The notes under the pieces were generated by a model. The model was not told where the DNA came from and did no database searches. It saw only the letters and a program-made list of their open reading frames with translations. Shown here in pieces: positions 1 to 64,000 of a DNA stretch of 64,000 bases; within the stretch, counting starts at the first letter, position 1, and each line of letters starts with the position of its first letter. Position numbers and translations under genes: made by a program. Origin of the DNA: Nitrospiria bacterium (GTDB lineage: Bacteria > Nitrospirota > Nitrospiria > JACQBZ01); assembly GCA_035498035.1 (NCBI GenBank), contig DATKAN010000015.1, positions 1 to 64,000 on the forward strand, in the 5' to 3' direction.

Positions 1-832
1 ACTGAAACAGGTCCCGGTAGGTCGGATCATACGGGGCTGGCCCCTGATAAAAGGTCTTGGCCGTCACGACATCTTTAAACAAGGACGGCTGATCCAACGG
101 GAATTCAAGGCGGCCGATCTCGGCTTCGTGGAACACCGGGAAGGCCCTCCAGCCGATCACTTTGCCGGCCTTGACCAGGAAAAGAATACCTCGATCCAGG
201 ACCGTATTCAACGCCTTCAGAAATGTCCCGATCGCCTCATCCCGATCCCGAACTTCCACCCAGTCCTCTTGGGCCCGTTGCAGAGCCGCTTCCATTTCTT
301 CCGGGGACGCCTCCTTCTTTGATGCCTGGTCGTCCTCCCTTTCCGATCTCGGGCGGCGGCGTTTCCGTTCATCGTCCAACACGGAAATGTAGCGAAGGTG
401 GGGATTGATCTGGTAGTATTGCTCCAGCAGAGATCGGATTCGGGCTTCGGGTGCGATATAGGGTTTGATGATACAGCCCGTGATAAACCGGAGTTCATCG
501 ATGACTTCCAGATCGGTGGGGTCCAGGAAGGCCACGCTCAGGGTGGTCCGCTCGCGTTTGATCGGGACCACATTGTATTTTTGAGCGAGCTCGCGCGGGA
601 TGAGTTGGATCAAAGAGGGCTCGACCCCTTCCAAGTCGGAGGCCTGAGCACTGGGGATCTTCAATTTTTTACTGAGAAACTGGGTGAGTTCTTCCTCGGA
701 TAGGAAGCCGAGTTCGATGAGGTTGGTCCCCAGACGCCCGCCCATGGTGACCTGCCGTTCGAGAGCCGACGAGAGCTGGGGCTCCGTAATCTTTCCGGCT
801 TTGATCAGATACTCACCCAACCGTTCGGCCAA
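1..832 (-). CDS. GspE/PilB N-terminal (MshEN) domain protein, 3' end outside window
   Basis: The start is a TTG at 832 preceded by a GGAGGG Shine-Dalgarno; the ATG at 861-863 is out of frame. The reading frame stays open to the window edge, so the C-terminus is missing. Residues 1 to about 145 look like the MshEN/T2SS-E N-terminal fold (LGTNLIELGFLSEEEL, then IPRELAQKYNVVPI), which in PilB and MshE ATPases serves as a regulatory, sometimes c-di-GMP-binding, module. A charged linker (about 160-190) follows. The next part, around DRGILFLVKAGKVIGW, resembles no ATPase core and may be a GAF-like sensor half. No Walker motif occurs in the visible 277 residues, so this is probably a regulator rather than an assembly ATPase. 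It sits at the end of a type IV pilus region. Confidence 0.75.
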   Translation of the reverse strand, partial: MAERLGEYLIKAGKITEPQLSSALERQVTMGGRLGTNLIELGFLSEEELTQFLSKKLKIPSAQASDLEGVEPSLIQLIPRELAQKYNVVPIKRERTTLSVAFLDPTDLEVIDELRFITGCIIKPYIAPEARIRSLLEQYYQINPHLRYISVLDDERKRRRPRSEREDDQASKKEASPEEMEAALQRAQEDWVEVRDRDEAIGTFLKALNTVLDRGILFLVKAGKVIGWRAFPVFHEAEIGRLEFPLDQPSLFKDVVTAKTFYQGPAPYDPTYRDLFQ

Positions 833-858
833 GGACGCCCTCCCTGCAAAGCCGTATC

Positions 859-887
859 GTCATAACATTCCGAGATGAAAAAGTCAA
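859..887 (-). promoter_or_regulatory. Sigma-70-type promoter for the GspE N-domain gene
   Basis: Minus-strand -35 TTGACT (882-887), a 17-bp spacer and -10 TATGAC (859-864) lie just upstream of the TTG start at 832. Spacing is ideal and the -10 is a moderate match. Confidence 0.5.
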
Positions 888-978
888 CTCTTGCGTGAAC
901 CGTTCGGCGTTCTCAATTCGGCCCCTTTGAACTCCCTCCCAAGGTCTTCGGATCGATGGCGGATACCTACCGAAGGAC

Positions 979-1968
979 CTAGGGAGACGGAGAAGTCGAC
1001 TTCGCCGTGAGATTAAAAATCTGAAGGTCGTACCGTTGAACGGTTTTTGCGCCGGCCGAATCCGCAACCACGATTTCAATCGGATGCACACCGACATCTT
1101 CCTTTGTTACGGCCCAATGGAGCATTCCGCTTGAGGGATCGATCGTCATGGTATCGGGCGCCGATGTTAAGGAGTAGGTGACCGGGTCGCCATCGACGTC
1201 TTCCGCAGCCACCTGATAGAGATAGGCTCCCTGCTCGTCGATCGACGGGGGCGGCTGTGAGGTAATCCGCGGCGGGCTGTTCAGAACCGTCACCGGAATG
1301 GACCGACGTGAACCCCCCTTGCTTTCATTATCGGAGGGGGTGGCCTGAACTTCAATCACATCGCCTTTCGCGATCAACCCACTGTCCAACGTCGCACCGG
1401 TCTGGTTTTCTATCTCCGCCCCGTTTTTGAACCATTGATACGTGTAGTCTATCGCATCGTCATCCGCGTCGTATCCTTCCACGCCGGCCTGTAAGGTTCC
1501 CTGTTTATAGAGCGGGATCGGCGTTACCATGATGGCTTTGATTACGGGTTCGCTGTTTTGAACGGTAACCGGATCGGACGTAACGGACCCTTCCTGATTT
1601 TGCCCGTCTTCCCGTGTCACGGTCACGGTAATGGTGTCGCCCTTTTTAAAAAGTCCGCTCGGTAAAGTCGCCTCCGTGGCCGACTCGATCGGTTCCCCGT
1701 TCTTTTGCCATTGAAAGGCGTACTGAGGTTTCACCCCGCCGGCATTCCTGCCCTTGACAATAACGGTCAGCGCGTTATTGGCATAAAAGGGCTGCGGGGA
1801 TAATTCGAGGGAGCCGATCTCCGGCGATGAACCTGGGCTAATCCCGGGTTGGCTGATTTGGGCACCGGGGCCCTGGGGTGGGGTTGTTGGGTTGCTGCAC
1901 GCGGTGATGGCCAGGATACCGGCCACAATTAAAACGGGACGGACGACGATCTTAATTGACAGATTCAC
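979..1968 (-). CDS. Exported lipoprotein with repeated Ig/cadherin-like domains
   Basis: I chose the GTG at 1968 because GGGAGGG lies 8 bases upstream; an in-frame ATG at 2001 would add 11 residues. The N-terminus is basic, then hydrophobic, ending in a lipobox (AITAC), so this is a predicted lipoprotein. After a Pro/Gly-rich linker there are two related about 85-residue units, each with a Y-x-WQ/WF-KNG motif, as in PKD/Ig-like folds. A third cadherin-like unit (about residues 225-315) carries EDVDGDPVTYSL, typical of calcium-binding Ig modules. No enzyme signature is present. It lies at the tail of the pilY1 operon strand and may act on the cell surface or in adhesion; that role is inferred. 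Confidence 0.75.
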   Translation of the reverse strand: MNLSIKIVVRPVLIVAGILAITACSNPTTPPQGPGAQISQPGISPGSSPEIGSLELSPQPFYANNALTVIVKGRNAGGVKPQYAFQWQKNGEPIESATEATLPSGLFKKGDTITVTVTREDGQNQEGSVTSDPVTVQNSEPVIKAIMVTPIPLYKQGTLQAGVEGYDADDDAIDYTYQWFKNGAEIENQTGATLDSGLIAKGDVIEVQATPSDNESKGGSRRSIPVTVLNSPPRITSQPPPSIDEQGAYLYQVAAEDVDGDPVTYSLTSAPDTMTIDPSSGMLHWAVTKEDVGVHPIEIVVADSAGAKTVQRYDLQIFNLTAKSTSPSP

Positions 1969-2039
1969 TTTCTTTACCCTCCCTTGGATTGACACGGCCA
2001 CGCGACCCTACCACCATACAGGCGGCGGCCGCCGGGCGA

Positions 2040-2411
2040 CTACTCGGATTCCACTGTGAAAAGTGATTCTTCCGCCCCCCGGACCGGTTTAGGGAGCAGG
2101 ACAATCGCCCTGGCCCGCAGACCAATGGCCGTTTGCTCCGCCTCGACGGCGATCCACTGCCCTTGAGCCAGACGATCCGCTCGTAAGGCTGTTTTATCCG
2201 GAGCCATAACCTTGGTGGTGGCGGTCAACAACAAGGTGTGCTCGTTCACGATGAGCGTCGAACCCTGGTGTTCCATGATCACCCCTTGAAAGCGGAGAGC
2301 CCCGCTCTCTCCGGCAACCGCTCCACGGATGCCACCATGGGCCAGCCCCAAGGCGGAGACCGCGAGGATCATCCAGATCGCCAATCGACAGCCACGATTT
2401 TTATTGGACAT
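2040..2411 (-). CDS. Small exported OB-like (DUF5666-type) protein
   Basis: The start is the ATG at 2411 with AAGGAG seven bases upstream; a longer in-frame start at 2429 is less likely. The product has 123 residues. A signal peptide covers about the first 34 residues (ends near GAVAGES). The remainder follows the pattern G-V-I-x-x-x-x-G-S-T-L-I-V, then a late W-I-A-V-E-A segment and R-A-I-V-L. This matches small beta-rich DUF5666/OB-like domains. The gene lies 40 bp downstream of pilY1 on the same strand, so it is probably the next gene of the pilus operon. Its function is unknown. Confidence 0.7.
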   Translation of the reverse strand: MSNKNRGCRLAIWMILAVSALGLAHGGIRGAVAGESGALRFQGVIMEHQGSTLIVNEHTLLLTATTKVMAPDKTALRADRLAQGQWIAVEAEQTAIGLRARAIVLLPKPVRGAEESLFTVESE

Positions 2412-2451
2412 GTTTTTTCTCCTTATCACATCTTAAAATCAGTCGGCAATT

Positions 2452-5400
2452 CTACTGAAACAATTCTCTCCAGAAAAGACGGTGGGTTGTGCCCCCGCAC
2501 GCCGCCCCAAGAGGCGGCAAACCGCCGCTCATCCCGACCATGGCCATCACATCACAGTTCCCCAGCGGGACAGGGGGAATGTCTATCACGACCTGCGACG
2601 GCATTCCCGCACCCACCATGTCCGACACACGATCTCTTCGTTTGAGGACACCGCCGCCGTTCGTGGAGGTCTGATGCGCGGTATCGTTATTGGGCTGATA
2701 GGTATCGAAAACCGAATTGCCCGTCAGATAGTCGACTTGATAGATCCGCCCGACCCCGGTATCCGCCAGGCAGGGATCGGTCATTCCCGTCGACGGCGCA
2801 AAGGTTGAAATATTGACCACCCCATTGAAGAGGACGGCCGCGGAAACGACCTTTTCGCCGTTTTCGAATTCATTGAGCGCGATAAACCAGCCGCTCTTGG
2901 CCGCCAGAGCGGCCTTTTCATTGGTGACGGTTGCCTCATCCGTTGTTTCCTGCATGTTATCAAGCGTGGTGTTAAACAAATCGCCCTCGGTCAGTGTCGT
3001 CGACGATCCATCCACATCCTTTACCCCATAGATTCGATCGCAGGGGCCGGTGCCGTCCGCGCTGCAAACCGCCGTGGTATCGAGAGGATGTTCCCGATCT
3101 CCCGTTCCGAAGAAGAGAATGTAATAGCCGAGCTCACGCGTCACCTCCGGGCGGTAGAGGATCTTCCGATGGCTGGTCGCGTCGTTCGATTTAAAGAGGA
3201 TCCGCCCGGCCCAGTTGCTGGGATCCGCGTCGCTGACGTCGAAGCTCCACATTTGCCCGCCCACATCGCCGACGTAAAGCCGATCGGCGTAACCGTTCCG
3301 GTCGGTGTCGAGCACCGTCACGTCGCTGGGAATCGCGTAGGTCATCGACGTGTTGTTGCTGATGGAATAGCTCCAGATCCGGTTTCCGGTTTCCACCTCG
3401 ATGGCGTAGATGGATCGACCCTCCGTATCCGCCGTGGCCGGCTGGGCATCCTCATGGACGGGATCGTAGCCCCCGCCCACGAAGAACACATTCTTCACGC
3501 CGGAGCTGAGATTGACCTTTTTAATCGCAGGCGTGGACCAGGTCTGGCCCAGTTCGGTCAGGCCCGTATCCCCCCGATTGATATCCCAGAGGAAGCGCGG
3601 GTCGTCCGGATTCGTCACGTCCAGCGCATGATAGGATGTTCCGCCGCGGCGCTCTCCAAAAATCAGGATGGCCCGATCGCTTCCTTCGTCCCCGATGATC
3701 CCGTTGTTGTTGTGGTCGTAAATATACACCTTGGGCGAACCGTCGACCGAATAGGGATGGATCGTGCCGTTCAGGTTTTTCAGATACGGGAGTTGGTCCT
3801 TCGGAATGTAGGCCCAAAGTTCCTGGCCGGTCGCGTCGTCAAACGCGTGTATCATCCCGTCATTGGCGCCGACATAGATAACGGATCGGCTGGTGGAGTA
3901 CGAAACGACCGTCGGCCCGGAGTGCAGCACATCTCCGAGGATCCAATCCCGGGTCGTCGTGCTGTTGTTGTAGGAATCCTGGCCAAAGACAAATTTGATC
4001 AGCTGGTCCTTGCCGGCGGTATCGCCCGCGCTTAATCCGAGCACGGTCGGCGTAATGTTGGCGTTGGCAATCTCAAACTGATTGGACGCATTTTGCAACT
4101 GCGCATTCGTCCCGAAGTAGGTATAGATTTTTCGAACCCCCGTGGCGTTCGGATCGAAGTCCGTCGGGTTCAAGGCCTGGGTTCGCATCATGTCGCCGAC
4201 GCCGCCCTTCTCGACCAGGCCTCCATCCGCCACGGTGCTCCAATACGATACGCTCGTTTCGATGAAACTTCCATCGGGGTTTGTGGCCACGTTGCCGTCC
4301 TTGTCCACGATTTGACCCGATGAGTTAATGCCGTATTTCTTGATATTTCCGGACCAGAACGAATCGATATTCGGCCGGAAAAATCCGACATAGACGAAAT
4401 CCCCGCTGTAGGTGCGGTTTTCCGGGCTCACGGGCACCACCGGGGCGACGAACGACGTATTTTCCTCCACGATCTCCCCCAACGCGCTCAGAAAGGCCTG
4501 GGTCAACTCCTGGGCGGTGTCCGCGGTGAAAGACTTTCCTTTTCCGTTCGCGGCCGTATCGGCCAATAGCTGGTTGGCGACGGGATCGCCGGTTGAGAAT
4601 CCGATGGTGTAGGTGATGATGTTCTGCTTTCCGGACCCGGAGACGTTGGAGCTGGGAAGCAGGTCCTCGTCGTACCATTTTTTGGCTACATCGTCCAGAT
4701 AGTGGGATCCGCTGTCGGGATAATTTCCCGGATCCTTCCCGTTATTGTCGGTATCGCCCACCGCTGAGGCGAGAATGGGGTCCACGTCATGGGTCGAGAG
4801 ACCGTCCGTCATGAGGATGATGTAATTTTTCTGACAGGAATATTGCATAGGCGTTGTATAGGTCACGCCGGCGTTAAAGTAGCTCGCGGCCCCCTTGAAG
4901 TACAAGCCGGCCTCGTACATCGTCTCGGCCAAAGGGGTCCAGGTATCCGCCACAACGCCGTTAACCGCATTCACCAGATCCTGTTTGTTGGTACCGATCC
5001 CCATATCTTTAATTCCTTTGACGATATGCCCACCTTGGTCGTTTTTATATGTGGTCGCCGGCTTCCAGGAACCGAAGTTCATGAGACCGAACCGAACGCC
5101 GTCGGTGTTTTGAATGATATTCGTGATCACATCTTTGGCGATCTCCAGCTTGGGCTTCGACGTCGCCCCGGGTCCGCTCAGGTAGTTCAAATAATTTCCA
5201 AGGGCCGTCGTAACGCTCGAAGTGCCGCAGGTTCCGTTGGACTTCAATTTTCCCGTATAGCTCCCCGCGCTCGTGAGCGAGTTATAGGCCGCCGTACAGG
5301 TGACCGAGGATATGTTTGTAATGTAGGAATTCCAGTTCCCGCTTTGCTTTCGATAAACCTTGTTCTTTGAATACGAATCGTAACTGCTGTAATCGGTCGC

Positions 5401-5589
5401 CGGGTCGTAGGGATCGGGCGTCACGGCGACGTCGTCATTCATGCTCCCCGAGTTGTCGAAAATGATCAGCACGTTCGGCTGAATCGTCGTGTTGGTGGAA
5501 CCGTAGATATCGGTATCGTCGGCAAAGGAGCGGGCCGGCCATGCCAGCAGGGTGAAGACGCTCAACGCTATGATCCATCGGGTATACAT
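2452..5589 (-). CDS. pilY1: Type IV pilus tip/adhesion protein PilY1
   Basis: This 1045-residue protein has a signal peptide ending near ARSFA. An N-terminal von Willebrand A domain carries the metal-site motif FDNSGSMND near residue 45 and a second Asp in ILMTDGLS. The C-terminal half is a PilC/PilY1 beta-propeller: VYVGANDGMIHAFDDATG marks one blade, and DTDRNGYADRLYVGD is the Ca2+-binding loop typical of PilY1. The length fits PilY1 proteins (about 1000-1200). It is the last pilus gene of the fimT-pilV-pilW-pilX-pilY1 operon, with AGGAGG before the ATG and a 4-bp gap from pilX. PilY1 caps the minor-pilin priming complex and can act in adhesion or surface sensing. Confidence 0.95.
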   Translation of the reverse strand: MYTRWIIALSVFTLLAWPARSFADDTDIYGSTNTTIQPNVLIIFDNSGSMNDDVAVTPDPYDPATDYSSYDSYSKNKVYRKQSGNWNSYITNISSVTCTAAYNSLTSAGSYTGKLKSNGTCGTSSVTTALGNYLNYLSGPGATSKPKLEIAKDVITNIIQNTDGVRFGLMNFGSWKPATTYKNDQGGHIVKGIKDMGIGTNKQDLVNAVNGVVADTWTPLAETMYEAGLYFKGAASYFNAGVTYTTPMQYSCQKNYIILMTDGLSTHDVDPILASAVGDTDNNGKDPGNYPDSGSHYLDDVAKKWYDEDLLPSSNVSGSGKQNIITYTIGFSTGDPVANQLLADTAANGKGKSFTADTAQELTQAFLSALGEIVEENTSFVAPVVPVSPENRTYSGDFVYVGFFRPNIDSFWSGNIKKYGINSSGQIVDKDGNVATNPDGSFIETSVSYWSTVADGGLVEKGGVGDMMRTQALNPTDFDPNATGVRKIYTYFGTNAQLQNASNQFEIANANITPTVLGLSAGDTAGKDQLIKFVFGQDSYNNSTTTRDWILGDVLHSGPTVVSYSTSRSVIYVGANDGMIHAFDDATGQELWAYIPKDQLPYLKNLNGTIHPYSVDGSPKVYIYDHNNNGIIGDEGSDRAILIFGERRGGTSYHALDVTNPDDPRFLWDINRGDTGLTELGQTWSTPAIKKVNLSSGVKNVFFVGGGYDPVHEDAQPATADTEGRSIYAIEVETGNRIWSYSISNNTSMTYAIPSDVTVLDTDRNGYADRLYVGDVGGQMWSFDVSDADPSNWAGRILFKSNDATSHRKILYRPEVTRELGYYILFFGTGDREHPLDTTAVCSADGTGPCDRIYGVKDVDGSSTTLTEGDLFNTTLDNMQETTDEATVTNEKAALAAKSGWFIALNEFENGEKVVSAAVLFNGVVNISTFAPSTGMTDPCLADTGVGRIYQVDYLTGNSVFDTYQPNNDTAHQTSTNGGGVLKRRDRVSDMVGAGMPSQVVIDIPPVPLGNCDVMAMVGMSGGLPPLGAACGGTTHRLFWRELFQ

Positions 5590-5593
5590 GGTC

Positions 5594-6088
5594 TTATCCT
5601 CCTGTTGGTGCTGGAACGATTTTGTCCATCGCCAACTCTTGCTGGTCGGTGGAACCCAGGCTTCCCTTTCCGGTTGTATCGATCGCGAAATAGTTCGCCT
5701 CCCAATCCATTCCCATTTTGGATCCGGCCGGAGGCGGCCCGCTGCCCAGAAAGGTCACGGACCCCGTAGCCGTCGTATCGCCTTCCATTAAATCGACGTC
5801 CCCCGGAAATCCACCCGCAACCGTCAGTGTCCCCGGCCCGGTGGCCGGCACGACGAAGTTGCGGTTATCCAGGAGGGCATATTCGATCGCCGCACTGGCG
5901 GCATGGAAGGCCTCTCGAGACCGACGGTAATTCGCGGAGAGGGACAATTCGGTAGAGGACGTTGAAATGGTCGCCATGCCGATAAAGGTCAGCATCAGCA
6001 GAATCAGCATCGTCATGACGAGGGCGACCCCGCGCTCATCCGTCCACTCGGTACGGCCGCGATTCAGATATGATTTAAGTCGCTTCAT
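5594..6088 (-). CDS. pilX: PilX-type minor pilin assembly protein
   Basis: The 164-residue product has an N-terminal basic stretch, then ERGVALVMTMLILLMLTF, the hydrophobic PilX N-terminal helix. The ERG/V boundary resembles a prepilin site but lacks the Glu at +5 of classical pilins, as is usual for PilX. The remainder (SSTELSLSANYRRSREAFH, then AASAAIEYALLD) is the standard PilX N-terminal family signature. It lies between pilW and pilY1 on the same strand, the canonical order, and a strong purine-rich ribosome site precedes the ATG. PilX proteins help prime pilus assembly at the inner membrane. Confidence 0.88.
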   Translation of the reverse strand: MKRLKSYLNRGRTEWTDERGVALVMTMLILLMLTFIGMATISTSSTELSLSANYRRSREAFHAASAAIEYALLDNRNFVVPATGPGTLTVAGGFPGDVDLMEGDTTATGSVTFLGSGPPPAGSKMGMDWEANYFAIDTTGKGSLGSTDQQELAMDKIVPAPTGG

Positions 6089-6108
6089 TTTCCCCTCCCC
6101 CTCCCGGC

Positions 6109-6963
6109 TCAGGATGCGGCGTTCTTCAACCGGACCAGTGTTTCCACGGTCCGGGTTCGCGGCATACCGACGCCGGTCTCCGCATCTTTGATTATGGTCT
6201 GGGACGTAATCGTAACCCGCACCATCACTATTTTATCCAGATCGGCCGGGGCCACGGTATCCACCTCGGCCCCGCCGGTGCTCAGCGTATATTTGAAATC
6301 CATGCTCTGTATATGATCCGCCAACTGTTCGGGTGCCCCGGCATTGAGGGTCCGCTGAAGAATAAAGGAATTGGGGACACTGGGATCCGCTTGAGTGCTA
6401 TAGGTGATCGAGTCGACCGGACGGCTTAAAACCACATCGCCGTAGGACAATCCAACGGGTGCGGCATCCAATGTGATGTCGGTCCCGGCAATGGCGTTGG
6501 GGGTCATGGAATTGATGGTATAGTCGCCCATGGGCGTTTTCGAATTAATGGCTAAAAGGGTGACGCCGCTGCCCGGAGTGAATGTATTTCCGGGGGTATT
6601 CGCAACCGTGATCGTCGCCCCGACGGGAGGGTTTATCAGAAAGGTTGACGGCCCTTGCGCCGCCTGAAACGTGATCGAATCGGGGTTCGTATCATTTGTC
6701 GCCGTGATTCCCGTCTGACCCGCCTGAATCCCGAAACCGGCCGACCGTAAATCCCGGGTCAACAGATCAAGACTCGACCGGGCGTCGCTTTGTGTGTCGG
6801 CGACATCCTCCTGCACCACATAAGATTTATGCTGGGTCATGAAGATCGAAAGGACAAACACCATGGCAAAGCTGAGAATGGTCATGGCGACCATCAACTC
6901 GACCATGGTCATTCCGCGCCGATCCGTCATCACGTAAGGTGGTCTGGATAACTGTCGATTCAT
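6109..6963 (-). CDS. pilW: PilW-type minor pilin
   Basis: This 284-residue prepilin-like protein carries the class III signal DRRG/MTMVELMVAMTIL, with Glu at +5 of the mature form, followed by a hydrophobic helix. The downstream QSDARSSLDLLTRDLRSAGFG motif is diagnostic of PilW-type minor pilins, and the rest is beta-rich. It has a ribosome site (GGGAGAAG) before the ATG and sits 12 bp after pilV and 20 bp before pilX. It would be processed by the prepilin peptidase encoded at 19.1-19.9 kb and join the pilus priming complex. Confidence 0.9.
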   Translation of the reverse strand: MNRQLSRPPYVMTDRRGMTMVELMVAMTILSFAMVFVLSIFMTQHKSYVVQEDVADTQSDARSSLDLLTRDLRSAGFGIQAGQTGITATNDTNPDSITFQAAQGPSTFLINPPVGATITVANTPGNTFTPGSGVTLLAINSKTPMGDYTINSMTPNAIAGTDITLDAAPVGLSYGDVVLSRPVDSITYSTQADPSVPNSFILQRTLNAGAPEQLADHIQSMDFKYTLSTGGAEVDTVAPADLDKIVMVRVTITSQTIIKDAETGVGMPRTRTVETLVRLKNAAS

Positions 6964-6975
6964 GGATCTTCTCCC

Positions 6976-7413
6976 TTAGAGCGAACTGTTACCGACCCTC
7001 TCCACCAGACTAACGCTGTGGTTTCCGCCATCAAACCACGATACCGTATAGGTAATTGTTTTCACCCCTGTAATGGGGGTGTTGTCGACAACGGTGTACT
7101 GGCAGTTGTAGACCACGTTTTGGACCGGGACACAGGTCGGGTCGACGGCGTCGACGACGGCATTCAATTGAGGATCCGCATAGGGCAAGTTCGCGTAATT
7201 CACGATGCCCTTATCGGCATAAGCCGCCGCCGTGGTGAATTTGAACCCGGAGCTGTTGGCCCTAATCGACATGATCTGCATTCCGGAAACCGCCAGGAGC
7301 CCGACGGCCAGGATGACCAAAGAAACCGCCACTTCCAACAAGGTCATCCCCCCTTCGCCCGCAAGTCGGCCTTTCCGAAGAGGGATGAGATGTTTGTCAA
7401 CGAAGCGCCGCAT
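6976..7413 (-). CDS. pilV: PilV-type minor pilin
   Basis: The 145-residue product has a prepilin signal GEGG/MTLLEVAVSLVILAVG with Glu at +5 and a hydrophobic helix, followed by SGMQIMSIRANSSGFK, as in PilV. Two cysteines (in DPTCVPV and YNCQYT) could form a disulfide. An AAGGAGAATCC ribosome site precedes the ATG. It sits between fimT and pilW in the canonical order with gaps of about 10 bp. PilV is a minor pilin of the assembly-priming complex. Confidence 0.88.
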   Translation of the reverse strand: MRRFVDKHLIPLRKGRLAGEGGMTLLEVAVSLVILAVGLLAVSGMQIMSIRANSSGFKFTTAAAYADKGIVNYANLPYADPQLNAVVDAVDPTCVPVQNVVYNCQYTVVDNTPITGVKTITYTVSWFDGGNHSVSLVERVGNSSL

Positions 7414-7422
7414 GGATTCTCC

Positions 7423-7971
7423 TTAGCACGGTGTTTTAGCGTCCAGGGTCTGGATTCCCCCGATGCGCTGAATTTGAACCTGCATCGTTTCGGCGGCATC
7501 GCAGGACAAAAGCGTCATGGTCACCGGCGGGGCCGCCGGGGCCGAGATATAACCGCTTCCGCCGAAGCTGATCGACGTTTCATTGCCTCCCCCGTCGGTG
7601 ACGGACGTGAGCGAAACGAGCCCTCCCATGCCTTCCGTCCCCAACAGGCGCGTTGCCACGACGGGAGGCGGGTCGCATTCATCGCCAGGGTTGTTGGCAA
7701 CGGTGGGATCATCCTTGCACACGCGATAGGAGTCCGCGGCGGTGTCAAACACGACTTTGTATGTCAAATTCTCTTTTTCCGCAAACGACTGGGCTGTTCT
7801 TAGATCCCGGATCAGCGTCTGTGTCTTTTCACGCAAATTTAAATGATACCGGCTGTTCTTAAACATCGGAACGCCAACGCTTGCGACAATCGCAATAATG
7901 GCGACAACTATCATCACCTCGGTCAATGTCATGCCCTTTGTATTTTCTAAATTCACCGTTCGATTTATCAT
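7423..7971 (-). CDS. fimT: FimT/GspH-type minor pilin, first gene of pilus operon
   Basis: I start the gene at the ATG at 7971, which gives 182 residues. It is preceded by CAGGAGAATTTC, and the prepilin signal TKG/MTLTEVMIVVAIIAIVA follows soon after. The same frame is open to 8073 but only through the 12-bp repeats and the promoter, so that extension is unlikely to be translated. Glu at +5 and the FAEKEN segment match the GspH/FimT family. Two cysteine pairs occur in the C-terminal half. It opens the fimT-pilVWX-pilY1 operon, which appears to be driven by a sigma-54 promoter at 8044-8059. Confidence 0.87.
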   Translation of the reverse strand: MINRTVNLENTKGMTLTEVMIVVAIIAIVASVGVPMFKNSRYHLNLREKTQTLIRDLRTAQSFAEKENLTYKVVFDTAADSYRVCKDDPTVANNPGDECDPPPVVATRLLGTEGMGGLVSLTSVTDGGGNETSISFGGSGYISAPAAPPVTMTLLSCDAAETMQVQIQRIGGIQTLDAKTPC

Positions 7972-7972
7972 T

Positions 7973-8032
7973 GAAATTCTCCTGGGAATTCTCCTGGAAA
8001 CTCTCCTGAGAACTCTACTGCCAACTCTTCTG
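7973..8032 (-). repeat. Five 12-bp tandem repeats forming the fimT leader
   Basis: Five consecutive 12-mers fill this stretch exactly. On the minus strand, from distal to proximal to fimT, they are CAGAAGAGTTGG, CAGTAGAGTTCT, CAGGAGAGTTTC, CAGGAGAATTCC and CAGGAGAATTTC. The three nearest the ATG carry a full AGGAGA Shine-Dalgarno core; the two distal ones are degraded. The array ends one base before the fimT ATG and begins one base after the transcription start predicted from the sigma-54 site. Confidence 0.9.
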
Positions 8033-8043
8033 CCGGCATGAAA

Positions 8044-8059
8044 TGCAACCGACATGCCA
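8044..8059 (-). promoter_or_regulatory. Sigma-54 (-24/-12) promoter of the fimT-pilY1 operon
   Basis: The minus strand reads TGGCATGTCGGTTGCA, with GG and GC separated by exactly 10 bases and TTGCA at the -12 element, close to the TGGCACG-N4-TTGCA consensus. The predicted transcription start is 8033, giving a 62-base leader. Sigma-54 control of pilin genes through PilR is established in other bacteria, and a PilSR-type pair lies at 15.8-19.1 kb. Confidence 0.8.
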
Positions 8060-8110
8060 TTTTCAACATCCACGGCGGCTTTATAAAATGAAGAATATTC
8101 AAGCTGTTAG

Positions 8111-8127
8111 AATTCAGTCACATGAAA
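8111..8127 (-). promoter_or_regulatory. Motif shared with the lpxC upstream region (candidate activator site)
   Basis: The minus strand reads TTTCATGTGACTGAATT, centred about 86 bp upstream of the predicted fimT start. A near match (TTTTATGTGACTAAAAC) lies upstream of the lpxC sigma-54 promoter. The position suits an enhancer-binding protein, but no binding evidence is available. Confidence 0.35.
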
Positions 8128-8175
8128 CAGCGATGTGGTCTAGCCGGCCCCGTTTTACTTTGGGTAATAGAAGTA

Positions 8176-8189
8176 TGTAATGGATTACA
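8176..8189. promoter_or_regulatory. Inverted repeat, candidate upstream activating site
   Basis: TGTAAT-GG-ATTACA is a perfect inverted repeat centred about 149 bp upstream of the predicted sigma-54 start of fimT. That distance is typical for enhancer sites of sigma-54 activators. The assignment is inferred from position and symmetry only. Confidence 0.35.
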
Positions 8190-8193
8190 CATC

Positions 8194-8255
8194 GTCACGC
8201 CGGTTCCAAGGTTTGGCTTTGTCGCCCATCCGTGCGATCCGGGGGTTGGCGTGAC
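8194..8255. other. 62-base potential RNA structure closed by an 8-bp perfect stem
   Basis: GTCACGCC (8194-8201 on the plus strand) pairs perfectly with GGCGTGAC (8248-8255), enclosing 46 bases. On the minus strand the interior includes GGGCGACAAAGCC and CCAAACCTTGG, the latter able to form a small hairpin. A second weak stem (CCCTT/AAGGG) lies at 8255-8278. The element is in the 349-bp stretch between udgB and fimT. Its identity is unknown. Confidence 0.4.
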
Positions 8256-8320
8256 CCTTTCGTACCGGACTAGAAGGGCGAAAAGTTCTGCAGGAGATAC
8301 AGGGGTGAATCAACGGAAGG

Positions 8321-9031
8321 TCAAGGATTCGTGGATGAAAGTCCCTTCCGAATCTCGAACAAGACTTGATCCAGCATAGGCGCCGTCAGTCGTCCCGTCT
8401 GGGTATTTTGCTGGCTGGGATGGTATGAGGCAAACAGATCGGGCCCTGGGCCGAATTCGGACTCGCACAGACGATACTGCACGCCGTGGCGAAACCGAAT
8501 ACCGCGCCGCTGCGTGATCCGCCCGATTTGGATCAATGTCTTGAGATATTGATCAAAGGCAATCTTTCCGAGCGTCAACACCGCTTGAACCCGGGAAAGC
8601 AGGCGGAGTTCTTGGACCAGAAAGTCACGGCAGCGATCCAGTTCTATGGGCGCGGGTTTATTCCCCGGGGGGGCGCAATGAAGCACGGCCGTGATATAGG
8701 CGTCCTTCAATTCGAGCCCGTCGTCTCGACGCCGAGATTCCGGCTGATTGGCGAATCCGGCCCGGTATAGCGCGCTGAAAAGAAAATCGCCCGAACGATC
8801 CCCGGTAAAGATGCGGCCGGTCCGGTTGCCGCCGTGCGCGGCCGGGGCTAGACCGATGATCAGCAGCCGGGCCTGCGGATCCCCGAATCCCGGAACAGGC
8901 TTGCCCCAGTAAGACTGGTCGCGGTAGGCCCGCCGTCTGACCCGGGCGATCCGCCCGCAGTACTGCCGCAGACGGGGACATCGGGTGCAAGCAACCACTT
9001 CGACATGGATATGGTTGAAACCGTCAGCCAT
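8321..9031 (-). CDS. udgB: Type 5 uracil-DNA glycosylase (UDGb family)
   Basis: The product removes uracil and some other deaminated bases from DNA as a base-excision repair enzyme. Key motifs are GLAPAAHGGNRTGRIFTGD (active-site motif A of family 5 enzymes) and YHPSQQNTQTGRLT-like C-terminal motif (HPSQQNTQTGRLT). The N-terminal CTRC and further cysteines are expected iron-sulfur ligands. I prefer the ATG at 9031 because a strong promoter ends at 9067, putting the alternative GTG at 9064 at or before the transcription start. Length (236 residues) is normal. It is transcribed divergently from the ACT-domain gene. Confidence 0.88.
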   Translation of the reverse strand: MADGFNHIHVEVVACTRCPRLRQYCGRIARVRRRAYRDQSYWGKPVPGFGDPQARLLIIGLAPAAHGGNRTGRIFTGDRSGDFLFSALYRAGFANQPESRRRDDGLELKDAYITAVLHCAPPGNKPAPIELDRCRDFLVQELRLLSRVQAVLTLGKIAFDQYLKTLIQIGRITQRRGIRFRHGVQYRLCESEFGPGPDLFASYHPSQQNTQTGRLTAPMLDQVLFEIRKGLSSTNP

Positions 9032-9066
9032 ACGCCGTTTCTTCTTGTTGGATATGTGCGCCACCT

Positions 9067-9095
9067 ATTATATAGGGCTTCTTTCGATCAGGCAA
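9067..9095 (-). promoter_or_regulatory. Sigma-70-type promoter for udgB
   Basis: Minus-strand -35 TTGCCT (9090-9095), a 17-bp spacer and a perfect -10 TATAAT (9067-9072). Transcription would begin near 9060, which favours the ATG at 9031 as the udgB start. Confidence 0.7.
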
Positions 9096-9123
9096 AATCG
9101 GACCTTCTCTTCGACATAAAGGA

Positions 9124-9153
9124 TTGACAATGGAAACGCAACATGGTTATCCT
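9124..9153 (+). promoter_or_regulatory. Possible promoter for the ACT-domain gene
   Basis: A perfect -35 TTGACA (9124-9129) is followed after 18 bp by TATCCT (9148-9153). A second AT-rich -10-like stretch lies near 9176. The -10 is weak, so the exact promoter is uncertain. Confidence 0.45.
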
Positions 9154-9213
9154 GAGGACGACAGACATTGATGGTTTAATAATCATTTCCAATCCTTAAA
9201 TAAGGAGGGCGCC

Positions 9214-9627
9214 ATGGGCGACGTTATTCGTAAGGTCGATTATTTTTACATAAAATCCGCCAATAAACCTGGAGAAGGTGCAAAAATTTTGAGGGCCCTT
9301 CGGGATGAGGGGATCAACCTCCTGGCGTTTTCCGGGTTTCCGGAAGGTCAGAAGGCCCAAATCGATTTCGTGCCGGAGGACCCTCTTGCGTTTGAGGCAG
9401 CCGCAAAACGGGCCGGCTTGAAGCTGAGCGCAAAAAAGAGCGCCTTTCTGATTCAAGGGGAGGATCGGACGGGGGCCGTCGCGGAGGTCATGGGAAATCT
9501 CGCCGATGCCAAGATCAATGTCACGGCCATCGACGCCCTTTCAGCGGGAGGGGGCCGTTATGGGGCGATTCTCTGGGTGAAGCCGAAGGACGTGGCGAAG
9601 GCGGCCCAAGCCCTCGGCGCTTTCTAA
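9214..9627 (+). CDS. ACT-domain protein, probable small-molecule sensor
   Basis: The 137-residue product begins at an ATG with a strong ribosome site (AAGGAGG). Two ACT-like halves are visible: the first around SANKPGEGAKILRALRDEGI, the second around EDRTGAVAEVMGNLADAKIN. ACT domains bind amino acids or other small ligands and usually regulate an enzyme. Here there is no catalytic partner in the same chain. It is a single-gene unit, divergent from udgB and convergent with the second minor-pilin cassette. The ligand cannot be read from sequence. Confidence 0.82.
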   Translation: MGDVIRKVDYFYIKSANKPGEGAKILRALRDEGINLLAFSGFPEGQKAQIDFVPEDPLAFEAAAKRAGLKLSAKKSAFLIQGEDRTGAVAEVMGNLADAKINVTAIDALSAGGGRYGAILWVKPKDVAKAAQALGAF

Positions 9628-9654
9628 AGAGCTCGCGATATCAGCGAAAAGGAT

Positions 9655-11112
9655 TTACCGGATATACCAGCTTCCTTTGAGCGGGATCACGGTCGGAAGA
9701 CCGGGATAGTAACCCGTCCGCAGCCCTGCGTCATACCAAACCTCCGGCTGACCGGCGCCGGTAACGCCCTGTTGTGCGATCAGGGCCCCAAACACCTTCG
9801 GATGACCTTCCACGACCAGTTGCCCGGCGGTCGACAGGACACCCTTGAAATGGACGCTCGGAAGAACGACCGTCTCCCGGGAATCCAAATTTATATCGTC
9901 CGACGGAGGTGCCTGGACTTGAACGGATCGCCCGGAACCCGATTCTCGAAGAGTCAAATGAGCCTGGATGGAATAAATGCCCTCCATATAACCCACCGGC
10001 AGATCCAAAGTGGCCAGATTGGTTCCATCCGGCGGTTTCTGATCAACCGTGTCGACAAAAACAAGCCCTCGGTCATTTTCAACGGCTTGATCCCCCAATG
10101 CTTGGGATGGCGTCTGCCGGTGCCCGGGATCCAAAATCCCATCCTGATATAGAAATCCCTCTCGATCCGTGGCGAAGTAAACCCCCCAGGTCTTCGCAAA
10201 GGTTTTTAGACTTTGATAATCCCAAGGAGCCAAACCGAAGCCCGGACGACTTTCGATTTGAAATTGGTGAAGGTGGCCGTATCCCTCCGACAAAAAAGGT
10301 TCCGTGCAGTTCGTACATTCTGGTTTGGGATTAATAATCGCCCCCCCTACGTAAAATTCGACCCAGGGGTCCTGTCGGCCGGAATCGGCATAAGGTTCCC
10401 CACTGACCCCCGCATTTGAATTTTTTTTCGGAACGGCGGCCAACGAGCTTCCGAAATCGGCCTGGCCCATCATCCGAACCTCTCCCCAATGCACCAGAAC
10501 GGGAACCGATCCGTTGGATCCCGGCCCGATCTGGAGCGGGGCTGTGGTCGGAGGAACGGGGCTTGGGGTGATTTCGACGCTCACGGTCCGGAGGGTCCCG
10601 GATCCGGTCATACCCGTCGCCTCCACGGTGCAGATGGCGCCCGCGCTTTTGGGGGCAAAGATCTTCAGGCTCGTAAGATCTCCCGCACCGCCCAACGCCT
10701 CGGCGAGAAAGCCCGGATGATCCGGTTCGGACTGATACCAAAAATCCGGTTGCTCGGCGGTTCCCGTAAACTGAGCCTGCCCTTTGTTATCATAAAATGA
10801 AGCCGACCCGCTGGCGTCGGTCATCCGTCGTGCCAGGAAACTCCTTCGTCCACCGACCGGTTCTCCCAGAGGAAAGGTCCCGATGTCCGGAAACGTCTCC
10901 GGCTCCTGAAACCATTGGAGCACCATCGCGGGTCCCGATTCGGCGAGATACTGCGCCTGGACCGTATCTTTTTGGTTGGCCGAGATGCCGATCTCGTCCA
11001 TGGACAAACGATAAGCCGAAAGCCCCAGCAGTGTGATGAGAAACAACAGACCGACCGTCACAACCAGGGCCATTCCCTGCTCTGAATCCAAGCGCCGCAT
11101 AATCCCGATCAC
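9655..11112 (-). CDS. Large PilX-like minor pilus assembly protein, second cassette
   Basis: The 485-residue product starts at a GTG overlapping the upstream stop (GTGA); an ATG at 11100 is an equally possible start. The N-terminus SEQGMALVVTVGLLFLITLLG followed by MDEIGISANQKDTVQAQYLAESG matches the PilX N-terminal family. The remaining roughly 400 residues are beta-rich, with a CTNC motif around residue 265. This is far longer than the PilX of the first cassette (164 residues). It ends the second minor-pilin operon; no pilY1 follows, and the next gene is convergent. It may carry a passenger or tip function that PilY1 provides elsewhere. Confidence 0.75.
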   Translation of the reverse strand: MIGIMRRLDSEQGMALVVTVGLLFLITLLGLSAYRLSMDEIGISANQKDTVQAQYLAESGPAMVLQWFQEPETFPDIGTFPLGEPVGGRRSFLARRMTDASGSASFYDNKGQAQFTGTAEQPDFWYQSEPDHPGFLAEALGGAGDLTSLKIFAPKSAGAICTVEATGMTGSGTLRTVSVEITPSPVPPTTAPLQIGPGSNGSVPVLVHWGEVRMMGQADFGSSLAAVPKKNSNAGVSGEPYADSGRQDPWVEFYVGGAIINPKPECTNCTEPFLSEGYGHLHQFQIESRPGFGLAPWDYQSLKTFAKTWGVYFATDREGFLYQDGILDPGHRQTPSQALGDQAVENDRGLVFVDTVDQKPPDGTNLATLDLPVGYMEGIYSIQAHLTLRESGSGRSVQVQAPPSDDINLDSRETVVLPSVHFKGVLSTAGQLVVEGHPKVFGALIAQQGVTGAGQPEVWYDAGLRTGYYPGLPTVIPLKGSWYIR

Positions 11113-11873
11113 CGATTTCTTAAATAAACTTCTGTCGTCATCGACCTTATCCTTTCGGGTGTCCTGGACAGTCGGGCGGTCAAATGAATCCGGACCCGAT
11201 ATACGTCCGGCAAAACCGCGCCCGACCGACCTTCACGATCCAGATAGATCAAATCCATGGAAGCCAGCCCCTCGGCCACGGGATTGGTACCCCCGTCCAC
11301 GGTTCGAAGGAGCTTAACGTGTGTTGAATCCACCGGCTTGAGCGCATACCGTACTTGGTTGATGATCTGAATCGTGCTGGCGGGAGGGAAGGTGCTCCTT
11401 AACCCCTCTGCGAATTCCAGGCCGTTATTGCTTCCATCCCTGGCCAGGGTATGTCGCTCACAGTAATCCAGCCGGCAGATCGAAACGACTTTTCCCCCTA
11501 CAAATTTTTCGGGAGCGCCATCGTAACGAATGGGCAACTGCAACTGCTCCGTTTGAGCCGTCTCCGTCAAGCGAGCAGTCGCCGCATCCAGGTTGGCCAG
11601 AAATTGGATCTCCTGTTCTTCGGCTTTGAGTATCCTTGCATCCCCATCCGGAAGACCGAAACCAATAAGCCCAAACTCTCGAACCATGAAATCCATCGCG
11701 GTTCTTACCTGTTGTTGGGCTTCGGCCGTATCCTCCTGAATAACGCTCCGTTGGTTCTGAAGGATTAAAAACTTCATCCCAAAGGCGGAGACCAGCGAAA
11801 AGACCAGTGCGGCCACCATCAACTCGACCAAGGAGGTCCCGTGCCTGTCCCGAATCGGCCCAAGGATCTTCAT
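11109..11873 (-). CDS. PilW-like minor pilin, second cassette
   Basis: I start at the ATG at 11873, which overlaps the previous stop (ATGA), giving 254 residues; upstream in-frame codons lie inside the pilV-like gene. The prepilin signal RHG/TSLVELMVAALVFSLVSA has Glu at +5, and EAQQQVRTAMDFMVREFGLIGFG is the PilW-type signature. Residue +1 is Thr. A C-x-x-x-x-C pair (CRLDYC) is present. Four-base overlaps on both sides imply translational coupling within this cassette. Confidence 0.8.
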   Translation of the reverse strand: MKILGPIRDRHGTSLVELMVAALVFSLVSAFGMKFLILQNQRSVIQEDTAEAQQQVRTAMDFMVREFGLIGFGLPDGDARILKAEEQEIQFLANLDAATARLTETAQTEQLQLPIRYDGAPEKFVGGKVVSICRLDYCERHTLARDGSNNGLEFAEGLRSTFPPASTIQIINQVRYALKPVDSTHVKLLRTVDGGTNPVAEGLASMDLIYLDREGRSGAVLPDVYRVRIHLTARLSRTPERIRSMTTEVYLRNR

Positions 11874-12262
11874 GGAACCACCCCATTCGATCGGATGGTC
11901 GTCAGGGCCAGCGTGTGGGTTCGATTTGTTTTGTCCGTCCACTCGACCGCAACATGAATCGTCGTGAAATGAGGGTAAGGAGCGTCGATCCGAAGGGTCC
12001 GGGTTCGGTTAAAACCTTCGGGATGATCGTCATCCTCAGGACGCCCATGAATCAATTCGTCATACGGGAACGAAATTTCCTCTTCCATCTTGGCCTGCGC
12101 CAAGGCGGCGGCCGTGGAAATGCGACGGCCGGCATCCAATCCGATCTGGCTCGCATGCGTCATGCTCAAGCCCGAAATCATTCCAACGGCGAGGATAAAC
12201 AGGCTTACCACGACTTCGATAAGGGATAGGCCGCATTGCCGGAGAACGAGATCGGGTCTCAT
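11870..12262 (-). CDS. PilV-like minor pilin, second cassette
   Basis: I start at the ATG at 12262, which overlaps the previous stop (ATGA), giving 130 residues. The prepilin signal RQCG/LSLIEVVVSLFILAVGM carries Glu at +5 and resembles PilV. The sequence continues with SGLSMTHASQIGLDAGRR, as in PilV proteins. It overlaps the fimT-like gene upstream and the pilW-like gene downstream by four bases each. Confidence 0.8.
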   Translation of the reverse strand: MRPDLVLRQCGLSLIEVVVSLFILAVGMISGLSMTHASQIGLDAGRRISTAAALAQAKMEEEISFPYDELIHGRPEDDDHPEGFNRTRTLRIDAPYPHFTTIHVAVEWTDKTNRTHTLALTTIRSNGVVP

Positions 12263-12726
12263 GTCAATTTCACTCTCCCGGTGGCCACAACGGTGATCTG
12301 CCGTTGCTCTCCGGAACGATTCCTTAAAACGATCGCGGTCCATGTGTTGGTCGTCCCTTGAGGATAAAAAGTGAGAATGGGGCCGCCCGAGGAGCTGACC
12401 AGGTCAATCCCTCCAAACCCCTGTCCCCCGTCCTGAAGATCTCTAACCCAACCGATTGGAACCCCGGGTTGGGAACCTCGTTCAATCTGATACCGCTCCC
12501 TTTCAAGGTCCAGAACAACCGAAACAGGCTGGCGCTCCGCCAGGGCCAGCTGCCTGGCCCAACGCAGGTCCGAAACAACGTCGCGGGCCGCACTGGTGAG
12601 CCGATGGTGAGGGAGCTGGGATATAAAACTGACGGAGGCCAGCCCGCAAAGGATTCCCGCAACGGCCATTACAATCAACAGCTCCGTCAGGGTGGAACCT
12701 TGCTGTATGACCGGTGTGGTGCGCAT
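12259..12726 (-). CDS. FimT/GspH-like minor pilin, second cassette
   Basis: The 155-residue product opens the second minor-pilin cassette, with GGCAGGAGC before the ATG. The signal QQG/STLTELLIVMAVAGILCG has Glu at +5, but Ser rather than Phe or Met at +1. DVVSDLRWARQLALAERQPVSV matches the GspH/FimT family. The C-terminal half has the beta-rich pattern of the family. I found no convincing sigma-54 or sigma-70 promoter in the 218 bases upstream. Confidence 0.8.
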   Translation of the reverse strand: MRTTPVIQQGSTLTELLIVMAVAGILCGLASVSFISQLPHHRLTSAARDVVSDLRWARQLALAERQPVSVVLDLERERYQIERGSQPGVPIGWVRDLQDGGQGFGGIDLVSSSGGPILTFYPQGTTNTWTAIVLRNRSGEQRQITVVATGRVKLT

Positions 12727-12922
12727 GCTCCTGCCAGATTACAAGATCCGTGCCGAGCGGGGTTTAAAAAGGGAAATAAGAAAGGATCGTTCAGAATGAA
12801 AATGGAAGACGCGCGTTTAACTGAAGAGAATTTTTAAAGAAACAAGATCAATCGGCGGCGATTTAAGAACCCGGAGAGGCCCGGAGTTCGTCTCCGTGTC
12901 TGTCATTCATCCAGCACGGCCG

Positions 12923-12950
12923 TTCAGGGTGCCTGAATGCGGATTCAGGC
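12923..12950. other. Mutually exclusive hairpins at the end of the sigma-54 activator gene
   Basis: TTCAGG (12923-12928) can pair with CCTGAA (12932-12937), or CCTGAA can instead pair with a second TTCAGG (12944-12949) as part of an 8-bp stem with a GCGG loop. The larger stem overlaps the stop codon of the activator gene. No T-run follows on either strand, so a simple intrinsic terminator is not supported. Confidence 0.4.
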
Positions 12951-15197
12951 CGATGGTTTATCTTCCATTTCTTTTTCCAGTTTCCGAATCCATCGGTAGG
13001 TGCGTTTCAATACTCGAGCGGCCTCGGTTTTACTGCCGTATTCCAGGATCGCCCGTTGGGCCATGGCCCACTCGATCTTTCTAAGGAAGGAATCCATCGA
13101 GCCTTCGATCTTCATGGCCTCGACAAGGGTCTGCCACTCGATTCGGTCGATCACGTCCTTAACATTCCTGCCGTCCATTTTATTCTCCCGCGGATCATGG
13201 ACCCGCACGGCCATCAGGGGGGAGTGAATCCCGTCACGGATCTCGGGCGGGAGGAACTCCGGAATTAGCATGGTTTGTGAGGCCGGTATCAAGGTCACGG
13301 CCCGTTCAAGGACATTTTCCAGTTCACGGATATTACCGGGCCAGGAGTAGGTCACCATTCGATGCAAGGCTTCCGGCGAAAGGGTTTGCACGTTTTTCCG
13401 AAGTCGACGGCTGAATTGGATCAGGAAATATTCGGCGAGAGCTTGGAGATCTTCCAGGCGTTCTCTTAACGGGGGCAGATGGATCGGGATGACATGGAGA
13501 CGGTAGTAGAGGTCTTTCCTAAACAATCCTTTTTCGATGAGCGCCTTGAGATCCTGGTTCGTTGCCCCAATAATCCGAACATCCAGCTTGATCGGGTCGT
13601 TGCCACCGACTCGCACTAGCTCCCGCTCTTGTAAAACCCTCAGGAATTTTACCTGGACGGTCGTCGGAATCTCTCCGATCTCGTCCAGAAAAAGCGTGCC
13701 CCCATCCGCCCATTCAAACTTCCCGATTTTGCGGGACAAGGCCCCCGTAAAGGCCCCTCGCTCGTGACCGAACAGCTCGCTTTCCAACAATTCGATCGGC
13801 ACGGCGGCGCAATTGACCGCCACAAATCGTCGGTCACTACGGTTTCCGGAGCGATGGATCAACCTCGCGATCAGTTCCTTTCCCGTCCCGGTCTCCCCCG
13901 TAATCAGTACGGTGGAGTCGGTGGGCCCGACCTGCCGCACCAGACCCAAGACGGCCTTCATGCCGGGACTTTCACCCATCGGCTTGGATGACGTCCATCC
14001 GTCGTTGACTTCCTGGACTTCTCGGCGCAGATACACATTTTCGGTCGTCAATGTCTTGTTTTCGGCCGCATAGGCCAGTAGCCGCTGCTGGGTCGCCTTC
14101 AGTTCCTGAAGATACGCAAACAGGAGACAGGTCATTTTCTGGACCCGTTTTTCAAGTCCCGCCGCGGAATGAACCGGTCGACTATGTTCCCGCCAGTAAA
14201 ATCGGTATCGGGAGTAGGGAGCCTCGTAGAAAGAACCCTCTCGAAAGACATATTCCAGAGAACCCGACCTCAAGGTCCCGCCCTGAGTGACTCGATAGGC
14301 CTTACAGGCGGGATCGATACGTTCCGTCGGGTCGGCCGCCCGCGGGATCAGGGTCCGCAGAAGGGTCGCTCCGCCCGATCTCGTTTCGGGTTTGATGATC
14401 ATCCCTCCGAGGAGTGCCTCCTGCGGGCCCGCGGAATGATCGGTGCCCGTTCCCAAAATATCGAAGGAGGGCGGGGCCAGGGGGATTTCCTCATCGGCGA
14501 GTTGCACGGCTTGAAAAACGGCAACGGTCCCCCCGCGGTCATTCTTCACGATCTTGAGCTGCGAGCCGGATTCTTCAAGGTCATAGCCTTCAAACTCCCG
14601 GACGATATCCCCGACCCGATACTGCAGGAACTCCTCGTCCAGATGGGCTTCCTCGACGAAATCATACAGGCGGACGAATCCCTCGTAATTCCCCTTCAGC
14701 ATGAAGTGGGTGGCCAGAAGCGGATGGAATCCCGGATCCCATTGCGAGAGCACAATCATCTCGGGGTCGGCGGGATTCCTGGCGACCGCCTGCAGGCGAA
14801 GGAACGTCGTGTAGGCACCGGCCCAGAGGCCGGAGTAGAGAGCGACCGTTCGGACATCATCGAAGGTCCGGGCAATGATCTCAAAGATCGATGGGATATG
14901 TCTCTCGCCCTGTCGCGCGGATCGAATAAAATAGTCGATCGCGGCTTCGCGGGCGATTTCCTTTCGACCCGACAGGCGTTCGGCCGTGCGGAGCACCTCC
15001 CGCAGCACTTCCTCGGGAAGCCAGGCATGATGGTCCATGAGAAGATCCTGAGGATCTTTAAGGGCGTCGTACCCCTCCACCCCTGAAAATAAGGCTCGCG
15101 GATTCACCTTGTTCATTTGTGATGGATAATAGATCTGGAGATGAGTGAGGAGAAGTTGTGTCAGAAAACCGGTGGCCCAGGCCGTCTGTGTCTGCAT
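12945..15197 (-). CDS. Sigma-54 enhancer-binding activator with unrecognised N-terminal sensor
   Basis: This 750-residue protein has a central AAA+ domain: Walker A GETGTGKE, the sigma-54 contact loop GAFTGA, Walker B-type FLDEIGEI, and the arginine-rich end YSWPGNIRELENVLERAV. A helix-turn-helix of Fis type closes the C-terminus (EYGSKTEAARVLKRTYRWI). The first roughly 330 residues match no domain I can name; there is no response-regulator Asp pocket and no obvious GAF or PAS. A helical region (about residues 365-395) links it to the AAA+ core. AGGAGG precedes the ATG. It lies beside the second minor-pilin cassette and may control one of the sigma-54 promoters in this window. Confidence 0.9.
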   Translation of the reverse strand: MQTQTAWATGFLTQLLLTHLQIYYPSQMNKVNPRALFSGVEGYDALKDPQDLLMDHHAWLPEEVLREVLRTAERLSGRKEIAREAAIDYFIRSARQGERHIPSIFEIIARTFDDVRTVALYSGLWAGAYTTFLRLQAVARNPADPEMIVLSQWDPGFHPLLATHFMLKGNYEGFVRLYDFVEEAHLDEEFLQYRVGDIVREFEGYDLEESGSQLKIVKNDRGGTVAVFQAVQLADEEIPLAPPSFDILGTGTDHSAGPQEALLGGMIIKPETRSGGATLLRTLIPRAADPTERIDPACKAYRVTQGGTLRSGSLEYVFREGSFYEAPYSRYRFYWREHSRPVHSAAGLEKRVQKMTCLLFAYLQELKATQQRLLAYAAENKTLTTENVYLRREVQEVNDGWTSSKPMGESPGMKAVLGLVRQVGPTDSTVLITGETGTGKELIARLIHRSGNRSDRRFVAVNCAAVPIELLESELFGHERGAFTGALSRKIGKFEWADGGTLFLDEIGEIPTTVQVKFLRVLQERELVRVGGNDPIKLDVRIIGATNQDLKALIEKGLFRKDLYYRLHVIPIHLPPLRERLEDLQALAEYFLIQFSRRLRKNVQTLSPEALHRMVTYSWPGNIRELENVLERAVTLIPASQTMLIPEFLPPEIRDGIHSPLMAVRVHDPRENKMDGRNVKDVIDRIEWQTLVEAMKIEGSMDSFLRKIEWAMAQRAILEYGSKTEAARVLKRTYRWIRKLEKEMEDKPSA

Positions 15198-15300
15198 ATC
15201 GCCTCCTTCCGGAGAGATTCTCGAACGGGAGAAATTCTCCGGGTTGATATGTTTGAGACTGGTAAGGGACTGCTGCGGAATTTCCCTGTAACGCGGCCTT

Positions 15301-15329
15301 ACTATACTTCAAGGATTTCGTTTTTTCAA
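15301..15329 (-). promoter_or_regulatory. Sigma-70-type promoter for the sigma-54 activator gene
   Basis: Minus-strand -35 TTGAAA (15324-15329), a 17-bp spacer and -10 TATAGT (15301-15306), followed by a leader of about 100 bases before the ATG at 15197. Confidence 0.6.
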
Positions 15330-15362
15330 GAAATTTAATCGGCCCGAGGCCAGGCTACCGGA

Positions 15363-15782
15363 CTATCCAGAGACTTCATTTCGCGGGGGAGTGGGCTGAA
15401 GCAGTTTCAACGGAATTTCCGCTTTGAGCTCGTCATTGATCAAAATCTTGAATTCATAATCGCCGGGATGTTCAAACTTCATCATGTTGATCGTCAGAAT
15501 ATGGTTGGATCCGATCGTCACTCCCGGCCGGCCTGGTCCGAGAGTAAAGTCACCGCCCAGGACGAGCAATTTTTGGCCGTCTTCATCCATGAGCTGCACC
15601 TCGACTTTCTTTGTCCGGCCCCCTTCGGCCCGATCGGCCTCAAACCGCATCACCAGCTGCATCTGGGGATGGGTAATCGGGAACTGCTGAGCCTGGATGG
15701 AATCAAAGACCCCCAGGATGTTGAGTTTGCCATCCCGAGTGATGTTCGCGCCATCCGCCAATACCGCGAAGACGACCTTCAT
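15363..15782 (-). CDS. DUF6941-type protein of unknown function
   Basis: The 139-residue product begins VVFAVLADGANITRDGKLNI, then LGVFDSI, the hallmark of a family of small beta-rich proteins (DUF6941) without known function. No signal peptide or membrane segment is present, so it should be cytoplasmic. In the 75 bases upstream of the ATG there is an inverted repeat ATCTGG-AGC-CCAGAT. It lies between pilR and the large activator gene on the same strand; whether it belongs to the pilus regulon is open. Confidence 0.7.
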   Translation of the reverse strand: MKVVFAVLADGANITRDGKLNILGVFDSIQAQQFPITHPQMQLVMRFEADRAEGGRTKKVEVQLMDEDGQKLLVLGGDFTLGPGRPGVTIGSNHILTINMMKFEHPGDYEFKILINDELKAEIPLKLLQPTPPRNEVSG

Positions 15783-15857
15783 GGGTACCCCGCTTTTATC
15801 TGGGCTCCAGATTTAAACGGACATCCTTTTTTCCCGCGATGCCGACTCTCAAAAACG

Positions 15858-17228
15858 CTAACCCTCGATCCCGTAATCCTTGATCTTGGTCAGAAGGGTT
15901 TTATAACTGACCTTCAAAATCTCGGCCGCGCGGGACTTATTCCCGCCGGTTTCTTTTAAAACCTTCCGGATCATCCTTGACTCGGCAAATTGGGTGGCGG
16001 CGTGGCTGACTTCCTGAAGCGATCCCTCCGTCTGAAGATCCGCCAAGCCGGTTTCATCCGTCGCCTTGACGCGGAGCCCCAAATGTTCCGGCAGGAGGAC
16101 TCGGCCATCGCTTAAAATCACGGCCCGTTCGATGCAGTTCTGGAGTTCACGGACATTGCCCGTCCATGGATGCTTGATTAATAATTCCATCGAAGCCGGA
16201 GCCACTTCCTTGGGTTCCTTCTTCAGCTCCTGGCAATAGAAACCCACGAAATGCTCCACCAAAGCCGGAATGTCTTCCGCGCGCGCTCTCAGGGGAGGAA
16301 TCGTGACGGGAAAAACGGCCAAACGGTAATAGAGATCTTCACGGAACAGCTTCTGGCTGATCGCGGCCTGGAGATCTTTGTTGGTCGCTGCAATCACCCG
16401 GACATCCACCTTGATCTTGACCGTACCGCCCACCCGCATAAATTCCTCGCCCTCCAGAACCCGAAGCAGTTTCGCCTGGAGGGCGAGGTCCATGTCTCCG
16501 ATCTCGTCCAGAAAGATGGTTCCCTGATTCGCCAATTCAAACTTCCCCATCTTTCGGACCACGGCACCGGTAAAAGCGCCCCGCTCATGTCCGAACAGTT
16601 CGCTTTCCAACAAGTCGCGCGGGATGGCGGCGCAGTTGATCGCCACAAAGGGCCCCTCCTTTCGGGGGCTTAAATAATGAACGGCCCGTGCGAACAACTC
16701 TTTACCGGTTCCGGACTCCCCGAGCAGCAGCACCGTCGTGTGACTGGCGGCCACCTTTTGAACCTTGCCGACCACCTCCAGCATTTTCGGGCTCTTGCCG
16801 ATGATCTTGGGCAATTTTAGATGCTTGGAGAACTCTTCACGCAGAATGAGATTCTCCGTGACAAGTCGTTGCTTCTCCAACGCCTTATTGATCAAATGAA
16901 TCAGATGGTCCGGATCGAAAGGTTTTGTGATGAAATCGTACGCTCCTTCTTTCACAGCCTTGACGGCCGTCTCAATCGTCCCGTAGGCCGTCATCAGGAT
17001 TACCGGAATCAATGGATTATGTTCCTTGACCACTTCCAGCACTTCCAGCCCAGACTTGTGCGGAAGCTTGAGATCGGACACGACCAGATCCACCTTGGAC
17101 TCCTTGAATTTTTCGAGACCCTCCCGTCCATCGCGCCCCACGATCACCTGATGCCCCTCGGCCTGCAGCGCTTGGCTCAGCATCTGGGCCATGCTTTCCT
17201 TGTCTTCGACCACCAAAATGACCGCCAT
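15858..17228 (-). CDS. pilR: Sigma-54 response regulator, PilR/NtrC type
   Basis: The 456-residue product has a receiver domain (residues 1-120, phosphoacceptor D52 in VVSDLKLP), a sigma-54 AAA+ domain with GESGTGKE, GAFTGA and FLDEIGDM, and a Fis-type DNA-binding end (GGNKSRAAEILKVSYKTLL). The ATG at 17228 has GGAGG seven bases upstream and overlaps the pilS stop by one base (TGATG); a GTG at 17231 is an alternative. Its position after a histidine kinase and pilD suggests PilR, the activator of sigma-54-dependent pilin promoters. The specific target is inferred. Confidence 0.88.
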   Translation of the reverse strand: MAVILVVEDKESMAQMLSQALQAEGHQVIVGRDGREGLEKFKESKVDLVVSDLKLPHKSGLEVLEVVKEHNPLIPVILMTAYGTIETAVKAVKEGAYDFITKPFDPDHLIHLINKALEKQRLVTENLILREEFSKHLKLPKIIGKSPKMLEVVGKVQKVAASHTTVLLLGESGTGKELFARAVHYLSPRKEGPFVAINCAAIPRDLLESELFGHERGAFTGAVVRKMGKFELANQGTIFLDEIGDMDLALQAKLLRVLEGEEFMRVGGTVKIKVDVRVIAATNKDLQAAISQKLFREDLYYRLAVFPVTIPPLRARAEDIPALVEHFVGFYCQELKKEPKEVAPASMELLIKHPWTGNVRELQNCIERAVILSDGRVLLPEHLGLRVKATDETGLADLQTEGSLQEVSHAATQFAESRMIRKVLKETGGNKSRAAEILKVSYKTLLTKIKDYGIEG

Positions 17229-19078
17229 CACCCCACCTCCATCAGCGGGAGGAGAATGCGAAAGGTTGTTCCGCGGCCCTCTTCACTGTTGACTTCAATC
17301 CGGCCCCCATGCGACAGGACAATCTTGTGGACCAGGGCCAGCCCCATCCCGGTCCCCTTCACTTTGGTGGTGAAAAAAGGGAGGAAGATCCTTTCGAGTT
17401 TATCCTTGGGAATGCCGATCCCGGTATCTCGGATATCAAGCGACAGTTCCTTTCGATGGCGCCGGTATCCCAAACGGAAATCAGAATGATGGTCGAGCAT
17501 CATGGCCCGAATCTCCAATGTCCCGCCTTGCGGCATGGCGTCCATGGCGTTCTGGAGAAGATTTCCGATGGCCTGACGCATCAATACCTCGTCCATCCGC
17601 ACCTCCGGAAGATCGTTCGGGATCGCGATTTCCAGGGAGGGTTTGATCGTCTTGGTCTGGACAAACAGGTGGTCCAGAAGCCGACGGATCAGCGGCTCGA
17701 GCGCCACAGGCTCAAGGTGCAGTTCGTCGTGTCGGCCGAAACTCAACAACTGTTCGATCAGCTGATTCATCGCGGTCAACTCCCGCATGATGGAAGCGAC
17801 CATCTCCTGCCCGGCATCGGGACCGGCCTCGGATGATGGAAGTTTCTTCGAAAGCAATTTCGTGAACCCCATCACGCTCCCCATATAATTCCGGAACTCG
17901 TGCGCGATTCCGGCGGACATTTCCCCCAAAACGGACAGGCGCCGCTTGAGTTCCACCTGCTCTTGCAAACTCTTGATCTCGGTGAGATCCGTGAAGACAA
18001 AGGTGGTACCGATCACTTCATTTTGACGATCCCGCAGCAACGACGTGCTGATTCCGACCCAGATCCGTTGCGGACTCGAGCCGCCGGAATTTGGACGGGT
18101 CAATTCGAGTTCCTGACGCGTGATCGTGGCCTGATGGTCCAGCGCTTGATCCAGCAGATGAACGACGCTGCTCTGTACACCGAACACCTCCTCACAGGTT
18201 TTACCCACCGCCGCCGAACCCGACTGCCCTAAAATCCGCTCGGCCGCATGGTTGAAGGTGGTGATGACACGCTCGGGATTAAACGTGATGACACCGCTGG
18301 CCACGCTTTGAAGGATGTTCTCATTGTAACCTTCAATCTCCTCCGCCCGCTCCTCGGCCCGAGTTCTCAAATGGTTTAACTCCTGTTCTTTCTCCTTGAG
18401 TTGACGAACCAATCCGTGAAATGTCCCGATCATCGAGGCCGTTTCCCCCGATGGGCCCGAAGCTTCGGCGCCGGACCGACGATTCCGAATCACGATCCGG
18501 ATCGAGTAAAAAACCATCACACCGATGATGGTCACACCGCCCACTTTCAGAAGCAAGGTGGTCGTCGCCGCCGCGCCCCCGGCGTCCAACGGCCGCAGTC
18601 CCAAATCCACTCGGAGCACGCCGACACGGCTCGGGTCCGGATCTTGAAGCGGAATGAAATACGACAGGATCGGTGTTCCGGACGAATCCGAAACCGGAAT
18701 TCTCAAAAAATTTTCACCCCCCAAGATCTCCTCAAATTGGCGAGGGGTTATTCCCTGGAAAGGGCTCGAGGATCCGATGCGGTCCGGACCGGAGGTGTCC
18801 AGCAATAATCGTCCCTCACGATCCATGATCGAGAGACGGTAGGCCCCATACCGTTTGGCCAGTTTTTGGAGAAAAGCGGAATCGGTCCGTGCGGTCCGCT
18901 CGGCGTTCCGGATTTCGGTTGCCAGGGTCTGGGTGACCGCGATGAGGTAGCGGGTGGCCTCTTCCATCCGATACCGATTTGCGGTCTGAAGCAGAACGGC
19001 GGCGTGAATCCCCCACAGCCCGGCAAACAGAAGCAGCAACACCGCGGACAATCGAACGAGTTGAGTTAACACCCGCAC
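17228..19078 (-). CDS. pilS: Membrane sensor histidine kinase, PilS type
   Basis: The 616-residue kinase has one N-terminal membrane segment, a periplasmic region to about residue 170, and a second membrane segment (LLLKVGGVTIIGVMVFYSI). A coiled coil follows (KEKEQELNHLRTRAEER), then a PAS domain near 250-365. The HisKA box is GIAHEFRNYMGSVMGFTKLL with His393. HATPase motifs are NLLQNAMDAM and DTGIGIPKD. The start is GTG. PAS plus HEFRN matches NtrB/PilS kinases. It lies 61 bp downstream of pilD and overlaps pilR. The two-segment periplasmic sensor differs from the multi-helix PilS of Pseudomonas. Confidence 0.85.
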   Translation of the reverse strand: MRVLTQLVRLSAVLLLLFAGLWGIHAAVLLQTANRYRMEEATRYLIAVTQTLATEIRNAERTARTDSAFLQKLAKRYGAYRLSIMDREGRLLLDTSGPDRIGSSSPFQGITPRQFEEILGGENFLRIPVSDSSGTPILSYFIPLQDPDPSRVGVLRVDLGLRPLDAGGAAATTTLLLKVGGVTIIGVMVFYSIRIVIRNRRSGAEASGPSGETASMIGTFHGLVRQLKEKEQELNHLRTRAEERAEEIEGYNENILQSVASGVITFNPERVITTFNHAAERILGQSGSAAVGKTCEEVFGVQSSVVHLLDQALDHQATITRQELELTRPNSGGSSPQRIWVGISTSLLRDRQNEVIGTTFVFTDLTEIKSLQEQVELKRRLSVLGEMSAGIAHEFRNYMGSVMGFTKLLSKKLPSSEAGPDAGQEMVASIMRELTAMNQLIEQLLSFGRHDELHLEPVALEPLIRRLLDHLFVQTKTIKPSLEIAIPNDLPEVRMDEVLMRQAIGNLLQNAMDAMPQGGTLEIRAMMLDHHSDFRLGYRRHRKELSLDIRDTGIGIPKDKLERIFLPFFTTKVKGTGMGLALVHKIVLSHGGRIEVNSEEGRGTTFRILLPLMEVG

Positions 19079-19139
19079 CCCCGACCCTTCAGACGTTCAT
19101 CTGAGAACCGAAAAAACCGCGGCCATCCCTCCGGTCGCA

Positions 19140-19907
19140 TTAAAACGCGCCCAGATGTTGGTACCAGTTCCAGATCGCCTGGCCGGCAAAAAGAGAGATC
19201 ACGGCACCCAAACTTAAAAATGGACCGAAAGGAACGGGATATTTTCTGGACTTCCCTTTGAAGGCCATGAGGAACAGTCCGATCGCGGAACCCGCCAGCG
19301 CGCCGATGAAAATGGTCAATAACGCCTCCTTCCAACCGAGAAAGGCCCCGATCATCGCAATGAGTTTGATGTCTCCGCCTCCCATTCCTCCCCCGCTGGC
19401 CACGGCGACCCCATAAAACAGCGCGCCGCCCAACAGCAAACCGATCACGGCATCCCAAATCCCGATGGGGAGGATAACCGCGGAGGCGACCAAACCCACG
19501 ACCATCCCGGGCAGAGTGATCCGATCCGGAATGATCTGGTGATCGAGATCAATAAACGTGATCACCAACAGCGCCGAAAACAGGACCCCGTAAACAAACG
19601 CCGGCCCTCCGATGCCGAATCGCCAAACCAGCAGAACGTAGGCGATCCCGTTCACAAACTCGATGACCGGATATCGCCAAGAAATCGATCGACCACAGTC
19701 CCGGCATCGGCCTCCCAGAATCAAAAAACTGACGACGGGGATGTTGTCCCACCAGCGAACCGGATGCTGGCAGGAAGGACAGCGTGAAGAGGGGGTAATC
19801 AGTGATTCATTTCGTGGTAGGCGATGAATACAGACATTTAAAAAACTCCCGATGATCAGACCCAGAACCAAAGCCGTCGAGAGGTTATAAGCGAGGCTTT
19901 CCCCCAT
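19140..19907 (-). CDS. pilD: Prepilin peptidase / N-methyltransferase
   Basis: The 255-residue integral membrane protease cleaves class III signals of pilins and methylates the new N-terminus. The cytosolic zinc motif has two CxxC pairs (CPSCQHP and CRDCGRS). The catalytic aspartates are in FIDLDHQIIPDRI and GGGDIKLIAMIGAFLG. Several hydrophobic segments span the inner membrane. GGGAGC precedes the ATG. The only prepilin peptidase in the window, it is expected to serve both minor-pilin cassettes. It opens a pilD-pilS-pilR transcription unit. Confidence 0.93.
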   Translation of the reverse strand: MGESLAYNLSTALVLGLIIGSFLNVCIHRLPRNESLITPSSRCPSCQHPVRWWDNIPVVSFLILGGRCRDCGRSISWRYPVIEFVNGIAYVLLVWRFGIGGPAFVYGVLFSALLVITFIDLDHQIIPDRITLPGMVVGLVASAVILPIGIWDAVIGLLLGGALFYGVAVASGGGMGGGDIKLIAMIGAFLGWKEALLTIFIGALAGSAIGLFLMAFKGKSRKYPVPFGPFLSLGAVISLFAGQAIWNWYQHLGAF

Positions 19908-19928
19908 AATGCTCCCTAATCCGGTCTC

Positions 19929-19957
19929 ACTATACCACAGATCATGGAGGCCATCAA
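19929..19957 (-). promoter_or_regulatory. Sigma-70-type promoter for pilD
   Basis: Minus-strand -35 TTGATG (19952-19957), a 17-bp spacer and -10 TATAGT (19929-19934), 22 bases before the pilD ATG. It lies back to back with the gpsA promoter. Confidence 0.55.
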
Positions 19958-19978
19958 GCCGATCCGCGGGTCATCGGC

Positions 19979-20008
19979 TTGACAGTCTTTTTCATAACAC
20001 GTTATAAT
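19979..20008 (+). promoter_or_regulatory. Strong sigma-70-type promoter for gpsA
   Basis: Perfect -35 TTGACA (19979-19984) and perfect -10 TATAAT (20003-20008) with an 18-bp spacer, about 45 bases before the gpsA ATG. Confidence 0.8.
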
Positions 20009-20054
20009 TAAAAAAAATTCTGACGCGAACAAACTTCATTTAAAGGCCGTCCAC

Positions 20055-21059
20055 ATGTCCACAAAGATTGCCGTGATCGGCGGCGGAAGCTGGGGCACGG
20101 GCCTGGCCTTTCTCATGGCCGATCGAGGGTACGAGGTAACGATCTGGGTTTATGAAAAGGAACTCGTTGCAAATATTAATGAACAGCACGAGAATCTCTT
20201 ATTTCTTCCCGGGGTGGCGCTCTCGCAGCGGATTGTAGCGACTTCATCCCTGGAGGAGGCGGTCAAGGGTGCACGGGTGGTGCTTTTTGCGGTCCCTTCC
20301 CATCTGGCCCGTTCGGTTCTGGTGAAGCTTGGACCGGTTCTTCCCGAAGAGACACCCGTCATCAGCGGAACAAAGGGCATCGAGAACGACACGCTTTTGT
20401 TAACGTCCCAGATCATGGAGGAGGTGCTTCCGACTTCTCCTTCCAACATCGCCGCCCTTTCCGGTCCCAGTTTTGCCAAGGAGGTCTGTCTGCGCCAGCC
20501 GACCGCCGTCTCGCTTGCGGCCAAGAACCACGACTTGGCCGTTCGGTTGCAACCTTTCTTTACCACGCCCTACTTTAAGGCCTTCACGACGACGGACATC
20601 CTCGGCGTGCAACTCGGCGGGGCTCTCAAGAATGTGATCGCATTGGCCGCCGGCGGCGCCGACGGCCTGGGCTTCGGCTACAATACCCGGGCCGCGCTTA
20701 TTTCAAGAGGGCTGGCCGAGATCATTCGGCTAGGACAGGCTCTGGGTGCCGACCCGAAGACGTTTTCCGGCCTGTCCGGACTGGGGGATTTGATCCTGAC
20801 GTCGACGGGAGCCCTGAGCCGGAACCGAACCGTGGGATATCAAATCGGTCGGGGAATGAAACTCCCCGATATTCTAAAAGACATGAAGATGGTCGCCGAA
20901 GGCCTCCAAACCACGCGGGCCGCTCATGACCTGGCTCAAAAGCACGGTGTCCGGATGCCCATCGTCCAACAAATTTACTCCGTCCTGTTCGAGGGCAAAA
21001 ATCCACATTGGGCCGTAACGGATTTGATGGAAAGCGCCGTGGGCGATGAAATCCGTTAA
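20055..21059 (+). CDS. gpsA: Glycerol-3-phosphate dehydrogenase [NAD(P)+]
   Basis: The enzyme reduces dihydroxyacetone phosphate to sn-glycerol 3-phosphate for phospholipid synthesis, in the cytosol. The N-terminal nucleotide-binding motif is GGGSWGTGLAFLMADRG. The conserved SGPSFAKEV and the catalytic lysine region GGALKNVIALAAG are present. A normal-length 334-residue protein. It has its own consensus promoter and is followed after about 70 bases by the Na/Pi transporter gene. Confidence 0.95.
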   Translation: MSTKIAVIGGGSWGTGLAFLMADRGYEVTIWVYEKELVANINEQHENLLFLPGVALSQRIVATSSLEEAVKGARVVLFAVPSHLARSVLVKLGPVLPEETPVISGTKGIENDTLLLTSQIMEEVLPTSPSNIAALSGPSFAKEVCLRQPTAVSLAAKNHDLAVRLQPFFTTPYFKAFTTTDILGVQLGGALKNVIALAAGGADGLGFGYNTRAALISRGLAEIIRLGQALGADPKTFSGLSGLGDLILTSTGALSRNRTVGYQIGRGMKLPDILKDMKMVAEGLQTTRAAHDLAQKHGVRMPIVQQIYSVLFEGKNPHWAVTDLMESAVGDEIR

Positions 21060-21132
21060 TCCGGGCTCCATGGGCTTGCGTTCTCATTCCCGGGGTTCCT
21101 ATATACTATATTAATAGGAAAGGAGCTCGCGT

Positions 21133-22746
21133 TTGACCACCCTGATGCTGTTCAGCCTGCTGGGCGGGGTCGCCATTTTGCTCCATGGCCTTCAATGGGC
21201 GGGTGACGGATTGCAAGGACTGGCCGGGGCCCGCCTCCGATCGATCCTGGCCACCTTCACCCAGAACCGGTTTCTCGGACTGGCGACGGGCGCCTTCATT
21301 ACGGCCGTGATCCAAAGCAGCAGCGCGACCACAGTGATGCTGGTCGGCTTTACCAGCGCCGGACTGATGACGCTCTCTCAGACGGTTTCATTGATCCTGG
21401 GCGCCGACATCGGCACCACCTTCACCGTCCAATTGATCGCCTTCCAGATCAGCGATTACGCCCTGGGCGTTCTCGCGATCGGCTTTGCCCTTTACTTTTT
21501 CAGCAAACAACATCGAATCAAATTGGTTGGCACGGTCCTTTTCGGTTTCGGTCTGATCTTCTTTGCCTTGAAGCTCCTGTCGGAGGGCATGGCCCCGCTC
21601 AGGGATAATGATTTGATGCGTCAAGTGCTGTCCGGCGTCGCGACGGTTCCGGTATGGGGGATTTTGATCTCGGCCGCGATAACCGCATTGCTCTCCAGCA
21701 GCGCCGCCACCATCGGTATTGCGATCGCTTTTGCCACTCAGGGACTGATGCCGCTGGCCTCGGCCATCCCCCTCATCCTGGGAGCCAATGTGGGGACCTG
21801 CGCCACCGCCTGGGTGGCCAGCCTGGGCACCACCGCGGAGGCCCGACGCGTCGCCCTGGCGCATATCCTATTCAAACTGCTGGGCGTCGTCCTGATTTTC
21901 CCGTTTCTACAGCCGTTCGAGAGCTTCATTGCCCAGTCCTCCGATGACATCGTGCGTCAGATTGCGAACGCCCATACCTTGTTCAATCTCGGAATCGCCC
22001 TCCTTTTTCTGCCGTTCACCGTTCCGTTCGCCCGGCTCGTAGCCTGGCTGGTTCCCGAAAGACCTTCGTTGGAAGAAAGTTCACGGCCGAAATACCTGGA
22101 CCCGCATGTTGTGGATACCCCGGCCCTGGCTCTGGGTCAGGCCACGCGGGAAGCCCTTCGGATGTCGGATATCGTCCGGGACATGTATCGAGATACGATT
22201 CTGGTCTTCACCGAGGATAATCAGGAGGCCCTGGAACAGATCGAACGGAAAGACGACTGGGTGGACGCGTTAAACCGGGAGATTAAACTCTACATCACCA
22301 AGGTGTCCGCGAAATCGCTGACGGAGGACCAATCGGCGCGCGAAGTGGACCTTTTGACCCTGACCAGTGATCTGGAAACGATCGGAGACATCATCGATCG
22401 CAATTTAATGGAACTGGCCAAGAAGAAAATCTACAAGGGTCTGCGTTTCTCCGATCAAGGACTGAAGGAAATCGTCGAACTTCACACCCGGGTGGGCCAA
22501 AACCTGGAACGGGTGATCTCGGCTTTTGCAAGCCACGACCCGGAACTGGCCCAGCGGGTGATCCAGACCAAGGACGAAATTAAACATCTTGAACGCGAGC
22601 TTCGGGCCGCACATATCCAGCGCTTGCGTGCAGGCCTCGCGGAATCGATCGAGACCAGCGCGATCCATCTCGACGTCTTAACCAACCTGGTCCGGATCAA
22701 TCACCATGTCACCAGTATCGCGTATCCCATCGTCGAAGAAAAATAA
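21133..22746 (+). CDS. Na+/phosphate cotransporter family protein with PhoU-like tail
   Basis: The 537-residue product starts at TTG with AAAGGAG upstream. The membrane part (residues 1-310) carries the two inverted Na/Pi repeats, each with a QSSSATT-type signature: VIQSSSATTVMLVGF and LLSSSAATIGIAIAFA. Around residue 330 begins a helical PhoU-like region. This architecture (YjbB/NptA type) is usually linked to phosphate uptake or export at the inner membrane. The gene lies 3 bp upstream of larB, so the two may be co-transcribed. Confidence 0.88.
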   Translation: MTTLMLFSLLGGVAILLHGLQWAGDGLQGLAGARLRSILATFTQNRFLGLATGAFITAVIQSSSATTVMLVGFTSAGLMTLSQTVSLILGADIGTTFTVQLIAFQISDYALGVLAIGFALYFFSKQHRIKLVGTVLFGFGLIFFALKLLSEGMAPLRDNDLMRQVLSGVATVPVWGILISAAITALLSSSAATIGIAIAFATQGLMPLASAIPLILGANVGTCATAWVASLGTTAEARRVALAHILFKLLGVVLIFPFLQPFESFIAQSSDDIVRQIANAHTLFNLGIALLFLPFTVPFARLVAWLVPERPSLEESSRPKYLDPHVVDTPALALGQATREALRMSDIVRDMYRDTILVFTEDNQEALEQIERKDDWVDALNREIKLYITKVSAKSLTEDQSAREVDLLTLTSDLETIGDIIDRNLMELAKKKIYKGLRFSDQGLKEIVELHTRVGQNLERVISAFASHDPELAQRVIQTKDEIKHLERELRAAHIQRLRAGLAESIETSAIHLDVLTNLVRINHHVTSIAYPIVEEK

Positions 22747-22749
22747 TCC

Positions 22750-23529
22750 ATGAATTCGGAAGACACACGGAAAATGCTGGTCCAAGTAAAGAAGGGAACT
22801 CTTTCGGTGGATGCGGCCATCAAGCGGCTTCGGCACCTGCCCTATGAAGCGCTGGGGTTTGCGGCCATCGATCACCACCGCACGCTCCGACAAGGACATC
22901 CCGAGGTGATCTTCTGCGAGGGCAAGCGCCCGGAGCAGGTCCTGGCGATCATTCGACGAATGGTCGCGATCGATAGTCCGGTCCTGGCCACCCGGGCGAC
23001 TCCGCAATTATTTCAAGCCGTCAAGCGGATCGATTCGAGAGCGGTTTACCATGATGCGGCCCGCACGATTACCATCCAAAAACGAAGCCGATCAATCCGG
23101 TCACGCCGCCCGGCCGCAACCGGAGGGATACTGATCCTCACGGCCGGAACGGCGGATATCCCCGTGGCCGAAGAAGCGAAGGTCACCGCCGAGTTTCTCG
23201 GCCACCGCGCCGACACGATCTACGACGTGGGCGTGGCCGGGCTCCACCGTCTTTTGAATCACCGTTCCCGCATCGAGGCGGCCGGCGTCCTGATCGTCGT
23301 GGCCGGAATGGACGGGGCATTGCCCAGCGTGATCGGCGGCTGGATGGATAAACCGATCGTGGCCGTGCCGACCAGCGTCGGATACGGGGCCAGCTTCGGG
23401 GGCGTGGCCGCGCTCTTGACCATGCTCAACACCTGCGCCGCCGGGGTGGCGGTGGTGAACATCGACAACGGATTCGGAGCGGCGGTTGTGGCCCACCGAA
23501 TGATGAAGGTCGGCCGGGCGCTCCGCTAG
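22750..23529 (+). CDS. larB: Nickel-pincer cofactor biosynthesis protein LarB
   Basis: LarB carboxylates the pyridinium ring of nicotinic acid adenine dinucleotide in the first step of the nickel-pincer cofactor used by lactate racemase and related racemases. The C-terminal half (about residues 120-255) is an AIR-carboxylase-like fold, with VVAGMDGALPSVIGGW and VPTSVGYGASFGGVAALLTM. The length of 259 is normal. larC follows 39 bp later. No larE or larA is present in the window, so the cofactor's final steps and client enzyme must be elsewhere. Confidence 0.92.
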   Translation: MNSEDTRKMLVQVKKGTLSVDAAIKRLRHLPYEALGFAAIDHHRTLRQGHPEVIFCEGKRPEQVLAIIRRMVAIDSPVLATRATPQLFQAVKRIDSRAVYHDAARTITIQKRSRSIRSRRPAATGGILILTAGTADIPVAEEAKVTAEFLGHRADTIYDVGVAGLHRLLNHRSRIEAAGVLIVVAGMDGALPSVIGGWMDKPIVAVPTSVGYGASFGGVAALLTMLNTCAAGVAVVNIDNGFGAAVVAHRMMKVGRALR

Positions 23530-23568
23530 GAGCCGTGGCCGCGGGCATACATAGCCAGGCGAGGTCAT

Positions 23569-24774
23569 ATGAAGATTGCCTATTTCGACTGTTTCTCAGG
23601 GGTTAGCGGCGATATGATTCTGGGCGCGATGGTGGATGCGGGACTGGAGCTTTCCCGTCTCAAGGAGCGGCTGAACCCCCTTCCCATTAAAGGCTTCGAA
23701 CTTAAAACCCGTTCGGCCCAGCGGGGACCTTTTATCGGAACCAAAGTGGACGTGAATGTCCAACCCCAGAAGCAAAAATCCTATGAAATTCGCGAGCTGG
23801 AGAATGTCATCCGGCACAGCCGGCTCGATGATTCGACCAAAAAAACGGTCGCGGCGATTTTGGAACGGTGGATCAAGGCCGAGATTAAGGCCCACGGTTC
23901 GGCCAAGGGCCTGCGCTTTCAAGCCAACCAGGCCATCGATCTGCTGATCGACATCGTCGGCTGCGTCCTCGGCTTGAGCCTGATGGGGATCGACGAGGTC
24001 ATGGCCTCGTCGTTGAATCTGGGCAGCGGACTGGTCGACGTGCATGGCCAAAAAGTTCAAGTCCCGGCCCCCACCACGGCGGAATTGGTCCGCGGATTCA
24101 CGGTCTATTCCAGCGGGCCTCCGCATGAGTTGACCACCCCGACCGGGGCCGCGATAATCACGACGCTGGTAACGGCCGGAGGGCCTTTTCCCGAAATGCG
24201 TCTCCAGAAAGTCGGCTACGGCGCGGGCAGCCGCGAATTCACTAACTGGCCGAACATGCTTCGGATGCTGGTGGGCGAATCCCGCCAAGTCACCCACGCC
24301 GAGCGGATGATTCTTCTGGAAACCAACATCGACGATCTGAATCCCCAAGTATACGAACACCTGATGGAACGACTTTTTACGGCCGGTGCGCTCGATGTTT
24401 ACCTGACGGCCATCACGATGAAAAAGGGACGTCCCGGCATTCTATTGAGCGTCCTGGCGGAACAGCACCAAGCCACAACCCTATCGGAGATCGTGTTCCA
24501 GGAAACAACCACATTGGGGATCCGGCAGATCGATGTCCAGCGTCGCAAACTACCCCGCGGTTCCCAGAAGGTCGAGACCCGTTTCGGACCCGTTCAGGTC
24601 AAGGTCGTCACACGTTCCGGCGGCCAACAAAAACGACTCCCGGAATACCAAGACTGCAAACGGATCGCCCAGGAAACCGGTCTGCCGCTCCGGCAGATCA
24701 TGGATGAATTGGAAGAAACGCTGAACCCCACTTCCCGCAATCCTCTACCCGGTTCGGCCGGAGCCTCCTCGTGA
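23569..24774 (+). CDS. larC: Nickel-pincer cofactor biosynthesis protein LarC (cyclometallase)
   Basis: LarC inserts nickel into the sulfur-loaded precursor. This 401-residue version is one uninterrupted chain, unlike the split larC1/larC2 of some lactobacilli. Signatures are YFDCFSGVSGDMILGAMVD at the start and TNIDDLNPQVYEHLMERLF plus GALDVYLTAITMKKGRPG in the second half. I see no His-rich linker. An ATG with AGGTCAT upstream is used, and the stop overlaps the next gene's GTG (GTGA). Confidence 0.92.
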   Translation: MKIAYFDCFSGVSGDMILGAMVDAGLELSRLKERLNPLPIKGFELKTRSAQRGPFIGTKVDVNVQPQKQKSYEIRELENVIRHSRLDDSTKKTVAAILERWIKAEIKAHGSAKGLRFQANQAIDLLIDIVGCVLGLSLMGIDEVMASSLNLGSGLVDVHGQKVQVPAPTTAELVRGFTVYSSGPPHELTTPTGAAIITTLVTAGGPFPEMRLQKVGYGAGSREFTNWPNMLRMLVGESRQVTHAERMILLETNIDDLNPQVYEHLMERLFTAGALDVYLTAITMKKGRPGILLSVLAEQHQATTLSEIVFQETTTLGIRQIDVQRRKLPRGSQKVETRFGPVQVKVVTRSGGQQKRLPEYQDCKRIAQETGLPLRQIMDELEETLNPTSRNPLPGSAGASS

Positions 24775-25775
24775 TCGCCCAATTGTTTCTGGGCCTGCTG
24801 GTCATCCTGGGTGGAGCGTATCTGTTTACGAACGGCGTGGAATGGGTTGGAAAACGCCTTCGCCTCTCGGAAGGGGTGGTGGGAAGCGTTTTAGCCGGTG
24901 TGGGCACGGCCATGCCGGAAACCATGGTCCCCGTCATGGCGATTTTCTTCGGCGACGGCAAATCGCGCGAAGCGATCGGCATCGGAGCGATTCTCGGCGC
25001 CCCCTTTATGCTCGCCTGCCTGGCCCTCCCTCTCTTGGGACTCGGCGTCCTCCTTTTCTCCTCCATGGGAAAACGGACGACCGCAATCCCCCTCAACGTT
25101 TCCTTGGTCCGGATCGACCTGGAGTTTTTTCTGACCGCTTATGGACTCGCCGTGCTGATGGCGCTCCTTCCCCTCGGGGCATCGGGCCGATGGATTCACT
25201 CCGCCGGGGCGGCGACCCTGGTCGTACTGTACCTTGTTTACCTGAGACGGCTGCTCGCCAAAGAGGGGAGCACCGGGGAAGACCTGGAGCCCTTGATCCT
25301 TTCCCGAGGCCTGATCCGAATCCGGGAGCACCCCCCGACGGTCTTGATCCTGGCCCAGGTGGCGCTGGGGTTCGGCCTCGTCATCAGCGGCGCGTACTTC
25401 TTTGTCGAAGGCATGCAACGCTTAGCCCAGATCATCGGGGTTTCTCCCCTCATCCTGTCGCTGATCATTACCCCGATCGCGACAGAGCTTCCCGAGTGCT
25501 TCAACAGCCTGATCTGGATCGCGCGGCGAAAAGACACGCTGGCGGTGGCCAACATCACCGGGGCGATGGTTTTTCAAAGCACCTTTCCCGTATCGGTAGG
25601 ACTCACCGGGACATCCTGGCAGTTGGACCGCCACGGTCTGGCCAGCGCCGGACTTGCGATCCTGTCCGCCTTTGTGCTATACGGTATCATCCAACTTTGG
25701 AACCGCTGGCGTCCCATTCACCTGATCGGTTGCGTGGTCTTTTACATTACGTACATCCTGTATGTGTTTGGGTAA
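24771..25775 (+). CDS. Sodium/calcium exchanger-family membrane transporter
   Basis: The 334-residue protein has two groups of membrane helices, each with an alpha-repeat motif: AGVGTAMPETMVPVMAIF and ITPIATELPECFNSLIWIAR. These carry the acidic ion-binding Glu of the CaCA superfamily. The GTG start overlaps the larC stop, so it is coupled to the lar genes. Whether it moves Ca2+, another cation or even Ni2+ cannot be told. Confidence 0.83.
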   Translation: MIAQLFLGLLVILGGAYLFTNGVEWVGKRLRLSEGVVGSVLAGVGTAMPETMVPVMAIFFGDGKSREAIGIGAILGAPFMLACLALPLLGLGVLLFSSMGKRTTAIPLNVSLVRIDLEFFLTAYGLAVLMALLPLGASGRWIHSAGAATLVVLYLVYLRRLLAKEGSTGEDLEPLILSRGLIRIREHPPTVLILAQVALGFGLVISGAYFFVEGMQRLAQIIGVSPLILSLIITPIATELPECFNSLIWIARRKDTLAVANITGAMVFQSTFPVSVGLTGTSWQLDRHGLASAGLAILSAFVLYGIIQLWNRWRPIHLIGCVVFYITYILYVFG

Positions 25776-26032
25776 TCTGTCCGCTTCGAAACGCCATCCC
25801 TGGGCCGCAGATTGTGGAAAATGTTGAACCGCTGGAATCGGCCGGGACGCCACCGCCTCGGATCGGTACCACCGAAACGACCGCCCGGAGGATGTCGCGG
25901 TCGATATACTGCATGAGGGCTCGGGCATGGCGTTCCACCCGGAGACGGTTCGCGCGTTCTTGCCCGCTCATCGAAAGGGACGTTTCAAGTAATGGCCGTC
26001 TTTAACATTCTATAGGATGCGCAAAGGGTTCG

Positions 26033-26914
26033 ATGCAAGCTTCCCGAGATCGCGAAATTCAAAACGTCCTGTGGTCCATCCTGGTTTTGAACATTCTGGT
26101 CGCCGCAATCAAACTGATCTACGGCCAATGGACCGGGACCCTCAGCATGTGGGCCGACGGCCTCCACTCGATGTTCGACGGAGCCTCGAATGTGATCGGG
26201 CTGATCGGCATGTGGGCCGCGGCGCACCCGCCCGACGAGGCGCATCCCTACGGCCATCGAAAATTCGAGACCTTCGCGGCCTTCGCGATCTCGGTCTTTC
26301 TGTTTCTGGCCTGCTTCAGGATCCTGGAGGGCGGTTACGACCGCTTAACCCATCCGAGCGTCCCGCACGTGACGTGGATCAGCTTCGCGGTAATGCTGAC
26401 CACCATCGGGGTCAACCTGCTGGTGACGCGGTATGAGCAAAGAAAATCCGCTGAGTTGAAGAGCGAGATTCTTCACGCCGACTCGATGCACACTTTAAGC
26501 GACGTCTATTCCTCCCTTTCCGTTTTAATCGGCCTCGCCGCCGTGCCGATGGGGCTTCCCCTGCTGGACCCGATCATGGCCCTCGTGATCGCGGGATTTA
26601 TCGGAAGAACGGGTTTTCAAATCCTGTTCGAGAGCTCCCGGGTATTAAGCGATGCCTCTTGCGTCGATCCCCGCCAGGTGCGGGAGATCGCGATGCAGCT
26701 TCCGGGAGTGAAATCCTGTCACAGCATCCGCACCCGGGGTCTGGAGAACCATGTCTTCGTGGACTGTCACATCCAGGTCCAACCCGACATGACCGCCCAG
26801 CGGGCCCACGTCCTTGTGCACGAGATCGAGGACCGGATTAAAAAAGAGATGACGGAGGTGGTGGACGTCGTCATCCACGTCGAGCCCGATGCCGAACACG
26901 CGATTCATTCTTAA
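26033..26914 (+). CDS. Cation diffusion facilitator transporter
   Basis: The 293-residue protein has six hydrophobic segments and the two metal-site motifs of CDF proteins: ADGLHSMFDGASN (helix 2) and HADSMHTLSDVYSS (helix 5). The C-terminal 90 residues form the cytosolic ferredoxin-like regulatory domain (KSCHSIRTRG, VFVDCHIQVQPDM). CDF proteins export Zn2+, Mn2+, Fe2+, Co2+ or Ni2+ by proton antiport. The preceding 257 bases (25776-26032) hold no gene I can support. Confidence 0.9.
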   Translation: MQASRDREIQNVLWSILVLNILVAAIKLIYGQWTGTLSMWADGLHSMFDGASNVIGLIGMWAAAHPPDEAHPYGHRKFETFAAFAISVFLFLACFRILEGGYDRLTHPSVPHVTWISFAVMLTTIGVNLLVTRYEQRKSAELKSEILHADSMHTLSDVYSSLSVLIGLAAVPMGLPLLDPIMALVIAGFIGRTGFQILFESSRVLSDASCVDPRQVREIAMQLPGVKSCHSIRTRGLENHVFVDCHIQVQPDMTAQRAHVLVHEIEDRIKKEMTEVVDVVIHVEPDAEHAIHS

Positions 26915-27020
26915 GCGGGGGCCCGTGCGCCTAAACACAAAAACGGGTGCTCCGATGCCCCCGCGCCCCGCGCTCGGACGGGCGAAGCCCGATCCTCGCT
27001 TCCTTAAGCGGGGGCTCCTT
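26915..27020 (+). repeat. Interspersed repeat, copy A
   Basis: About 105 bases immediately after the CDF stop. Core matches to copies B and C include AGCGGGGGCCCGTG, TCCGATGCCCCC and CGCGCTCGGAC. It is in the opposite orientation to copies B and C and lies upstream of pdxA. Confidence 0.7.
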
Positions 27021-27046
27021 CAAATCGATGCAAGTTCGGTGGGGTG

Positions 27047-28111
27047 ATGAAGCCTGTCATCGCCATCACGATGGGCGACCCAGCCGGCATCGGTCCGGAG
27101 ATTATCGTCAAGACCCTCTCGAAGCCCCTCGTAAACCGGATCGAGCGCATCGCCCGGCCGGTGGTCGTTGGAGATCGGGGGGTTCTCGAGCGGGTCGCGA
27201 GACGCCTAAAATCATCCTGCAAAATCCGAACGCTTCTCGATCTCGAATCGATCCCCCTTCCAAGAAAAGTCCTCTCGGTGATCGACCTGAACAAGATGGA
27301 TCTCTCGGCTTTCGCCGCCGGGCGACCCACCGCGGCGGGCGGACAGGCGGCCGTCGAGGCGATACGTCAAGCGGTTCAATTGGCCCTGGCCCGACGAGTG
27401 GCGGGGATCGTCACGGCCCCGATCAGCAAGGAGGGGCTTCAGGCGGCGGGGTATCCTTTTCCCGGCCACACGGAGTTGTTGGCGGAGCTGTGCGGGGCCA
27501 AAGAGGTCGGCATGCTGATGGTTTCTCCACCGCGATTCAAAAAAGATCCCGGCCTCCGGATCCTGCTGGCCACCACGCATGTGGCCCTGCGCAATCTTCC
27601 CGACCGATTGACGCGGGAATGCGTGCGAACGGCCATCCGGCTGGCCCACGAGGCCGCCCGGAGGTACTTCGGTTTGCGCCGGCCCCGCATGGCCGTAGCC
27701 GCGCTGAACCCGCATGCCGGAGAAGGGGGACTTTTCGGCCATGAGGAAGCGGAGATCATCCGGCCGGTTGTCGAGCAGGCCCGACGACAGGGAATCCCGG
27801 TCAGCGGCCCCTTTCCGGCCGACAGCTTGATCCGCCAGGCTTTCGATGGAAAATACGATATTTTGGTCGCGATGTATCACGACCAGGCGCTGATCCCAAT
27901 CAAGCTGCTTGGCTTCGGACGGGCCGTGAATGTCACCGTGGGCCTTCCGTTCGTCCGGACCTCCCCGGATCACGGAACGGCCTACGACATCGCCGGCAAA
28001 GGCATCGCCGATCCGGGCAGCCTGATCGAGGCCATCCGCCTCGCGGTCGCCTTTTCGAAGAACACCCCCTCGGCGCTGGGTGGACGGCCGCCCGAACAGA
28101 AGCCGCCGTAA
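27047..28111 (+). CDS. pdxA: 4-hydroxythreonine-4-phosphate dehydrogenase
   Basis: PdxA makes the amino-ketone substrate for pyridoxal phosphate ring closure. Conserved blocks are AITMGDPAGIGPE at the start, the metal-binding FPGHTELLAELCGA, LNPHAGEGGLFGHEE, MYHDQALIPIK, and TSPDHGTAYDIAGKG. I prefer the ATG at 27047 (354 residues) over the adjoining GTG at 27044. rsmA follows 8 bp later, so the two form an operon. PLP is also the cofactor of the GcvPA/GcvPB enzyme at 45-48 kb. Confidence 0.94.
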   Translation: MKPVIAITMGDPAGIGPEIIVKTLSKPLVNRIERIARPVVVGDRGVLERVARRLKSSCKIRTLLDLESIPLPRKVLSVIDLNKMDLSAFAAGRPTAAGGQAAVEAIRQAVQLALARRVAGIVTAPISKEGLQAAGYPFPGHTELLAELCGAKEVGMLMVSPPRFKKDPGLRILLATTHVALRNLPDRLTRECVRTAIRLAHEAARRYFGLRRPRMAVAALNPHAGEGGLFGHEEAEIIRPVVEQARRQGIPVSGPFPADSLIRQAFDGKYDILVAMYHDQALIPIKLLGFGRAVNVTVGLPFVRTSPDHGTAYDIAGKGIADPGSLIEAIRLAVAFSKNTPSALGGRPPEQKPP

Positions 28112-28119
28112 ACTTCGCC

Positions 28120-28950
28120 ATGATGCGATCAAAGCGCAAAGCGCTCGGCCAGCATTTTCTCCACGATCAAAATATCGTCCGGAAGATTCTCTCGCTCGCG
28201 GACATTCGACCCGACGAGACGGTGGTCGAAATTGGACCCGGGCATGGGGCGCTGACACGCGCCCTGAGCGAGCCGGGATCAACGGTTTACGCGATTGAAC
28301 TGGATCGTCGGCTGCATGGAAATCTATTAAAACAGTTTGGGGGCTCCCCGCAAGTCCGGATCATCCAGGCCGATGCATTGACCTATCCTTTCGAAGATCT
28401 GCCTTCCCCGTTCGCCGTCGTGGCCAACCTTCCGTATTCCATTTCCACGCCGCTGTTGTTCCGCCTTCTCGAACTGCGGACGCATGTCAGCCGCATGATC
28501 CTCATGGTTCAACTGGAAGTGGCCCGCCGGATTGTCGCCCGGGAGGGACGCAGGGAATACAGCCCGTTGTCCATCGGGGTTCAGTATTATTCCCAACCCC
28601 GCCTGGAATTCATCGTTCCCCGCGGATGCTTTCGGCCCAAGCCTCGTGTGGACTCGGCCGTTTTGAGTCTCGAGGTGCGTCGGTCGCCGAGCGTGGCGGT
28701 CAAGGACGAAGCGTTTTTCTTTCGGGTCGTCCGGGCCGGCTTTGCCCATCGTCGAAAGTCCCTTCGAAACGCGCTCAAAGACGCCGGCTTCCCGCCCGAG
28801 GCCGTTGAAAATGCGCTTTCGGCCGCCGCGATCACGACCGAAAATCCCCAGCGCCGGGCCGAGACGCTCTCGATCGAGGCGTTCGCCCGCCTCGCCGATC
28901 GCCTGCTTGAATTAGACCGCGGCAGAGACAAGGCTCATGAAGGCGGCTAG
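28120..28950 (+). CDS. rsmA: 16S rRNA dimethyladenosine transferase
   Basis: Also known as KsgA. It dimethylates two adjacent adenines near the 3' end of 16S rRNA. Motifs are LGQHFLHDQNIVRKI (substrate-binding N-terminus), VVEIGPGHGALTRAL (SAM pocket) and VVANLPYSISTPLL (catalytic NLPY). The C-terminal domain (after about 190) is complete. A pdxA-rsmA pair is common in diderm genomes. Two consecutive ATGs make the start ambiguous by one codon. Confidence 0.95.
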   Translation: MMRSKRKALGQHFLHDQNIVRKILSLADIRPDETVVEIGPGHGALTRALSEPGSTVYAIELDRRLHGNLLKQFGGSPQVRIIQADALTYPFEDLPSPFAVVANLPYSISTPLLFRLLELRTHVSRMILMVQLEVARRIVAREGRREYSPLSIGVQYYSQPRLEFIVPRGCFRPKPRVDSAVLSLEVRRSPSVAVKDEAFFFRVVRAGFAHRRKSLRNALKDAGFPPEAVENALSAAAITTENPQRRAETLSIEAFARLADRLLELDRGRDKAHEGG

Positions 28951-29010
28951 GCGCTCATACCGGCCCGGATTCCTTCGCTCGCCCTACCGAGCCTCGCGGG
29001 ACGAATTATA

Positions 29011-29039
29011 TTGACTCTCCGGAGTTGATCTTGTAAAAA
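29011..29039 (+). promoter_or_regulatory. Possible promoter for the PilZ-like gene
   Basis: -35 TTGACT (29011-29016), 17-bp spacer, -10 TAAAAA (29034-29039). Transcription would start near 29046, which favours the ATG at 29078 over the TTG at 29051. Confidence 0.4.
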
Positions 29040-29077
29040 TACACCAGTCATTGGATCCCTTCAGCGGCGAAACGCGC

Positions 29078-29485
29078 ATGAATCAAAGAATCGTGGTCCA
29101 TTTTCAGGACGGCCAAATCATCAAAGGCAACTCTCACGATATTTTTCCGAACAAAAATATCTTCCATCTAAACCTGTTGGATCAGCCCGTTAGCGCAGTA
29201 CCGATCGAGATTTCAGTTTCCCAGCTCAAAGCGATCTTTTTTGTGAAGGATTTCTGGGGGCAGAAGGACCGTCAGAAACTCAAGGGGTTTGCAAGCGGTG
29301 AAAAGTCTCCTTACGGAAAGAAGGTCGTCGTCCAGTTCAAGGACAAGGAGAAACTCTATGGATTTACCCAGGGTTATTCCGCCGATCGTCCCGGATTCTT
29401 TCTTTTTCCAGCCGAACAGCAGAGCAATAATGAAAAGATCTTCGTTGTGCGATCCTTTGTTACAAAAATCGAGTTTCTCGACTAA
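29078..29485 (+). CDS. Small PilZ-like/DUF6982-type protein
   Basis: I start at the ATG at 29078, giving 135 residues; an in-frame TTG at 29051 is too near the likely promoter. The protein has two related halves, each of the form VVxFxDGxxIKGxxxxxxPxxxxFxL: residues around VVHFQDGQIIKGNSHDIFPN and VVVQFKDKEKLYGFTQGYS. Such repeats are seen in small beta-barrel domains related to PilZ. No signal peptide. A c-di-GMP role is possible but the canonical RxxxR motif is absent. Confidence 0.6.
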   Translation: MNQRIVVHFQDGQIIKGNSHDIFPNKNIFHLNLLDQPVSAVPIEISVSQLKAIFFVKDFWGQKDRQKLKGFASGEKSPYGKKVVVQFKDKEKLYGFTQGYSADRPGFFLFPAEQQSNNEKIFVVRSFVTKIEFLD

Positions 29486-29496
29486 CCCGGATCGAG

Positions 29497-30180
29497 ATGG
29501 ATGCGGAAAGCGGCGTGGAACGGTTTCGATCTCAAGGGAAAAAAAGAAAAACAACGCGAGTCGTGGGGGTGGACCTCGCCGGCCGTTCCAGGCGAAACAC
29601 CGGGATATGCTTGCTCCATGGGATGACCGTGGCGTCCTTTGCGACGGTGCACTCCGATAGCGAGATTCTCGGCTTTATCGAAACCGCCCGGCCGGACCTC
29701 GTTGCGATCGACGCTCCGCTGAACCTACCGCCCGGCCGAACATCCCTTGAGGATCGCAACGGAAAACACTTCCGGCCCTGCGACCGTGAACTCCTCAAGC
29801 GCGGCATCCGTTTCTTTCCGATCACCCTCGGGCCCATGCGGGCCCTCACCCGGCGCGGCATCCGATTGAAGGAGGGGCTTCTGCAACAAGGCTACGCGGT
29901 CATCGAGATTTATCCCGGCGCGGCCCAGGATGTCTGGACGATCGTACGGAAACAAGGGGGACTCCCGAAACTGCGAAAGGGACTGGAAACGCTGGGACTC
30001 AAAGGACTGGCCAAAAGCATGAACGGCGACGAACTCGACGCCGTGACCGGAGCCCTCGTGGGGCGATTCTATTTGACCGGTCGGGCCGAGGTGCTTGGAA
30101 ACATCGACGAGGGCGCCATTGTGATTCCCAGGCCGATCCAATTTCGTCCATCCCGGGAACCGTTGCCACACACAGGGTAA
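29497..30180 (+). CDS. DUF429 family protein (RNase H-like fold)
   Basis: The 227-residue product has VVGVDLAGRSRRNTGICLL, then VAIDAPLNLP and later NGDELDAVTGALVGRF. These acidic residues on a predicted RNase H-like core are the signature of DUF429, whose members are thought to be nucleases or phosphotransferases. The family's function is not settled. The gene lies 11 bp after the PilZ-like gene and 13 bp before the malic enzyme gene. Confidence 0.72.
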   Translation: MDAESGVERFRSQGKKRKTTRVVGVDLAGRSRRNTGICLLHGMTVASFATVHSDSEILGFIETARPDLVAIDAPLNLPPGRTSLEDRNGKHFRPCDRELLKRGIRFFPITLGPMRALTRRGIRLKEGLLQQGYAVIEIYPGAAQDVWTIVRKQGGLPKLRKGLETLGLKGLAKSMNGDELDAVTGALVGRFYLTGRAEVLGNIDEGAIVIPRPIQFRPSREPLPHTG

Positions 30181-30193
30181 AAGGGGGCTGCGC

Positions 30194-31537
30194 ATGCCAA
30201 CCAGAGAAGAGTGGCTCGCCAAGGCCGAGCAGCCGTCGCGGGAGGCGCTGCGGCTTCATGCCTTTTACAAGGGGAAGGTGCAAATCCTTCCGAAATGCCC
30301 GATTCGAAATCCGGAGGATTTCGCAATCTGGTACACACCGGGCGTTGCCGCCCCCTGCCGGGCGATTCAAGCAGACCCGCCGCTTGCTTACGATCTGACC
30401 AACCGGGCCAATTGCATCGCCGTCGTCTCGGACGGGACGCGGGTGCTCGGACTGGGGGACATCGGTCCGGAGGCCGGCATGCCGGTCATGGAAGGCAAGG
30501 CCCTGCTCTTTAAGTATCTCGGCGGGATCGACGCCGTGCCGATCTGCCTGGGGACCAAGGATCCGGACGAGATCGTGCGCGCGGTGAAACTGCTGGAGCC
30601 CTCCTTCGGCGGCGTCAATCTTGAAGACATCGCCCAGCCGAAATGCTTCCGGATCCTGGACGTGCTTCGGGAAAAGCTGACCATTCCGGTCTGGCACGAC
30701 GATCAGCAGGGCTCCGGCACGGTGCTCCTGGCCGGATTGCTCAACGCGCTCAAGGTCGTGGGCAAGGAGATTCGGAAGGTTCGGATCGCGATGATCGGTA
30801 TGGGGGCGGCCAACGTGTCGGTCTATCGGCTGCTCGCGGCCAGCGGCGTCGATCCGGGAAATATCACGGCCTGCGACAGCCAGAGCGTCCTTCACAAGGG
30901 CCGTCGAGACATCGAGGCCAAGCAAGAAACTTTTTCCGACAAGTGGCGGGTCTGCCGGGAAACGAACGGGGCGGGCACCCGGGGCGGCGTCTTCGAGGCG
31001 ATGCGCGGCGCGGACGTCCTGATCGCCTTTTCCGCCCCGGGAGTCGTGCGCCCCGAATGGATCCGGACGATGGCCCGCGAAGCCGTCGTCTTCGCCTGCG
31101 CCAACCCGATCCCGGAAATCTGGCCGTGGGAAGCCAAAGAGGCCGGGGCAAAAATCGTCGCCACCGGAAGGAGCGACTTTCCCAATCAGGTCAATAACTC
31201 CCTGGTTTTCCCGGCCGTCTTCCGGGGGGTCTTGGACGTCCGAGCACGCACGATCACGGAAGGGATGGCCCTGGCGGCCGCACACGAGCTGGCCCGGTTC
31301 GCGGAGGAAAGGGGAATTCACGAGGAGAATATTCTCCCCCGGATGGAAGAGTGGAATGCGGTTCCGCGCGTGGCCGTGGCGACGGCCCTCAAGGCGCAGG
31401 AGGAGGGTGTGGCCCGATTGACGAGAACGCCGGGGGAGCTGCTCGAAGCCGCCGCCGGCCGAATCCTGCAAGCGCGCGACGCCGCCCGCCATCTCATGGC
31501 GGCGGGGATCATCCGTCCGTTTCCGGAAGAAAAATAA
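30194..31537 (+). CDS. NAD(P)-dependent malic enzyme
   Basis: The 447-residue enzyme oxidatively decarboxylates malate to pyruvate and CO2. It shows YTPGVAAPCRAI near residue 50, VSDGTRVLGLGDIGPEAGMP, the metal-binding region EDIAQPKCF, and WHDDQQGSGTVLLAGLLNAL. The nucleotide-binding loop is IGMGAANVSVYRLL. It has no phosphotransacetylase-like C-terminal extension, so it is the short form. The AAAGGGGG sequence before the ATG provides a ribosome site. Confidence 0.93.
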   Translation: MPTREEWLAKAEQPSREALRLHAFYKGKVQILPKCPIRNPEDFAIWYTPGVAAPCRAIQADPPLAYDLTNRANCIAVVSDGTRVLGLGDIGPEAGMPVMEGKALLFKYLGGIDAVPICLGTKDPDEIVRAVKLLEPSFGGVNLEDIAQPKCFRILDVLREKLTIPVWHDDQQGSGTVLLAGLLNALKVVGKEIRKVRIAMIGMGAANVSVYRLLAASGVDPGNITACDSQSVLHKGRRDIEAKQETFSDKWRVCRETNGAGTRGGVFEAMRGADVLIAFSAPGVVRPEWIRTMAREAVVFACANPIPEIWPWEAKEAGAKIVATGRSDFPNQVNNSLVFPAVFRGVLDVRARTITEGMALAAAHELARFAEERGIHEENILPRMEEWNAVPRVAVATALKAQEEGVARLTRTPGELLEAAAGRILQARDAARHLMAAGIIRPFPEEK

Positions 31538-31630
31538 AAGCGGACCGGGCTCCTTCCGTCGAAGACCGACCCCGCGTCGTCCATAAACTGTTTGAAATTC
31601 CCTCTCAACTATGATACGTTCTGTAGTGAA

Positions 31631-33895
31631 ATGGCTCATGCATCCCGATCGGAAAACCGTCGTCACGAGATTCTGGGGGTCCTCTTTCTGGCCCTCGGCC
31701 TACTGTTGTTGGTCAGCCTGATTTCGTATGATCCGCTCGACCCTTCTTTAAACTCCGTTTCCTCCAATCCCTTCGTCCACAACCTCGCCGGCAAAGCGGG
31801 CGCCTACCTTTCCGACGAGCTTTTTCAGCTCATCGGGGGGAGCGCCTATCTACTCGCCATTGGCGGCTGCCTGATCGGCTGGCGAAAGCTCCTGTCTCGA
31901 CCAATCGCGTTCCATCGCTGGAGGATCGCCGGTTTCGTCTTGCTTTTGACATCGTCGACGGCGCTGTTGCACCTCTTATGGACCGGCCTGCCCTCGCTGG
32001 CGGGCGGGCCGATCCTGGCCGGCCACGCGGGCGGCTTGGTCGGAAAACTGACGGCGGATTGGCTATCGGGATACTTTGCCCCGCTCGGCGCGTATATCCT
32101 GGTGACGGCCGCGGTTCTTTTGTCGCTGATCATGACCACCTCGCTCTCTCTCCTGACCCTGATGGACCGGACCGGGGTCGCCGTCAAAAAGATCGTCTCG
32201 AGATCCAGGCAATCCCTCGAATCGGCACGGACCGCACTGACCATTTACCATGAACAATCCCGCCGATGGAAAACCGAGACCAAGATCCGGCAGAAGTGGC
32301 CGCCCCAAAAACCTAAAATCGTGGACGCCCCCTCGCCTCCCAAAGCGCCGAAGACGCCACCCAAGCAAGCGGATTTGCCCTTCATGAAAGAATCGGGCGA
32401 TTATGAATTGCCCCCGCTCACCCTTCTTCAGGATCCGCCCGCTTCGGCCGGCAAGATTTCAAAGGAAGAGCTGCTGGCCAATTCCCAGATCCTGGAAAAG
32501 AAACTGATGGACTACGGGATTGAAGGGCGCGTGACGCAAGTCCATCCGGGACCGGTCGTCACGATGTATGAATTTGAGCCCGCACCCGGGGTCAAGGTAA
32601 ACCGCATCGTCAACCTCTCGGATGACCTGGCCCTGGCGATGCGGGCCATGAGCGTGCGGATTGTGGCCCCCTTGCCCGGTAAATCCGTGGTGGGGATCGA
32701 GATTCCCAACACCAGTCGTGAGGATGTCTACCTTAAGGAAATCCTGACCGCCGAGCCCTTTACCGCGACGAAATCCAAACTCACCCTCGCCCTAGGCAAG
32801 GACATCTTTGGTACGCCGATCGTGGCGGACCTGGCCGGCATGCCCCATCTCCTGGTGGCCGGCGCGACCGGTTCCGGTAAAAGTGTCGCCCTCAACACGA
32901 TGATCTTGAGCCTCCTGTACTCGGCCACGCCCGAAGAAGTCAAGTTCATCATGATCGATCCCAAGCTCCTCGAGCTGTCGGCCTACGATGGAATCCCGCA
33001 CCTTCAAACGCCGGTTCTCGTCCGGGCCAAGGATACACCAAAGGTATTTCAACGGTTGGTGGCCGAGATGCAGCAGCGCTACCGCCTCTTGGCCGAAGCC
33101 GGCGCTCGAAACATCGAGAGCTACAACCAGAAGCTCCGGGATCAGGGGGCCCTCGGTCCGGCGGGGCCCGCGACGAAAACCACCGAGATCGGATCCGAAG
33201 AAGGCCCCGATGCTCCATCGCCCCCGCCCAACACCCCGCTCCCCTACCTGGTCGTCATCGTGGATGAACTGGCCGACCTGATGCTGGTCGCGTCCCGGGA
33301 GATCGAGGACGCCATAACGCGCCTGGCCCAGATGGCCCGCGCGGCCGGCATCCATCTGATCCTGGCCACCCAACGCCCCTCCGTGGATGTTTTGACCGGC
33401 CTGATCAAGGCCAATTTTCCCGCCCGGATTTCCTTCCAGGTCTCTTCCAAGACCGACTCCAGAACGATTCTGGACGCCAACGGCGCGGAGCAGCTGCTGG
33501 GAAAAGGCGACATGCTTTTTTTGGCCCCGGGAACGGGCCGGATTACGCGCATTCACGGGGCCTATGTCTCCGAGAACGAGATCCGCGCGACTGTGGATCA
33601 CGTCAAATCCCAAGGCAAACCCCAGTACATCGACCTCTCACCCTCGGCCCATGCCGGAGGAAGCGAGGGCGGGGATACGGACGCAAACGAGCGGGACGAG
33701 CTTTATGAAAAAGCGGTCGAGCTGGTCGTCACCTCCGGCGCGGCTTCGGCCTCCCTGATTCAGCGACGGCTCCGCGTCGGGTATCCCCGGGCGGCCCGAA
33801 TGATCGAGATGATGGAGGAGGACGGGATCGTGGGGCCGGCCGTGGGTGGCAAGCCTCGGGAAGTCCTCAGCCGACGGGATGAGCCGGTCGGATGA
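31631..33895 (+). CDS. ftsK: DNA translocase FtsK/SpoIIIE
   Basis: FtsK pumps chromosomal DNA at the division septum and helps resolve dimers. The N-terminus has four membrane segments (about residues 12-175), followed by a Pro-rich linker (PKIVDAPSPPKAPKTPPK). The motor domain has Walker A VAGATGSGKSVALN and Walker B YLVVIVDELADLM. A roughly 30-residue Pro/Glu-rich insertion precedes the latter. The C-terminal gamma winged helix is intact (LIQRRLRVGYPRAARMIEMM). I prefer the ATG at 31631 (754 residues) to the TTG at 31592. The stop overlaps lolA. Confidence 0.93.
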   Translation: MAHASRSENRRHEILGVLFLALGLLLLVSLISYDPLDPSLNSVSSNPFVHNLAGKAGAYLSDELFQLIGGSAYLLAIGGCLIGWRKLLSRPIAFHRWRIAGFVLLLTSSTALLHLLWTGLPSLAGGPILAGHAGGLVGKLTADWLSGYFAPLGAYILVTAAVLLSLIMTTSLSLLTLMDRTGVAVKKIVSRSRQSLESARTALTIYHEQSRRWKTETKIRQKWPPQKPKIVDAPSPPKAPKTPPKQADLPFMKESGDYELPPLTLLQDPPASAGKISKEELLANSQILEKKLMDYGIEGRVTQVHPGPVVTMYEFEPAPGVKVNRIVNLSDDLALAMRAMSVRIVAPLPGKSVVGIEIPNTSREDVYLKEILTAEPFTATKSKLTLALGKDIFGTPIVADLAGMPHLLVAGATGSGKSVALNTMILSLLYSATPEEVKFIMIDPKLLELSAYDGIPHLQTPVLVRAKDTPKVFQRLVAEMQQRYRLLAEAGARNIESYNQKLRDQGALGPAGPATKTTEIGSEEGPDAPSPPPNTPLPYLVVIVDELADLMLVASREIEDAITRLAQMARAAGIHLILATQRPSVDVLTGLIKANFPARISFQVSSKTDSRTILDANGAEQLLGKGDMLFLAPGTGRITRIHGAYVSENEIRATVDHVKSQGKPQYIDLSPSAHAGGSEGGDTDANERDELYEKAVELVVTSGAASASLIQRRLRVGYPRAARMIEMMEEDGIVGPAVGGKPREVLSRRDEPVG

Positions 33896-34608
33896 TTCGG
33901 ATGAGTCTCTTTCATTCAAAATCCCGCGGGATGCTTCTCGTGGGGCTGGCCGGACTTTTTGAACTCTGCGGTCGCGCTTTGGCCGCGCCTCTCCCCGTCG
34001 GCGACACTTTCTTGGCCGGGCTGATCCAGAATATCCAAACCGCGTACGAACAAACCACCGATTGGAGAGCCGAATTTCAGCAGGTCACTCAGATCGAGGG
34101 ATTTGATTCACCGATCAACTCGCGCGGAACGGTGTACATCAAGAAACCGGGTAAACTGCGCTGGGATTATCTGGAGCCGAATCGGCACCAAATCCTCGTC
34201 AATGAGGAAAAGATCTGGATCTACACCCCGGAGCAAAAACAGGTGATCGTGAGCCCTTTTGCCGAAATCTCCGATTCCCAATTGCCCCTCCATCTCCTAA
34301 GCGGTGTCGGCCGCCTGGACCGGGACTTCACCGTGCAGTGGAGCGATCCGACCCGGCCGCCTCCCCAGGGCCCGCCCGCGCTGACCCTGATCCCCAAAGA
34401 CCCCAACACGGGCCTGACAAAGCTACTGATGAATGTGGACCCGGTGACCTATTTCATCACACGGCTCACGTTATTTGAAGCCAACGGAAATCAATCGCGG
34501 TTTCAGTTTACACGGATCCGAAACGATACCGGACTGAAGGACCGGTTTTTTGTTTTCACGCCGCCTGCGGACGTCGTGGTGGTCGAATCGCCTCTCCGGA
34601 GGCCCTGA
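33892..34608 (+). CDS. lolA: Outer-membrane lipoprotein carrier protein LolA
   Basis: LolA takes mature lipoproteins across the periplasm to the outer membrane. The 238-residue precursor has a signal peptide ending near LAA/PLP. The conserved stretch RAEFQQVTQIEGFDSPINSRG, then KPGKLRWDYLEPNRHQILVN, is diagnostic. The ATG overlaps the ftsK stop (ATGA), an ftsK-lolA arrangement common in Gram-negatives. Predicted clients here include the lipoproteins at 979, 50.9 and 55.1 kb. Confidence 0.93.
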   Translation: MIRMSLFHSKSRGMLLVGLAGLFELCGRALAAPLPVGDTFLAGLIQNIQTAYEQTTDWRAEFQQVTQIEGFDSPINSRGTVYIKKPGKLRWDYLEPNRHQILVNEEKIWIYTPEQKQVIVSPFAEISDSQLPLHLLSGVGRLDRDFTVQWSDPTRPPPQGPPALTLIPKDPNTGLTKLLMNVDPVTYFITRLTLFEANGNQSRFQFTRIRNDTGLKDRFFVFTPPADVVVVESPLRRP

Positions 34609-34658
34609 CCTCTGCCCCGGACGCTACCAGGGGCCGGCGATCGGACGGAGTATCGGGT

Positions 34659-37600
34659 ATGAGCGGGACGGAACGGAAGACGGGATTACGCAAAAAGCTG
34701 ATCGGGGCCACCGTCCTGGTCGGAATCCTGCCCGTGATCCTGGGCTTGACCTTAACCTATCTCAAAGGAACGGTGGAACTTCGCAAATCCCTGGGTGAAA
34801 ACTTTGCGGGGCTGGCGCGCGAGGCCGCCAATAAAACCGACCTGTTGATCGATCGAAAAATCAATGAATTGACGAACGCCGCCGCCGGGGCGGACATCGT
34901 CAACGCGGTTTCGCGGGCCAATCAGGCCTATCGGGGATTGACGGAACCCGCCGTTCAGCAACGGTTAAACCGGTCGAGGCAGGACTGGGAAGAAATCCCC
35001 CGCGCCCGGGAAATTTCAGAGCGCATCCTGTCCAACCCGGCATCGGCCTATCTGGCCAAGGCCTTGACGCTTCAGGAGGGACAGGCCTCTCGTGTCGCAT
35101 TATACGTCACCGACCGACGTGGGGCTCTTGTGGCCAGCATCAACGATCGGGCCCCCTTTCTGTCGTCGGAAACAACGGAATGGAACAAGATCCTCTCGGA
35201 TGGAAACGGTCAGCCCTACATCGGAAATCTTAATCCTGACCCCAAAACCGACCGGTTTTTGATCACCATGGGCGTCCCTGTCCTTGATCCTCCCACCGAC
35301 GGCGTTGTCGGCGCCTTGATCTTGGTCAGCGATATCAAGGAGCTTTTCAAGACACGAATCGAAGAGGTTCGTTTCGGCAAAACGGGCCATGCCATGCTGA
35401 TCGACGGCAACGGCCGCGTCCTGATCTGCCCGATACTGCCGACCGGCATGCATGTCACCGATCCCCAACTTTTGAAGGTCATCACGGAGACAGAGCAACC
35501 CCACTGGACCTTGGTCCGTAACGACGCGCACGGCGGAACCAATTCGATCGTCGGGACCGCCCCGTTGGACCGTTCAAATCAGATTTTGACCCGCTCCGGT
35601 TCGGCGCCCTGGTTCAGTTTTACCCGTCAGGATCCCAACGAATTGTACGCGCCCATCCATTCCCTTTTGATCCATGTCGCGGTTTGGAGCGTGCTTCTCA
35701 TCGGTCTGATGGTTCTGCTGGCCCTGGCGGTGTCCAAGCGGCTGTTCCAGCCGGTGCACATCCTGCATGTCGGCGCCGAACTGATCGGCAAAGGCAATCT
35801 CCGGCACCGCTTGAAAATCGAGACGAACGACGAAATCGAGCAACTCGCGGAAGAATTCAACCGGATGGCCGTCCATCTTGAGGAGTCCCATACCACCCTT
35901 GAACAGCGCGTGGCGGACCGGACGAAGGAGTTGTCGGCGCTCAATACCATCGCCCTGACCGTCAACCGGTCTCTCGACCTTCAGGAAATCTTGGACTCGA
36001 CATTGGAAAAAATTCTCGACGTGATGTATGTCGAAACCGGGATCATCCACACCTGGGACGCCGCGCAAGGCCGGACGATCCTGATCGCCCATCGGGGACT
36101 CACCCATGAACAGGTCCGATCCGCCGCCAAGGTGGAGCCCGGAGATCCGATTTCTCGGAAAGCGGCCCGGCTCGGGAATGCGGTTGTGATCGAAGAAGCC
36201 GACCTTCAGGATTATACGGACAGTCCGCTCGTTCAAGGGGGCTGCCGTTCGATCCTCTGCATTCCGGTGAACAGCAAAAATCAGACGGTCGCCACCCTCA
36301 CGATTGCCAGCACGACCCCGCGGCGGTTTATCCCCTCCGATCTCCAACTGCTGTCCTCCATCGGCAACCAGATGGGCACCGCCATCGACAATGCCACGCT
36401 ATACGCGCGCGAGCGCACGACGGTCGAGCGGCTCCGGGAAATCGACCGGTTGAAGTCCGAGTTCCTGTCCAACGTCAGTCATGAGCTCCGATTGCCGCTG
36501 ACTTCGATCCTCGGTTTTTCGGAACTCCTGCTGGATCGTATCCCGGGAGATCTGACCCCGGACCAGGACGATTACGTCCGGAACATCCAGGAGAGCGGGC
36601 AGCATCTTCTGGAAATCATCAATAATCTGCTCAATCTGTCCAAATTACGATCCGGAAAGATGGAGATCCATTTTCATCCGTTCGATCTGGCTTCCTTGAT
36701 CGACGGGATCAAACGGACCACCGCCCCCCTGGTGGCCAAGAAAGGGGTGAGCCTGGAAACCCGGGTGGATCCGGAGGCGGCCTCGCTTTATACGGATGAG
36801 GGAAAAATCAAACAGATTCTGCTCAACTTGTTAAGCAACGCGATCAAATTCACCCCGACCGGTGGCGAGATCCGCGTTCGGTCAAGGCTTACGACGCTGC
36901 ACGACCGGCCGGCCGTGGCGATCGCGGTTTCGGACACCGGGATCGGCATCCGGCCGGAAGACAAGGTGAAAATTTTTGAAGCCTTCCAACAGCTGGACGG
37001 CTCTTACTCCCGAGACTATCCCGGAACAGGGTTAGGTTTGTCCATCTCCAAGCAGTTTCTGGAGCTGATCGGCGGACGCATCGATGTGGAAAGCGAGTAC
37101 GGGCGCGGCAGCACCTTCACCATCACGCTCCCGATGCAAGGGGCGTCCATGGCGTCGCCGGCCATTCCCCGGGAAATCCCTCCCGCTCCGGCGACCGAGG
37201 ATTCCAAGCCTTCGGCTTTGCCGATACCCGATCGATTGCCGGCTTGGAGGCCGGCCGAGATCAACCCGGCCGGCTCTTCCACGCTGCCACGCATTCTGGT
37301 GGTCGAAGACGACCCCACCGTTGAGCGGCTCCTGACATTGTGCTTCAATCAGGAAGGGTACCATGTCGACCATGCCACTGACGGAGAGGAGGCCGTGGAG
37401 AAGGCGGTGCTGCTCAAGCCGTTTGCGATTACCCTGGACATCATGCTGCCGCGCGAGGACGGCTGGAGCGTCCTCCAAAAATTGAAACAGCTTCCTGAGA
37501 CAAAAGACATCCCCGTCATCATCGTTTCGATCATCGAAAACCGGGAGCTGGGTTTCAGCCTGGGAGCCGCCGATTATTTTACCAAACCCATCGACCGCAA

Positions 37601-38588
37601 GGCGATTCTGGAAAGCCTGAAGAAGTTTGACCTGTCCAGCACAATCAAACGCAAACCGGTGAATATCCTGGTGATCGATGACGATCCCAAGATCCTTGAA
37701 ATGATGTCCGCCATCCTTGAATCCGAGGGCTACGGAGTGCTCCGGGCCCGGCAGGCCATGGAAGGGATTGATTTGGCGATCGAGATCCAGCCGGACTTGA
37801 TCCTCCTGGACCTCCTGTTGCCGGATATCAGCGGGTTTGAAGCGCTGGAACGACTCAAACTCCACCCGACGGCTAAAAATATTCCGGTGATCATCTTCAC
37901 GGCCCGCTCCCTGACCGAGGAAGATCGGGCCCGGCTGAATGCCAAGATCCGAGGGGTGATCCAGAAGGGTAAATCGTTACGAGAGGCGTTGTTGACCGAG
38001 ATACGGAAGTTCGAGAAGTTGTATCCCGACAAGGCCCGCATGGTGGACGGCCTGACCGGTCTTTACAACGAACGCTACCTGCAGAACCGTCTCGCCGATG
38101 AGTCAAGCCGGGCGCTTCGAATCCAGCTGACTTTTTCATTGCTTTTGGTTAACCTGGATCGATTCCAGTCCTTCAATGAGGACCACGGAGTTGAGGCGGG
38201 CAACCGGGTGATTCAGGAGACTGCCAATCTGTTGCGGAAAAACATGCGGGCGGGAAACCCCCTTTGCCGATGCGGCGGAAGCACCTTCGCCATTATCCTG
38301 ACCGAAACCACAAAGCCTTCGGCCGTGCTGGTGGGAGAGAAGATACGCGGAATCATCGAACAGCATCTGTTTGCGTCGAGCAAAGCGCCCGACGCCGGCC
38401 CGACCCCGGCCCGACATTTCACCATCAGCATCGGTCTGGCCACCTTCTTTGAAGACGGAGAGACGCCGGAGCAACTGATGGTCCGTGCCAATCAAGCCCT
38501 GGACGAGGCCCGATCGCGGGGCGGGAATTGCGTCGTGAAATATACCCACCCGTCGGCGACGGCCGAACCCTCCGGAGGGATTCGATGA
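34659..38588 (+). CDS. Hybrid sensor histidine kinase with two receivers and degenerate GGDEF
   Basis: The 1309-residue protein is a multi-module sensor. A membrane helix (residues 10-33) and a second (about 340-365) bracket a periplasmic dCACHE-like sensor. Then come HAMP (365-420), a GAF domain (about 425-590), HisKA with His608 (SHELRLPLTSILGFSELLL), and HATPase (NLLSNAIKF, DTGIGIRPED). Receivers begin near residues 877 and 1001, both with their Asp in place (TLDIMLP; LLDLLLP). A GGDEF-like domain begins near 1129 (DGLTGLYN), but its active site reads CGGSTF in place of GGDEF. It is probably catalytically dead. A single-domain regulator follows, coupled by ATGA. Confidence 0.88.
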   Translation: MSGTERKTGLRKKLIGATVLVGILPVILGLTLTYLKGTVELRKSLGENFAGLAREAANKTDLLIDRKINELTNAAAGADIVNAVSRANQAYRGLTEPAVQQRLNRSRQDWEEIPRAREISERILSNPASAYLAKALTLQEGQASRVALYVTDRRGALVASINDRAPFLSSETTEWNKILSDGNGQPYIGNLNPDPKTDRFLITMGVPVLDPPTDGVVGALILVSDIKELFKTRIEEVRFGKTGHAMLIDGNGRVLICPILPTGMHVTDPQLLKVITETEQPHWTLVRNDAHGGTNSIVGTAPLDRSNQILTRSGSAPWFSFTRQDPNELYAPIHSLLIHVAVWSVLLIGLMVLLALAVSKRLFQPVHILHVGAELIGKGNLRHRLKIETNDEIEQLAEEFNRMAVHLEESHTTLEQRVADRTKELSALNTIALTVNRSLDLQEILDSTLEKILDVMYVETGIIHTWDAAQGRTILIAHRGLTHEQVRSAAKVEPGDPISRKAARLGNAVVIEEADLQDYTDSPLVQGGCRSILCIPVNSKNQTVATLTIASTTPRRFIPSDLQLLSSIGNQMGTAIDNATLYARERTTVERLREIDRLKSEFLSNVSHELRLPLTSILGFSELLLDRIPGDLTPDQDDYVRNIQESGQHLLEIINNLLNLSKLRSGKMEIHFHPFDLASLIDGIKRTTAPLVAKKGVSLETRVDPEAASLYTDEGKIKQILLNLLSNAIKFTPTGGEIRVRSRLTTLHDRPAVAIAVSDTGIGIRPEDKVKIFEAFQQLDGSYSRDYPGTGLGLSISKQFLELIGGRIDVESEYGRGSTFTITLPMQGASMASPAIPREIPPAPATEDSKPSALPIPDRLPAWRPAEINPAGSSTLPRILVVEDDPTVERLLTLCFNQEGYHVDHATDGEEAVEKAVLLKPFAITLDIMLPREDGWSVLQKLKQLPETKDIPVIIVSIIENRELGFSLGAADYFTKPIDRKAILESLKKFDLSSTIKRKPVNILVIDDDPKILEMMSAILESEGYGVLRARQAMEGIDLAIEIQPDLILLDLLLPDISGFEALERLKLHPTAKNIPVIIFTARSLTEEDRARLNAKIRGVIQKGKSLREALLTEIRKFEKLYPDKARMVDGLTGLYNERYLQNRLADESSRALRIQLTFSLLLVNLDRFQSFNEDHGVEAGNRVIQETANLLRKNMRAGNPLCRCGGSTFAIILTETTKPSAVLVGEKIRGIIEQHLFASSKAPDAGPTPARHFTISIGLATFFEDGETPEQLMVRANQALDEARSRGGNCVVKYTHPSATAEPSGGIR

Positions 38589-39028
38589 CGACCCCCGAAG
38601 GCGCCGAGGTCGCCGGGAAGAAAGTCCTGGTGGTGGATGATGAAAAATTTGTACGCGAATTGATCAAGATCAAACTCGGTCGGTGCGGCCTCGCGGTTCT
38701 TGAGGCCAGCAACGGCCTCGAAGCCATCGAGATGGCCCGGACCCAAAGACCGGATATGATCCTGTTGGACGTGATGATGCCCAAAATGAACGGGTTCGAG
38801 GCCTGCGAAAAGCTGAAGGCAAACCCGATGACCGCCCGGATCCCGATTGTCATGTTGACGGCCCGAGGGGAACAGGCGAATCATGAAAAGGGGATCTCCC
38901 TTGGCGCGATGGACTATATGAGCAAACCCTTTAGTCCGCAGAAGTTGGCGGAACTGGTCATGGAGATTCTCGCGCGTTCTTCGTCGATATCCAGCGAGCC
39001 CGGCAAGCAAGAGAGGAAGGCTCCATAA
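38585..39028 (+). CDS. CheY-like single-domain response regulator
   Basis: Starting at the ATG at 38585 (overlapping the kinase stop) the product has 147 residues. The receiver domain is complete: VVDDEKFVRELIKIKL, phosphoacceptor D62 in ILLDVMMPK, and the Lys of YMSKPFSPQKL. The C-terminus is a short Ser/Lys-rich tail with no output domain. It probably accepts phosphate from the upstream hybrid kinase. Confidence 0.9.
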   Translation: MTTPEGAEVAGKKVLVVDDEKFVRELIKIKLGRCGLAVLEASNGLEAIEMARTQRPDMILLDVMMPKMNGFEACEKLKANPMTARIPIVMLTARGEQANHEKGISLGAMDYMSKPFSPQKLAELVMEILARSSSISSEPGKQERKAP

Positions 39029-39034
39029 GCAGGG

Positions 39035-39155
39035 AGGAGACAGCGGGGACCCGTCTCCGCCTGTCCGAGCGCGGGGTGTAGGGGGCATCGAAGGACCCGC
39101 CTTATGGATCGCCGGACGGGCACCCAATGAGGGGGCCGGCGACGTGAGCCCCCAC
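39035..39155 (-). repeat. Interspersed repeat, copy B
   Basis: On the minus strand this stretch reads GGGGGCTCACGTCGCC, GGTCCTTCGATGCCCCC and ACCCCGCGCTCGGAC, matching copies A and C over roughly 100 bases with gaps. It lies just upstream of yajQ and includes most of the intergenic region. Confidence 0.7.
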
Positions 39156-39175
39156 AATTGATAAAGGAGACTGTC

Positions 39176-39667
39176 ATGGCCAATCTCAGTTCATTCGATA
39201 TCGTTTCCAAAACCGATCTGCAGGAGGTCAAGAACGCGGTGGACCAGGCCTCCAAAGAACTGGCCCAGCGGTTCGACTTCAAAGGAAGCCAGAGCCGCAT
39301 TACGCTGGAGGGCAACGATCTGATTGTGGTGTCGGATGACGAATTCAAATTAAAGAGCGTTCTGGATATTCTTCAGTCCAAACTGGTGAAGCGCGGTGTT
39401 TCCCTTAAGGCGTTAAGTTACGGCGCCGTGGAGGAAGCCTTGGGCGGGACGGTCCGACAGAAAGCCTCGTTGCAGCAGGGGGTATCTTCGGAGCAGGCCA
39501 AAGAAATCACTAAGGCGATCCGGGATGCGAAGTTCAAGGCCCAGACCCAGATTCAGGGAGATCAAGTCCGGGTGCTGAGTAAGGACAAAGACGAGCTCCA
39601 GGCCGTAATCGCTTTTCTTAAAGGGCAGGATTTCGGTTTGCCGTTGCAGTTCACAAATTACCGGTAA
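39176..39667 (+). CDS. yajQ: YajQ-family nucleotide-binding protein
   Basis: I start at the ATG at 39176 with AAAGGAG upstream, giving 163 residues; an earlier TTG at 39158 is within the ribosome site. The sequence opens MANLSSFDIVSKTDLQEVK, and KELAQRFDFKGSQSRI plus GDQVRVLSKDKDELQAVIA are characteristic. Some YajQ proteins bind c-di-GMP and regulate transcription, but this activity is not proven for all. The gene is flanked by two copies of an interspersed repeat in the same orientation. Confidence 0.93.
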   Translation: MANLSSFDIVSKTDLQEVKNAVDQASKELAQRFDFKGSQSRITLEGNDLIVVSDDEFKLKSVLDILQSKLVKRGVSLKALSYGAVEEALGGTVRQKASLQQGVSSEQAKEITKAIRDAKFKAQTQIQGDQVRVLSKDKDELQAVIAFLKGQDFGLPLQFTNYR

Positions 39668-39699
39668 ATCCACGCGGGATTTTCTTTGCCCCGCGAGCA

Positions 39700-39838
39700 C
39701 CGCGTGCGAGAGGGGGCGCTAAGGGAGGATCGGGTTTGGTCCATCCGAGCCCGGGGCGTGGGGGCATCGGAGGACCGGCTTCATGTATTGCCACACGGGC
39801 CCCCGCTGATAATGGGTGCGACGTGAGCCCCTACGGTG
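39700..39838 (-). repeat. Interspersed repeat, copy C
   Basis: On the minus strand: GGGGCTCACGTCGCACCC, AGCGGGGGCCCGTG, GGTCCTCCGATGCCCCC and ACGCCCCGGGCTCGGA. It is the longest copy and fills the gap between the convergent yajQ and TM0106-type genes. Its right edge runs 8 bp into the 3' end of the nuclease gene. Confidence 0.7.
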
Positions 39839-41273
39839 TTCGCTCCATTTTTTCGAACCCGTCCTTGACGACCATCATCGCTTTACAATCGTCCTCATTG
39901 TAACGCAGAACCTTTTCCAGGGCATGACCGGTCCCGCCCTCGGTCGCCTGCTTGTACCAGATCATCGCGCTCTTCATGGCGTCCACTTCTGTGGCGTCTT
40001 GGGACCAATGAAACCCAAAGTACGGCGCAACGACCTTGATGCTGTATCCGGGCGTCGGCAGGATATAGGACACCTGAGCCGCCTTGCAAAGATCTTCCAG
40101 ACAGGGTAGAACCAGCGCGTTGTAGTCATCCAGGAGACCGTGTCGTTCGCTGGCCTTTCTGAGCTGAGTTTTTTCATAATGGTCCCAGTGGTAGAGACGA
40201 TAGCGCCGGGATTCTTTCCGAAGGGATTCATAAAATTCCATGAGAATCGTGGCTTCGTCGCCCGGTTTCTTGGCCAGATAGGCCACGTACGGCTCCTCCC
40301 GGTCGCCGGACCGTGCGATAAGCCCGATCAAATAGATGCAGTTCCACACCGGATCATCTTGAAACAGTTCCCCCGTTCCCTCAAGATCTAAAAACAGTTC
40401 ACGTTCCGGAGGATCTTTCACCGTCGGGTAGGGCCCGACTCGAATCGCCCGTCTTGTAAGTTGGGCTTTGGCCGAGTTCAGGATTTGCGGAATCTTCTTC
40501 GGACCCAGTCCCTTGATCGTTTTCAATGTGTTGGGATCCAGTTGGGCGAGATCCCCGAGCGTATGGATGCCCATTCGGTGAAACTTCTCGGCATGAACGG
40601 CCCCGACGTTCCAGGCCAACGTGACGTCGTGAAGATCGCGCGCCGTCTTGTTCTGAAGTCGTCTCCAGCGGGATATGCGATTGTAAACTGGGTAGGGCGC
40701 TTTTTCACTGGCAAGGATCTCCCGGGCGCGCCGAATGGCCTCCTCCACCCGGGGCTCATCATACGGAATCACGAACTCCTCGTTCAATCGGGATATCACC
40801 CGGCTTTCATTCTCAATCCCGTAGCCCTTCTTCAGGAGATAGGCGTATACCAGCGCCTGGATTTCATGTGTCTCATCCGGTGTCCCGGCCAGTTTATATT
40901 CCTCAACGACGGACCGCCCTTTTTCGACCTGGATGACATCCGGACGGGCGCGGAGGCCCAACACAACGGACTCGATGGCCCCACCGTAGATGACGACATG
41001 ACCGTATTTCAGCAATTGCCCCGTCTGAATCACGGCCGAGCCGAAGGCACGGTCCGTCAGATCGGTGAATTGTTCATGCCGTTTCCTCAATAGATCTTTC
41101 TCAATCCGCAGTCCCTGCTCTTTTAGAAAGAGGGCATACTCATCTTCAGGGTCTTTGAGCCTTGGATCCCCGTGATAGTCCTGCCACAAACCGAAGGGGT
41201 CTGAAAGGGCGAGTCCGACATCGGACGCGGGGAGCACCCAAGAATCGCCCTTGCTTGAATCCTGTTTTTTCAT
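39831..41273 (-). CDS. TM0106-type RecB-like nuclease
   Basis: The 480-residue product combines three parts. An N-terminal RecB-like nuclease core has RPDVIQ, VVEEYKLAG and EIQALVYAYLL (D, ExK and QxxxY motifs). A central helix-hairpin-helix region reads LGDLAQLDPNTLKTIKGLG. A C-terminal RNase H/DEDD-like domain has LFLDLEGTG and ends RYNEDDCKAM. This matches putative TM0106-type nucleases of unknown biological role. I chose the ATG at 41273; the TTG at 41300 overlaps the promoter spacer. The 3' end touches repeat copy C. Confidence 0.85.
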   Translation of the reverse strand: MKKQDSSKGDSWVLPASDVGLALSDPFGLWQDYHGDPRLKDPEDEYALFLKEQGLRIEKDLLRKRHEQFTDLTDRAFGSAVIQTGQLLKYGHVVIYGGAIESVVLGLRARPDVIQVEKGRSVVEEYKLAGTPDETHEIQALVYAYLLKKGYGIENESRVISRLNEEFVIPYDEPRVEEAIRRAREILASEKAPYPVYNRISRWRRLQNKTARDLHDVTLAWNVGAVHAEKFHRMGIHTLGDLAQLDPNTLKTIKGLGPKKIPQILNSAKAQLTRRAIRVGPYPTVKDPPERELFLDLEGTGELFQDDPVWNCIYLIGLIARSGDREEPYVAYLAKKPGDEATILMEFYESLRKESRRYRLYHWDHYEKTQLRKASERHGLLDDYNALVLPCLEDLCKAAQVSYILPTPGYSIKVVAPYFGFHWSQDATEVDAMKSAMIWYKQATEGGTGHALEKVLRYNEDDCKAMMVVKDGFEKMERTP

Positions 41274-41281
41274 TTTATCGA

Positions 41282-41310
41282 ATTCTACAGGTTTGGACAA
41301 AGAGGGTCAA
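41282..41310 (-). promoter_or_regulatory. Strong promoter giving a near-leaderless transcript for the TM0106-type gene
   Basis: Minus-strand -35 TTGACC (41305-41310), 17-bp spacer, -10 TAGAAT (41282-41287). The likely start sites are only 1-4 bases before the ATG at 41273. Confidence 0.6.
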
Positions 41311-41348
41311 CAGGCCTATCGGATTCAGGGCGATTAGAATATCGAATG

Positions 41349-41380
41349 TCCAGCGAGCAAAGCGAGCGAGAGGGGAAGGA
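41349..41380 (+). repeat. GCGAGC-rich sequence element
   Basis: The stretch CAGCGAGCAAAGCGAGCG followed by a purine-rich run resembles minus-strand sequence at about 46864-46896 (AGCGAGCAAGGCGAGCG). This is a possible small interspersed repeat. Confidence 0.3.
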
Positions 41381-41453
41381 CTTCGGCAAACACCGTCGAG
41401 CCGCTCCGTCCGGCCTGGCCCTTGGAGGGAGGGGGGCGCCGAGAGCCCCTATT

Positions 41454-41597
41454 TTAATTAGAATGATGGCTGATCAGGGAAACGGCCCAGAAAAGAAAGA
41501 CGAAAATCAGGAAGACCAAAGACATGAAAATAAACCGTCCGACCTCGATTAGGCGGGGAAGAACGGCTGCTTTTACTCGTGTTCGAAAACGCTTCAT
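41454..41597 (-). CDS. 47-residue single-membrane-helix protein
   Basis: Seven bases after the lpxC stop, the minus strand encodes a 47-residue frame from ATG to TAA. The product has a basic N-terminus (MKRFRTRVKAAVLPRL), a hydrophobic core (FIFMSLVFLIFVFLFWAV) and a short polar tail. It would be a small inner-membrane protein. No strong ribosome site is present, though a TATAAT sits 5 bases upstream of the ATG. The function is unknown. Confidence 0.5.
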   Translation of the reverse strand: MKRFRTRVKAAVLPRLIEVGRFIFMSLVFLIFVFLFWAVSLISHHSN

Positions 41598-41603
41598 CTT
41601 ATA

Positions 41604-42509
41604 TTATACCTGGGCGGGAATTTTGGAATCGATCGGCGAAGCCAAAGCCGATGGACGGTCCTTGACCATCGTCCAGCAATCGGTTGAGGACATGATCTCG
41701 GTGACCAGCTTCGTGTTCAACTGATGACCCGAGCAGAACGCTTCCACCTCACCTAAAATGGGCATGCCCAGCAACGAGAGATCCCCGAGAATGTCGAGGA
41801 TCTTGTGGCGGACGAACTCGTCGGCGTAGCGAAGTCCTTCTTTATTCAAGACACCGTCGGGGCCTACCACGACGGCATTCTCGAGCGATCCGCCCCGGGC
41901 CAAGCCATGGTTGCGAAGCGCCTCCACTTCCTCCAGGAAACCGAAGGTTCGGGCGGGGGCAATCCATTCCACAAAATCCTCCGAAATGGGTTCGAAGCAG
42001 CAGCTCTGATGGGCTAAGAGGGGATGATCAAACCGGATCGTGCAGTTTATGCGAAACTTCCACGAAGGCCGGATCCGGATCCACTTGCCTCCGTCGCGTA
42101 CCTCAACCGGCCGGGTGATTTTCACATACGGTTGGGGAACACCCTGTTCAAGAATTCCGGCATTAAGGATTAGATCGACAAACGGTTTGGCGCTCCCGTC
42201 CATGATCGGCAACTCGGCCGAGTCCAATTCGATAATCAAGTTGGTAATCTGAAGACCCGAGAGCGCGGCCAGCAGATGTTCGACGGTCTGGACTTTTGTT
42301 CCGTTCTCGCCAATCGTGGTGCAGAGCAAGGTCCCAACGACCTTCGTCCCATCCACCCTCACCGGAACCGGTCCGTGCGCCGTCTTCCTTAAGAAGGTGA
42401 TACCGGAATTGATCGGGGCCGGGACCAGCCTCATGGTGACGGGCCCGCCGGAATGGAGACCAACTCCTGAGCACTGAACGATTTTTTGGATTGTTTTCTG
42501 AAGATACAT
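41604..42509 (-). CDS. lpxC: UDP-3-O-acyl-N-acetylglucosamine deacetylase
   Basis: LpxC catalyses the committed step of lipid A synthesis in the cytosol. The ATG at 42509 has GGAG upstream and gives 301 residues, the family size; the frame extends to 42695 but passes through the promoter. The zinc site includes H78 in TVEHLLAAL and the HKILDILGDLSLLG motif. Also diagnostic are GVGLHSGGPV and WTARTFGFLEE-like WIAPARTFGFLEE. The upstream 200 bases are strikingly AT-rich and contain a sigma-54 site. A small membrane protein gene lies just downstream. Confidence 0.95.
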   Translation of the reverse strand: MYLQKTIQKIVQCSGVGLHSGGPVTMRLVPAPINSGITFLRKTAHGPVPVRVDGTKVVGTLLCTTIGENGTKVQTVEHLLAALSGLQITNLIIELDSAELPIMDGSAKPFVDLILNAGILEQGVPQPYVKITRPVEVRDGGKWIRIRPSWKFRINCTIRFDHPLLAHQSCCFEPISEDFVEWIAPARTFGFLEEVEALRNHGLARGGSLENAVVVGPDGVLNKEGLRYADEFVRHKILDILGDLSLLGMPILGEVEAFCSGHQLNTKLVTEIMSSTDCWTMVKDRPSALASPIDSKIPAQV

Positions 42510-42535
42510 GATAACTCCGAACGCCACTGTATCTG

Positions 42536-42551
42536 TGCAAGAGGTGTACCA
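42536..42551 (-). promoter_or_regulatory. Sigma-54 (-24/-12) promoter of lpxC
   Basis: The minus strand reads TGGTACACCTCTTGCA, with GG and GC exactly 10 bases apart and a TTGCA -12 element. The start would fall at 42525, leaving a 15-base leader with GGAG. The site matches the consensus at all invariant positions, with one change (TAC for CAC). Confidence 0.65.
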
Positions 42552-42665
42552 TGAAACAGAAATCGTAAATATATTTTTTATTATTGTATAACTGATTGTA
42601 ATACAAAAACAAAAATAAACGCATCGAAAATGATGTTTTCCAGGCAAACAAACAATTATTATTCC

Positions 42666-42685
42666 TTGTTGTATAAAGACAACAA
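42666..42685. promoter_or_regulatory. Inverted repeat upstream of lpxC, candidate activator site
   Basis: TTGTTGT-ATAAAG-ACAACAA is a perfect inverted repeat centred about 150 bp upstream of the predicted sigma-54 start, a typical enhancer distance. Confidence 0.4.
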
Positions 42686-42704
42686 AGCCGGGCATGCGTG
42701 TTGT

Positions 42705-42721
42705 GTTTTAGTCACATAAAA
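42705..42721 (-). promoter_or_regulatory. Motif shared with the fimT upstream region
   Basis: The minus strand reads TTTTATGTGACTAAAAC, centred about 188 bp before the predicted lpxC start. It matches the fimT upstream copy at all but two of the first 15 positions. Confidence 0.35.
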
Positions 42722-42744
42722 GGGGATCCGGGGCGTGGGTAAGC

Positions 42745-44403
42745 TCAGCCCGCTGGAGCAAAGCGTGTGATCGTCACCGGCGCATATTCAAGTCGCGGTC
42801 CCGAATCCGTATAATAGGCCAGGGTATGTTTTAACCAACCGGCATCGTTCCGTTGAGGAAACTCCTTCCGGAAATGGGAACCGCGGCTTTCCTCCCGGGC
42901 AATCGCGCCGACCACGATCGCTTCGGCCAAATCGATCAACGAGCCGATTTCCAACGCATTGGTCAATTCCGTATTGAAGATTTTTCCGCGGTCTTCCAGA
43001 TAGATCTGCTCATACCGCTTCCGAAGTTCACGGATTTTTTCCAAGGCCTTTTCCATGCGATCCCGGCTGCGAAAAATCCCAAGATGATCCGTCATCGCAA
43101 CCCCCAACTCCTCGCGAAGGGGGCCGATGCGTTCCCCGCTTTTGCGTTTTAAAAGCTGCTCGATTCTGTTGCGTTCCGTCTGAAGGGGCCGCGAAGAAAA
43201 TGTTGTTGACGCCACCGTACGAGCATATTCGGAGGCGCGCAGGCCGGCTCGGCGGCCGAAGACGATCGTTTCCAACAAGGAATTCCCGCCCAATCGGTTG
43301 GCCCCGTGGACGCTGACGCAGGCGCATTCCCCCGCGGCATAAAATCCGGCGAGCTCGGTCTCGCACCAGGCATTCGTTCGAATCCCGCCCATCGAATAAT
43401 GGGCTCCCGGTCTTACGGGAATGGGAGACTCGATCGGATCCACGCCCACAAAGCTGATCGCCAGCTCCCGGATCTGCGGTAACCGCTCCATAATTTTTTT
43501 CCGTCCAAGATGGCGGAGGTCCAGCAGAACGCATCCGTTCACCCCGCGTCCTTCCTCGATTTCCTGCTGCTCGCAGCGGCTGACGAAGTCCCGCGTGGCC
43601 AGTTCCATTTTTTGCGGATCGTAGCGACCCATAAATCGCTCGCCCAGCGTGTTCAGGAGGTACCCCCCTTCTCCTCGAGCGCCTTCCGTAATCAAAATCC
43701 CGGTTTCCCGCAAGGTGGTCGGATGGAACTGGACGAACTCCATATCCATCAAGGGGGTCCCCGCGCGGTAGGCCATGCTCATCCCGTCCCCCGTATTGAT
43801 GATGGCATTGGTGCTGGTGGAATAAACCCGACCGTAGCCGCCGGTGGCGAAGATCACGGCCTTCGCCCCGACGGCCTGCAACTCGCCGCGCTGGACGTCG
43901 ATCGCGATCACGCCCTTGCAAACCTTGTCTTCGACGATCAGCGACAGGACGTACCATTCTTCATAAACGAACACGCCCTTCTTCAACAACTGCTCGTACA
44001 TCACATGCAACAACGCGTGGCCGGTGCGGTCGGCCGCATAACAGGTGCGGGGATAACCCGCCCCGCCGAAAGGGCGTTGCGCGATCTGCCCCTGTTCATT
44101 CCGACTGAAGATCGCGCCCAGCCGTTCCAGCTCCAGGATGTCCGCCGGCCCTTCCTGACACATCACCTCGATGGCGTCCTGATCGCCGAGATAGCCGCTT
44201 CCCTTCGCGGTATCGAAGGCGTGCGCCTCCCAGGAATCGTTGGGACTGATCGCCGCGTTGATCCCGCCCTGGGCCGCGACCGAGTGGCTCCGGACCGGAT
44301 GGACCTTGGAGATGATCGCCACGTCCAGTCCGGGGGCGGCCGCCACCGCCGCGCGCATCCCGGCCAAGCCGGCGCCGATAATCAGGATGTCGTGCGTGCG
44401 CAT
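42745..44403 (-). CDS. sdhA: Succinate dehydrogenase/fumarate reductase flavoprotein subunit
   Basis: The 552-residue protein has the FAD-binding N-terminus [15 protein letters not shown], the covalent-flavin region [14 protein letters not shown], and active-site blocks [22 protein letters not shown] and [14 protein letters not shown]. The SdhA/FrdA C-terminal helical domain is complete. No iron-sulfur or membrane-anchor subunit gene lies beside it, in contrast to typical sdhCDAB operons. It is the last gene after yjbQ, with GGAAGGG before the ATG. The direction of the reaction cannot be told from sequence. NadB is a weaker alternative because of the HSVAAQGG and C-terminal helices. Confidence 0.85.
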
Positions 44404-44407
44404 CCGA

Positions 44408-44803
44408 TCACCCTTCCAACACTTTTACGGCGATCTTCCGGCTTCGCGGCCCGTCGAATTCGCAGAGGAAGACCGCCTGCCAGGTTCCGAGGGCGATGCG
44501 GCCGTCGCGGATGATGAAATATTTTTCGGTCCCGATCAGGCTGGCCTTGATATGGGCATGGGCGTTTCCGTCCGGATGGCGGTAGTCTCCTTTTTCGGGG
44601 ACGAGCCGGTTGAGGGTTCGAAGGAGATCCGAATGGAATCCCGTCTCGGCTTCATTGATCAGAAGTCCGACCGTGGTGTGAGGCACGTAAACAACGCAGA
44701 TTCCGTGTTTCACGCCGCTTTTGTCGACGGCCGCCTGGATCTCCGCCGTCACGTCGATCAGCTCGGTGCTTTCACGGGTTTTGACGATCCGTTCCTCGAT
44801 CAT
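44408..44803 (-). CDS. yjbQ: YjbQ family protein (UPF0047)
   Basis: The ATG at 44803 overlaps the gcvPB stop (ATGA) and has GGAG six bases upstream; an in-frame TTG at 44815 would add four residues. The product (131 residues) has [14 protein letters not shown] and the [13 protein letters not shown] block with histidines typical of YjbQ. E. coli YjbQ is reported to have weak thiamine-phosphate synthase activity; the physiological role is uncertain. Confidence 0.88.
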
Positions 44804-46248
44804 GCGGGTCTCCAACGAAGATTCAGTTCCTTGACCGCCCGGATCTCATCCAGCCGCGTGACCGACCGGGTGTGCGGCGCCTTCTGTACCAGTCCCGGAT
44901 TCTCCTCGATCTCCTTGGCGATCCGAAGCATCGCCTCGCAAAACCGGTCGAGATTTTCCTTGGGCTCGGTCTCAGTCGGCTCGATCATCAGGGCCTCGTC
45001 GACGATCATCGGGAAGTTGACGGTCGGCGGGTACATGCCGTAGTCGATCAGCCGTTTGGCGATGTCCCAGGCATGCACATCCCGGTTGCGAAATTTTTTC
45101 GCCGAGGCCACGAACTCATGCATGCAGAACCGATTGAACGGAACGGGATAGACCGGCTCCAGCCGCTTGCGGATATAATTGGCGTTGAGGATCGCATTCG
45201 TGCTGACCTTCCGGAAACCGATCGCGCCCATCCGCCGGATGTAGGTATACGCGCGGACCAGATTCCCGAAATTTCCATAGAAGGCCTGAACCTTTCCGAT
45301 GGATTGGGGTCGGCGGTCATCCAACACGAAACCATTTTCGGTCTTCTCCACGACCGGCACGGGCAGGAAGGGGGCCAGAAAGGATTTGACGCCCAGCGCG
45401 CCGGCCCCGGGACCGCCCCCGCCGTGCGGCGTGGTGAACGTTTTGTGAAGATTGGAATGGACGACGTCGAATCCCATATCGCCGGGCCGGCAAAGTCCGA
45501 GCAGTGCGTTCAGATTGGCGCCGTCCAGGTACAGCAAGGCCCCGACCCCGTGCAGCAACTCGGAGATCTTGAGAATGTTTCGCTCGAACAATCCGAGCGT
45601 GTTCGGATTGGTCAGCATCAGGGCCGCGGTATCCTGATCCACCAGCCGCTTGAGATCGTCCAGATCCACCAAGCCTTCCGCGTTGGAATGCACCACCTGG
45701 ACTTGATAACCCGCCAGGGTTGCGGTGGCCGGATTGGTCCCGTGAGCCGCGTCCGGCACGATCACTTTCCTTCGGGGGTTGCCGTTCGAACGGTGGTAGG
45801 CCCGGATCATCAGAACCCCGACCAATTCCCCCTGCGCTCCCGCCGCCGGCTGCAGGGTCACTCGGTCCATTCCGGTGATCTCGCGCAGGGCCGCTTCCAA
45901 TTGATACAACAACTGCAGGGCGCCCTGAGTTTGAGCGACCGGTTGCAACGGATGCAGCGCGGCAAAACCGGCAAAGCGCGCCACGTCCTCATTGACTTTC
46001 GGATTGTACTTCATCGTGCAGGATCCAAGCGGATAGAACCCCTGGTCAATGCCGTAATTGTCGCGTGAAAGATTGGTGAAGTGTCTCACCACATCGACCT
46101 CGCTCAGCTCCGGCAGAAGCGGGGGGTCTTTCCGAAGATACTCTGCCGGCATCAGCTCGGCGATCGGGACTTCCGGGACATCGAGGTCCGGGAGCGAATA
46201 TCCCTTGCGTCCCGGCGCGCTCTTCTCGAAAACTAACGGTTCGCCCAT
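44800..46248 (-). CDS. gcvPB: Glycine dehydrogenase (decarboxylating) subunit 2
   Basis: This is the PLP-carrying half of the split P-protein of the glycine cleavage system. The catalytic lysine lies in [19 protein letters not shown]. The N-terminus ([21 protein letters not shown]) and the block [18 protein letters not shown] are typical. The 482-residue length is normal. AGGAGAGGGGTC before the ATG lies inside the 3' end of the NUDIX gene, so translation is likely coupled. The partner subunit is the gcvPA gene two genes upstream. Confidence 0.95.
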
Positions 46249-46763
46249 GACCCCTCTCCTTGGATATGGAAATTAGCCAACATCAGTGCGCAGATCGTTT
46301 TGCCGTCCATGATTTGCCCCCGACGGATCATCGTGAGGGCCTCCTCCAGCGGCCGGTGGACCACCTCGATCACCTCGTCGTGCTCCAACGCTTGGCTCAC
46401 CGGATTCAGGTTTCGGGCCAGAAACAGGTGGATCTTCTCGTCCGTAAATCCCGGCGTGGTCCAGATGGCGCCCAAGCGCTCCCATTGCGACGCCTCCCGG
46501 CCGACCTCCTCGGCCAGCTCCCGCCGGGCGCAATCGAGCGGCGCCTCGCCCGGATCCAGGCGACCGGCGGGGATTTCATCGATCATCCCGCCGGCCGCAT
46601 GGCGATACTGGCGGATCATCACGACTTGTCCGTCTTCCTGCAGGGGCACGATGGCCGATGCGCCGGGATGGCGAAGGACCTCCAACTGCACGGTCCGTCC
46701 GTTCGGCAGACGGGCCTCTTCCAGATTGAATTCGCCCACGCGTCCTTTGTAGACCGTTTTCAA
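46233..46763 (-). CDS. NUDIX hydrolase, probable ADP-ribose pyrophosphatase
   Basis: The 176-residue product starts at TTG with AAGGAG at the right distance. It has the complete Nudix box [22 protein letters not shown]. The N-terminal layout ([21 protein letters not shown]) is that of ADP-ribose pyrophosphatases. It sits between the split gcvP genes, overlapping gcvPB at its 3' end and a small ORF at its 5' end. No functional link to glycine cleavage is established. Confidence 0.85.
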
Positions 46764-46903
46764 GGGATCATCTCCTTCAGGACCGCCACCACCTGATCCG
46801 TTTCATCTACCTCAGGGAAGCGACCATCGCCCTCCACAAGCTGAGCTTGATGGAGCCTCCCCATCCTTGCGCTCGCCTTGCTCGCTGCTGGGCGGATCAT
46901 CAT
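46760..46903 (-). CDS. 47-residue ORF coupled to gcvPA and NUDIX, echoing the gcvPA C-terminus
   Basis: The first ATG overlaps the gcvPA stop (ATGA) and the stop overlaps the NUDIX TTG start (TTGA). The frame encodes 47 residues ending [18 protein letters not shown]. The last part resembles the end of GcvPA (KDEMDQFVNILKQ), and the underlying DNA is about three quarters identical over 33 bases. The N-terminal half (RPAASKASARMGRLHQ) comes from a GCGAGC-rich element. It could be a decayed duplication or a true small gene; codon use alone does not decide. Confidence 0.4.
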   Translation of the reverse strand: MMIRPAASKASARMGRLHQAQLVEGDGRFPEVDETDQVVAVLKEMIP

Positions 46904-48243
46904 GAAACCGTCTGCTTGAGGATGTTCACGAACTGATCCATTTCATCCTTTGTGCGTTTCTCGGTCACGCACACGAGCCAGTGATTTTTCCATTTGCGAC
47001 TCACCCCGCCCAAATCCAGTCCCCCGATGATTTTGTGCCGGAATAACCGCTTGTTCAGACGGGCCGGCGGCGCGGGGGTCTTCACGACAAACTCCTTAAA
47101 GAAGGGCCGTTGAAAGGCCGTTTCAAATCCCTTGATTTCGCAGAGACGGTGCTTCAAGTAATGGGCCTTTTGAAGACAAAGCCGCCCGACCTCGCGAAGT
47201 CCTTGGCGCCCCATGACGGATAGATAAACGGTCGCGGCCAACGCGGCCAGGGCCTCGTTGGTGCAGATGTTGGAAGTGGCCCGCTCCCGTTTGATATGCT
47301 GCTCGCGGGTCTGCAGTGTCAGGCAGTAGCCCCGTCGGCCCTTGGAGTCCACCGTGGCCCCCACCACGCGTCCGGGCATCTGGCGGACATACTCCTTTTT
47401 CGTCGAAAAGAACCCAAGGTTGGGCCCGCCGAAGTTGAGACCGCAACCCATCCCCTGGCCTTCTCCCACGACGATATCGGCCCCGGCCTCGCCGGGCGAT
47501 TTCAACAGAGCCAGGCTGATCGGGTCGACCGATACCCCCAACAGCGCGCCATGTCGATGGACTTCCTGCGCCAGCCCTTCCAGCGGTTCAAGACATCCCA
47601 GAAAATTGGGCGTCTGGATCAGGACGCAGGCGACGTCCTCCCCCAGCTGGTTTCCCACAGCGACCAGGTCGGTCGCCCCGTTCTCAAACGGAAGTTCGAT
47701 GAGGCTCGTTTTTAACCCGGATAGATAAGTCTTCAACGCAGCCCGATGAAACGGGTGGATCGTGGAGGAGACCAGAATTTTGTTTCGCCGGGTCACCCGC
47801 AGCGCCATCATCCCGGCCTCCGCCAGTGCGGACCCACCGTCATAAAGCGAGGCGTTCGCCACTTCCATTCCTGTCAACTCGCAAATCATGGTCTGAAATT
47901 CGTAGATCGTCTGGAGCAGCCCCTGACTCATCTCGGCCTGATACGGCGTATAGGCGGTGTAAAACTCGGATCGAAAGGCCAGATGGTTGACCACCGATGG
48001 GATATGATGATCATAGGCCCCGGCGCCCAAAAACGAGATGTGATGGAGAAGATCGGCATTTCGTTCGCTCAACCGCAACAACTCCGTTTTTAATTCCGGT
48101 TCGGACAGCGGCGGCGGAAGTTGGAGCCCGCGGGTGAGCCGGATCTCGGACGGAATATCGCCCAAAAGGTCTTCGATCGTCTCGACGCCGATCGTCCTGA
48201 GCATCTGGTGTTGTTCTTCCTTGGTGTTCGGAATGTATTCCAT
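46900..48243 (-). CDS. gcvPA: Glycine dehydrogenase (decarboxylating) subunit 1
   Basis: The non-PLP half of the split glycine decarboxylase, 447 residues. It starts MEYIPNTKEEQHQMLRTIG and has the conserved GAGAYDHHIPSVVNHLAFRS and YTPYQAEMSQGLLQTIYEFQ. The ribosome site CCGGAGGGC lies in the second arm of a hairpin (48254-48270), which could modulate translation. The usual next genes are gcvH and gcvPB; here gcvH is absent and a small ORF and a NUDIX gene intervene. Confidence 0.95.
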   Translation of the reverse strand: MEYIPNTKEEQHQMLRTIGVETIEDLLGDIPSEIRLTRGLQLPPPLSEPELKTELLRLSERNADLLHHISFLGAGAYDHHIPSVVNHLAFRSEFYTAYTPYQAEMSQGLLQTIYEFQTMICELTGMEVANASLYDGGSALAEAGMMALRVTRRNKILVSSTIHPFHRAALKTYLSGLKTSLIELPFENGATDLVAVGNQLGEDVACVLIQTPNFLGCLEPLEGLAQEVHRHGALLGVSVDPISLALLKSPGEAGADIVVGEGQGMGCGLNFGGPNLGFFSTKKEYVRQMPGRVVGATVDSKGRRGYCLTLQTREQHIKRERATSNICTNEALAALAATVYLSVMGRQGLREVGRLCLQKAHYLKHRLCEIKGFETAFQRPFFKEFVVKTPAPPARLNKRLFRHKIIGGLDLGGVSRKWKNHWLVCVTEKRTKDEMDQFVNILKQTVS

Positions 48244-48253
48244 TAAAAATTGC

Positions 48254-48270
48254 CCTCCGGCCTCCGGAGG
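48254..48270 (-). promoter_or_regulatory. Hairpin that can hide the gcvPA ribosome site
   Basis: On the minus strand CCTCCGG-AGG-CCGGAGG forms a 7-bp perfect stem. Its 3' arm contains the GGAGG of the gcvPA Shine-Dalgarno and is followed by AATTTTTA. It could act as an attenuator or translational switch. Confidence 0.5.
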
Positions 48271-48290
48271 GGCGATTCGCGAATCGCCCC
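48269..48290. repeat. 22-bp perfect palindrome between gcvT and gcvPA
   Basis: GGGGCGATTCG (48269-48279) is followed directly by its inverse complement CGAATCGCCCC (48280-48290). It abuts the gcvT stop and overlaps the neighbouring hairpin by 2 bases. Such GGGGCGATTCG palindromes resemble small repetitive palindromic elements seen in other genomes. Confidence 0.65.
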
Positions 48291-49378
48291 TACTTTTTTT
48301 TATAAAATGGCCGTTCCACGATGACGGCCGGAACGGCGTTGCCGCGAATATCGATCAGAATCCGGCCCCCCGCCCCGGCAAACCGGGTCTGGACATAGCC
48401 CATACCGATGCCCTTATTTAAGGAGGGCGAATGGTTGCCGCTGGTTACGACGCCGATCTCCTTGCCGTCGCGGACGATCGCATGGCCATGCCTCGGCACG
48501 CCCCGCTGCAACAACTCAAACCCGATCAACTTTCGGGACAGCCCGTCGTCCTGCTGTCGCATCATCGCCCGGCGACCGATAAAATCGTCCTTGGCCAAAT
48601 CCACCGCAAAATCCAAGGAGGCCTCGAACGGCGTGGTCGTCTCGTCCATGTCGTTGCCGTACAACGGGTAGCCCATCTCGAGCCGGAGGGTATCCCGGCA
48701 ACCCAGGCCGCACGGCTTCAGCCCGTACCGGGCGCCTTCATGGCGCAATGTCTCCCATACCTCGCGGACGCGGCCTGCCGGAAGGTACAGCTCGTATCCA
48801 AGCTCCCCAGTATAGCCGCTGCGCGAGAGGAGCATCGGAACCCCGGCCACCTTAGTTTCGACGCAGTGACGGAGCTTGAGCCGGTCGAGGTCGGCCGCGG
48901 TCAGCGGCCTCATCAGATCCCGCGACCGCGGCCCCTGGATGGCTACTTGGGCCACCTCGGCGCTTCGGTTGGTTACGTCGACGCTTGAAAATCCGGCGGC
49001 ATGTTTTCGAAGCCACTGATCGATTTTTTCGGCATTCGAGGCGTTCGCGCAGACGAAATACCGTCGCTCCTCGAAACGATAGATCATGACGTCGTCCAGG
49101 ACGCCGCCCTGATCGTTGCAGACCAGGGCATACTGCATTCCCCCGACCCCCAGTTTCCCGACCGGGCTGGTCGCCACGCGGTCCAACAACACCACGGCGT
49201 CGGGGCCCCTCAGCTCGATCCGCCCCATGTGGCTTACATCAAACAGACCCACCGCCGACCGTACGGCGCGATGTTCTTCGAGGACGCCGGTGTAGGAAAG
49301 AGGCATCTCCCATCCCGCGAAGGGGATGATCTTCGCCCCGAGCCATTTGTGCTCTTCGTACAACGGCGTGCGGTTCAT
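48290..49378 (-). CDS. gcvT: Aminomethyltransferase (glycine cleavage T-protein)
   Basis: The 362-residue enzyme takes the aminomethyl group from lipoyl-GcvH to tetrahydrofolate, releasing ammonia. Conserved features: PFAGWEMPLSYTG at the start, FDVSHMGRIELRGPDAV, DDVMIYRF, and SRSGYTGELGYELY. Its ATG overlaps the livF stop (ATGA), so the liv and gcv genes may be read together. It lacks the C-terminal extension of DMGDH-like proteins. Confidence 0.95.
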   Translation of the reverse strand: MNRTPLYEEHKWLGAKIIPFAGWEMPLSYTGVLEEHRAVRSAVGLFDVSHMGRIELRGPDAVVLLDRVATSPVGKLGVGGMQYALVCNDQGGVLDDVMIYRFEERRYFVCANASNAEKIDQWLRKHAAGFSSVDVTNRSAEVAQVAIQGPRSRDLMRPLTAADLDRLKLRHCVETKVAGVPMLLSRSGYTGELGYELYLPAGRVREVWETLRHEGARYGLKPCGLGCRDTLRLEMGYPLYGNDMDETTTPFEASLDFAVDLAKDDFIGRRAMMRQQDDGLSRKLIGFELLQRGVPRHGHAIVRDGKEIGVVTSGNHSPSLNKGIGMGYVQTRFAGAGGRILIDIRGNAVPAVIVERPFYKKK

Positions 49379-50094
49379 CCTTCTCCTAAATAGGCCTCCC
49401 GTACGCGAGGGTTTGAGAGCAGCGCGCGAGCCTCGTCGGCCATCACGATCCGGCCGGTCTCCATCACGTAGCCCCGGTGCGCCAGGTTCAACGCCGCACG
49501 CGCGTTCTGCTCCACCAGAAGGATGGTCTTTCCCTGCCGGTTGATCTTCCGGATGATATCAAAGATTCGGCCCACCACGACCGGGGCCAATCCCAGGGAG
49601 GGTTCATCCAAGAGCAAAAGGCGTGGCCGCGCCATCAAGGCCCTGCCGATCGCCAGCATCTGCTGCTCGCCGCCGCTCAAGGTTCCGCCCCGCTGGCTCT
49701 GTCGTTCCTTGAGAATCGGAAATTGCTCGAAGACGGCGGACAGATCGGCCTCGCGCTCCCGAGGGTCCGGTTGGAGAAAAGCGCCCATCTCAAGATTTTC
49801 CAGAACCGTGAGCCGGGGAAAAATCCTCCGGCCTTCCGGAACCTGAGAAATCCCCCGGCCGACAATCTCATGGGTCGGAAGCCCGGCGATATTTTGATCC
49901 AGAAATTTGATCCGACCCTGACGAGGCGCCAACGCCCCGGATATCGTCATCAGGGTGGTGGACTTGCCGGCCCCGTTCGCTCCGATCAGGGCCACGATCT
50001 CGCTTTCCTTCACTTCCAGCGAAATCCCTTTGATCGCCTCAATGGGACCGTACCAGGTGTGGACGTCCTCCAGTTTCAACACGGAGGGGGTCAC
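49375..50094 (-). CDS. livF: Branched-chain amino-acid ABC transporter ATPase LivF
   Basis: The 239-residue ATPase has Walker A GANGAGKSTTLMTISG, signature LSGGEQQMLAIGRAL and Walker B LLLLDEPSLGLAP. Its short length and the pattern KLEDVHTWYGPIEAIKGIS mark it as LivF. The start lies four bases before the livG stop, a typical livG-livF overlap. With livG, livM and livH it forms the inner-membrane branched-chain amino acid/amide importer. Confidence 0.92.
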   Translation of the reverse strand: MTPSVLKLEDVHTWYGPIEAIKGISLEVKESEIVALIGANGAGKSTTLMTISGALAPRQGRIKFLDQNIAGLPTHEIVGRGISQVPEGRRIFPRLTVLENLEMGAFLQPDPREREADLSAVFEQFPILKERQSQRGGTLSGGEQQMLAIGRALMARPRLLLLDEPSLGLAPVVVGRIFDIIRKINRQGKTILLVEQNARAALNLAHRGYVMETGRIVMADEARALLSNPRVREAYLGEG

Positions 50095-50849
50095 GTCGTC
50101 CCCAAATAGGCCTCGATCACTTTGGGGTTTTGCTGAATTTCAGCCGGAGACCCTTCCGCAATCTTCTCTCCATGGTCCAGAACAACGACGCGGTCCGAAA
50201 TCTCCATCACCACCTTCATGTCATGCTCGATCAGCAGGATCGTAATCCCCTGCTCACGAATCTGGCCGATCAACCGCGTCAGATCCCCGGTTTCACGGGG
50301 GTTCATCCCGGCCGCCGGCTCATCCAGGAGAAGAAGAACCGGTTGGCTGGCCAAGGCCCGTGCAATCTCGAGCCGCCGCTGTTCACCGTACGACAGGTTT
50401 CGAGCCCAGGCCTCCGCTCGCTCCGCCAGCCCAACAAATTCTAACAGTCTGAAGGCTCTGGATGCAAGCGCTCTTTCCTCGTCGAGAACCCACCGTCTTC
50501 GAAGCAACGCGCCGACGACGCCGGCGCGGCTGCGGGTGTGGGCGCCCACCATGACATTTTCAAGCGCCGTCATCTCGGCAAACAACCGGATGCTCTGGAA
50601 CGTCCGGGCCATTCCATGGCGCGTGATGTCATGCGGAGCCCGTCCAACCATGGATTGGCCTTTAAACACGACCATTCCATCAGTCGGCGGATAGACTCCG
50701 GTGATGCAATTGAAGAAGGTCGTCTTTCCGGCCCCGTTCGGTCCGATCAGGCCGACGATCTTGCCCTCTTCCACGGCGATCTCGACGCGCTCCAGCGCGG
50801 CCAGTCCCCCAAACGCCTTGCTCAGGTTCCGGGTCTCAAGCAGCGGCAT
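50091..50849 (-). CDS. livG: Branched-chain amino-acid ABC transporter ATPase LivG
   Basis: The 252-residue ATPase begins MPLLETRNLSKAFGGLAALE. Walker A is GPNGAGKTTFFNCITG, the signature LSYGEQRRLEIARAL, and Walker B LLLLDEPAAGMNPRET. The C-terminal GEKIAEGSPAEIQQNPKVIEAYLG is the LivG-type end. No gene of the liv set precedes it directly: a plus-strand lipoprotein gene sits between livG and livM, so livG may have its own promoter, which I could not find with confidence. Confidence 0.92.
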   Translation of the reverse strand: MPLLETRNLSKAFGGLAALERVEIAVEEGKIVGLIGPNGAGKTTFFNCITGVYPPTDGMVVFKGQSMVGRAPHDITRHGMARTFQSIRLFAEMTALENVMVGAHTRSRAGVVGALLRRRWVLDEERALASRAFRLLEFVGLAERAEAWARNLSYGEQRRLEIARALASQPVLLLLDEPAAGMNPRETGDLTRLIGQIREQGITILLIEHDMKVVMEISDRVVVLDHGEKIAEGSPAEIQQNPKVIEAYLGTT

Positions 50850-50913
50850 GGTCGACCCCCAACAAAGATCCCCCCTTGAAGTTTCGGTTTATCTGCGGTA
50901 TCTTGGTGCACCA

Positions 50914-51414
50914 ATGACCCTTCCACCGTATCGAATATTTTTTATCGTCCTGTTGACGTCGAGCCTCTTCCTGTCCGGCTGTTTCAGTTGGATGATCACC
51001 CGACCGACCGTAGCGCTCCAAGAGGTTCATGTCACCGGCCTGAGCCTGACCGGCGCAACCCTGACCTTTTTGGTCGCTCTGGAAAATCCGAACGGTTTCG
51101 GCCTCACGGTGACGGCCTTCACCTACTCGGTTTCTCTGAATGCCCGCCCGGTCGCGCAAGGGGAATTGACCGAACCCATTTCGATACCGAGCCGAGGTGT
51201 CGCCTCCATTCCGCTCCCGCTGAAGACCACCTTTCAAGACCTGGAAAGAGGCCTCAAATCACTGATCGGCTCCGATACGGCGGATTACCGCATCGAGGGA
51301 TCGCTCGCGGTGCGCTCCTTCCTGGGCCGCCTGGAATTTCCTTACAGCCGCACCGGAACGATCGACCTCAAGCGCCAACATTCAACCCGCTCACCGTCCG
51401 GCGGGGCTTCGTAA
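50914..51414 (+). CDS. LEA14-like (LEA type 2) lipoprotein
   Basis: I start at the ATG at 50914 (166 residues); the frame extends upstream only through livG. A signal peptide ends in lipobox LSGC at about residue 24. The body has VALQEVHVTGLSLTGATLTF, then ALENPNGFGLTVTAFTYSVSL and ISIPSRGVASIPLPL, the water-stress/hypersensitive-response (LEA type 2) fold. Such bacterial lipoproteins have no firm function. It is transcribed opposite to, and between, the liv genes. Confidence 0.78.
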   Translation: MTLPPYRIFFIVLLTSSLFLSGCFSWMITRPTVALQEVHVTGLSLTGATLTFLVALENPNGFGLTVTAFTYSVSLNARPVAQGELTEPISIPSRGVASIPLPLKTTFQDLERGLKSLIGSDTADYRIEGSLAVRSFLGRLEFPYSRTGTIDLKRQHSTRSPSGGAS

Positions 51415-51447
51415 CCGCCTCGCCCTCTTTCCTCGCGCTCACATCCG

Positions 51448-52677
51448 TCAGCCGTCCGCATGCGGGCGGAGCGGCCGGCCTTCATTCCGGGATCGAAGTT
51501 CGACCCTCCGGCGGGGATTGCCAATCATTCCCTGCGGACGGAAGACCATCATCAGCACCAGCGCCGCGCCGAAAACCAGCATCCGGTAGCTTGCGAATTC
51601 TCGAAGAACCTCCGGCAGGATGACCACGATCAAGGCCCCCAGGATCACGCCCGGGACACTTCCCATTCCACCTAGCACGACCATGGACAGGACGATCACC
51701 GACTCGAAGAAGGTGAAACTCTCCGGCGATACAAACGCATACTTCGCCGCGAAGAAAACCCCGGCGACCCCGGCCCAGATGGCCCCCAGTGCAAAGGCGA
51801 GAATCTTCAACCGTGTCGTGTCCACGCCCATCGCCTGGGCGGCGATCTCATCCTCCCGGATCGCGATCCATGCCCGACCGATGCGCGAGCGATTGAGTCG
51901 GTCGACGGCCAAAATGGTGAGCAACACAATGGCCAGGATCAGGTAATAGAAATGGATCGGCCGGCTGAAGACAAACGCCCCGAGAGCCGGACGACCGATA
52001 TTGAGAATGCCGTTGGGGCCGTTCGTCACGCGGTCCCAGTTGTTCAAGACGAGATGAACGATCTGAACGAACCCCAACGTCATGATCGCGAGGTAATCTC
52101 CTCGCAGCCGAAGTGTGATGACGCCCAGCACGACACCGAACGCGGCCGCGGCCAGGCCGCCGACGGGGAGAGCCCACCAGAAGGAAACCCCCCAGCGAGT
52201 GGACAACAACGCATAACTGTAGGCGCCGATCGCATAGAACGATATATACCCCAGGTCCAAGAGACCGGCCATGCCCACGACGATGTTCAACCCCAAGGCC
52301 AGGACGACATAAATCCCGGCCAGTGTCAGGACATCGGTCAGATAGTTATTCAGTCCCAAGGGAAGGAGCAAAACGGCGCCCATGACGATCAGGGTCAGGG
52401 CTCGACGTGGCCGATCCCCAGGCCTCCACCCGCTTAACACCCGAAGAAGCCGGCCGATCTCTTCAAGCAGAATCCCGATCTGCGGTAGACGCTGCGCCGA
52501 TCTTGAAACCCGGATCGCCGTGCGCCAGAACAGCCCGCCCAAGAATGTCACTCCGGCCAGGGTGAGGGCCCGTTCGCTCCCTACAAAAGGGAGCACCAGA
52601 AGTCCGATCCAGACCGGGATTCCGATGTAAGATAAAGTTTTCAAATTCCGTGCCGCTGCGGACTTTGACTCCCCCAT
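51448..52677 (-). CDS. livM: Branched-chain amino-acid ABC transporter permease LivM
   Basis: The roughly 410-residue permease has an N-terminal extension of about 120 residues with two membrane segments before the core (ALGLNIVVGMAGLLDLGYISFYAIGAYSYA). The core has about eight membrane helices and the cytosolic loop GRAWIAIREDEIAAQAMG, which docks the ATPases. I prefer the ATG at 52677, with GTG at 52680 as the alternative overlapping the livH stop. The extension is common in LivM. Confidence 0.93.
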   Translation of the reverse strand: MGESKSAAARNLKTLSYIGIPVWIGLLVLPFVGSERALTLAGVTFLGGLFWRTAIRVSRSAQRLPQIGILLEEIGRLLRVLSGWRPGDRPRRALTLIVMGAVLLLPLGLNNYLTDVLTLAGIYVVLALGLNIVVGMAGLLDLGYISFYAIGAYSYALLSTRWGVSFWWALPVGGLAAAAFGVVLGVITLRLRGDYLAIMTLGFVQIVHLVLNNWDRVTNGPNGILNIGRPALGAFVFSRPIHFYYLILAIVLLTILAVDRLNRSRIGRAWIAIREDEIAAQAMGVDTTRLKILAFALGAIWAGVAGVFFAAKYAFVSPESFTFFESVIVLSMVVLGGMGSVPGVILGALIVVILPEVLREFASYRMLVFGAALVLMMVFRPQGMIGNPRRRVELRSRNEGRPLRPHADG

Positions 52678-53579
52678 CACACCTTTTCCGAGGTCTTTTC
52701 TCCCAGCAACCCCCTGGGTCGAAGGATCAGGACCCCGATCAAGATCAAGAAAGCGAAGACATCTTTATACTCGCTTGAGATGTAGCTGGCCCCGAGGCTT
52801 TCCACCAGGCCTAAAATAAATCCGCCCAGCATCGCGCCCGGGATATTTCCGATCCCCCCCAATACGGCCGCCGTGAAGGCCTTGATTCCGGCCACGTACC
52901 CGATGAAAAAATTCACCAGGCCGTAATACATCGCCACCATCACGCCGGCGGCGGAGGCCAATATGGATCCGATCACGAAGGTCACGGCGATCACCCGGTT
53001 GATGTCAATGCCGACCAGGCCGGCCATTTGTTTATCCTGGGCCGTGGCGCGCATCGCTTTCCCCAGTCGGGTTTTTTTCACAAAGAGGTGCAGCCCGATC
53101 ATCAACACGATGGCGGTCAGGATGATGAAAATCTGGAGGGGGCCTACCGGCACGCCCAAGAGGGTGACCGGTTCCGGGCTCAGGATGTGGGGAAAGACCT
53201 TGTCGGCCGATCCTTGGGCGAGCATCACATAGTTTTGCAAAAAGATCGAAATGCCGATGGCCGAGATCAGAGGGGAAAGACGATGGGCATGACGAAGCGG
53301 CCGGTAAGCCAGCCTTTCCAGTGTCAGGCCGTAAGCGGCGCAGTAGAGCGCCGAGCCGACGAAGACAAGGACCAGGGAGAGCACGAGATGATTTTGAGTC
53401 AAACCAACAACGGTAAAAAAGCTCAGAAGGATGATGCCCATGTAGGCGCCTATCATGTAGATCTCGCCGTGGGCGAAATTGATCAACTCCAAGATTCCGT
53501 AGACCATGGTGTAGCCGAGCGCGATCAGGGCATACACCGCGCCCAACGCCAGACCGTTGACGATTTGCTGGAAGAGCAT
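52677..53579 (-). CDS. livH: Branched-chain amino-acid ABC transporter permease LivH
   Basis: I start at the ATG at 53579 (300 residues, MLFQQIVNGLALGAVYALIA), the expected LivH beginning; the frame extends to 53639 but into the promoter. Eight membrane helices and the loop GKAMRATAQDKQMAGLVGID are present. The gene overlaps livM by one base. It heads the visible liv cluster from its own likely promoter. Confidence 0.93.
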   Translation of the reverse strand: MLFQQIVNGLALGAVYALIALGYTMVYGILELINFAHGEIYMIGAYMGIILLSFFTVVGLTQNHLVLSLVLVFVGSALYCAAYGLTLERLAYRPLRHAHRLSPLISAIGISIFLQNYVMLAQGSADKVFPHILSPEPVTLLGVPVGPLQIFIILTAIVLMIGLHLFVKKTRLGKAMRATAQDKQMAGLVGIDINRVIAVTFVIGSILASAAGVMVAMYYGLVNFFIGYVAGIKAFTAAVLGGIGNIPGAMLGGFILGLVESLGASYISSEYKDVFAFLILIGVLILRPRGLLGEKTSEKV

Positions 53580-53610
53580 TCGCGTCCATCCCTCGGCAAA
53601 ATTGGGGGTA

Positions 53611-53639
53611 TATCTAACATGAAGGGGTGCGGATGTCAA
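53611..53639 (-). promoter_or_regulatory. Probable promoter for livH
   Basis: A perfect minus-strand -35 TTGACA (53634-53639), 17-bp spacer and a weak -10 TAGATA (53611-53616). The weak -10 limits confidence. Confidence 0.45.
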
Positions 53640-53757
53640 TGCATCGGTTCCTCCGATGTTCAGTTCTGTCCATCGTCGTACATTTTCGTTCCACGGACCA
53701 ATTTTTTTCTTCGGAAAAAAAAGATGCTTATCAAGTCATTACAGCCTTCTCTTCCGC

Positions 53758-53785
53758 TTGACAAGCCCCGGTCTTCTGTTATCTT
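53758..53785 (+). promoter_or_regulatory. Probable promoter for the membrane-protein/vWA-lipoprotein pair
   Basis: Perfect -35 TTGACA (53758-53763), 16-bp spacer and -10 TATCTT (53780-53785), about 80 bases before the ATG at 53869. Confidence 0.5.
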
Positions 53786-53807
53786 GAGATTGGTTGTTGG
53801 GTTATCG

Positions 53808-53822
53808 AGGAGCGCCGCTCCT
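53808..53822 (+). other. Hairpin in the leader of the membrane-protein gene
   Basis: AGGAGC-GCC-GCTCCT is a perfect 6-bp stem with a 3-base loop, followed by the T-rich stretch TATTTTGATTTTT. It lies in the presumed leader, so it could be an attenuator. Confidence 0.4.
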
Positions 53823-53868
53823 TATTTTGATTTTTACCTATATATAGCGCATCGAAGGAGGGAACCCC

Positions 53869-55092
53869 ATGTTTGATCAACTTCCCGAGCAATGGAAGGA
53901 AATCATCGAAACCCTGGCGGCGCCGGTCTCGTGGATACCGGTCATGCAGCAGGCCATCCTGGATTTCTTTTTTGATTCACCTTCCGGTTGGATCGCGGCC
54001 GGAAAGTTTATTCTGATGATCTTCCCGGCTCTGCTTATTGTTAGCGCCGTCTGGTGCACCCAGCTATCGATCTACACACTCCCCTTCCGCTCGGGGCGCG
54101 TCAAATTTATTACGATGATCCTCTTGGCCTGGTGGGACGCGGCGCGGGCGATCTGGCTGTATTGGGTAGGACTGTTCCGCGTCGTCACCGTCGCCATCGG
54201 ATGGGCCTTCACGCTGACCCGTCTTGCGTTGCGATTGATTACGGACGCCTTCAAGCAGATCCTCTTCCTTCCTTTTGCGATGACCGGGAAGATGACCAAG
54301 AGCTATTTCCAGCCCGGCGTTCCGTGGATCGCCTTCATTTTGTTAATCGCCTGGTGCTTGCTGGAGGCCTTGATTTTCACCTATACCCTGTACCCGACCG
54401 TTTCGGAGGTCCTGGCCGATCTCGTGGGAACGGATGCGCCCGAGTTTACCGGACCCGTTCTGTTCATGTTTCTCTTCCTGCTGATCATGGGAAGCTTCGC
54501 CTGTCTCCAGGTCCTGTTCGACACCTTCAAGAACAAAGAGTACAAATTTCTGGTCCAGATGCTTGTGGTCGAGCTCTTCGTGATGTTTTTTGAAGTGATG
54601 TTTCTCTATCGTGAGCTGGTAGACGCGATCACGCCCTGGATCGCGCAGCAGACCAGCGAGGAACTCCGCATGGGCATCGTTTCAACTCTGGCGCTGGCCG
54701 CCTTTGCCTGGGTCGGCGTCCGCGGCATGACCTGGTTTCTGTTTGGGCAGTTCGGCACCCCGCCGCTTCTGGCCTTCATCTCCCGAAAACCCATGACCGT
54801 GCCGGAGGGGGTCGAGGCGGTCCTGCCCACCGCCGAGAGCCCGGTCTGGTGGCGCGCACCGCTGGAAGATTTCAAACGCGAAATCGGCTGGCTGCACGAC
54901 AAAAGCCAAGAGATGTTGGAATATCTTTCGCTGCCGGCTCTTCAAGTCCTGGCCGCGGCCTTGAACTTCGCGATGATTCTCGTGGCATCGTACCCCGTCT
55001 TCAGTATCCCGTTCAAGAACTTAAAAGCGATCATGGAGCCGCAGGGAATCCTGGCCCAACTGCAACTCCAATCGAAGAAGGTGAATCCATGA
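53869..55092 (+). CDS. Unrecognised polytopic membrane protein
   Basis: The 407-residue protein matches no family I know. Strong hydrophobic segments occur near residues 44-68, 82-122, 155-178, 200-222, 230-252 and 262-290, so it should be an inner-membrane protein with about six passes. Between segments lie aromatic and basic loops (KQILFLPFAMTGKMTKSYF). The C-terminal 100 residues begin soluble (FISRKPMTVPEGVEAVLPTAE) and end in a helix plus a basic tail. GGAGGG precedes the ATG. Its stop overlaps the next gene's ATG (ATGA), linking it tightly to the vWA lipoprotein. Confidence 0.75.
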   Translation: MFDQLPEQWKEIIETLAAPVSWIPVMQQAILDFFFDSPSGWIAAGKFILMIFPALLIVSAVWCTQLSIYTLPFRSGRVKFITMILLAWWDAARAIWLYWVGLFRVVTVAIGWAFTLTRLALRLITDAFKQILFLPFAMTGKMTKSYFQPGVPWIAFILLIAWCLLEALIFTYTLYPTVSEVLADLVGTDAPEFTGPVLFMFLFLLIMGSFACLQVLFDTFKNKEYKFLVQMLVVELFVMFFEVMFLYRELVDAITPWIAQQTSEELRMGIVSTLALAAFAWVGVRGMTWFLFGQFGTPPLLAFISRKPMTVPEGVEAVLPTAESPVWWRAPLEDFKREIGWLHDKSQEMLEYLSLPALQVLAAALNFAMILVASYPVFSIPFKNLKAIMEPQGILAQLQLQSKKVNP

Positions 55093-55868
55093 AGCGTCTA
55101 AATCGGATGAGGTTAATCGGGTGGATCGGCGCCGTGATGATTTCCTTGACCCTATCGGCCTGCAACCTGAAGCCGGCCGAGGGGAAGACCCATATGACAC
55201 TTTTCATCGGGGTCGACACCAGCGGTTCGTTTCGAACCTCGGGATATTACGACGACTCCCTTTCGTTTCTGGCCCATTACATTTACGGCCATATGAACGG
55301 CCTGGACGGTTTGGAAATGCCCCGGGAGTTGTTCGTCGGATCCATCGGCGGAAGAAGCATGGACGAACCCAAGGCGTTTCATCCGATCCATGATTTTCAG
55401 GGCAAGGACATCGCCCAGATCGAGGCCGACCTCCGGGGATGGTTTCCGGCGACCGACACCCTGACCGACTTCAACGCCTTCATACAGCAGGTGGCGCGGA
55501 TATCGAAGGAACGGAATCTGATTCTGGCCCCGATCACCGTCATGATCGTCAGCGACGGGATTCCGGACATTGGACCCACAGCGGCCAAGGTTGACACTCG
55601 CGATCTGTATAAAACGATCGACTTGACCCCTGTCGAGTTTCTCTCCAAAAACCTCACCCTCCGGCTCGCTTACGCCAGTCCCAAAGTCGGGGATGATTGG
55701 CGTAAATACATTCCGCGCCAGCGGGTGCGGCTCTGGACGGTCGAGGCCGAGGTCATGAAGGGTTGGAGCGCGCAGGTTCAGGCGGACGCGGATCCCGCCG
55801 GACAAGTGCGTCTCTGGCAGTGGGTGAAAGACAACGTGGATTTCCGGGTCCGCGCCCGGACGATTTGA
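55089..55868 (+). CDS. vWA-like lipoprotein paired with a membrane protein
   Basis: The ATG at 55089 overlaps the preceding stop and gives 259 residues; the frame extends upstream to 54849 but only through the previous gene. A signal peptide ends in the lipobox LSAC. The mature part starts TLFIGVDTSGSFRTSGYY, the DxSxS metal site of a von Willebrand A domain, and later has ITVMIVSDGIPDIGP, the second vWA Asp. The C-terminal 80 residues lack known motifs. A membrane anchor plus a vWA lipoprotein suggests a complex spanning membrane and periplasm. Function unknown. Confidence 0.78.
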   Translation: MKRLNRMRLIGWIGAVMISLTLSACNLKPAEGKTHMTLFIGVDTSGSFRTSGYYDDSLSFLAHYIYGHMNGLDGLEMPRELFVGSIGGRSMDEPKAFHPIHDFQGKDIAQIEADLRGWFPATDTLTDFNAFIQQVARISKERNLILAPITVMIVSDGIPDIGPTAAKVDTRDLYKTIDLTPVEFLSKNLTLRLAYASPKVGDDWRKYIPRQRVRLWTVEAEVMKGWSAQVQADADPAGQVRLWQWVKDNVDFRVRARTI

Positions 55869-55884
55869 CCGATTTTCGATCGGA

Positions 55885-56454
55885 TCAATTCAGTCGCGGA
55901 TCGGGGGGCATCTCCGCATAAACCGCCCATTCCTGTCCTAAGGTCTGCATCAAATGGGGCCAGATGCGGAGAGGGTCCTCCTGAAATACGATTTTTGGAT
56001 CCCAAGGCAGCAATCTCCACGCCCCGGCGCGAAGTTCCATCTCAAGCTGGCCGGGAGCCCAGCCGGCGTATCCAAGATAAAATCGAATCTCCCGATCGGA
56101 TCCCACGGGGCCTTGGAGTGTCTGCAGCCGATGCAGGTCGCCGGTGATATGGACGTCCCCCGATACCCGATGCGCCGTCGGAATCGACTGGCCCTGGTAC
56201 AGGATCATCAGCGCGTCGGTCTGAACCGGACCTCCGACAAACACCGGTTCTTCCCGTCCATACCTCTCCGCGGCCTCCGGATAAATGGTGGAAAGCGGAA
56301 CCGTCGTCGGACGATTGAGGACAAGACCCATCGCCCCCTGAGGTCCGTATTCGCAAAGCAAGACCACCGTCTGCCGGAAGTTCGGGTCCAACAGCGTGGG
56401 CATCGCGACCAGCATGACCCCCTTCCCGAGGGCGGCCTCAACCTTTCGGTCCAT
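55885..56454 (-). CDS. YqgE/AlgH family protein
   Basis: I use the ATG at 56454, giving 189 residues; a TTG at 56466 is also possible. The sequence has LVAMPTLLDPNFRQTVVLLCEYGPQGAMG and LNRPTTVPL, the YqgE signature, then VFVGGPVQTDALMILYQG. The family is implicated in alginate and other regulation in pseudomonads, but its biochemistry is not known. It is convergent with the vWA lipoprotein gene. Confidence 0.9.
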   Translation of the reverse strand: MDRKVEAALGKGVMLVAMPTLLDPNFRQTVVLLCEYGPQGAMGLVLNRPTTVPLSTIYPEAAERYGREEPVFVGGPVQTDALMILYQGQSIPTAHRVSGDVHITGDLHRLQTLQGPVGSDREIRFYLGYAGWAPGQLEMELRAGAWRLLPWDPKIVFQEDPLRIWPHLMQTLGQEWAVYAEMPPDPRLN

Positions 56455-56489
56455 AAATCGTCCCAACGTCCCGCTTGGCCGGACTCACG

Positions 56490-57653
56490 TTATTGTCCGG
56501 CCGGATTCCAGAACTCCTTGAATGTTCCGTTCTTTGTGACCCATACCACGTATTGAGTCGTGAGCAAATCCCCTTTCGAATCGAACTCAAGTCGGCCCGT
56601 GATTCCGTCATACCGGCTTTTATGAATCTCCTGGCTGACTTTCGATCCGTCCGTGGTTCCCGCCGACTGGATGGCCCGCAACAAGACCTGGGCCGCGTCA
56701 TAAGCATAAAAGGAATACGGCCCGGGTTCGCCGTACCGGGCCCGATACTGTTTCAACACCCCCTGCGCGGCCGGCATTTTCGTCGTGTCCGGACTGAAGG
56801 TCAGGTAGGTCCCATCGGCCGCTTCGCCCGCGATCTGGACAAAGACGGGATCGATGACGCCGTCACCGCTGATCATCGGCGCCTTCAGGCCCACCTCCTC
56901 GGCTTGCTTGACCAGCAGCCCTCCCTCGGGATAGATTCCGCCGAAGAAATAAACATCCGGTTTTTTTGAGGCCACCGTCGTCAGAACACCGCGGAAGTCT
57001 TTATCTCCTTGGGTAATTCCACTGTAGTAAACGACTTCGACGCGTCCGCCCCCCAAGGTGTCCAACGATTTTTTGAACTCATCGGCCAGGCCCTGCCCAT
57101 AGGTGGTCTTATCATGCAATACGGCCACCCGTTTGGCCTTGAGTTGTGTGACGACGAATTCGGCCGCCACCTTACCCTGTTGATCATCCCGCCCGCAGAC
57201 TCGGAACACATTTGAATACCCCCGATCGGTGACCTGCGGGTTGGTCGAGGCCGGCGTGATCATCGGAATGTTCGCCTGATGATAGACCTCCGAAGCCGGG
57301 ATGGTGGCGCTGGAATTCCAATGGCCCACCACACCCACCACGCCGGAATCCCCAAATTTGTTCGCGATGGCCACGGCCTGCTTGGGGTCGTGCTGGTCGT
57401 CGCCCACCAAGAGCTCGATCTTTTTCCCCAGCACCCCGCCTCTTTCATTCCATTCCGTCACGGCGAGTTCGACGCCGTTTTTCAGATCGTTCCCTTGTTT
57501 GCTCTGATCGCCCGTCATCGGTCCGGTCACGGCGATGCGAATCGTTTCGACCGTCGAATGGCTGCATCCCCACCCGGATTGGCAGGCCGACATCAAAACA
57601 AAAGCAAGGGCGAGTTTAACCCACCGGGCCTGCGTCTGTCTCGTCACCACCAT
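56490..57653 (-). CDS. livK: Branched-chain amino-acid/amide ABC transporter substrate-binding protein
   Basis: I start at the ATG at 57653 (387 residues); the track-long frame to 57713 lacks a ribosome site. A signal sequence covers about the first 30 residues; MSAC and GWGC cysteines follow, so lipid modification is possible but the lipobox is not canonical. The mature part is a type I periplasmic binding protein: VAVTGPMTGDQSKQGNDLKNG-like (TGPMTGDQSKQGNDLKNG), GVVGHWNSSATIPASEVY and FRVCGRDDQQGKVAAEFV. It probably feeds the livHMGF importer about 3 kb away. Confidence 0.88.
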   Translation of the reverse strand: MVVTRQTQARWVKLALAFVLMSACQSGWGCSHSTVETIRIAVTGPMTGDQSKQGNDLKNGVELAVTEWNERGGVLGKKIELLVGDDQHDPKQAVAIANKFGDSGVVGVVGHWNSSATIPASEVYHQANIPMITPASTNPQVTDRGYSNVFRVCGRDDQQGKVAAEFVVTQLKAKRVAVLHDKTTYGQGLADEFKKSLDTLGGGRVEVVYYSGITQGDKDFRGVLTTVASKKPDVYFFGGIYPEGGLLVKQAEEVGLKAPMISGDGVIDPVFVQIAGEAADGTYLTFSPDTTKMPAAQGVLKQYRARYGEPGPYSFYAYDAAQVLLRAIQSAGTTDGSKVSQEIHKSRYDGITGRLEFDSKGDLLTTQYVVWVTKNGTFKEFWNPAGQ

Positions 57654-57789
57654 CTTCGATATTTTTTCAAGGCCGACGGCATTCGTTTGTGAACAAAGTC
57701 TTGTTTTTATCAAGAAACGGACGACTTGTCAACCCTGCCCGGTCAACAGATAGGCCGTACGGCCCCTGTCTCGACTCCCTTCGGGAAGT

Positions 57790-57818
57790 TGCGAAGACGC
57801 CGCTAATATGTTATAGAA
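57790..57818 (+). promoter_or_regulatory. Possible promoter for the GT39-type gene
   Basis: -35 TTGCGA (57790-57795), 17-bp spacer, -10 TATAGA (57813-57818). Both elements are moderate matches; the leader to 57867 would be about 43 bases. Confidence 0.4.
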
Positions 57819-57866
57819 GTGAGAACCCGGCCGCAAGATGTTCGGGTCCGCTGGAGACTCTCGCGA

Positions 57867-59993
57867 ATGTCGGGATACCATAAGTTTCTCAGTATACCCG
57901 TCCTTCTATTCGGCTGGTGGCTGTTCTTAGGCCTTACCAATTTCCACTGGCTGGGACAGGACACCGTTCCTCCGTCCCATGATCCGCTGAATCATCTCAA
58001 ATCCAGCCTCCGCTATTACCATGTTCTCCAGGGACGGGATCATTCGAACAGCGGCCTGGAGGCCCTCCTCAACGTGGATAATTATTACCCGCCGTTGGCT
58101 CCGCTGGCCGCTTCGGTGTTTTATTTCCTTTTGTCTCCCGAACCGGACCCGGCCACATGGATATTAAATCAACTTTTTCTCGGCCTCCTGCTCGTCGCGG
58201 TGTATCGGCTCGCCACCCTCCTGTACTCACCTGAAATCGGTCTGCTGGCCGCCGTGGCGGTGACATCCTTTCCGATCATCACCACCCAGTCCCGGATGTT
58301 CATGCTGGATATTCCGACCATGGCCATGACCGCGGTGGCCATGTATGGACTGTTGCGGACGGAAGACTTTCAACGTCTCGGAGCCTCAATCCTGTTCGGA
58401 GTGGCCGCCGGGCTTGCGACCCTCACCAAATGGACCTCGCTTTTTTTTATTTTTCTTCCTTTGATCTATCTGGTCTTGCAGGCCCTCCGTTCAGAAGACC
58501 GGATCAAACGGGGAAAGAATATACTGGCCGCCGGGGCGGCGTGGGGCCTGATCATCCTTCCGTGGTTCATGGAGCATTTTTCGAACTTGCTCGTCATGTC
58601 GTCGAAATTCGGATATGACGTGGCGGTTAAGAAAGGGAGTCCGCCCGTATTTACAGCCCAATCCTTTTTTTATTATGCTCAGGTGCTTCCAGAAGACCTC
58701 AACTATCTTTGGCTGTCATTGTTTTTGGTTGGAATCTTTTTTTATTTTCGAGACGATTTCAAAAGGACCCCGATCCTGTTATTTTGGATCGTTGGGGGTT
58801 ATGCCGTGCTCACGCTGATTCGAAACAAAGATTTCCGATACAGCATGCCGTTTTTGCCGGCCGTCGGCCTGATTGCGATCGGTTGGCTTAAAAATCTTCG
58901 TTGGAATCCCTGGATTACGAGAGCGGGGTTGGTCGGGCTCGCTCTTTATTCGGTAATAAACACATTTCTGGCCTCCCCGCCCCACCGGGAGGCCTGGCCG
59001 TTGAAAGAGGCGTTTGAGTTCATCCAAACACAAAAATTCTATCATCCCCGCCCCCGGGTTCGTGTCATACCGGATACGGCGGAGTTCGAGAGACACGGTT
59101 TTGAGTATTACTCCGAATTGACACGGTATCCCCTAGAGGTCACGACGTGGGTGAGGTTTCCTATGTTTACCGATTTCGTCGTCACAAAAACCGGCGACCA
59201 AGGGTTCGCCCATGACCCGATCGGGGTCATGGAAACGATCCAACGGGACCCGGAGGGATTCGAAGCGGTTTTCAAGAAAAAATGGGAACAGCCCCTTCCG
59301 GACGGAAGCACCGCTCAAATCTACGTTCGGGATGTCACGCCAGTTTCCGGAATCACGCCGGAGGCGTTTATCCAGCGGTTTGAGGCGGCCCTGATGGGTT
59401 ATCTCGGACAATACGCGAAGGAACCCCGCGGATGGGCGATCCACGTGGAGCCATTTTCGGATCAGGATACACTTTCGGGACGTTTCCGACGGGTGAGTTT
59501 CAACCTGGAATCGGCCCTCATCCAATCGAAGCCCACCGGTCGGGATTCCCTGGCGGTCCGGGACCTCGGTATGGAGCTTACGGATCTCACGGTAAACCCC
59601 TTTAAACTATTACGGGATGGACAGTTTGAAATCATCAGCCTGCTGGATGCGACCCCCCATTTCAGGGTCACAGAAACCGATTTGAATGCGTACCTGTCCT
59701 CCTTGAAAGGGGCGATTCATCCAACGGTGGAATTTATGGAAGGGACGTTGCGGATTCATGCCAACTCCGAGGGCTGGATCCCGCGCCTGGATGTAGTCCT
59801 CGAACCGATCATCGTGAACGAAGAGAATATCGGTTATAAATTCTTGGAATTTCACGCGGGAGGTCTCCGGCTGCCTTCCTTTATTCCCCAAATTTTAACG
59901 GCCAAGTTCAACCCCGCCTTAAAACCCATGCCCTGTCGGATCCACCTGCGGACTTTAACAATAGAGCACGGCGAATTCATTCTCAACGGATAA
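57867..59993 (+). CDS. Glycosyltransferase family 39-type membrane protein fused to a lipid-binding-like domain
   Basis: I start at the ATG at 57867 (GGAG nine bases upstream), giving 708 residues; 57819 is an alternative. Residues 1 to about 380 are a polytopic GT-C enzyme. It has a luminal loop QDTVPPSHDPLNHL, TTQSRMFMLDIPTMAMTAVAM and LTKWTSLFFIFLPL, the layout of PMT/ArnT-type transferases that use polyprenyl-phosphate sugars. A linker domain follows. From about residue 540 the sequence (FRVTETDLNAYLSSL, DVVLEPIIVNEENIGYKF, GLRLPSFIPQIL) resembles the DUF2993/LmeA lipid-binding fold. I do not know this fusion from characterised proteins. Confidence 0.75.
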   Translation: MSGYHKFLSIPVLLFGWWLFLGLTNFHWLGQDTVPPSHDPLNHLKSSLRYYHVLQGRDHSNSGLEALLNVDNYYPPLAPLAASVFYFLLSPEPDPATWILNQLFLGLLLVAVYRLATLLYSPEIGLLAAVAVTSFPIITTQSRMFMLDIPTMAMTAVAMYGLLRTEDFQRLGASILFGVAAGLATLTKWTSLFFIFLPLIYLVLQALRSEDRIKRGKNILAAGAAWGLIILPWFMEHFSNLLVMSSKFGYDVAVKKGSPPVFTAQSFFYYAQVLPEDLNYLWLSLFLVGIFFYFRDDFKRTPILLFWIVGGYAVLTLIRNKDFRYSMPFLPAVGLIAIGWLKNLRWNPWITRAGLVGLALYSVINTFLASPPHREAWPLKEAFEFIQTQKFYHPRPRVRVIPDTAEFERHGFEYYSELTRYPLEVTTWVRFPMFTDFVVTKTGDQGFAHDPIGVMETIQRDPEGFEAVFKKKWEQPLPDGSTAQIYVRDVTPVSGITPEAFIQRFEAALMGYLGQYAKEPRGWAIHVEPFSDQDTLSGRFRRVSFNLESALIQSKPTGRDSLAVRDLGMELTDLTVNPFKLLRDGQFEIISLLDATPHFRVTETDLNAYLSSLKGAIHPTVEFMEGTLRIHANSEGWIPRLDVVLEPIIVNEENIGYKFLEFHAGGLRLPSFIPQILTAKFNPALKPMPCRIHLRTLTIEHGEFILNG

Positions 59994-59998
59994 AGCCG

Positions 59999-60072
59999 CG
60001 CGCCCGGCAGGATTCGAACCTGCGACCCTCTGCTTAGAAGGCAGATGCTCTATCCACCTGAGCTACGGGCGC
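59999..60072 (-). tRNA. tRNA-Arg (TCT anticodon)
   Basis: The minus strand folds as a complete cloverleaf: 7-bp acceptor GCGCCCG/CGGGCGC, D stem GCTC/GAGC, anticodon loop CTTCTAA (anticodon TCT), T arm GCAGG-TTCGAAT-CCTGC, and G as discriminator. No CCA is encoded. It follows the GT39-type gene by 5 bp on the opposite strand. Confidence 0.96.
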
Positions 60073-60164
60073 AAAAACAAATCCATTACGATTTTCAAAT
60101 TCCTATTTACAAAAAGTTTTCGCCGCAGGGCGTAAATCGTAAATGGTGAATGGGGAAAATTTTA

Positions 60165-60238
60165 TCGGGGTGCCCGGATTTGAACCGGGGACCCCCTGCG
60201 CCCAAGGCAGGTGCGCTACCAGGCTGCGCTACACCCCG
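60165..60238 (-). tRNA. tRNA-Pro (TGG anticodon)
   Basis: The minus strand folds as a cloverleaf: acceptor CGGGGTG/CACCCCG, D stem GCGC/GCGC, anticodon loop CTTGGGC (TGG), T arm CCCGG-TTCAAAT-CCGGG, discriminator A. No CCA is encoded. Its first ten bases overlap the rdgB stop. Confidence 0.96.
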
Positions 60239-60828
60239 ACTATCTTTTCCAAATGCTCCCGGATTTTTTGCACCGCACGGGCCCGGTGGCTGATGCGGTT
60301 TTTCTCTTCGCTCGACAGCTCCGCATAGGTCTTACCCAACTCCGGGAGATCAAACACGGCATCGTACCCGAAACCGGCGGTTCCTCGCTCCCGGTCGGCG
60401 ATGCGGCCTCGAAGAACGCCTTCCGCCACATGGGTCACGCCCGAAGGACTGACCAATGCCAGGACGGTCCGAAATGTGGCCGTTCGCTTTTCGGTGGGCA
60501 CCGATTCCATCAGCCGGAGAAGTTTGCGACGGTTATCCGCAAACGTGACGCCCTCCCCGGCAAATCGTGCGGAAAAGAGACCCGGCTGGCCGTTCAAAGC
60601 GTCCACCTCCAACCCCGTATCATCTCCGAGGGCCCATTTCCCCGTAAATCGGGCGATCGTCCGCGCTTTGTGGACGGCGTTATCGGCATAGGTCTCGCCC
60701 TCTTCCTTCAGCTCCGGGGCGTCGGGATAATCGGAAAGCGTGATCAGGCGAACCGGCACCCCCTTTAAAATGGCCGAGATCTCTTCAAACTTGTGCCGGT
60801 TGTTCGTTGCGACGACGATCTCGGTCAC
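60229..60828 (-). CDS. rdgB: dITP/XTP pyrophosphatase
   Basis: The 199-residue enzyme removes non-canonical purine nucleoside triphosphates. The start is GTG at 60828, overlapping the rph stop (GTGA). Signatures: [45 protein letters not shown] and [27 protein letters not shown]. The final codons (GTC-GGG-GTG-TAG) run into the tRNA-Pro acceptor stem: the stop codon lies at tRNA bases 8-10. Confidence 0.95.
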
Positions 60829-61574
60829 GGTTCCCACAACGGGAGTCCTTTCAGCAACTTCTTTTGCCGGGTGACGAGTTGCCGGACTCCTTTCTTGGCC
60901 AGATCCATCAACGCATCCATTTCGGATCGGGTGAAAGGCTGCTGTTCGGCCGTTCCTTGAACCTCGACGAATTTTTCGCTTCCGGTCATGACCACGTTCA
61001 TGTCGACTTCGGCGTTGGAGTCTTCCGCATAACACAGGTCCAGCGCGGCCTGACCGTGCACCCGGCCCACGCTGACGGCCGCCAGATAATCCTTGATCGG
61101 AATGCGATCGATGCGTCCCTGTTTTCGAGCGTGGAGAAGGGCATCGGCCAGCGCGATGAAGGCGCCGGTGATCGAGGCGGTCCGGGTCCCGCCGTCGGCC
61201 TGAATCACGTCGCAATCGATCCAGAGAGTGCGCTCGCCCAGGCGCTCAAGATCCGTCACGGCACGGAGAGATCGGCCGATCAATCGCTGAATCTCGTGCG
61301 TCCGACCGCCGACGCGACCCCGCACCGACTCGCGCGGAATGCGCTCCCGCGAAGAACGGGGCAGCATACCGTACTCGGCCGAAATCCAGCCCTTGTTTTT
61401 GCCCCGGAGGAACGGGGGCACGGATTCCTCGACGGTGACCGAGCAGATCACCTTGGTATCGCCCATCTCGATCAATACCGAACCTTCAACATTTTTCAGA
61501 TAGGACCGCGTGATCTTGAGGGGGCGCAATTCGTCCCATCGCCGTCCGTCCGGCCGAGTTCGCAGGTGGGCCAT
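60825..61574 (-). CDS. rph: Ribonuclease PH
   Basis: RNase PH trims the 3' ends of tRNA precursors phosphorolytically. The ATG at 61574 (249 residues; AAAGG upstream) is the family start, [19 protein letters not shown]. Motifs: [65 protein letters not shown]. rph-rdgB is a common gene pair. Two tRNA genes follow, which may be substrates. Confidence 0.96.
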
Positions 61575-61671
61575 GTCATCCTTTCTCCGTGAAAAAGTGG
61601 GGAGATTATAGCCCAAACCGTCGAGAAATAGCAATTGGCCGTCGGGGAGGAAATCGAAGGGTTCTTGGAGG

Positions 61672-62115
61672 TCAGGCCTTGATCAGGGTGAGTTTCAGGT
61701 GTGCCTTGACATCATGATAAACTTGAATCGGGACGCTAAAACTGCCGACTTCCTTCAACGGGTTCTCGAGCTGGATTTTTCGCTTGTCGATCTCGATGCC
61801 TTCTTTCGACAAGGCCTCCGCAATGTCTTTATTCGTCACGGACCCGAACAATTTCCCTTCTTCGCCCACCTGGACCGGGATCGTGACAGGCATGTTGTTG
61901 ATTTTCTCGGCCAGGACCTCGAATTCCTTTTTCATCTTTTTGGCCTTGTCCGCGATCAACCGCTTTTCGTGTTCCAAAACCTTGACGTTCTTTGTCGTGG
62001 CCTCGACCGCCTTCTTTTTGGGAATCAAAAAATTCCGGGCGTAGCCGTCCGAGACATTGACCAGATCGCCCATGCGGCCCAACGTTTCGACATCCTCCCG
62101 CAATATTACTTTCAT
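61672..62115 (-). CDS. rplI: 50S ribosomal protein L9
   Basis: The 147-residue protein has the conserved start [30 protein letters not shown], a long central helix, and the C-terminal RNA-binding domain ending in [21 protein letters not shown] precedes the ATG. The genes usually beside it (rpsF, rpsR, ssb) are not present in this window. Confidence 0.97.
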
Positions 62116-62164
62116 CGTCCACTCCTTATAATATCCGTATCCTCTTTAACCGATAGGGGAGGTC

Positions 62165-62193
62165 AGTATAGTCAAAACGGCCCCGGCTGTCAA
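62165..62193 (-). promoter_or_regulatory. Strong sigma-70-type promoter for rplI
   Basis: Perfect -35 TTGACA (62188-62193), 17-bp spacer and -10 TATACT (62165-62170), about 50 bases before the rplI ATG. Confidence 0.8.
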
Positions 62194-62218
62194 CTGGGCG
62201 GATCCCTTTCTTTGGGAC

Positions 62219-62986
62219 CTATTTGCCTTTCAAATCCCAGTCGTAATACCAGGTGAGGTAGTATTGGACTTTATTCGACTGCTCGCCCGCGGCCGGAAAA
62301 CGCTCCCAGACGTAGTCCATGCCCAGATGAAAGGGGGACCGTTGGAACTCCAGGCCCGTCGCGCCGCTGTAGGCGTTATAAAAATCCTTGTTCTCGCTCC
62401 GAAACCGGTACCGAAACTCGGCAAAGGTGTTGAAGGTGATCGCCCCCGGCAGCTTGACCCAGTCGATCCCCTGGTTGACGTAGCCCATCGCGCCGGTGCC
62501 CACCAGACTGTTCACATCGTGACTTAACCAGCCCCACGTCGATCCCGGAAAACCCAACACCTTCCGCGACCCACGGTTGAGGTTCCAATCATAGTACCAC
62601 CCGAGATAGTACTGCAGATTATTCGACTGGTCGCCCTCAACCGGAAAGCGCTCCCAGACATAGTCTATCCCCAGTCGGAAAGGCGATCGTTTGAATTCAA
62701 TCCCCGTCGCGGCGCTGTAGGCGTTATAAAAATCCTTGTTCTCGCTCCGAAACCGGTACCGAAACTCGGCAAAGGTGTTGAAGGTGATCGCCCCCGGCAG
62801 CTTGACCCAGTCGATCCCCTGGTTTACGTAGCCCATCGCGCCGGTGCCCACCAGGCTGTCCACGTCGTGGCTCACCGAACCCCAGGTCGAACCGGGCAGG
62901 CCCAGATATTCCAACGCAAGCGCGGCCGGGCTGAAAAACAGGTTGACGGAAAAGAAGATGCCTCCGAGGAATAACCACCGGGTCAT
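62219..62986 (-). CDS. Exported protein made of two near-identical 116-residue units
   Basis: The 255-residue product has a signal peptide (ends near PAALA/LEY). After it come two units of 116 residues with closely matching sequence: GLPGSTWGSVSHDVDSLVGTGAMGYVN and GFPGSTWGWLSHDVNSLVGTGAMGYVN, then GIDWVKLPGAITFNTFAEF in both, and IDYVWERF or MDYVWERF. The beta-strand pattern with many Trp and Tyr suggests an outer-membrane or periplasmic beta structure. No named family comes to mind. It follows bcsG with a gap of three bases, so it is probably part of a cellulose-modification operon. Confidence 0.7.
   Translation of the reverse strand: MTRWLFLGGIFFSVNLFFSPAALALEYLGLPGSTWGSVSHDVDSLVGTGAMGYVNQGIDWVKLPGAITFNTFAEFRYRFRSENKDFYNAYSAATGIEFKRSPFRLGIDYVWERFPVEGDQSNNLQYYLGWYYDWNLNRGSRKVLGFPGSTWGWLSHDVNSLVGTGAMGYVNQGIDWVKLPGAITFNTFAEFRYRFRSENKDFYNAYSGATGLEFQRSPFHLGMDYVWERFPAAGEQSNKVQYYLTWYYDWDLKGK
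62365..62476. repeat. Direct repeat, copy 1 (112 bp identical)
   Basis: Identical base for base to 62713-62824, offset 348 bp (116 codons). Lies in the second protein unit. Confidence 0.85.
62713..62824. repeat. Direct repeat, copy 2 (112 bp identical)
   Basis: Identical to 62365-62476 at all 112 positions by direct reading, while flanking sequence has diverged, which suggests recent duplication or gene conversion. Confidence 0.85.
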
Positions 62987-62989
62987 GGG

Positions 62990-64000
62990 TTACGTTCCTC
63001 CTGTCTGTGGGACAACGCTTGATGGAAGTGCAATCCATTTCTTTTCTTTGTCGTAAAGAAAGTAGTCCGCGCCTTTTTTGAATATCCGGATTCCCTGGTT
63101 TTCGGCCAAAAAATCGGTTTCGGGAAGATTCGCGATGCGGACATCTAAATCCGCCCCCCCGGTCTCGAACGGGCTTCGTTCCACGAAGGAGGCCAGCAGA
63201 TAGGAAAGCGCCAGGTAGCTTGTCGGTTTGGAAATGACATTTTGAGCTCCGTCTCCGCGACCGGAATTTCCCCCGATGAATTTGATTCCGACCGGCACCT
63301 GGGTGATTTGTTTGAACGGCATATCTCGCAGGCCGGCCACCTGGAGCGCATTGCCCCGCAGCGCCATGCCGTGTTCTGGGACGAAAACGATCACGGCCTT
63401 CCGGCCGGAAGACGCCACAAGATCGAAAAATCGCCCGACATCCCCGAAGAGTTTTTGCACCGTTTCTCGATAGTGAGTCGTGCGGCCCCGCTTCCACCAT
63501 TCCTTCTCTCCCACCCAATGCGTGCCATCATGGAGACTGATCGTGTTGTAGTAAACCGCCGCGATCGGGGAGGGGGATTTCAGCCGAAGGGCCCACCATT
63601 TTGCAAGGACGTCATAGTCGTTATAAATAGCCGATCCATCGAAATCGTAGGCCTGGATCGGGAGCCCGGTCGGAATCAACGGCTCATCCAGATGTCCCAA
63701 GGCCTTCACCTGGTCTGCAAAATGACCATAGACACCGTCATGATTCAAGGTAAAATAGGTTTTAAATCCCAGGTCCCGAAGCGATTCAACCAGGTAGCAG
63801 TCCCGCGGCGCCTCACGGTAGAGTGCGTCGTGGGCGGTCTGACCGCAGTTGGCCCTTAAAAGCCGGATGGCGGCGGGGTTACTGTACGCCGTGACGGAAT
63901 TAAAGTCGGTGAGAAGATAATCAAAGGTTTTGAAAAAGGGGTCGGTTTCCATGCCGACGCCTTTCAAATCATCCCAGGCCAATGAACAGACGTGTACAAT
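62990..64000 (-). CDS. bcsG: Cellulose biosynthesis protein BcsG (phosphoethanolamine transferase), 5' end outside window
   Basis: The visible 336 codons (the stop is at 62990) form the C-terminal catalytic domain. From the window edge it reads IVHVCSLAWDDLKGVGMET, where the Cys-Ser is the expected nucleophile region of BcsG. The following text FKTFDYLLTDFNSVTAYSNP, IRLLRANCGQTAHDALY, LNHDGVYGHF and VIVFVPEHGMALRG matches the alkaline-phosphatase-superfamily sulfatase fold. BcsG adds phosphoethanolamine to cellulose in E. coli. The N-terminal membrane part is cut off, so the operon's upstream genes cannot be seen. Confidence 0.85.
   Translation of the reverse strand: MVHVCSLAWDDLKGVGMETDPFFKTFDYLLTDFNSVTAYSNPAAIRLLRANCGQTAHDALYREAPRDCYLVESLRDLGFKTYFTLNHDGVYGHFADQVKALGHLDEPLIPTGLPIQAYDFDGSAIYNDYDVLAKWWALRLKSPSPIAAVYYNTISLHDGTHWVGEKEWWKRGRTTHYRETVQKLFGDVGRFFDLVASSGRKAVIVFVPEHGMALRGNALQVAGLRDMPFKQITQVPVGIKFIGGNSGRGDGAQNVISKPTSYLALSYLLASFVERSPFETGGADLDVRIANLPETDFLAENQGIRIFKKGADYFLYDKEKKWIALPSSVVPQTGGT

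Follow-up and report, generated by a model that had tools for sequence, protein, structure and literature searches.

In this work, which was based on a 64,000-nucleotide stretch of DNA from a Nitrospiria bacterium (this whole stretch is called the window) and on a comparison with related genomes, we found that the predicted leader of a sigma-54-dependent minor-pilin operon is built from five tandem 12-bp units, each of which carries an intact or degenerate Shine-Dalgarno (SD) sequence. We consider the array to be a tandemly multiplied ribosome-binding site that has evolved slowly, from one species to another, and does not work as a switch, a reading to which we give a probability of about 0.6. 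The leader itself is real, well supported and unusual, while there is nothing unusual in the biology of the operon. It is a common type IV minor-pilin set, with FimT/GspH-type, PilV-, PilW- and PilX-like pilins followed by PilY1, and its genes are arranged as follows:

7423..7971, minus strand: FimT/GspH-type minor pilin, the first gene of the operon (Pfam N_methyl and GspH)
6976..7413, minus strand: PilV-like minor pilin (prepilin motif just below the N_methyl cut-off; operon position)
6109..6963, minus strand: PilW-like minor pilin (N_methyl)
5594..6088, minus strand: PilX-like minor pilin (PilX_N)
2452..5589, minus strand: PilY1-like tip protein (T4P_PilY1)

A motif that resembles the array unit, AAGGAGAATCC-ATG, also precedes the second gene of this operon, and a PilY1 search of the genome contigs found no relative. 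There is also a second minor-pilin-like operon in the window (9655-12726, minus strand). This operon follows a sigma-54 activator gene and opens at 12726 with a GspH/FimT-type gene, and its leader has a plain SD, GGCAGGAGC-ATG, without an array.

On the minus strand, the leader of the first operon reads ATGGCATGTCGGTTGCATTTCATGCCG-G-CAGAAGAGTTGG-CAGTAGAGTTCT-CAGGAGAGTTTC-CAGGAGAATTCC-CAGGAGAATTTC-A-ATG, in which the following parts can be distinguished:

7973..8032, minus strand: array of five 12-bp ribosome-binding-site units, which fills the predicted leader
8021..8032, minus strand: unit 1, CAGAAGAGTTGG, degenerate SD, anti-SD pairing -3.8 kcal/mol
8009..8020, minus strand: unit 2, CAGTAGAGTTCT, degenerate SD, anti-SD pairing -2.4 kcal/mol
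7997..8008, minus strand: unit 3, CAGGAGAGTTTC, anti-SD pairing -7.7 kcal/mol
7985..7996, minus strand: unit 4, CAGGAGAATTCC, anti-SD pairing -7.4 kcal/mol
7973..7984, minus strand: unit 5, CAGGAGAATTTC, anti-SD pairing -7.4 kcal/mol, the presumed working SD of the first gene

Re-reading of the sequence reproduced exactly the coordinates that had been given in the original prediction, i.e., a transcription start at 8033, five units from 8032 to 7973, a single A at 7972 between the array and the pilin start codon, and the ATG at 7971-7969. The division into three strong and two degenerate units was borne out by the pairing energies (-7.4 to -7.7 against -3.8 and -2.4 kcal/mol), which were computed with the standard anti-SD; the anti-SD of the genus is canonical, as judged from the 16S end (...GGATCACCTCCTTTCT) of G001, a genome of the same genus that was used for this purpose as the 16S 3' end was not found in the genome of the window. 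In unit 5, 6 nt separate the end of AGGAGA from the A of the ATG, and none of the upstream copies is followed by an ATG or GTG at a distance suitable for initiation. The periodicity of the array is far above chance, with a self-match at period 12 of 40/48 compared to 28/48 in the best of 60 dinucleotide shuffles; among periods 6-40, only the double period of 24 (36) also scored above 28, and Tandem Repeats Finder detected the array at periods of both 12 and 24. Its units are identical to one another at 8-11 of the 12 positions. The pattern GGAGA-N7-GGAGA-N7-GGAGA with 0 mismatches has one site in the whole 2.67 Mb genome, which is this array.

The promoter and its candidate regulators are located upstream of the array:

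8044..8059, minus strand: sigma-54 -24/-12 site TGGCATGTCGGTTGCA, consensus match
8033, minus strand: predicted transcription start (+1), 12 nt downstream of the -12 C at 8045, from sigma-54 geometry
8176..8189, minus strand: palindrome TGTAATCCATTACA, at which a sigma-54 enhancer-binding protein may bind (candidate upstream activating site)
15858..17231, minus strand: PilR-like response regulator, a sigma-54 activator with HTH_8 (Pfam)
12945..15197, minus strand: second sigma-54 activator (Sigma54_activat)

The site matches TGGCAYRN4TTGCW with 0 mismatches and with the GG/GC spacing of sigma-54 promoters; the genome has 13 such consensus sites, compared to two for the reversed pattern, and it encodes RpoN (Sigma54_DBD, E 1.4e-60). 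The same site is identical in the sister species G002 and differs at one base in G001. The promoter is further supported because it is conserved 115-117 bp downstream of TGTAATCCATTACA in five family genomes (G000, G001, G002, G004 and G005), the G004 copy of the palindrome differing at one base. A similar pair of palindrome and sigma-54 site was found in two other families, spaced 96 and 120 bp, and the reversed control for this pattern gave 0 matches in 267 genomes. The palindrome, which has a single perfect copy in this genome, is likely to be an activator-binding site and offers a motif for finding the regulon. Both enhancer-binding proteins encoded in the window are possible activators of this promoter, the PilR-like regulator (15858..17231) as well as the second one (12945..15197). 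Taken with the consensus, its conservation and rpoN, these data uphold the earlier proposal that a sigma-54 pilin operon has a predicted leader consisting wholly of SD-bearing repeats.

The number of units was proposed to vary, and it does so between species: with one genome representing each species, there are five units in the window, three in G002 and one in G004 and G005. The G002 leader follows an identical promoter and reads CAGGAGAGTTCC-CCGGAGAGTC-CCGGAGAGGCCC-A-ATG, with units of 12, 10 and 12 bp, and in both G002 and the window the array begins at +2. GGAGA is intact in 3/3 units of G002 and 3/5 units of the window, while the flanks differ. In G004 and G005, which belong to another genus of the same family, the same type of promoter is followed by a leader of 16-24 nt that ends in CGGAGAATTCG-ATG or CGGAGTTTCG-ATG and thus resembles one array unit. 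The short leader of G001 is of another kind and lacks this unit, and the FimT of G001 shares only 40% identity across 85 aligned residues. When 270 genomes of the class were searched for the three-unit 12-bp pattern ending in ATG, it was present in this genome only. The pilin gene of G002 (L004) starts with ATGATAAAAATGATAAATC, in which the start-codon region is duplicated so that two in-frame ATGs follow the three-unit array.

The array thus has the form of a tandemly duplicated ribosome-binding site, with SD units placed head to tail before a start codon and a unit that matches the single ribosome-binding site of G004 and G005. Judged from sequence, the simplest history would be the multiplication of this site in tandem while the promoter and the start codon remained fixed. 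The ancestral leader may have held approximately one unit (an SD, then AATTYN, then ATG) directly after the sigma-54 start, and in this genus further copies of the unit would have arisen in situ by duplication, downstream of +1 and ahead of the ATG, so that the sister species would have approximately three and the window five, three of the latter keeping a good SD. The direction of change is probably from few to many, although the order and number of the duplications are uncertain because the searched set holds one close orthologue with an array. The copy adjacent to the ATG presumably initiates translation of the first minor pilin, its SD being the one that is used, and the upstream copies would at most be extra holding sites for the 30S subunit on a longer leader, which may alter the output modestly and not in proportion to their number. 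The equal translation of leaders with two to four standby modules (PMC3936740) is in line with a small effect, but such an effect is not assured: a laboratory precedent for the duplication, a tandem ribosome-binding site that arose in evolved E. coli when 10 nt were duplicated ahead of ascB, raised ascB expression (mRNA) 5-6 fold (PMC4488073).

Several other explanations were weighed against a multiplied ribosome-binding site. Each unit combines GGAGA with UUYC, and neighbouring units could pair and bury the SDs until a helicase, temperature or a protein opens them. Such a self-pairing attenuator, which we consider unlikely, agrees with the predicted opening cost of the last ribosome footprint, which climbs from 2.0 kcal/mol with one unit to 5.7 with two and 9.7 with three and then reaches a plateau (10.0 and 10.5 with four and five), so that most of the change falls between one and three units and towards less access; the SD cores of units 3-5 are also only 35-53% unpaired. 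However, the fold of the array is unexceptional or mildly stable (z -1.8, or -1.2 with the gene start, and -0.05 in G002), and no Rfam covariance model matched the leader up to E 1. Moreover, the single-unit leaders of G004 and G005 have opening costs of 8.5-9.4 kcal/mol, similar to those of the multi-unit leaders, and hence the energy model gives no strong reason for control by copy number.

A duplication without any effect on expression is, in our estimation, somewhat more doubtful. Such a neutral relic would agree with the loss of a good SD from the two distal units and with viral contigs, in which the SD pattern was not enriched (39 matches, of which two were non-coding, compared to 101 and six for the reversed-hexamer control). 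On the other hand, GGAGA was kept in all of the G002 units and in three of those in the window despite the differing flanks, and a leader altered between +1 and the ATG would hardly be without any effect. Very slightly more doubtful again is the proposal that the repeated SDs act as a multi-site 30S buffer or a self-pairing attenuator set by the number of units, which would tune the supply of minor pilins and the frequency of pilus assembly.

The original prediction went further and saw in the array a possible phase-variation or dosage device in which slippage gains or loses 12-bp units and thereby changes minor-pilin translation in steps. This part was not supported, and we now regard it as improbable. 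The copy numbers of 5, 3 and 1 across species speak for it, and dosage could matter, as the minor:major pilin ratio controls pilus dynamics in V. cholerae (PMC13249403). Nevertheless, units that are identical at 8-11 of 12 positions are not the near-identical units of a phase-variable tract and would be unusual in an array that slips actively, so that slippage does not seem to have been recent or frequent. The 12-base step also failed in the sole available comparison, in which the arrays of the window and G002 differ by 26 nt and one unit has 10 bp, neither being a multiple of 12. In addition, the predicted opening of the last site is nearly flat across three to five units (see above), and standby modules were found to have no additive effect, leaders with two to four synthetic modules having shown the same translation rate (PMC3936740). 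What stands of that prediction is the sigma-54 repeat leader and the difference in copy number between species.

Multiple CsrA/RsmA sites are very improbable: three AGGA motifs 12 nt apart that overlap the SD do resemble a CsrA target, but this candidate was set aside as neither this genome nor any of the seven family genomes searched yielded a csrA gene, while the same search was positive in two other genomes of the class and in controls. A coding repeat or leader peptide is just as improbable and was rejected: although the frame is open from an upstream ATG (at 8039 or the one inside the promoter) through the array, encoding ...VEFSGEFPGEFPGEFQ and ending as ..GEFPGEFPGEFQ-stop in a 4-base ATGA overlap of its TGA with the pilin ATG, both candidate ATGs precede the predicted +1, and the frame continues into the pilin in G002 and G001, neither the stop nor the peptide being conserved. 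The open frame itself, MACRLHFMPAEELAVEFSGEFPGEFPGEFQ, spans 8039-7968 on the minus strand and extends further upstream through the promoter, and translation of the conserved promoter bases happens to give MA(C/Y)RLH in three species.

A scan of 84,980 species genomes for SD arrays returned at least 119 stretches. Among the matches listed, 46 were loci with an ATG that opens a frame of 50 codons or more, and 7/46 passed the non-coding filter; most of the other listed loci lie in coding repeats. The seven listed non-coding loci include arrays before argC-like, DUF3303 and ankyrin genes, and some of them are GAA-rich and of low complexity. A few of the listed arrays before unrelated genes look genuine. 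L176, L091 and L156 are independent three-unit 12-bp SD arrays, which are followed by genes for a 104-aa protein without a Pfam match, a DUF3303 protein and an argC-like semialdehyde dehydrogenase. Overall, arrays of SDs ahead of start codons seem to be uncommon and to occur sporadically, and a search of the openly licensed literature for multiple or tandem SDs found no natural array of this kind. The leader described here is a clean natural case of the multiplication of a ribosome-binding site, with states of one, three and five units in related species behind the same type of promoter, and the series is well suited to asking whether extra SD sites without a start codon help, hinder or do nothing in initiation.

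Phase-variable repeat tracts as a rule have near-perfect units and show variation within strains. The array shares with repeat-tract promoters and leaders of this type the position of short tandem repeats beside the expression signal of a surface structure, but its units have diverged, and the one difference known so far separates species. Promoters of the PilR/pilA type likewise have a -24/-12 element and a PilR-like activator gene nearby, whereas the promoter studied here drives a minor-pilin/PilY1 operon; in P. aeruginosa, the minor-pilin/PilY1 operon depends on AlgR (PMC5979040). Standby sites resemble the array in that an upstream leader is able to hold the 30S subunit before it docks at the start site, but they are defined by a single-stranded surface beside hairpins (PMC3936740), whereas the present leader offers repeated SD sequences as putative holding sites. 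The closest likeness in form is to the tandem ribosome-binding site of ascB (PMC4488073), in which a segment of approximately 10 nt that bears an SD was also duplicated head to tail before a start codon. The ascB site, however, has two copies, arose under laboratory selection and lies in the middle of an operon, while the array described here has up to five copies, is natural, has persisted over the divergence of species and fills a sigma-54 leader.
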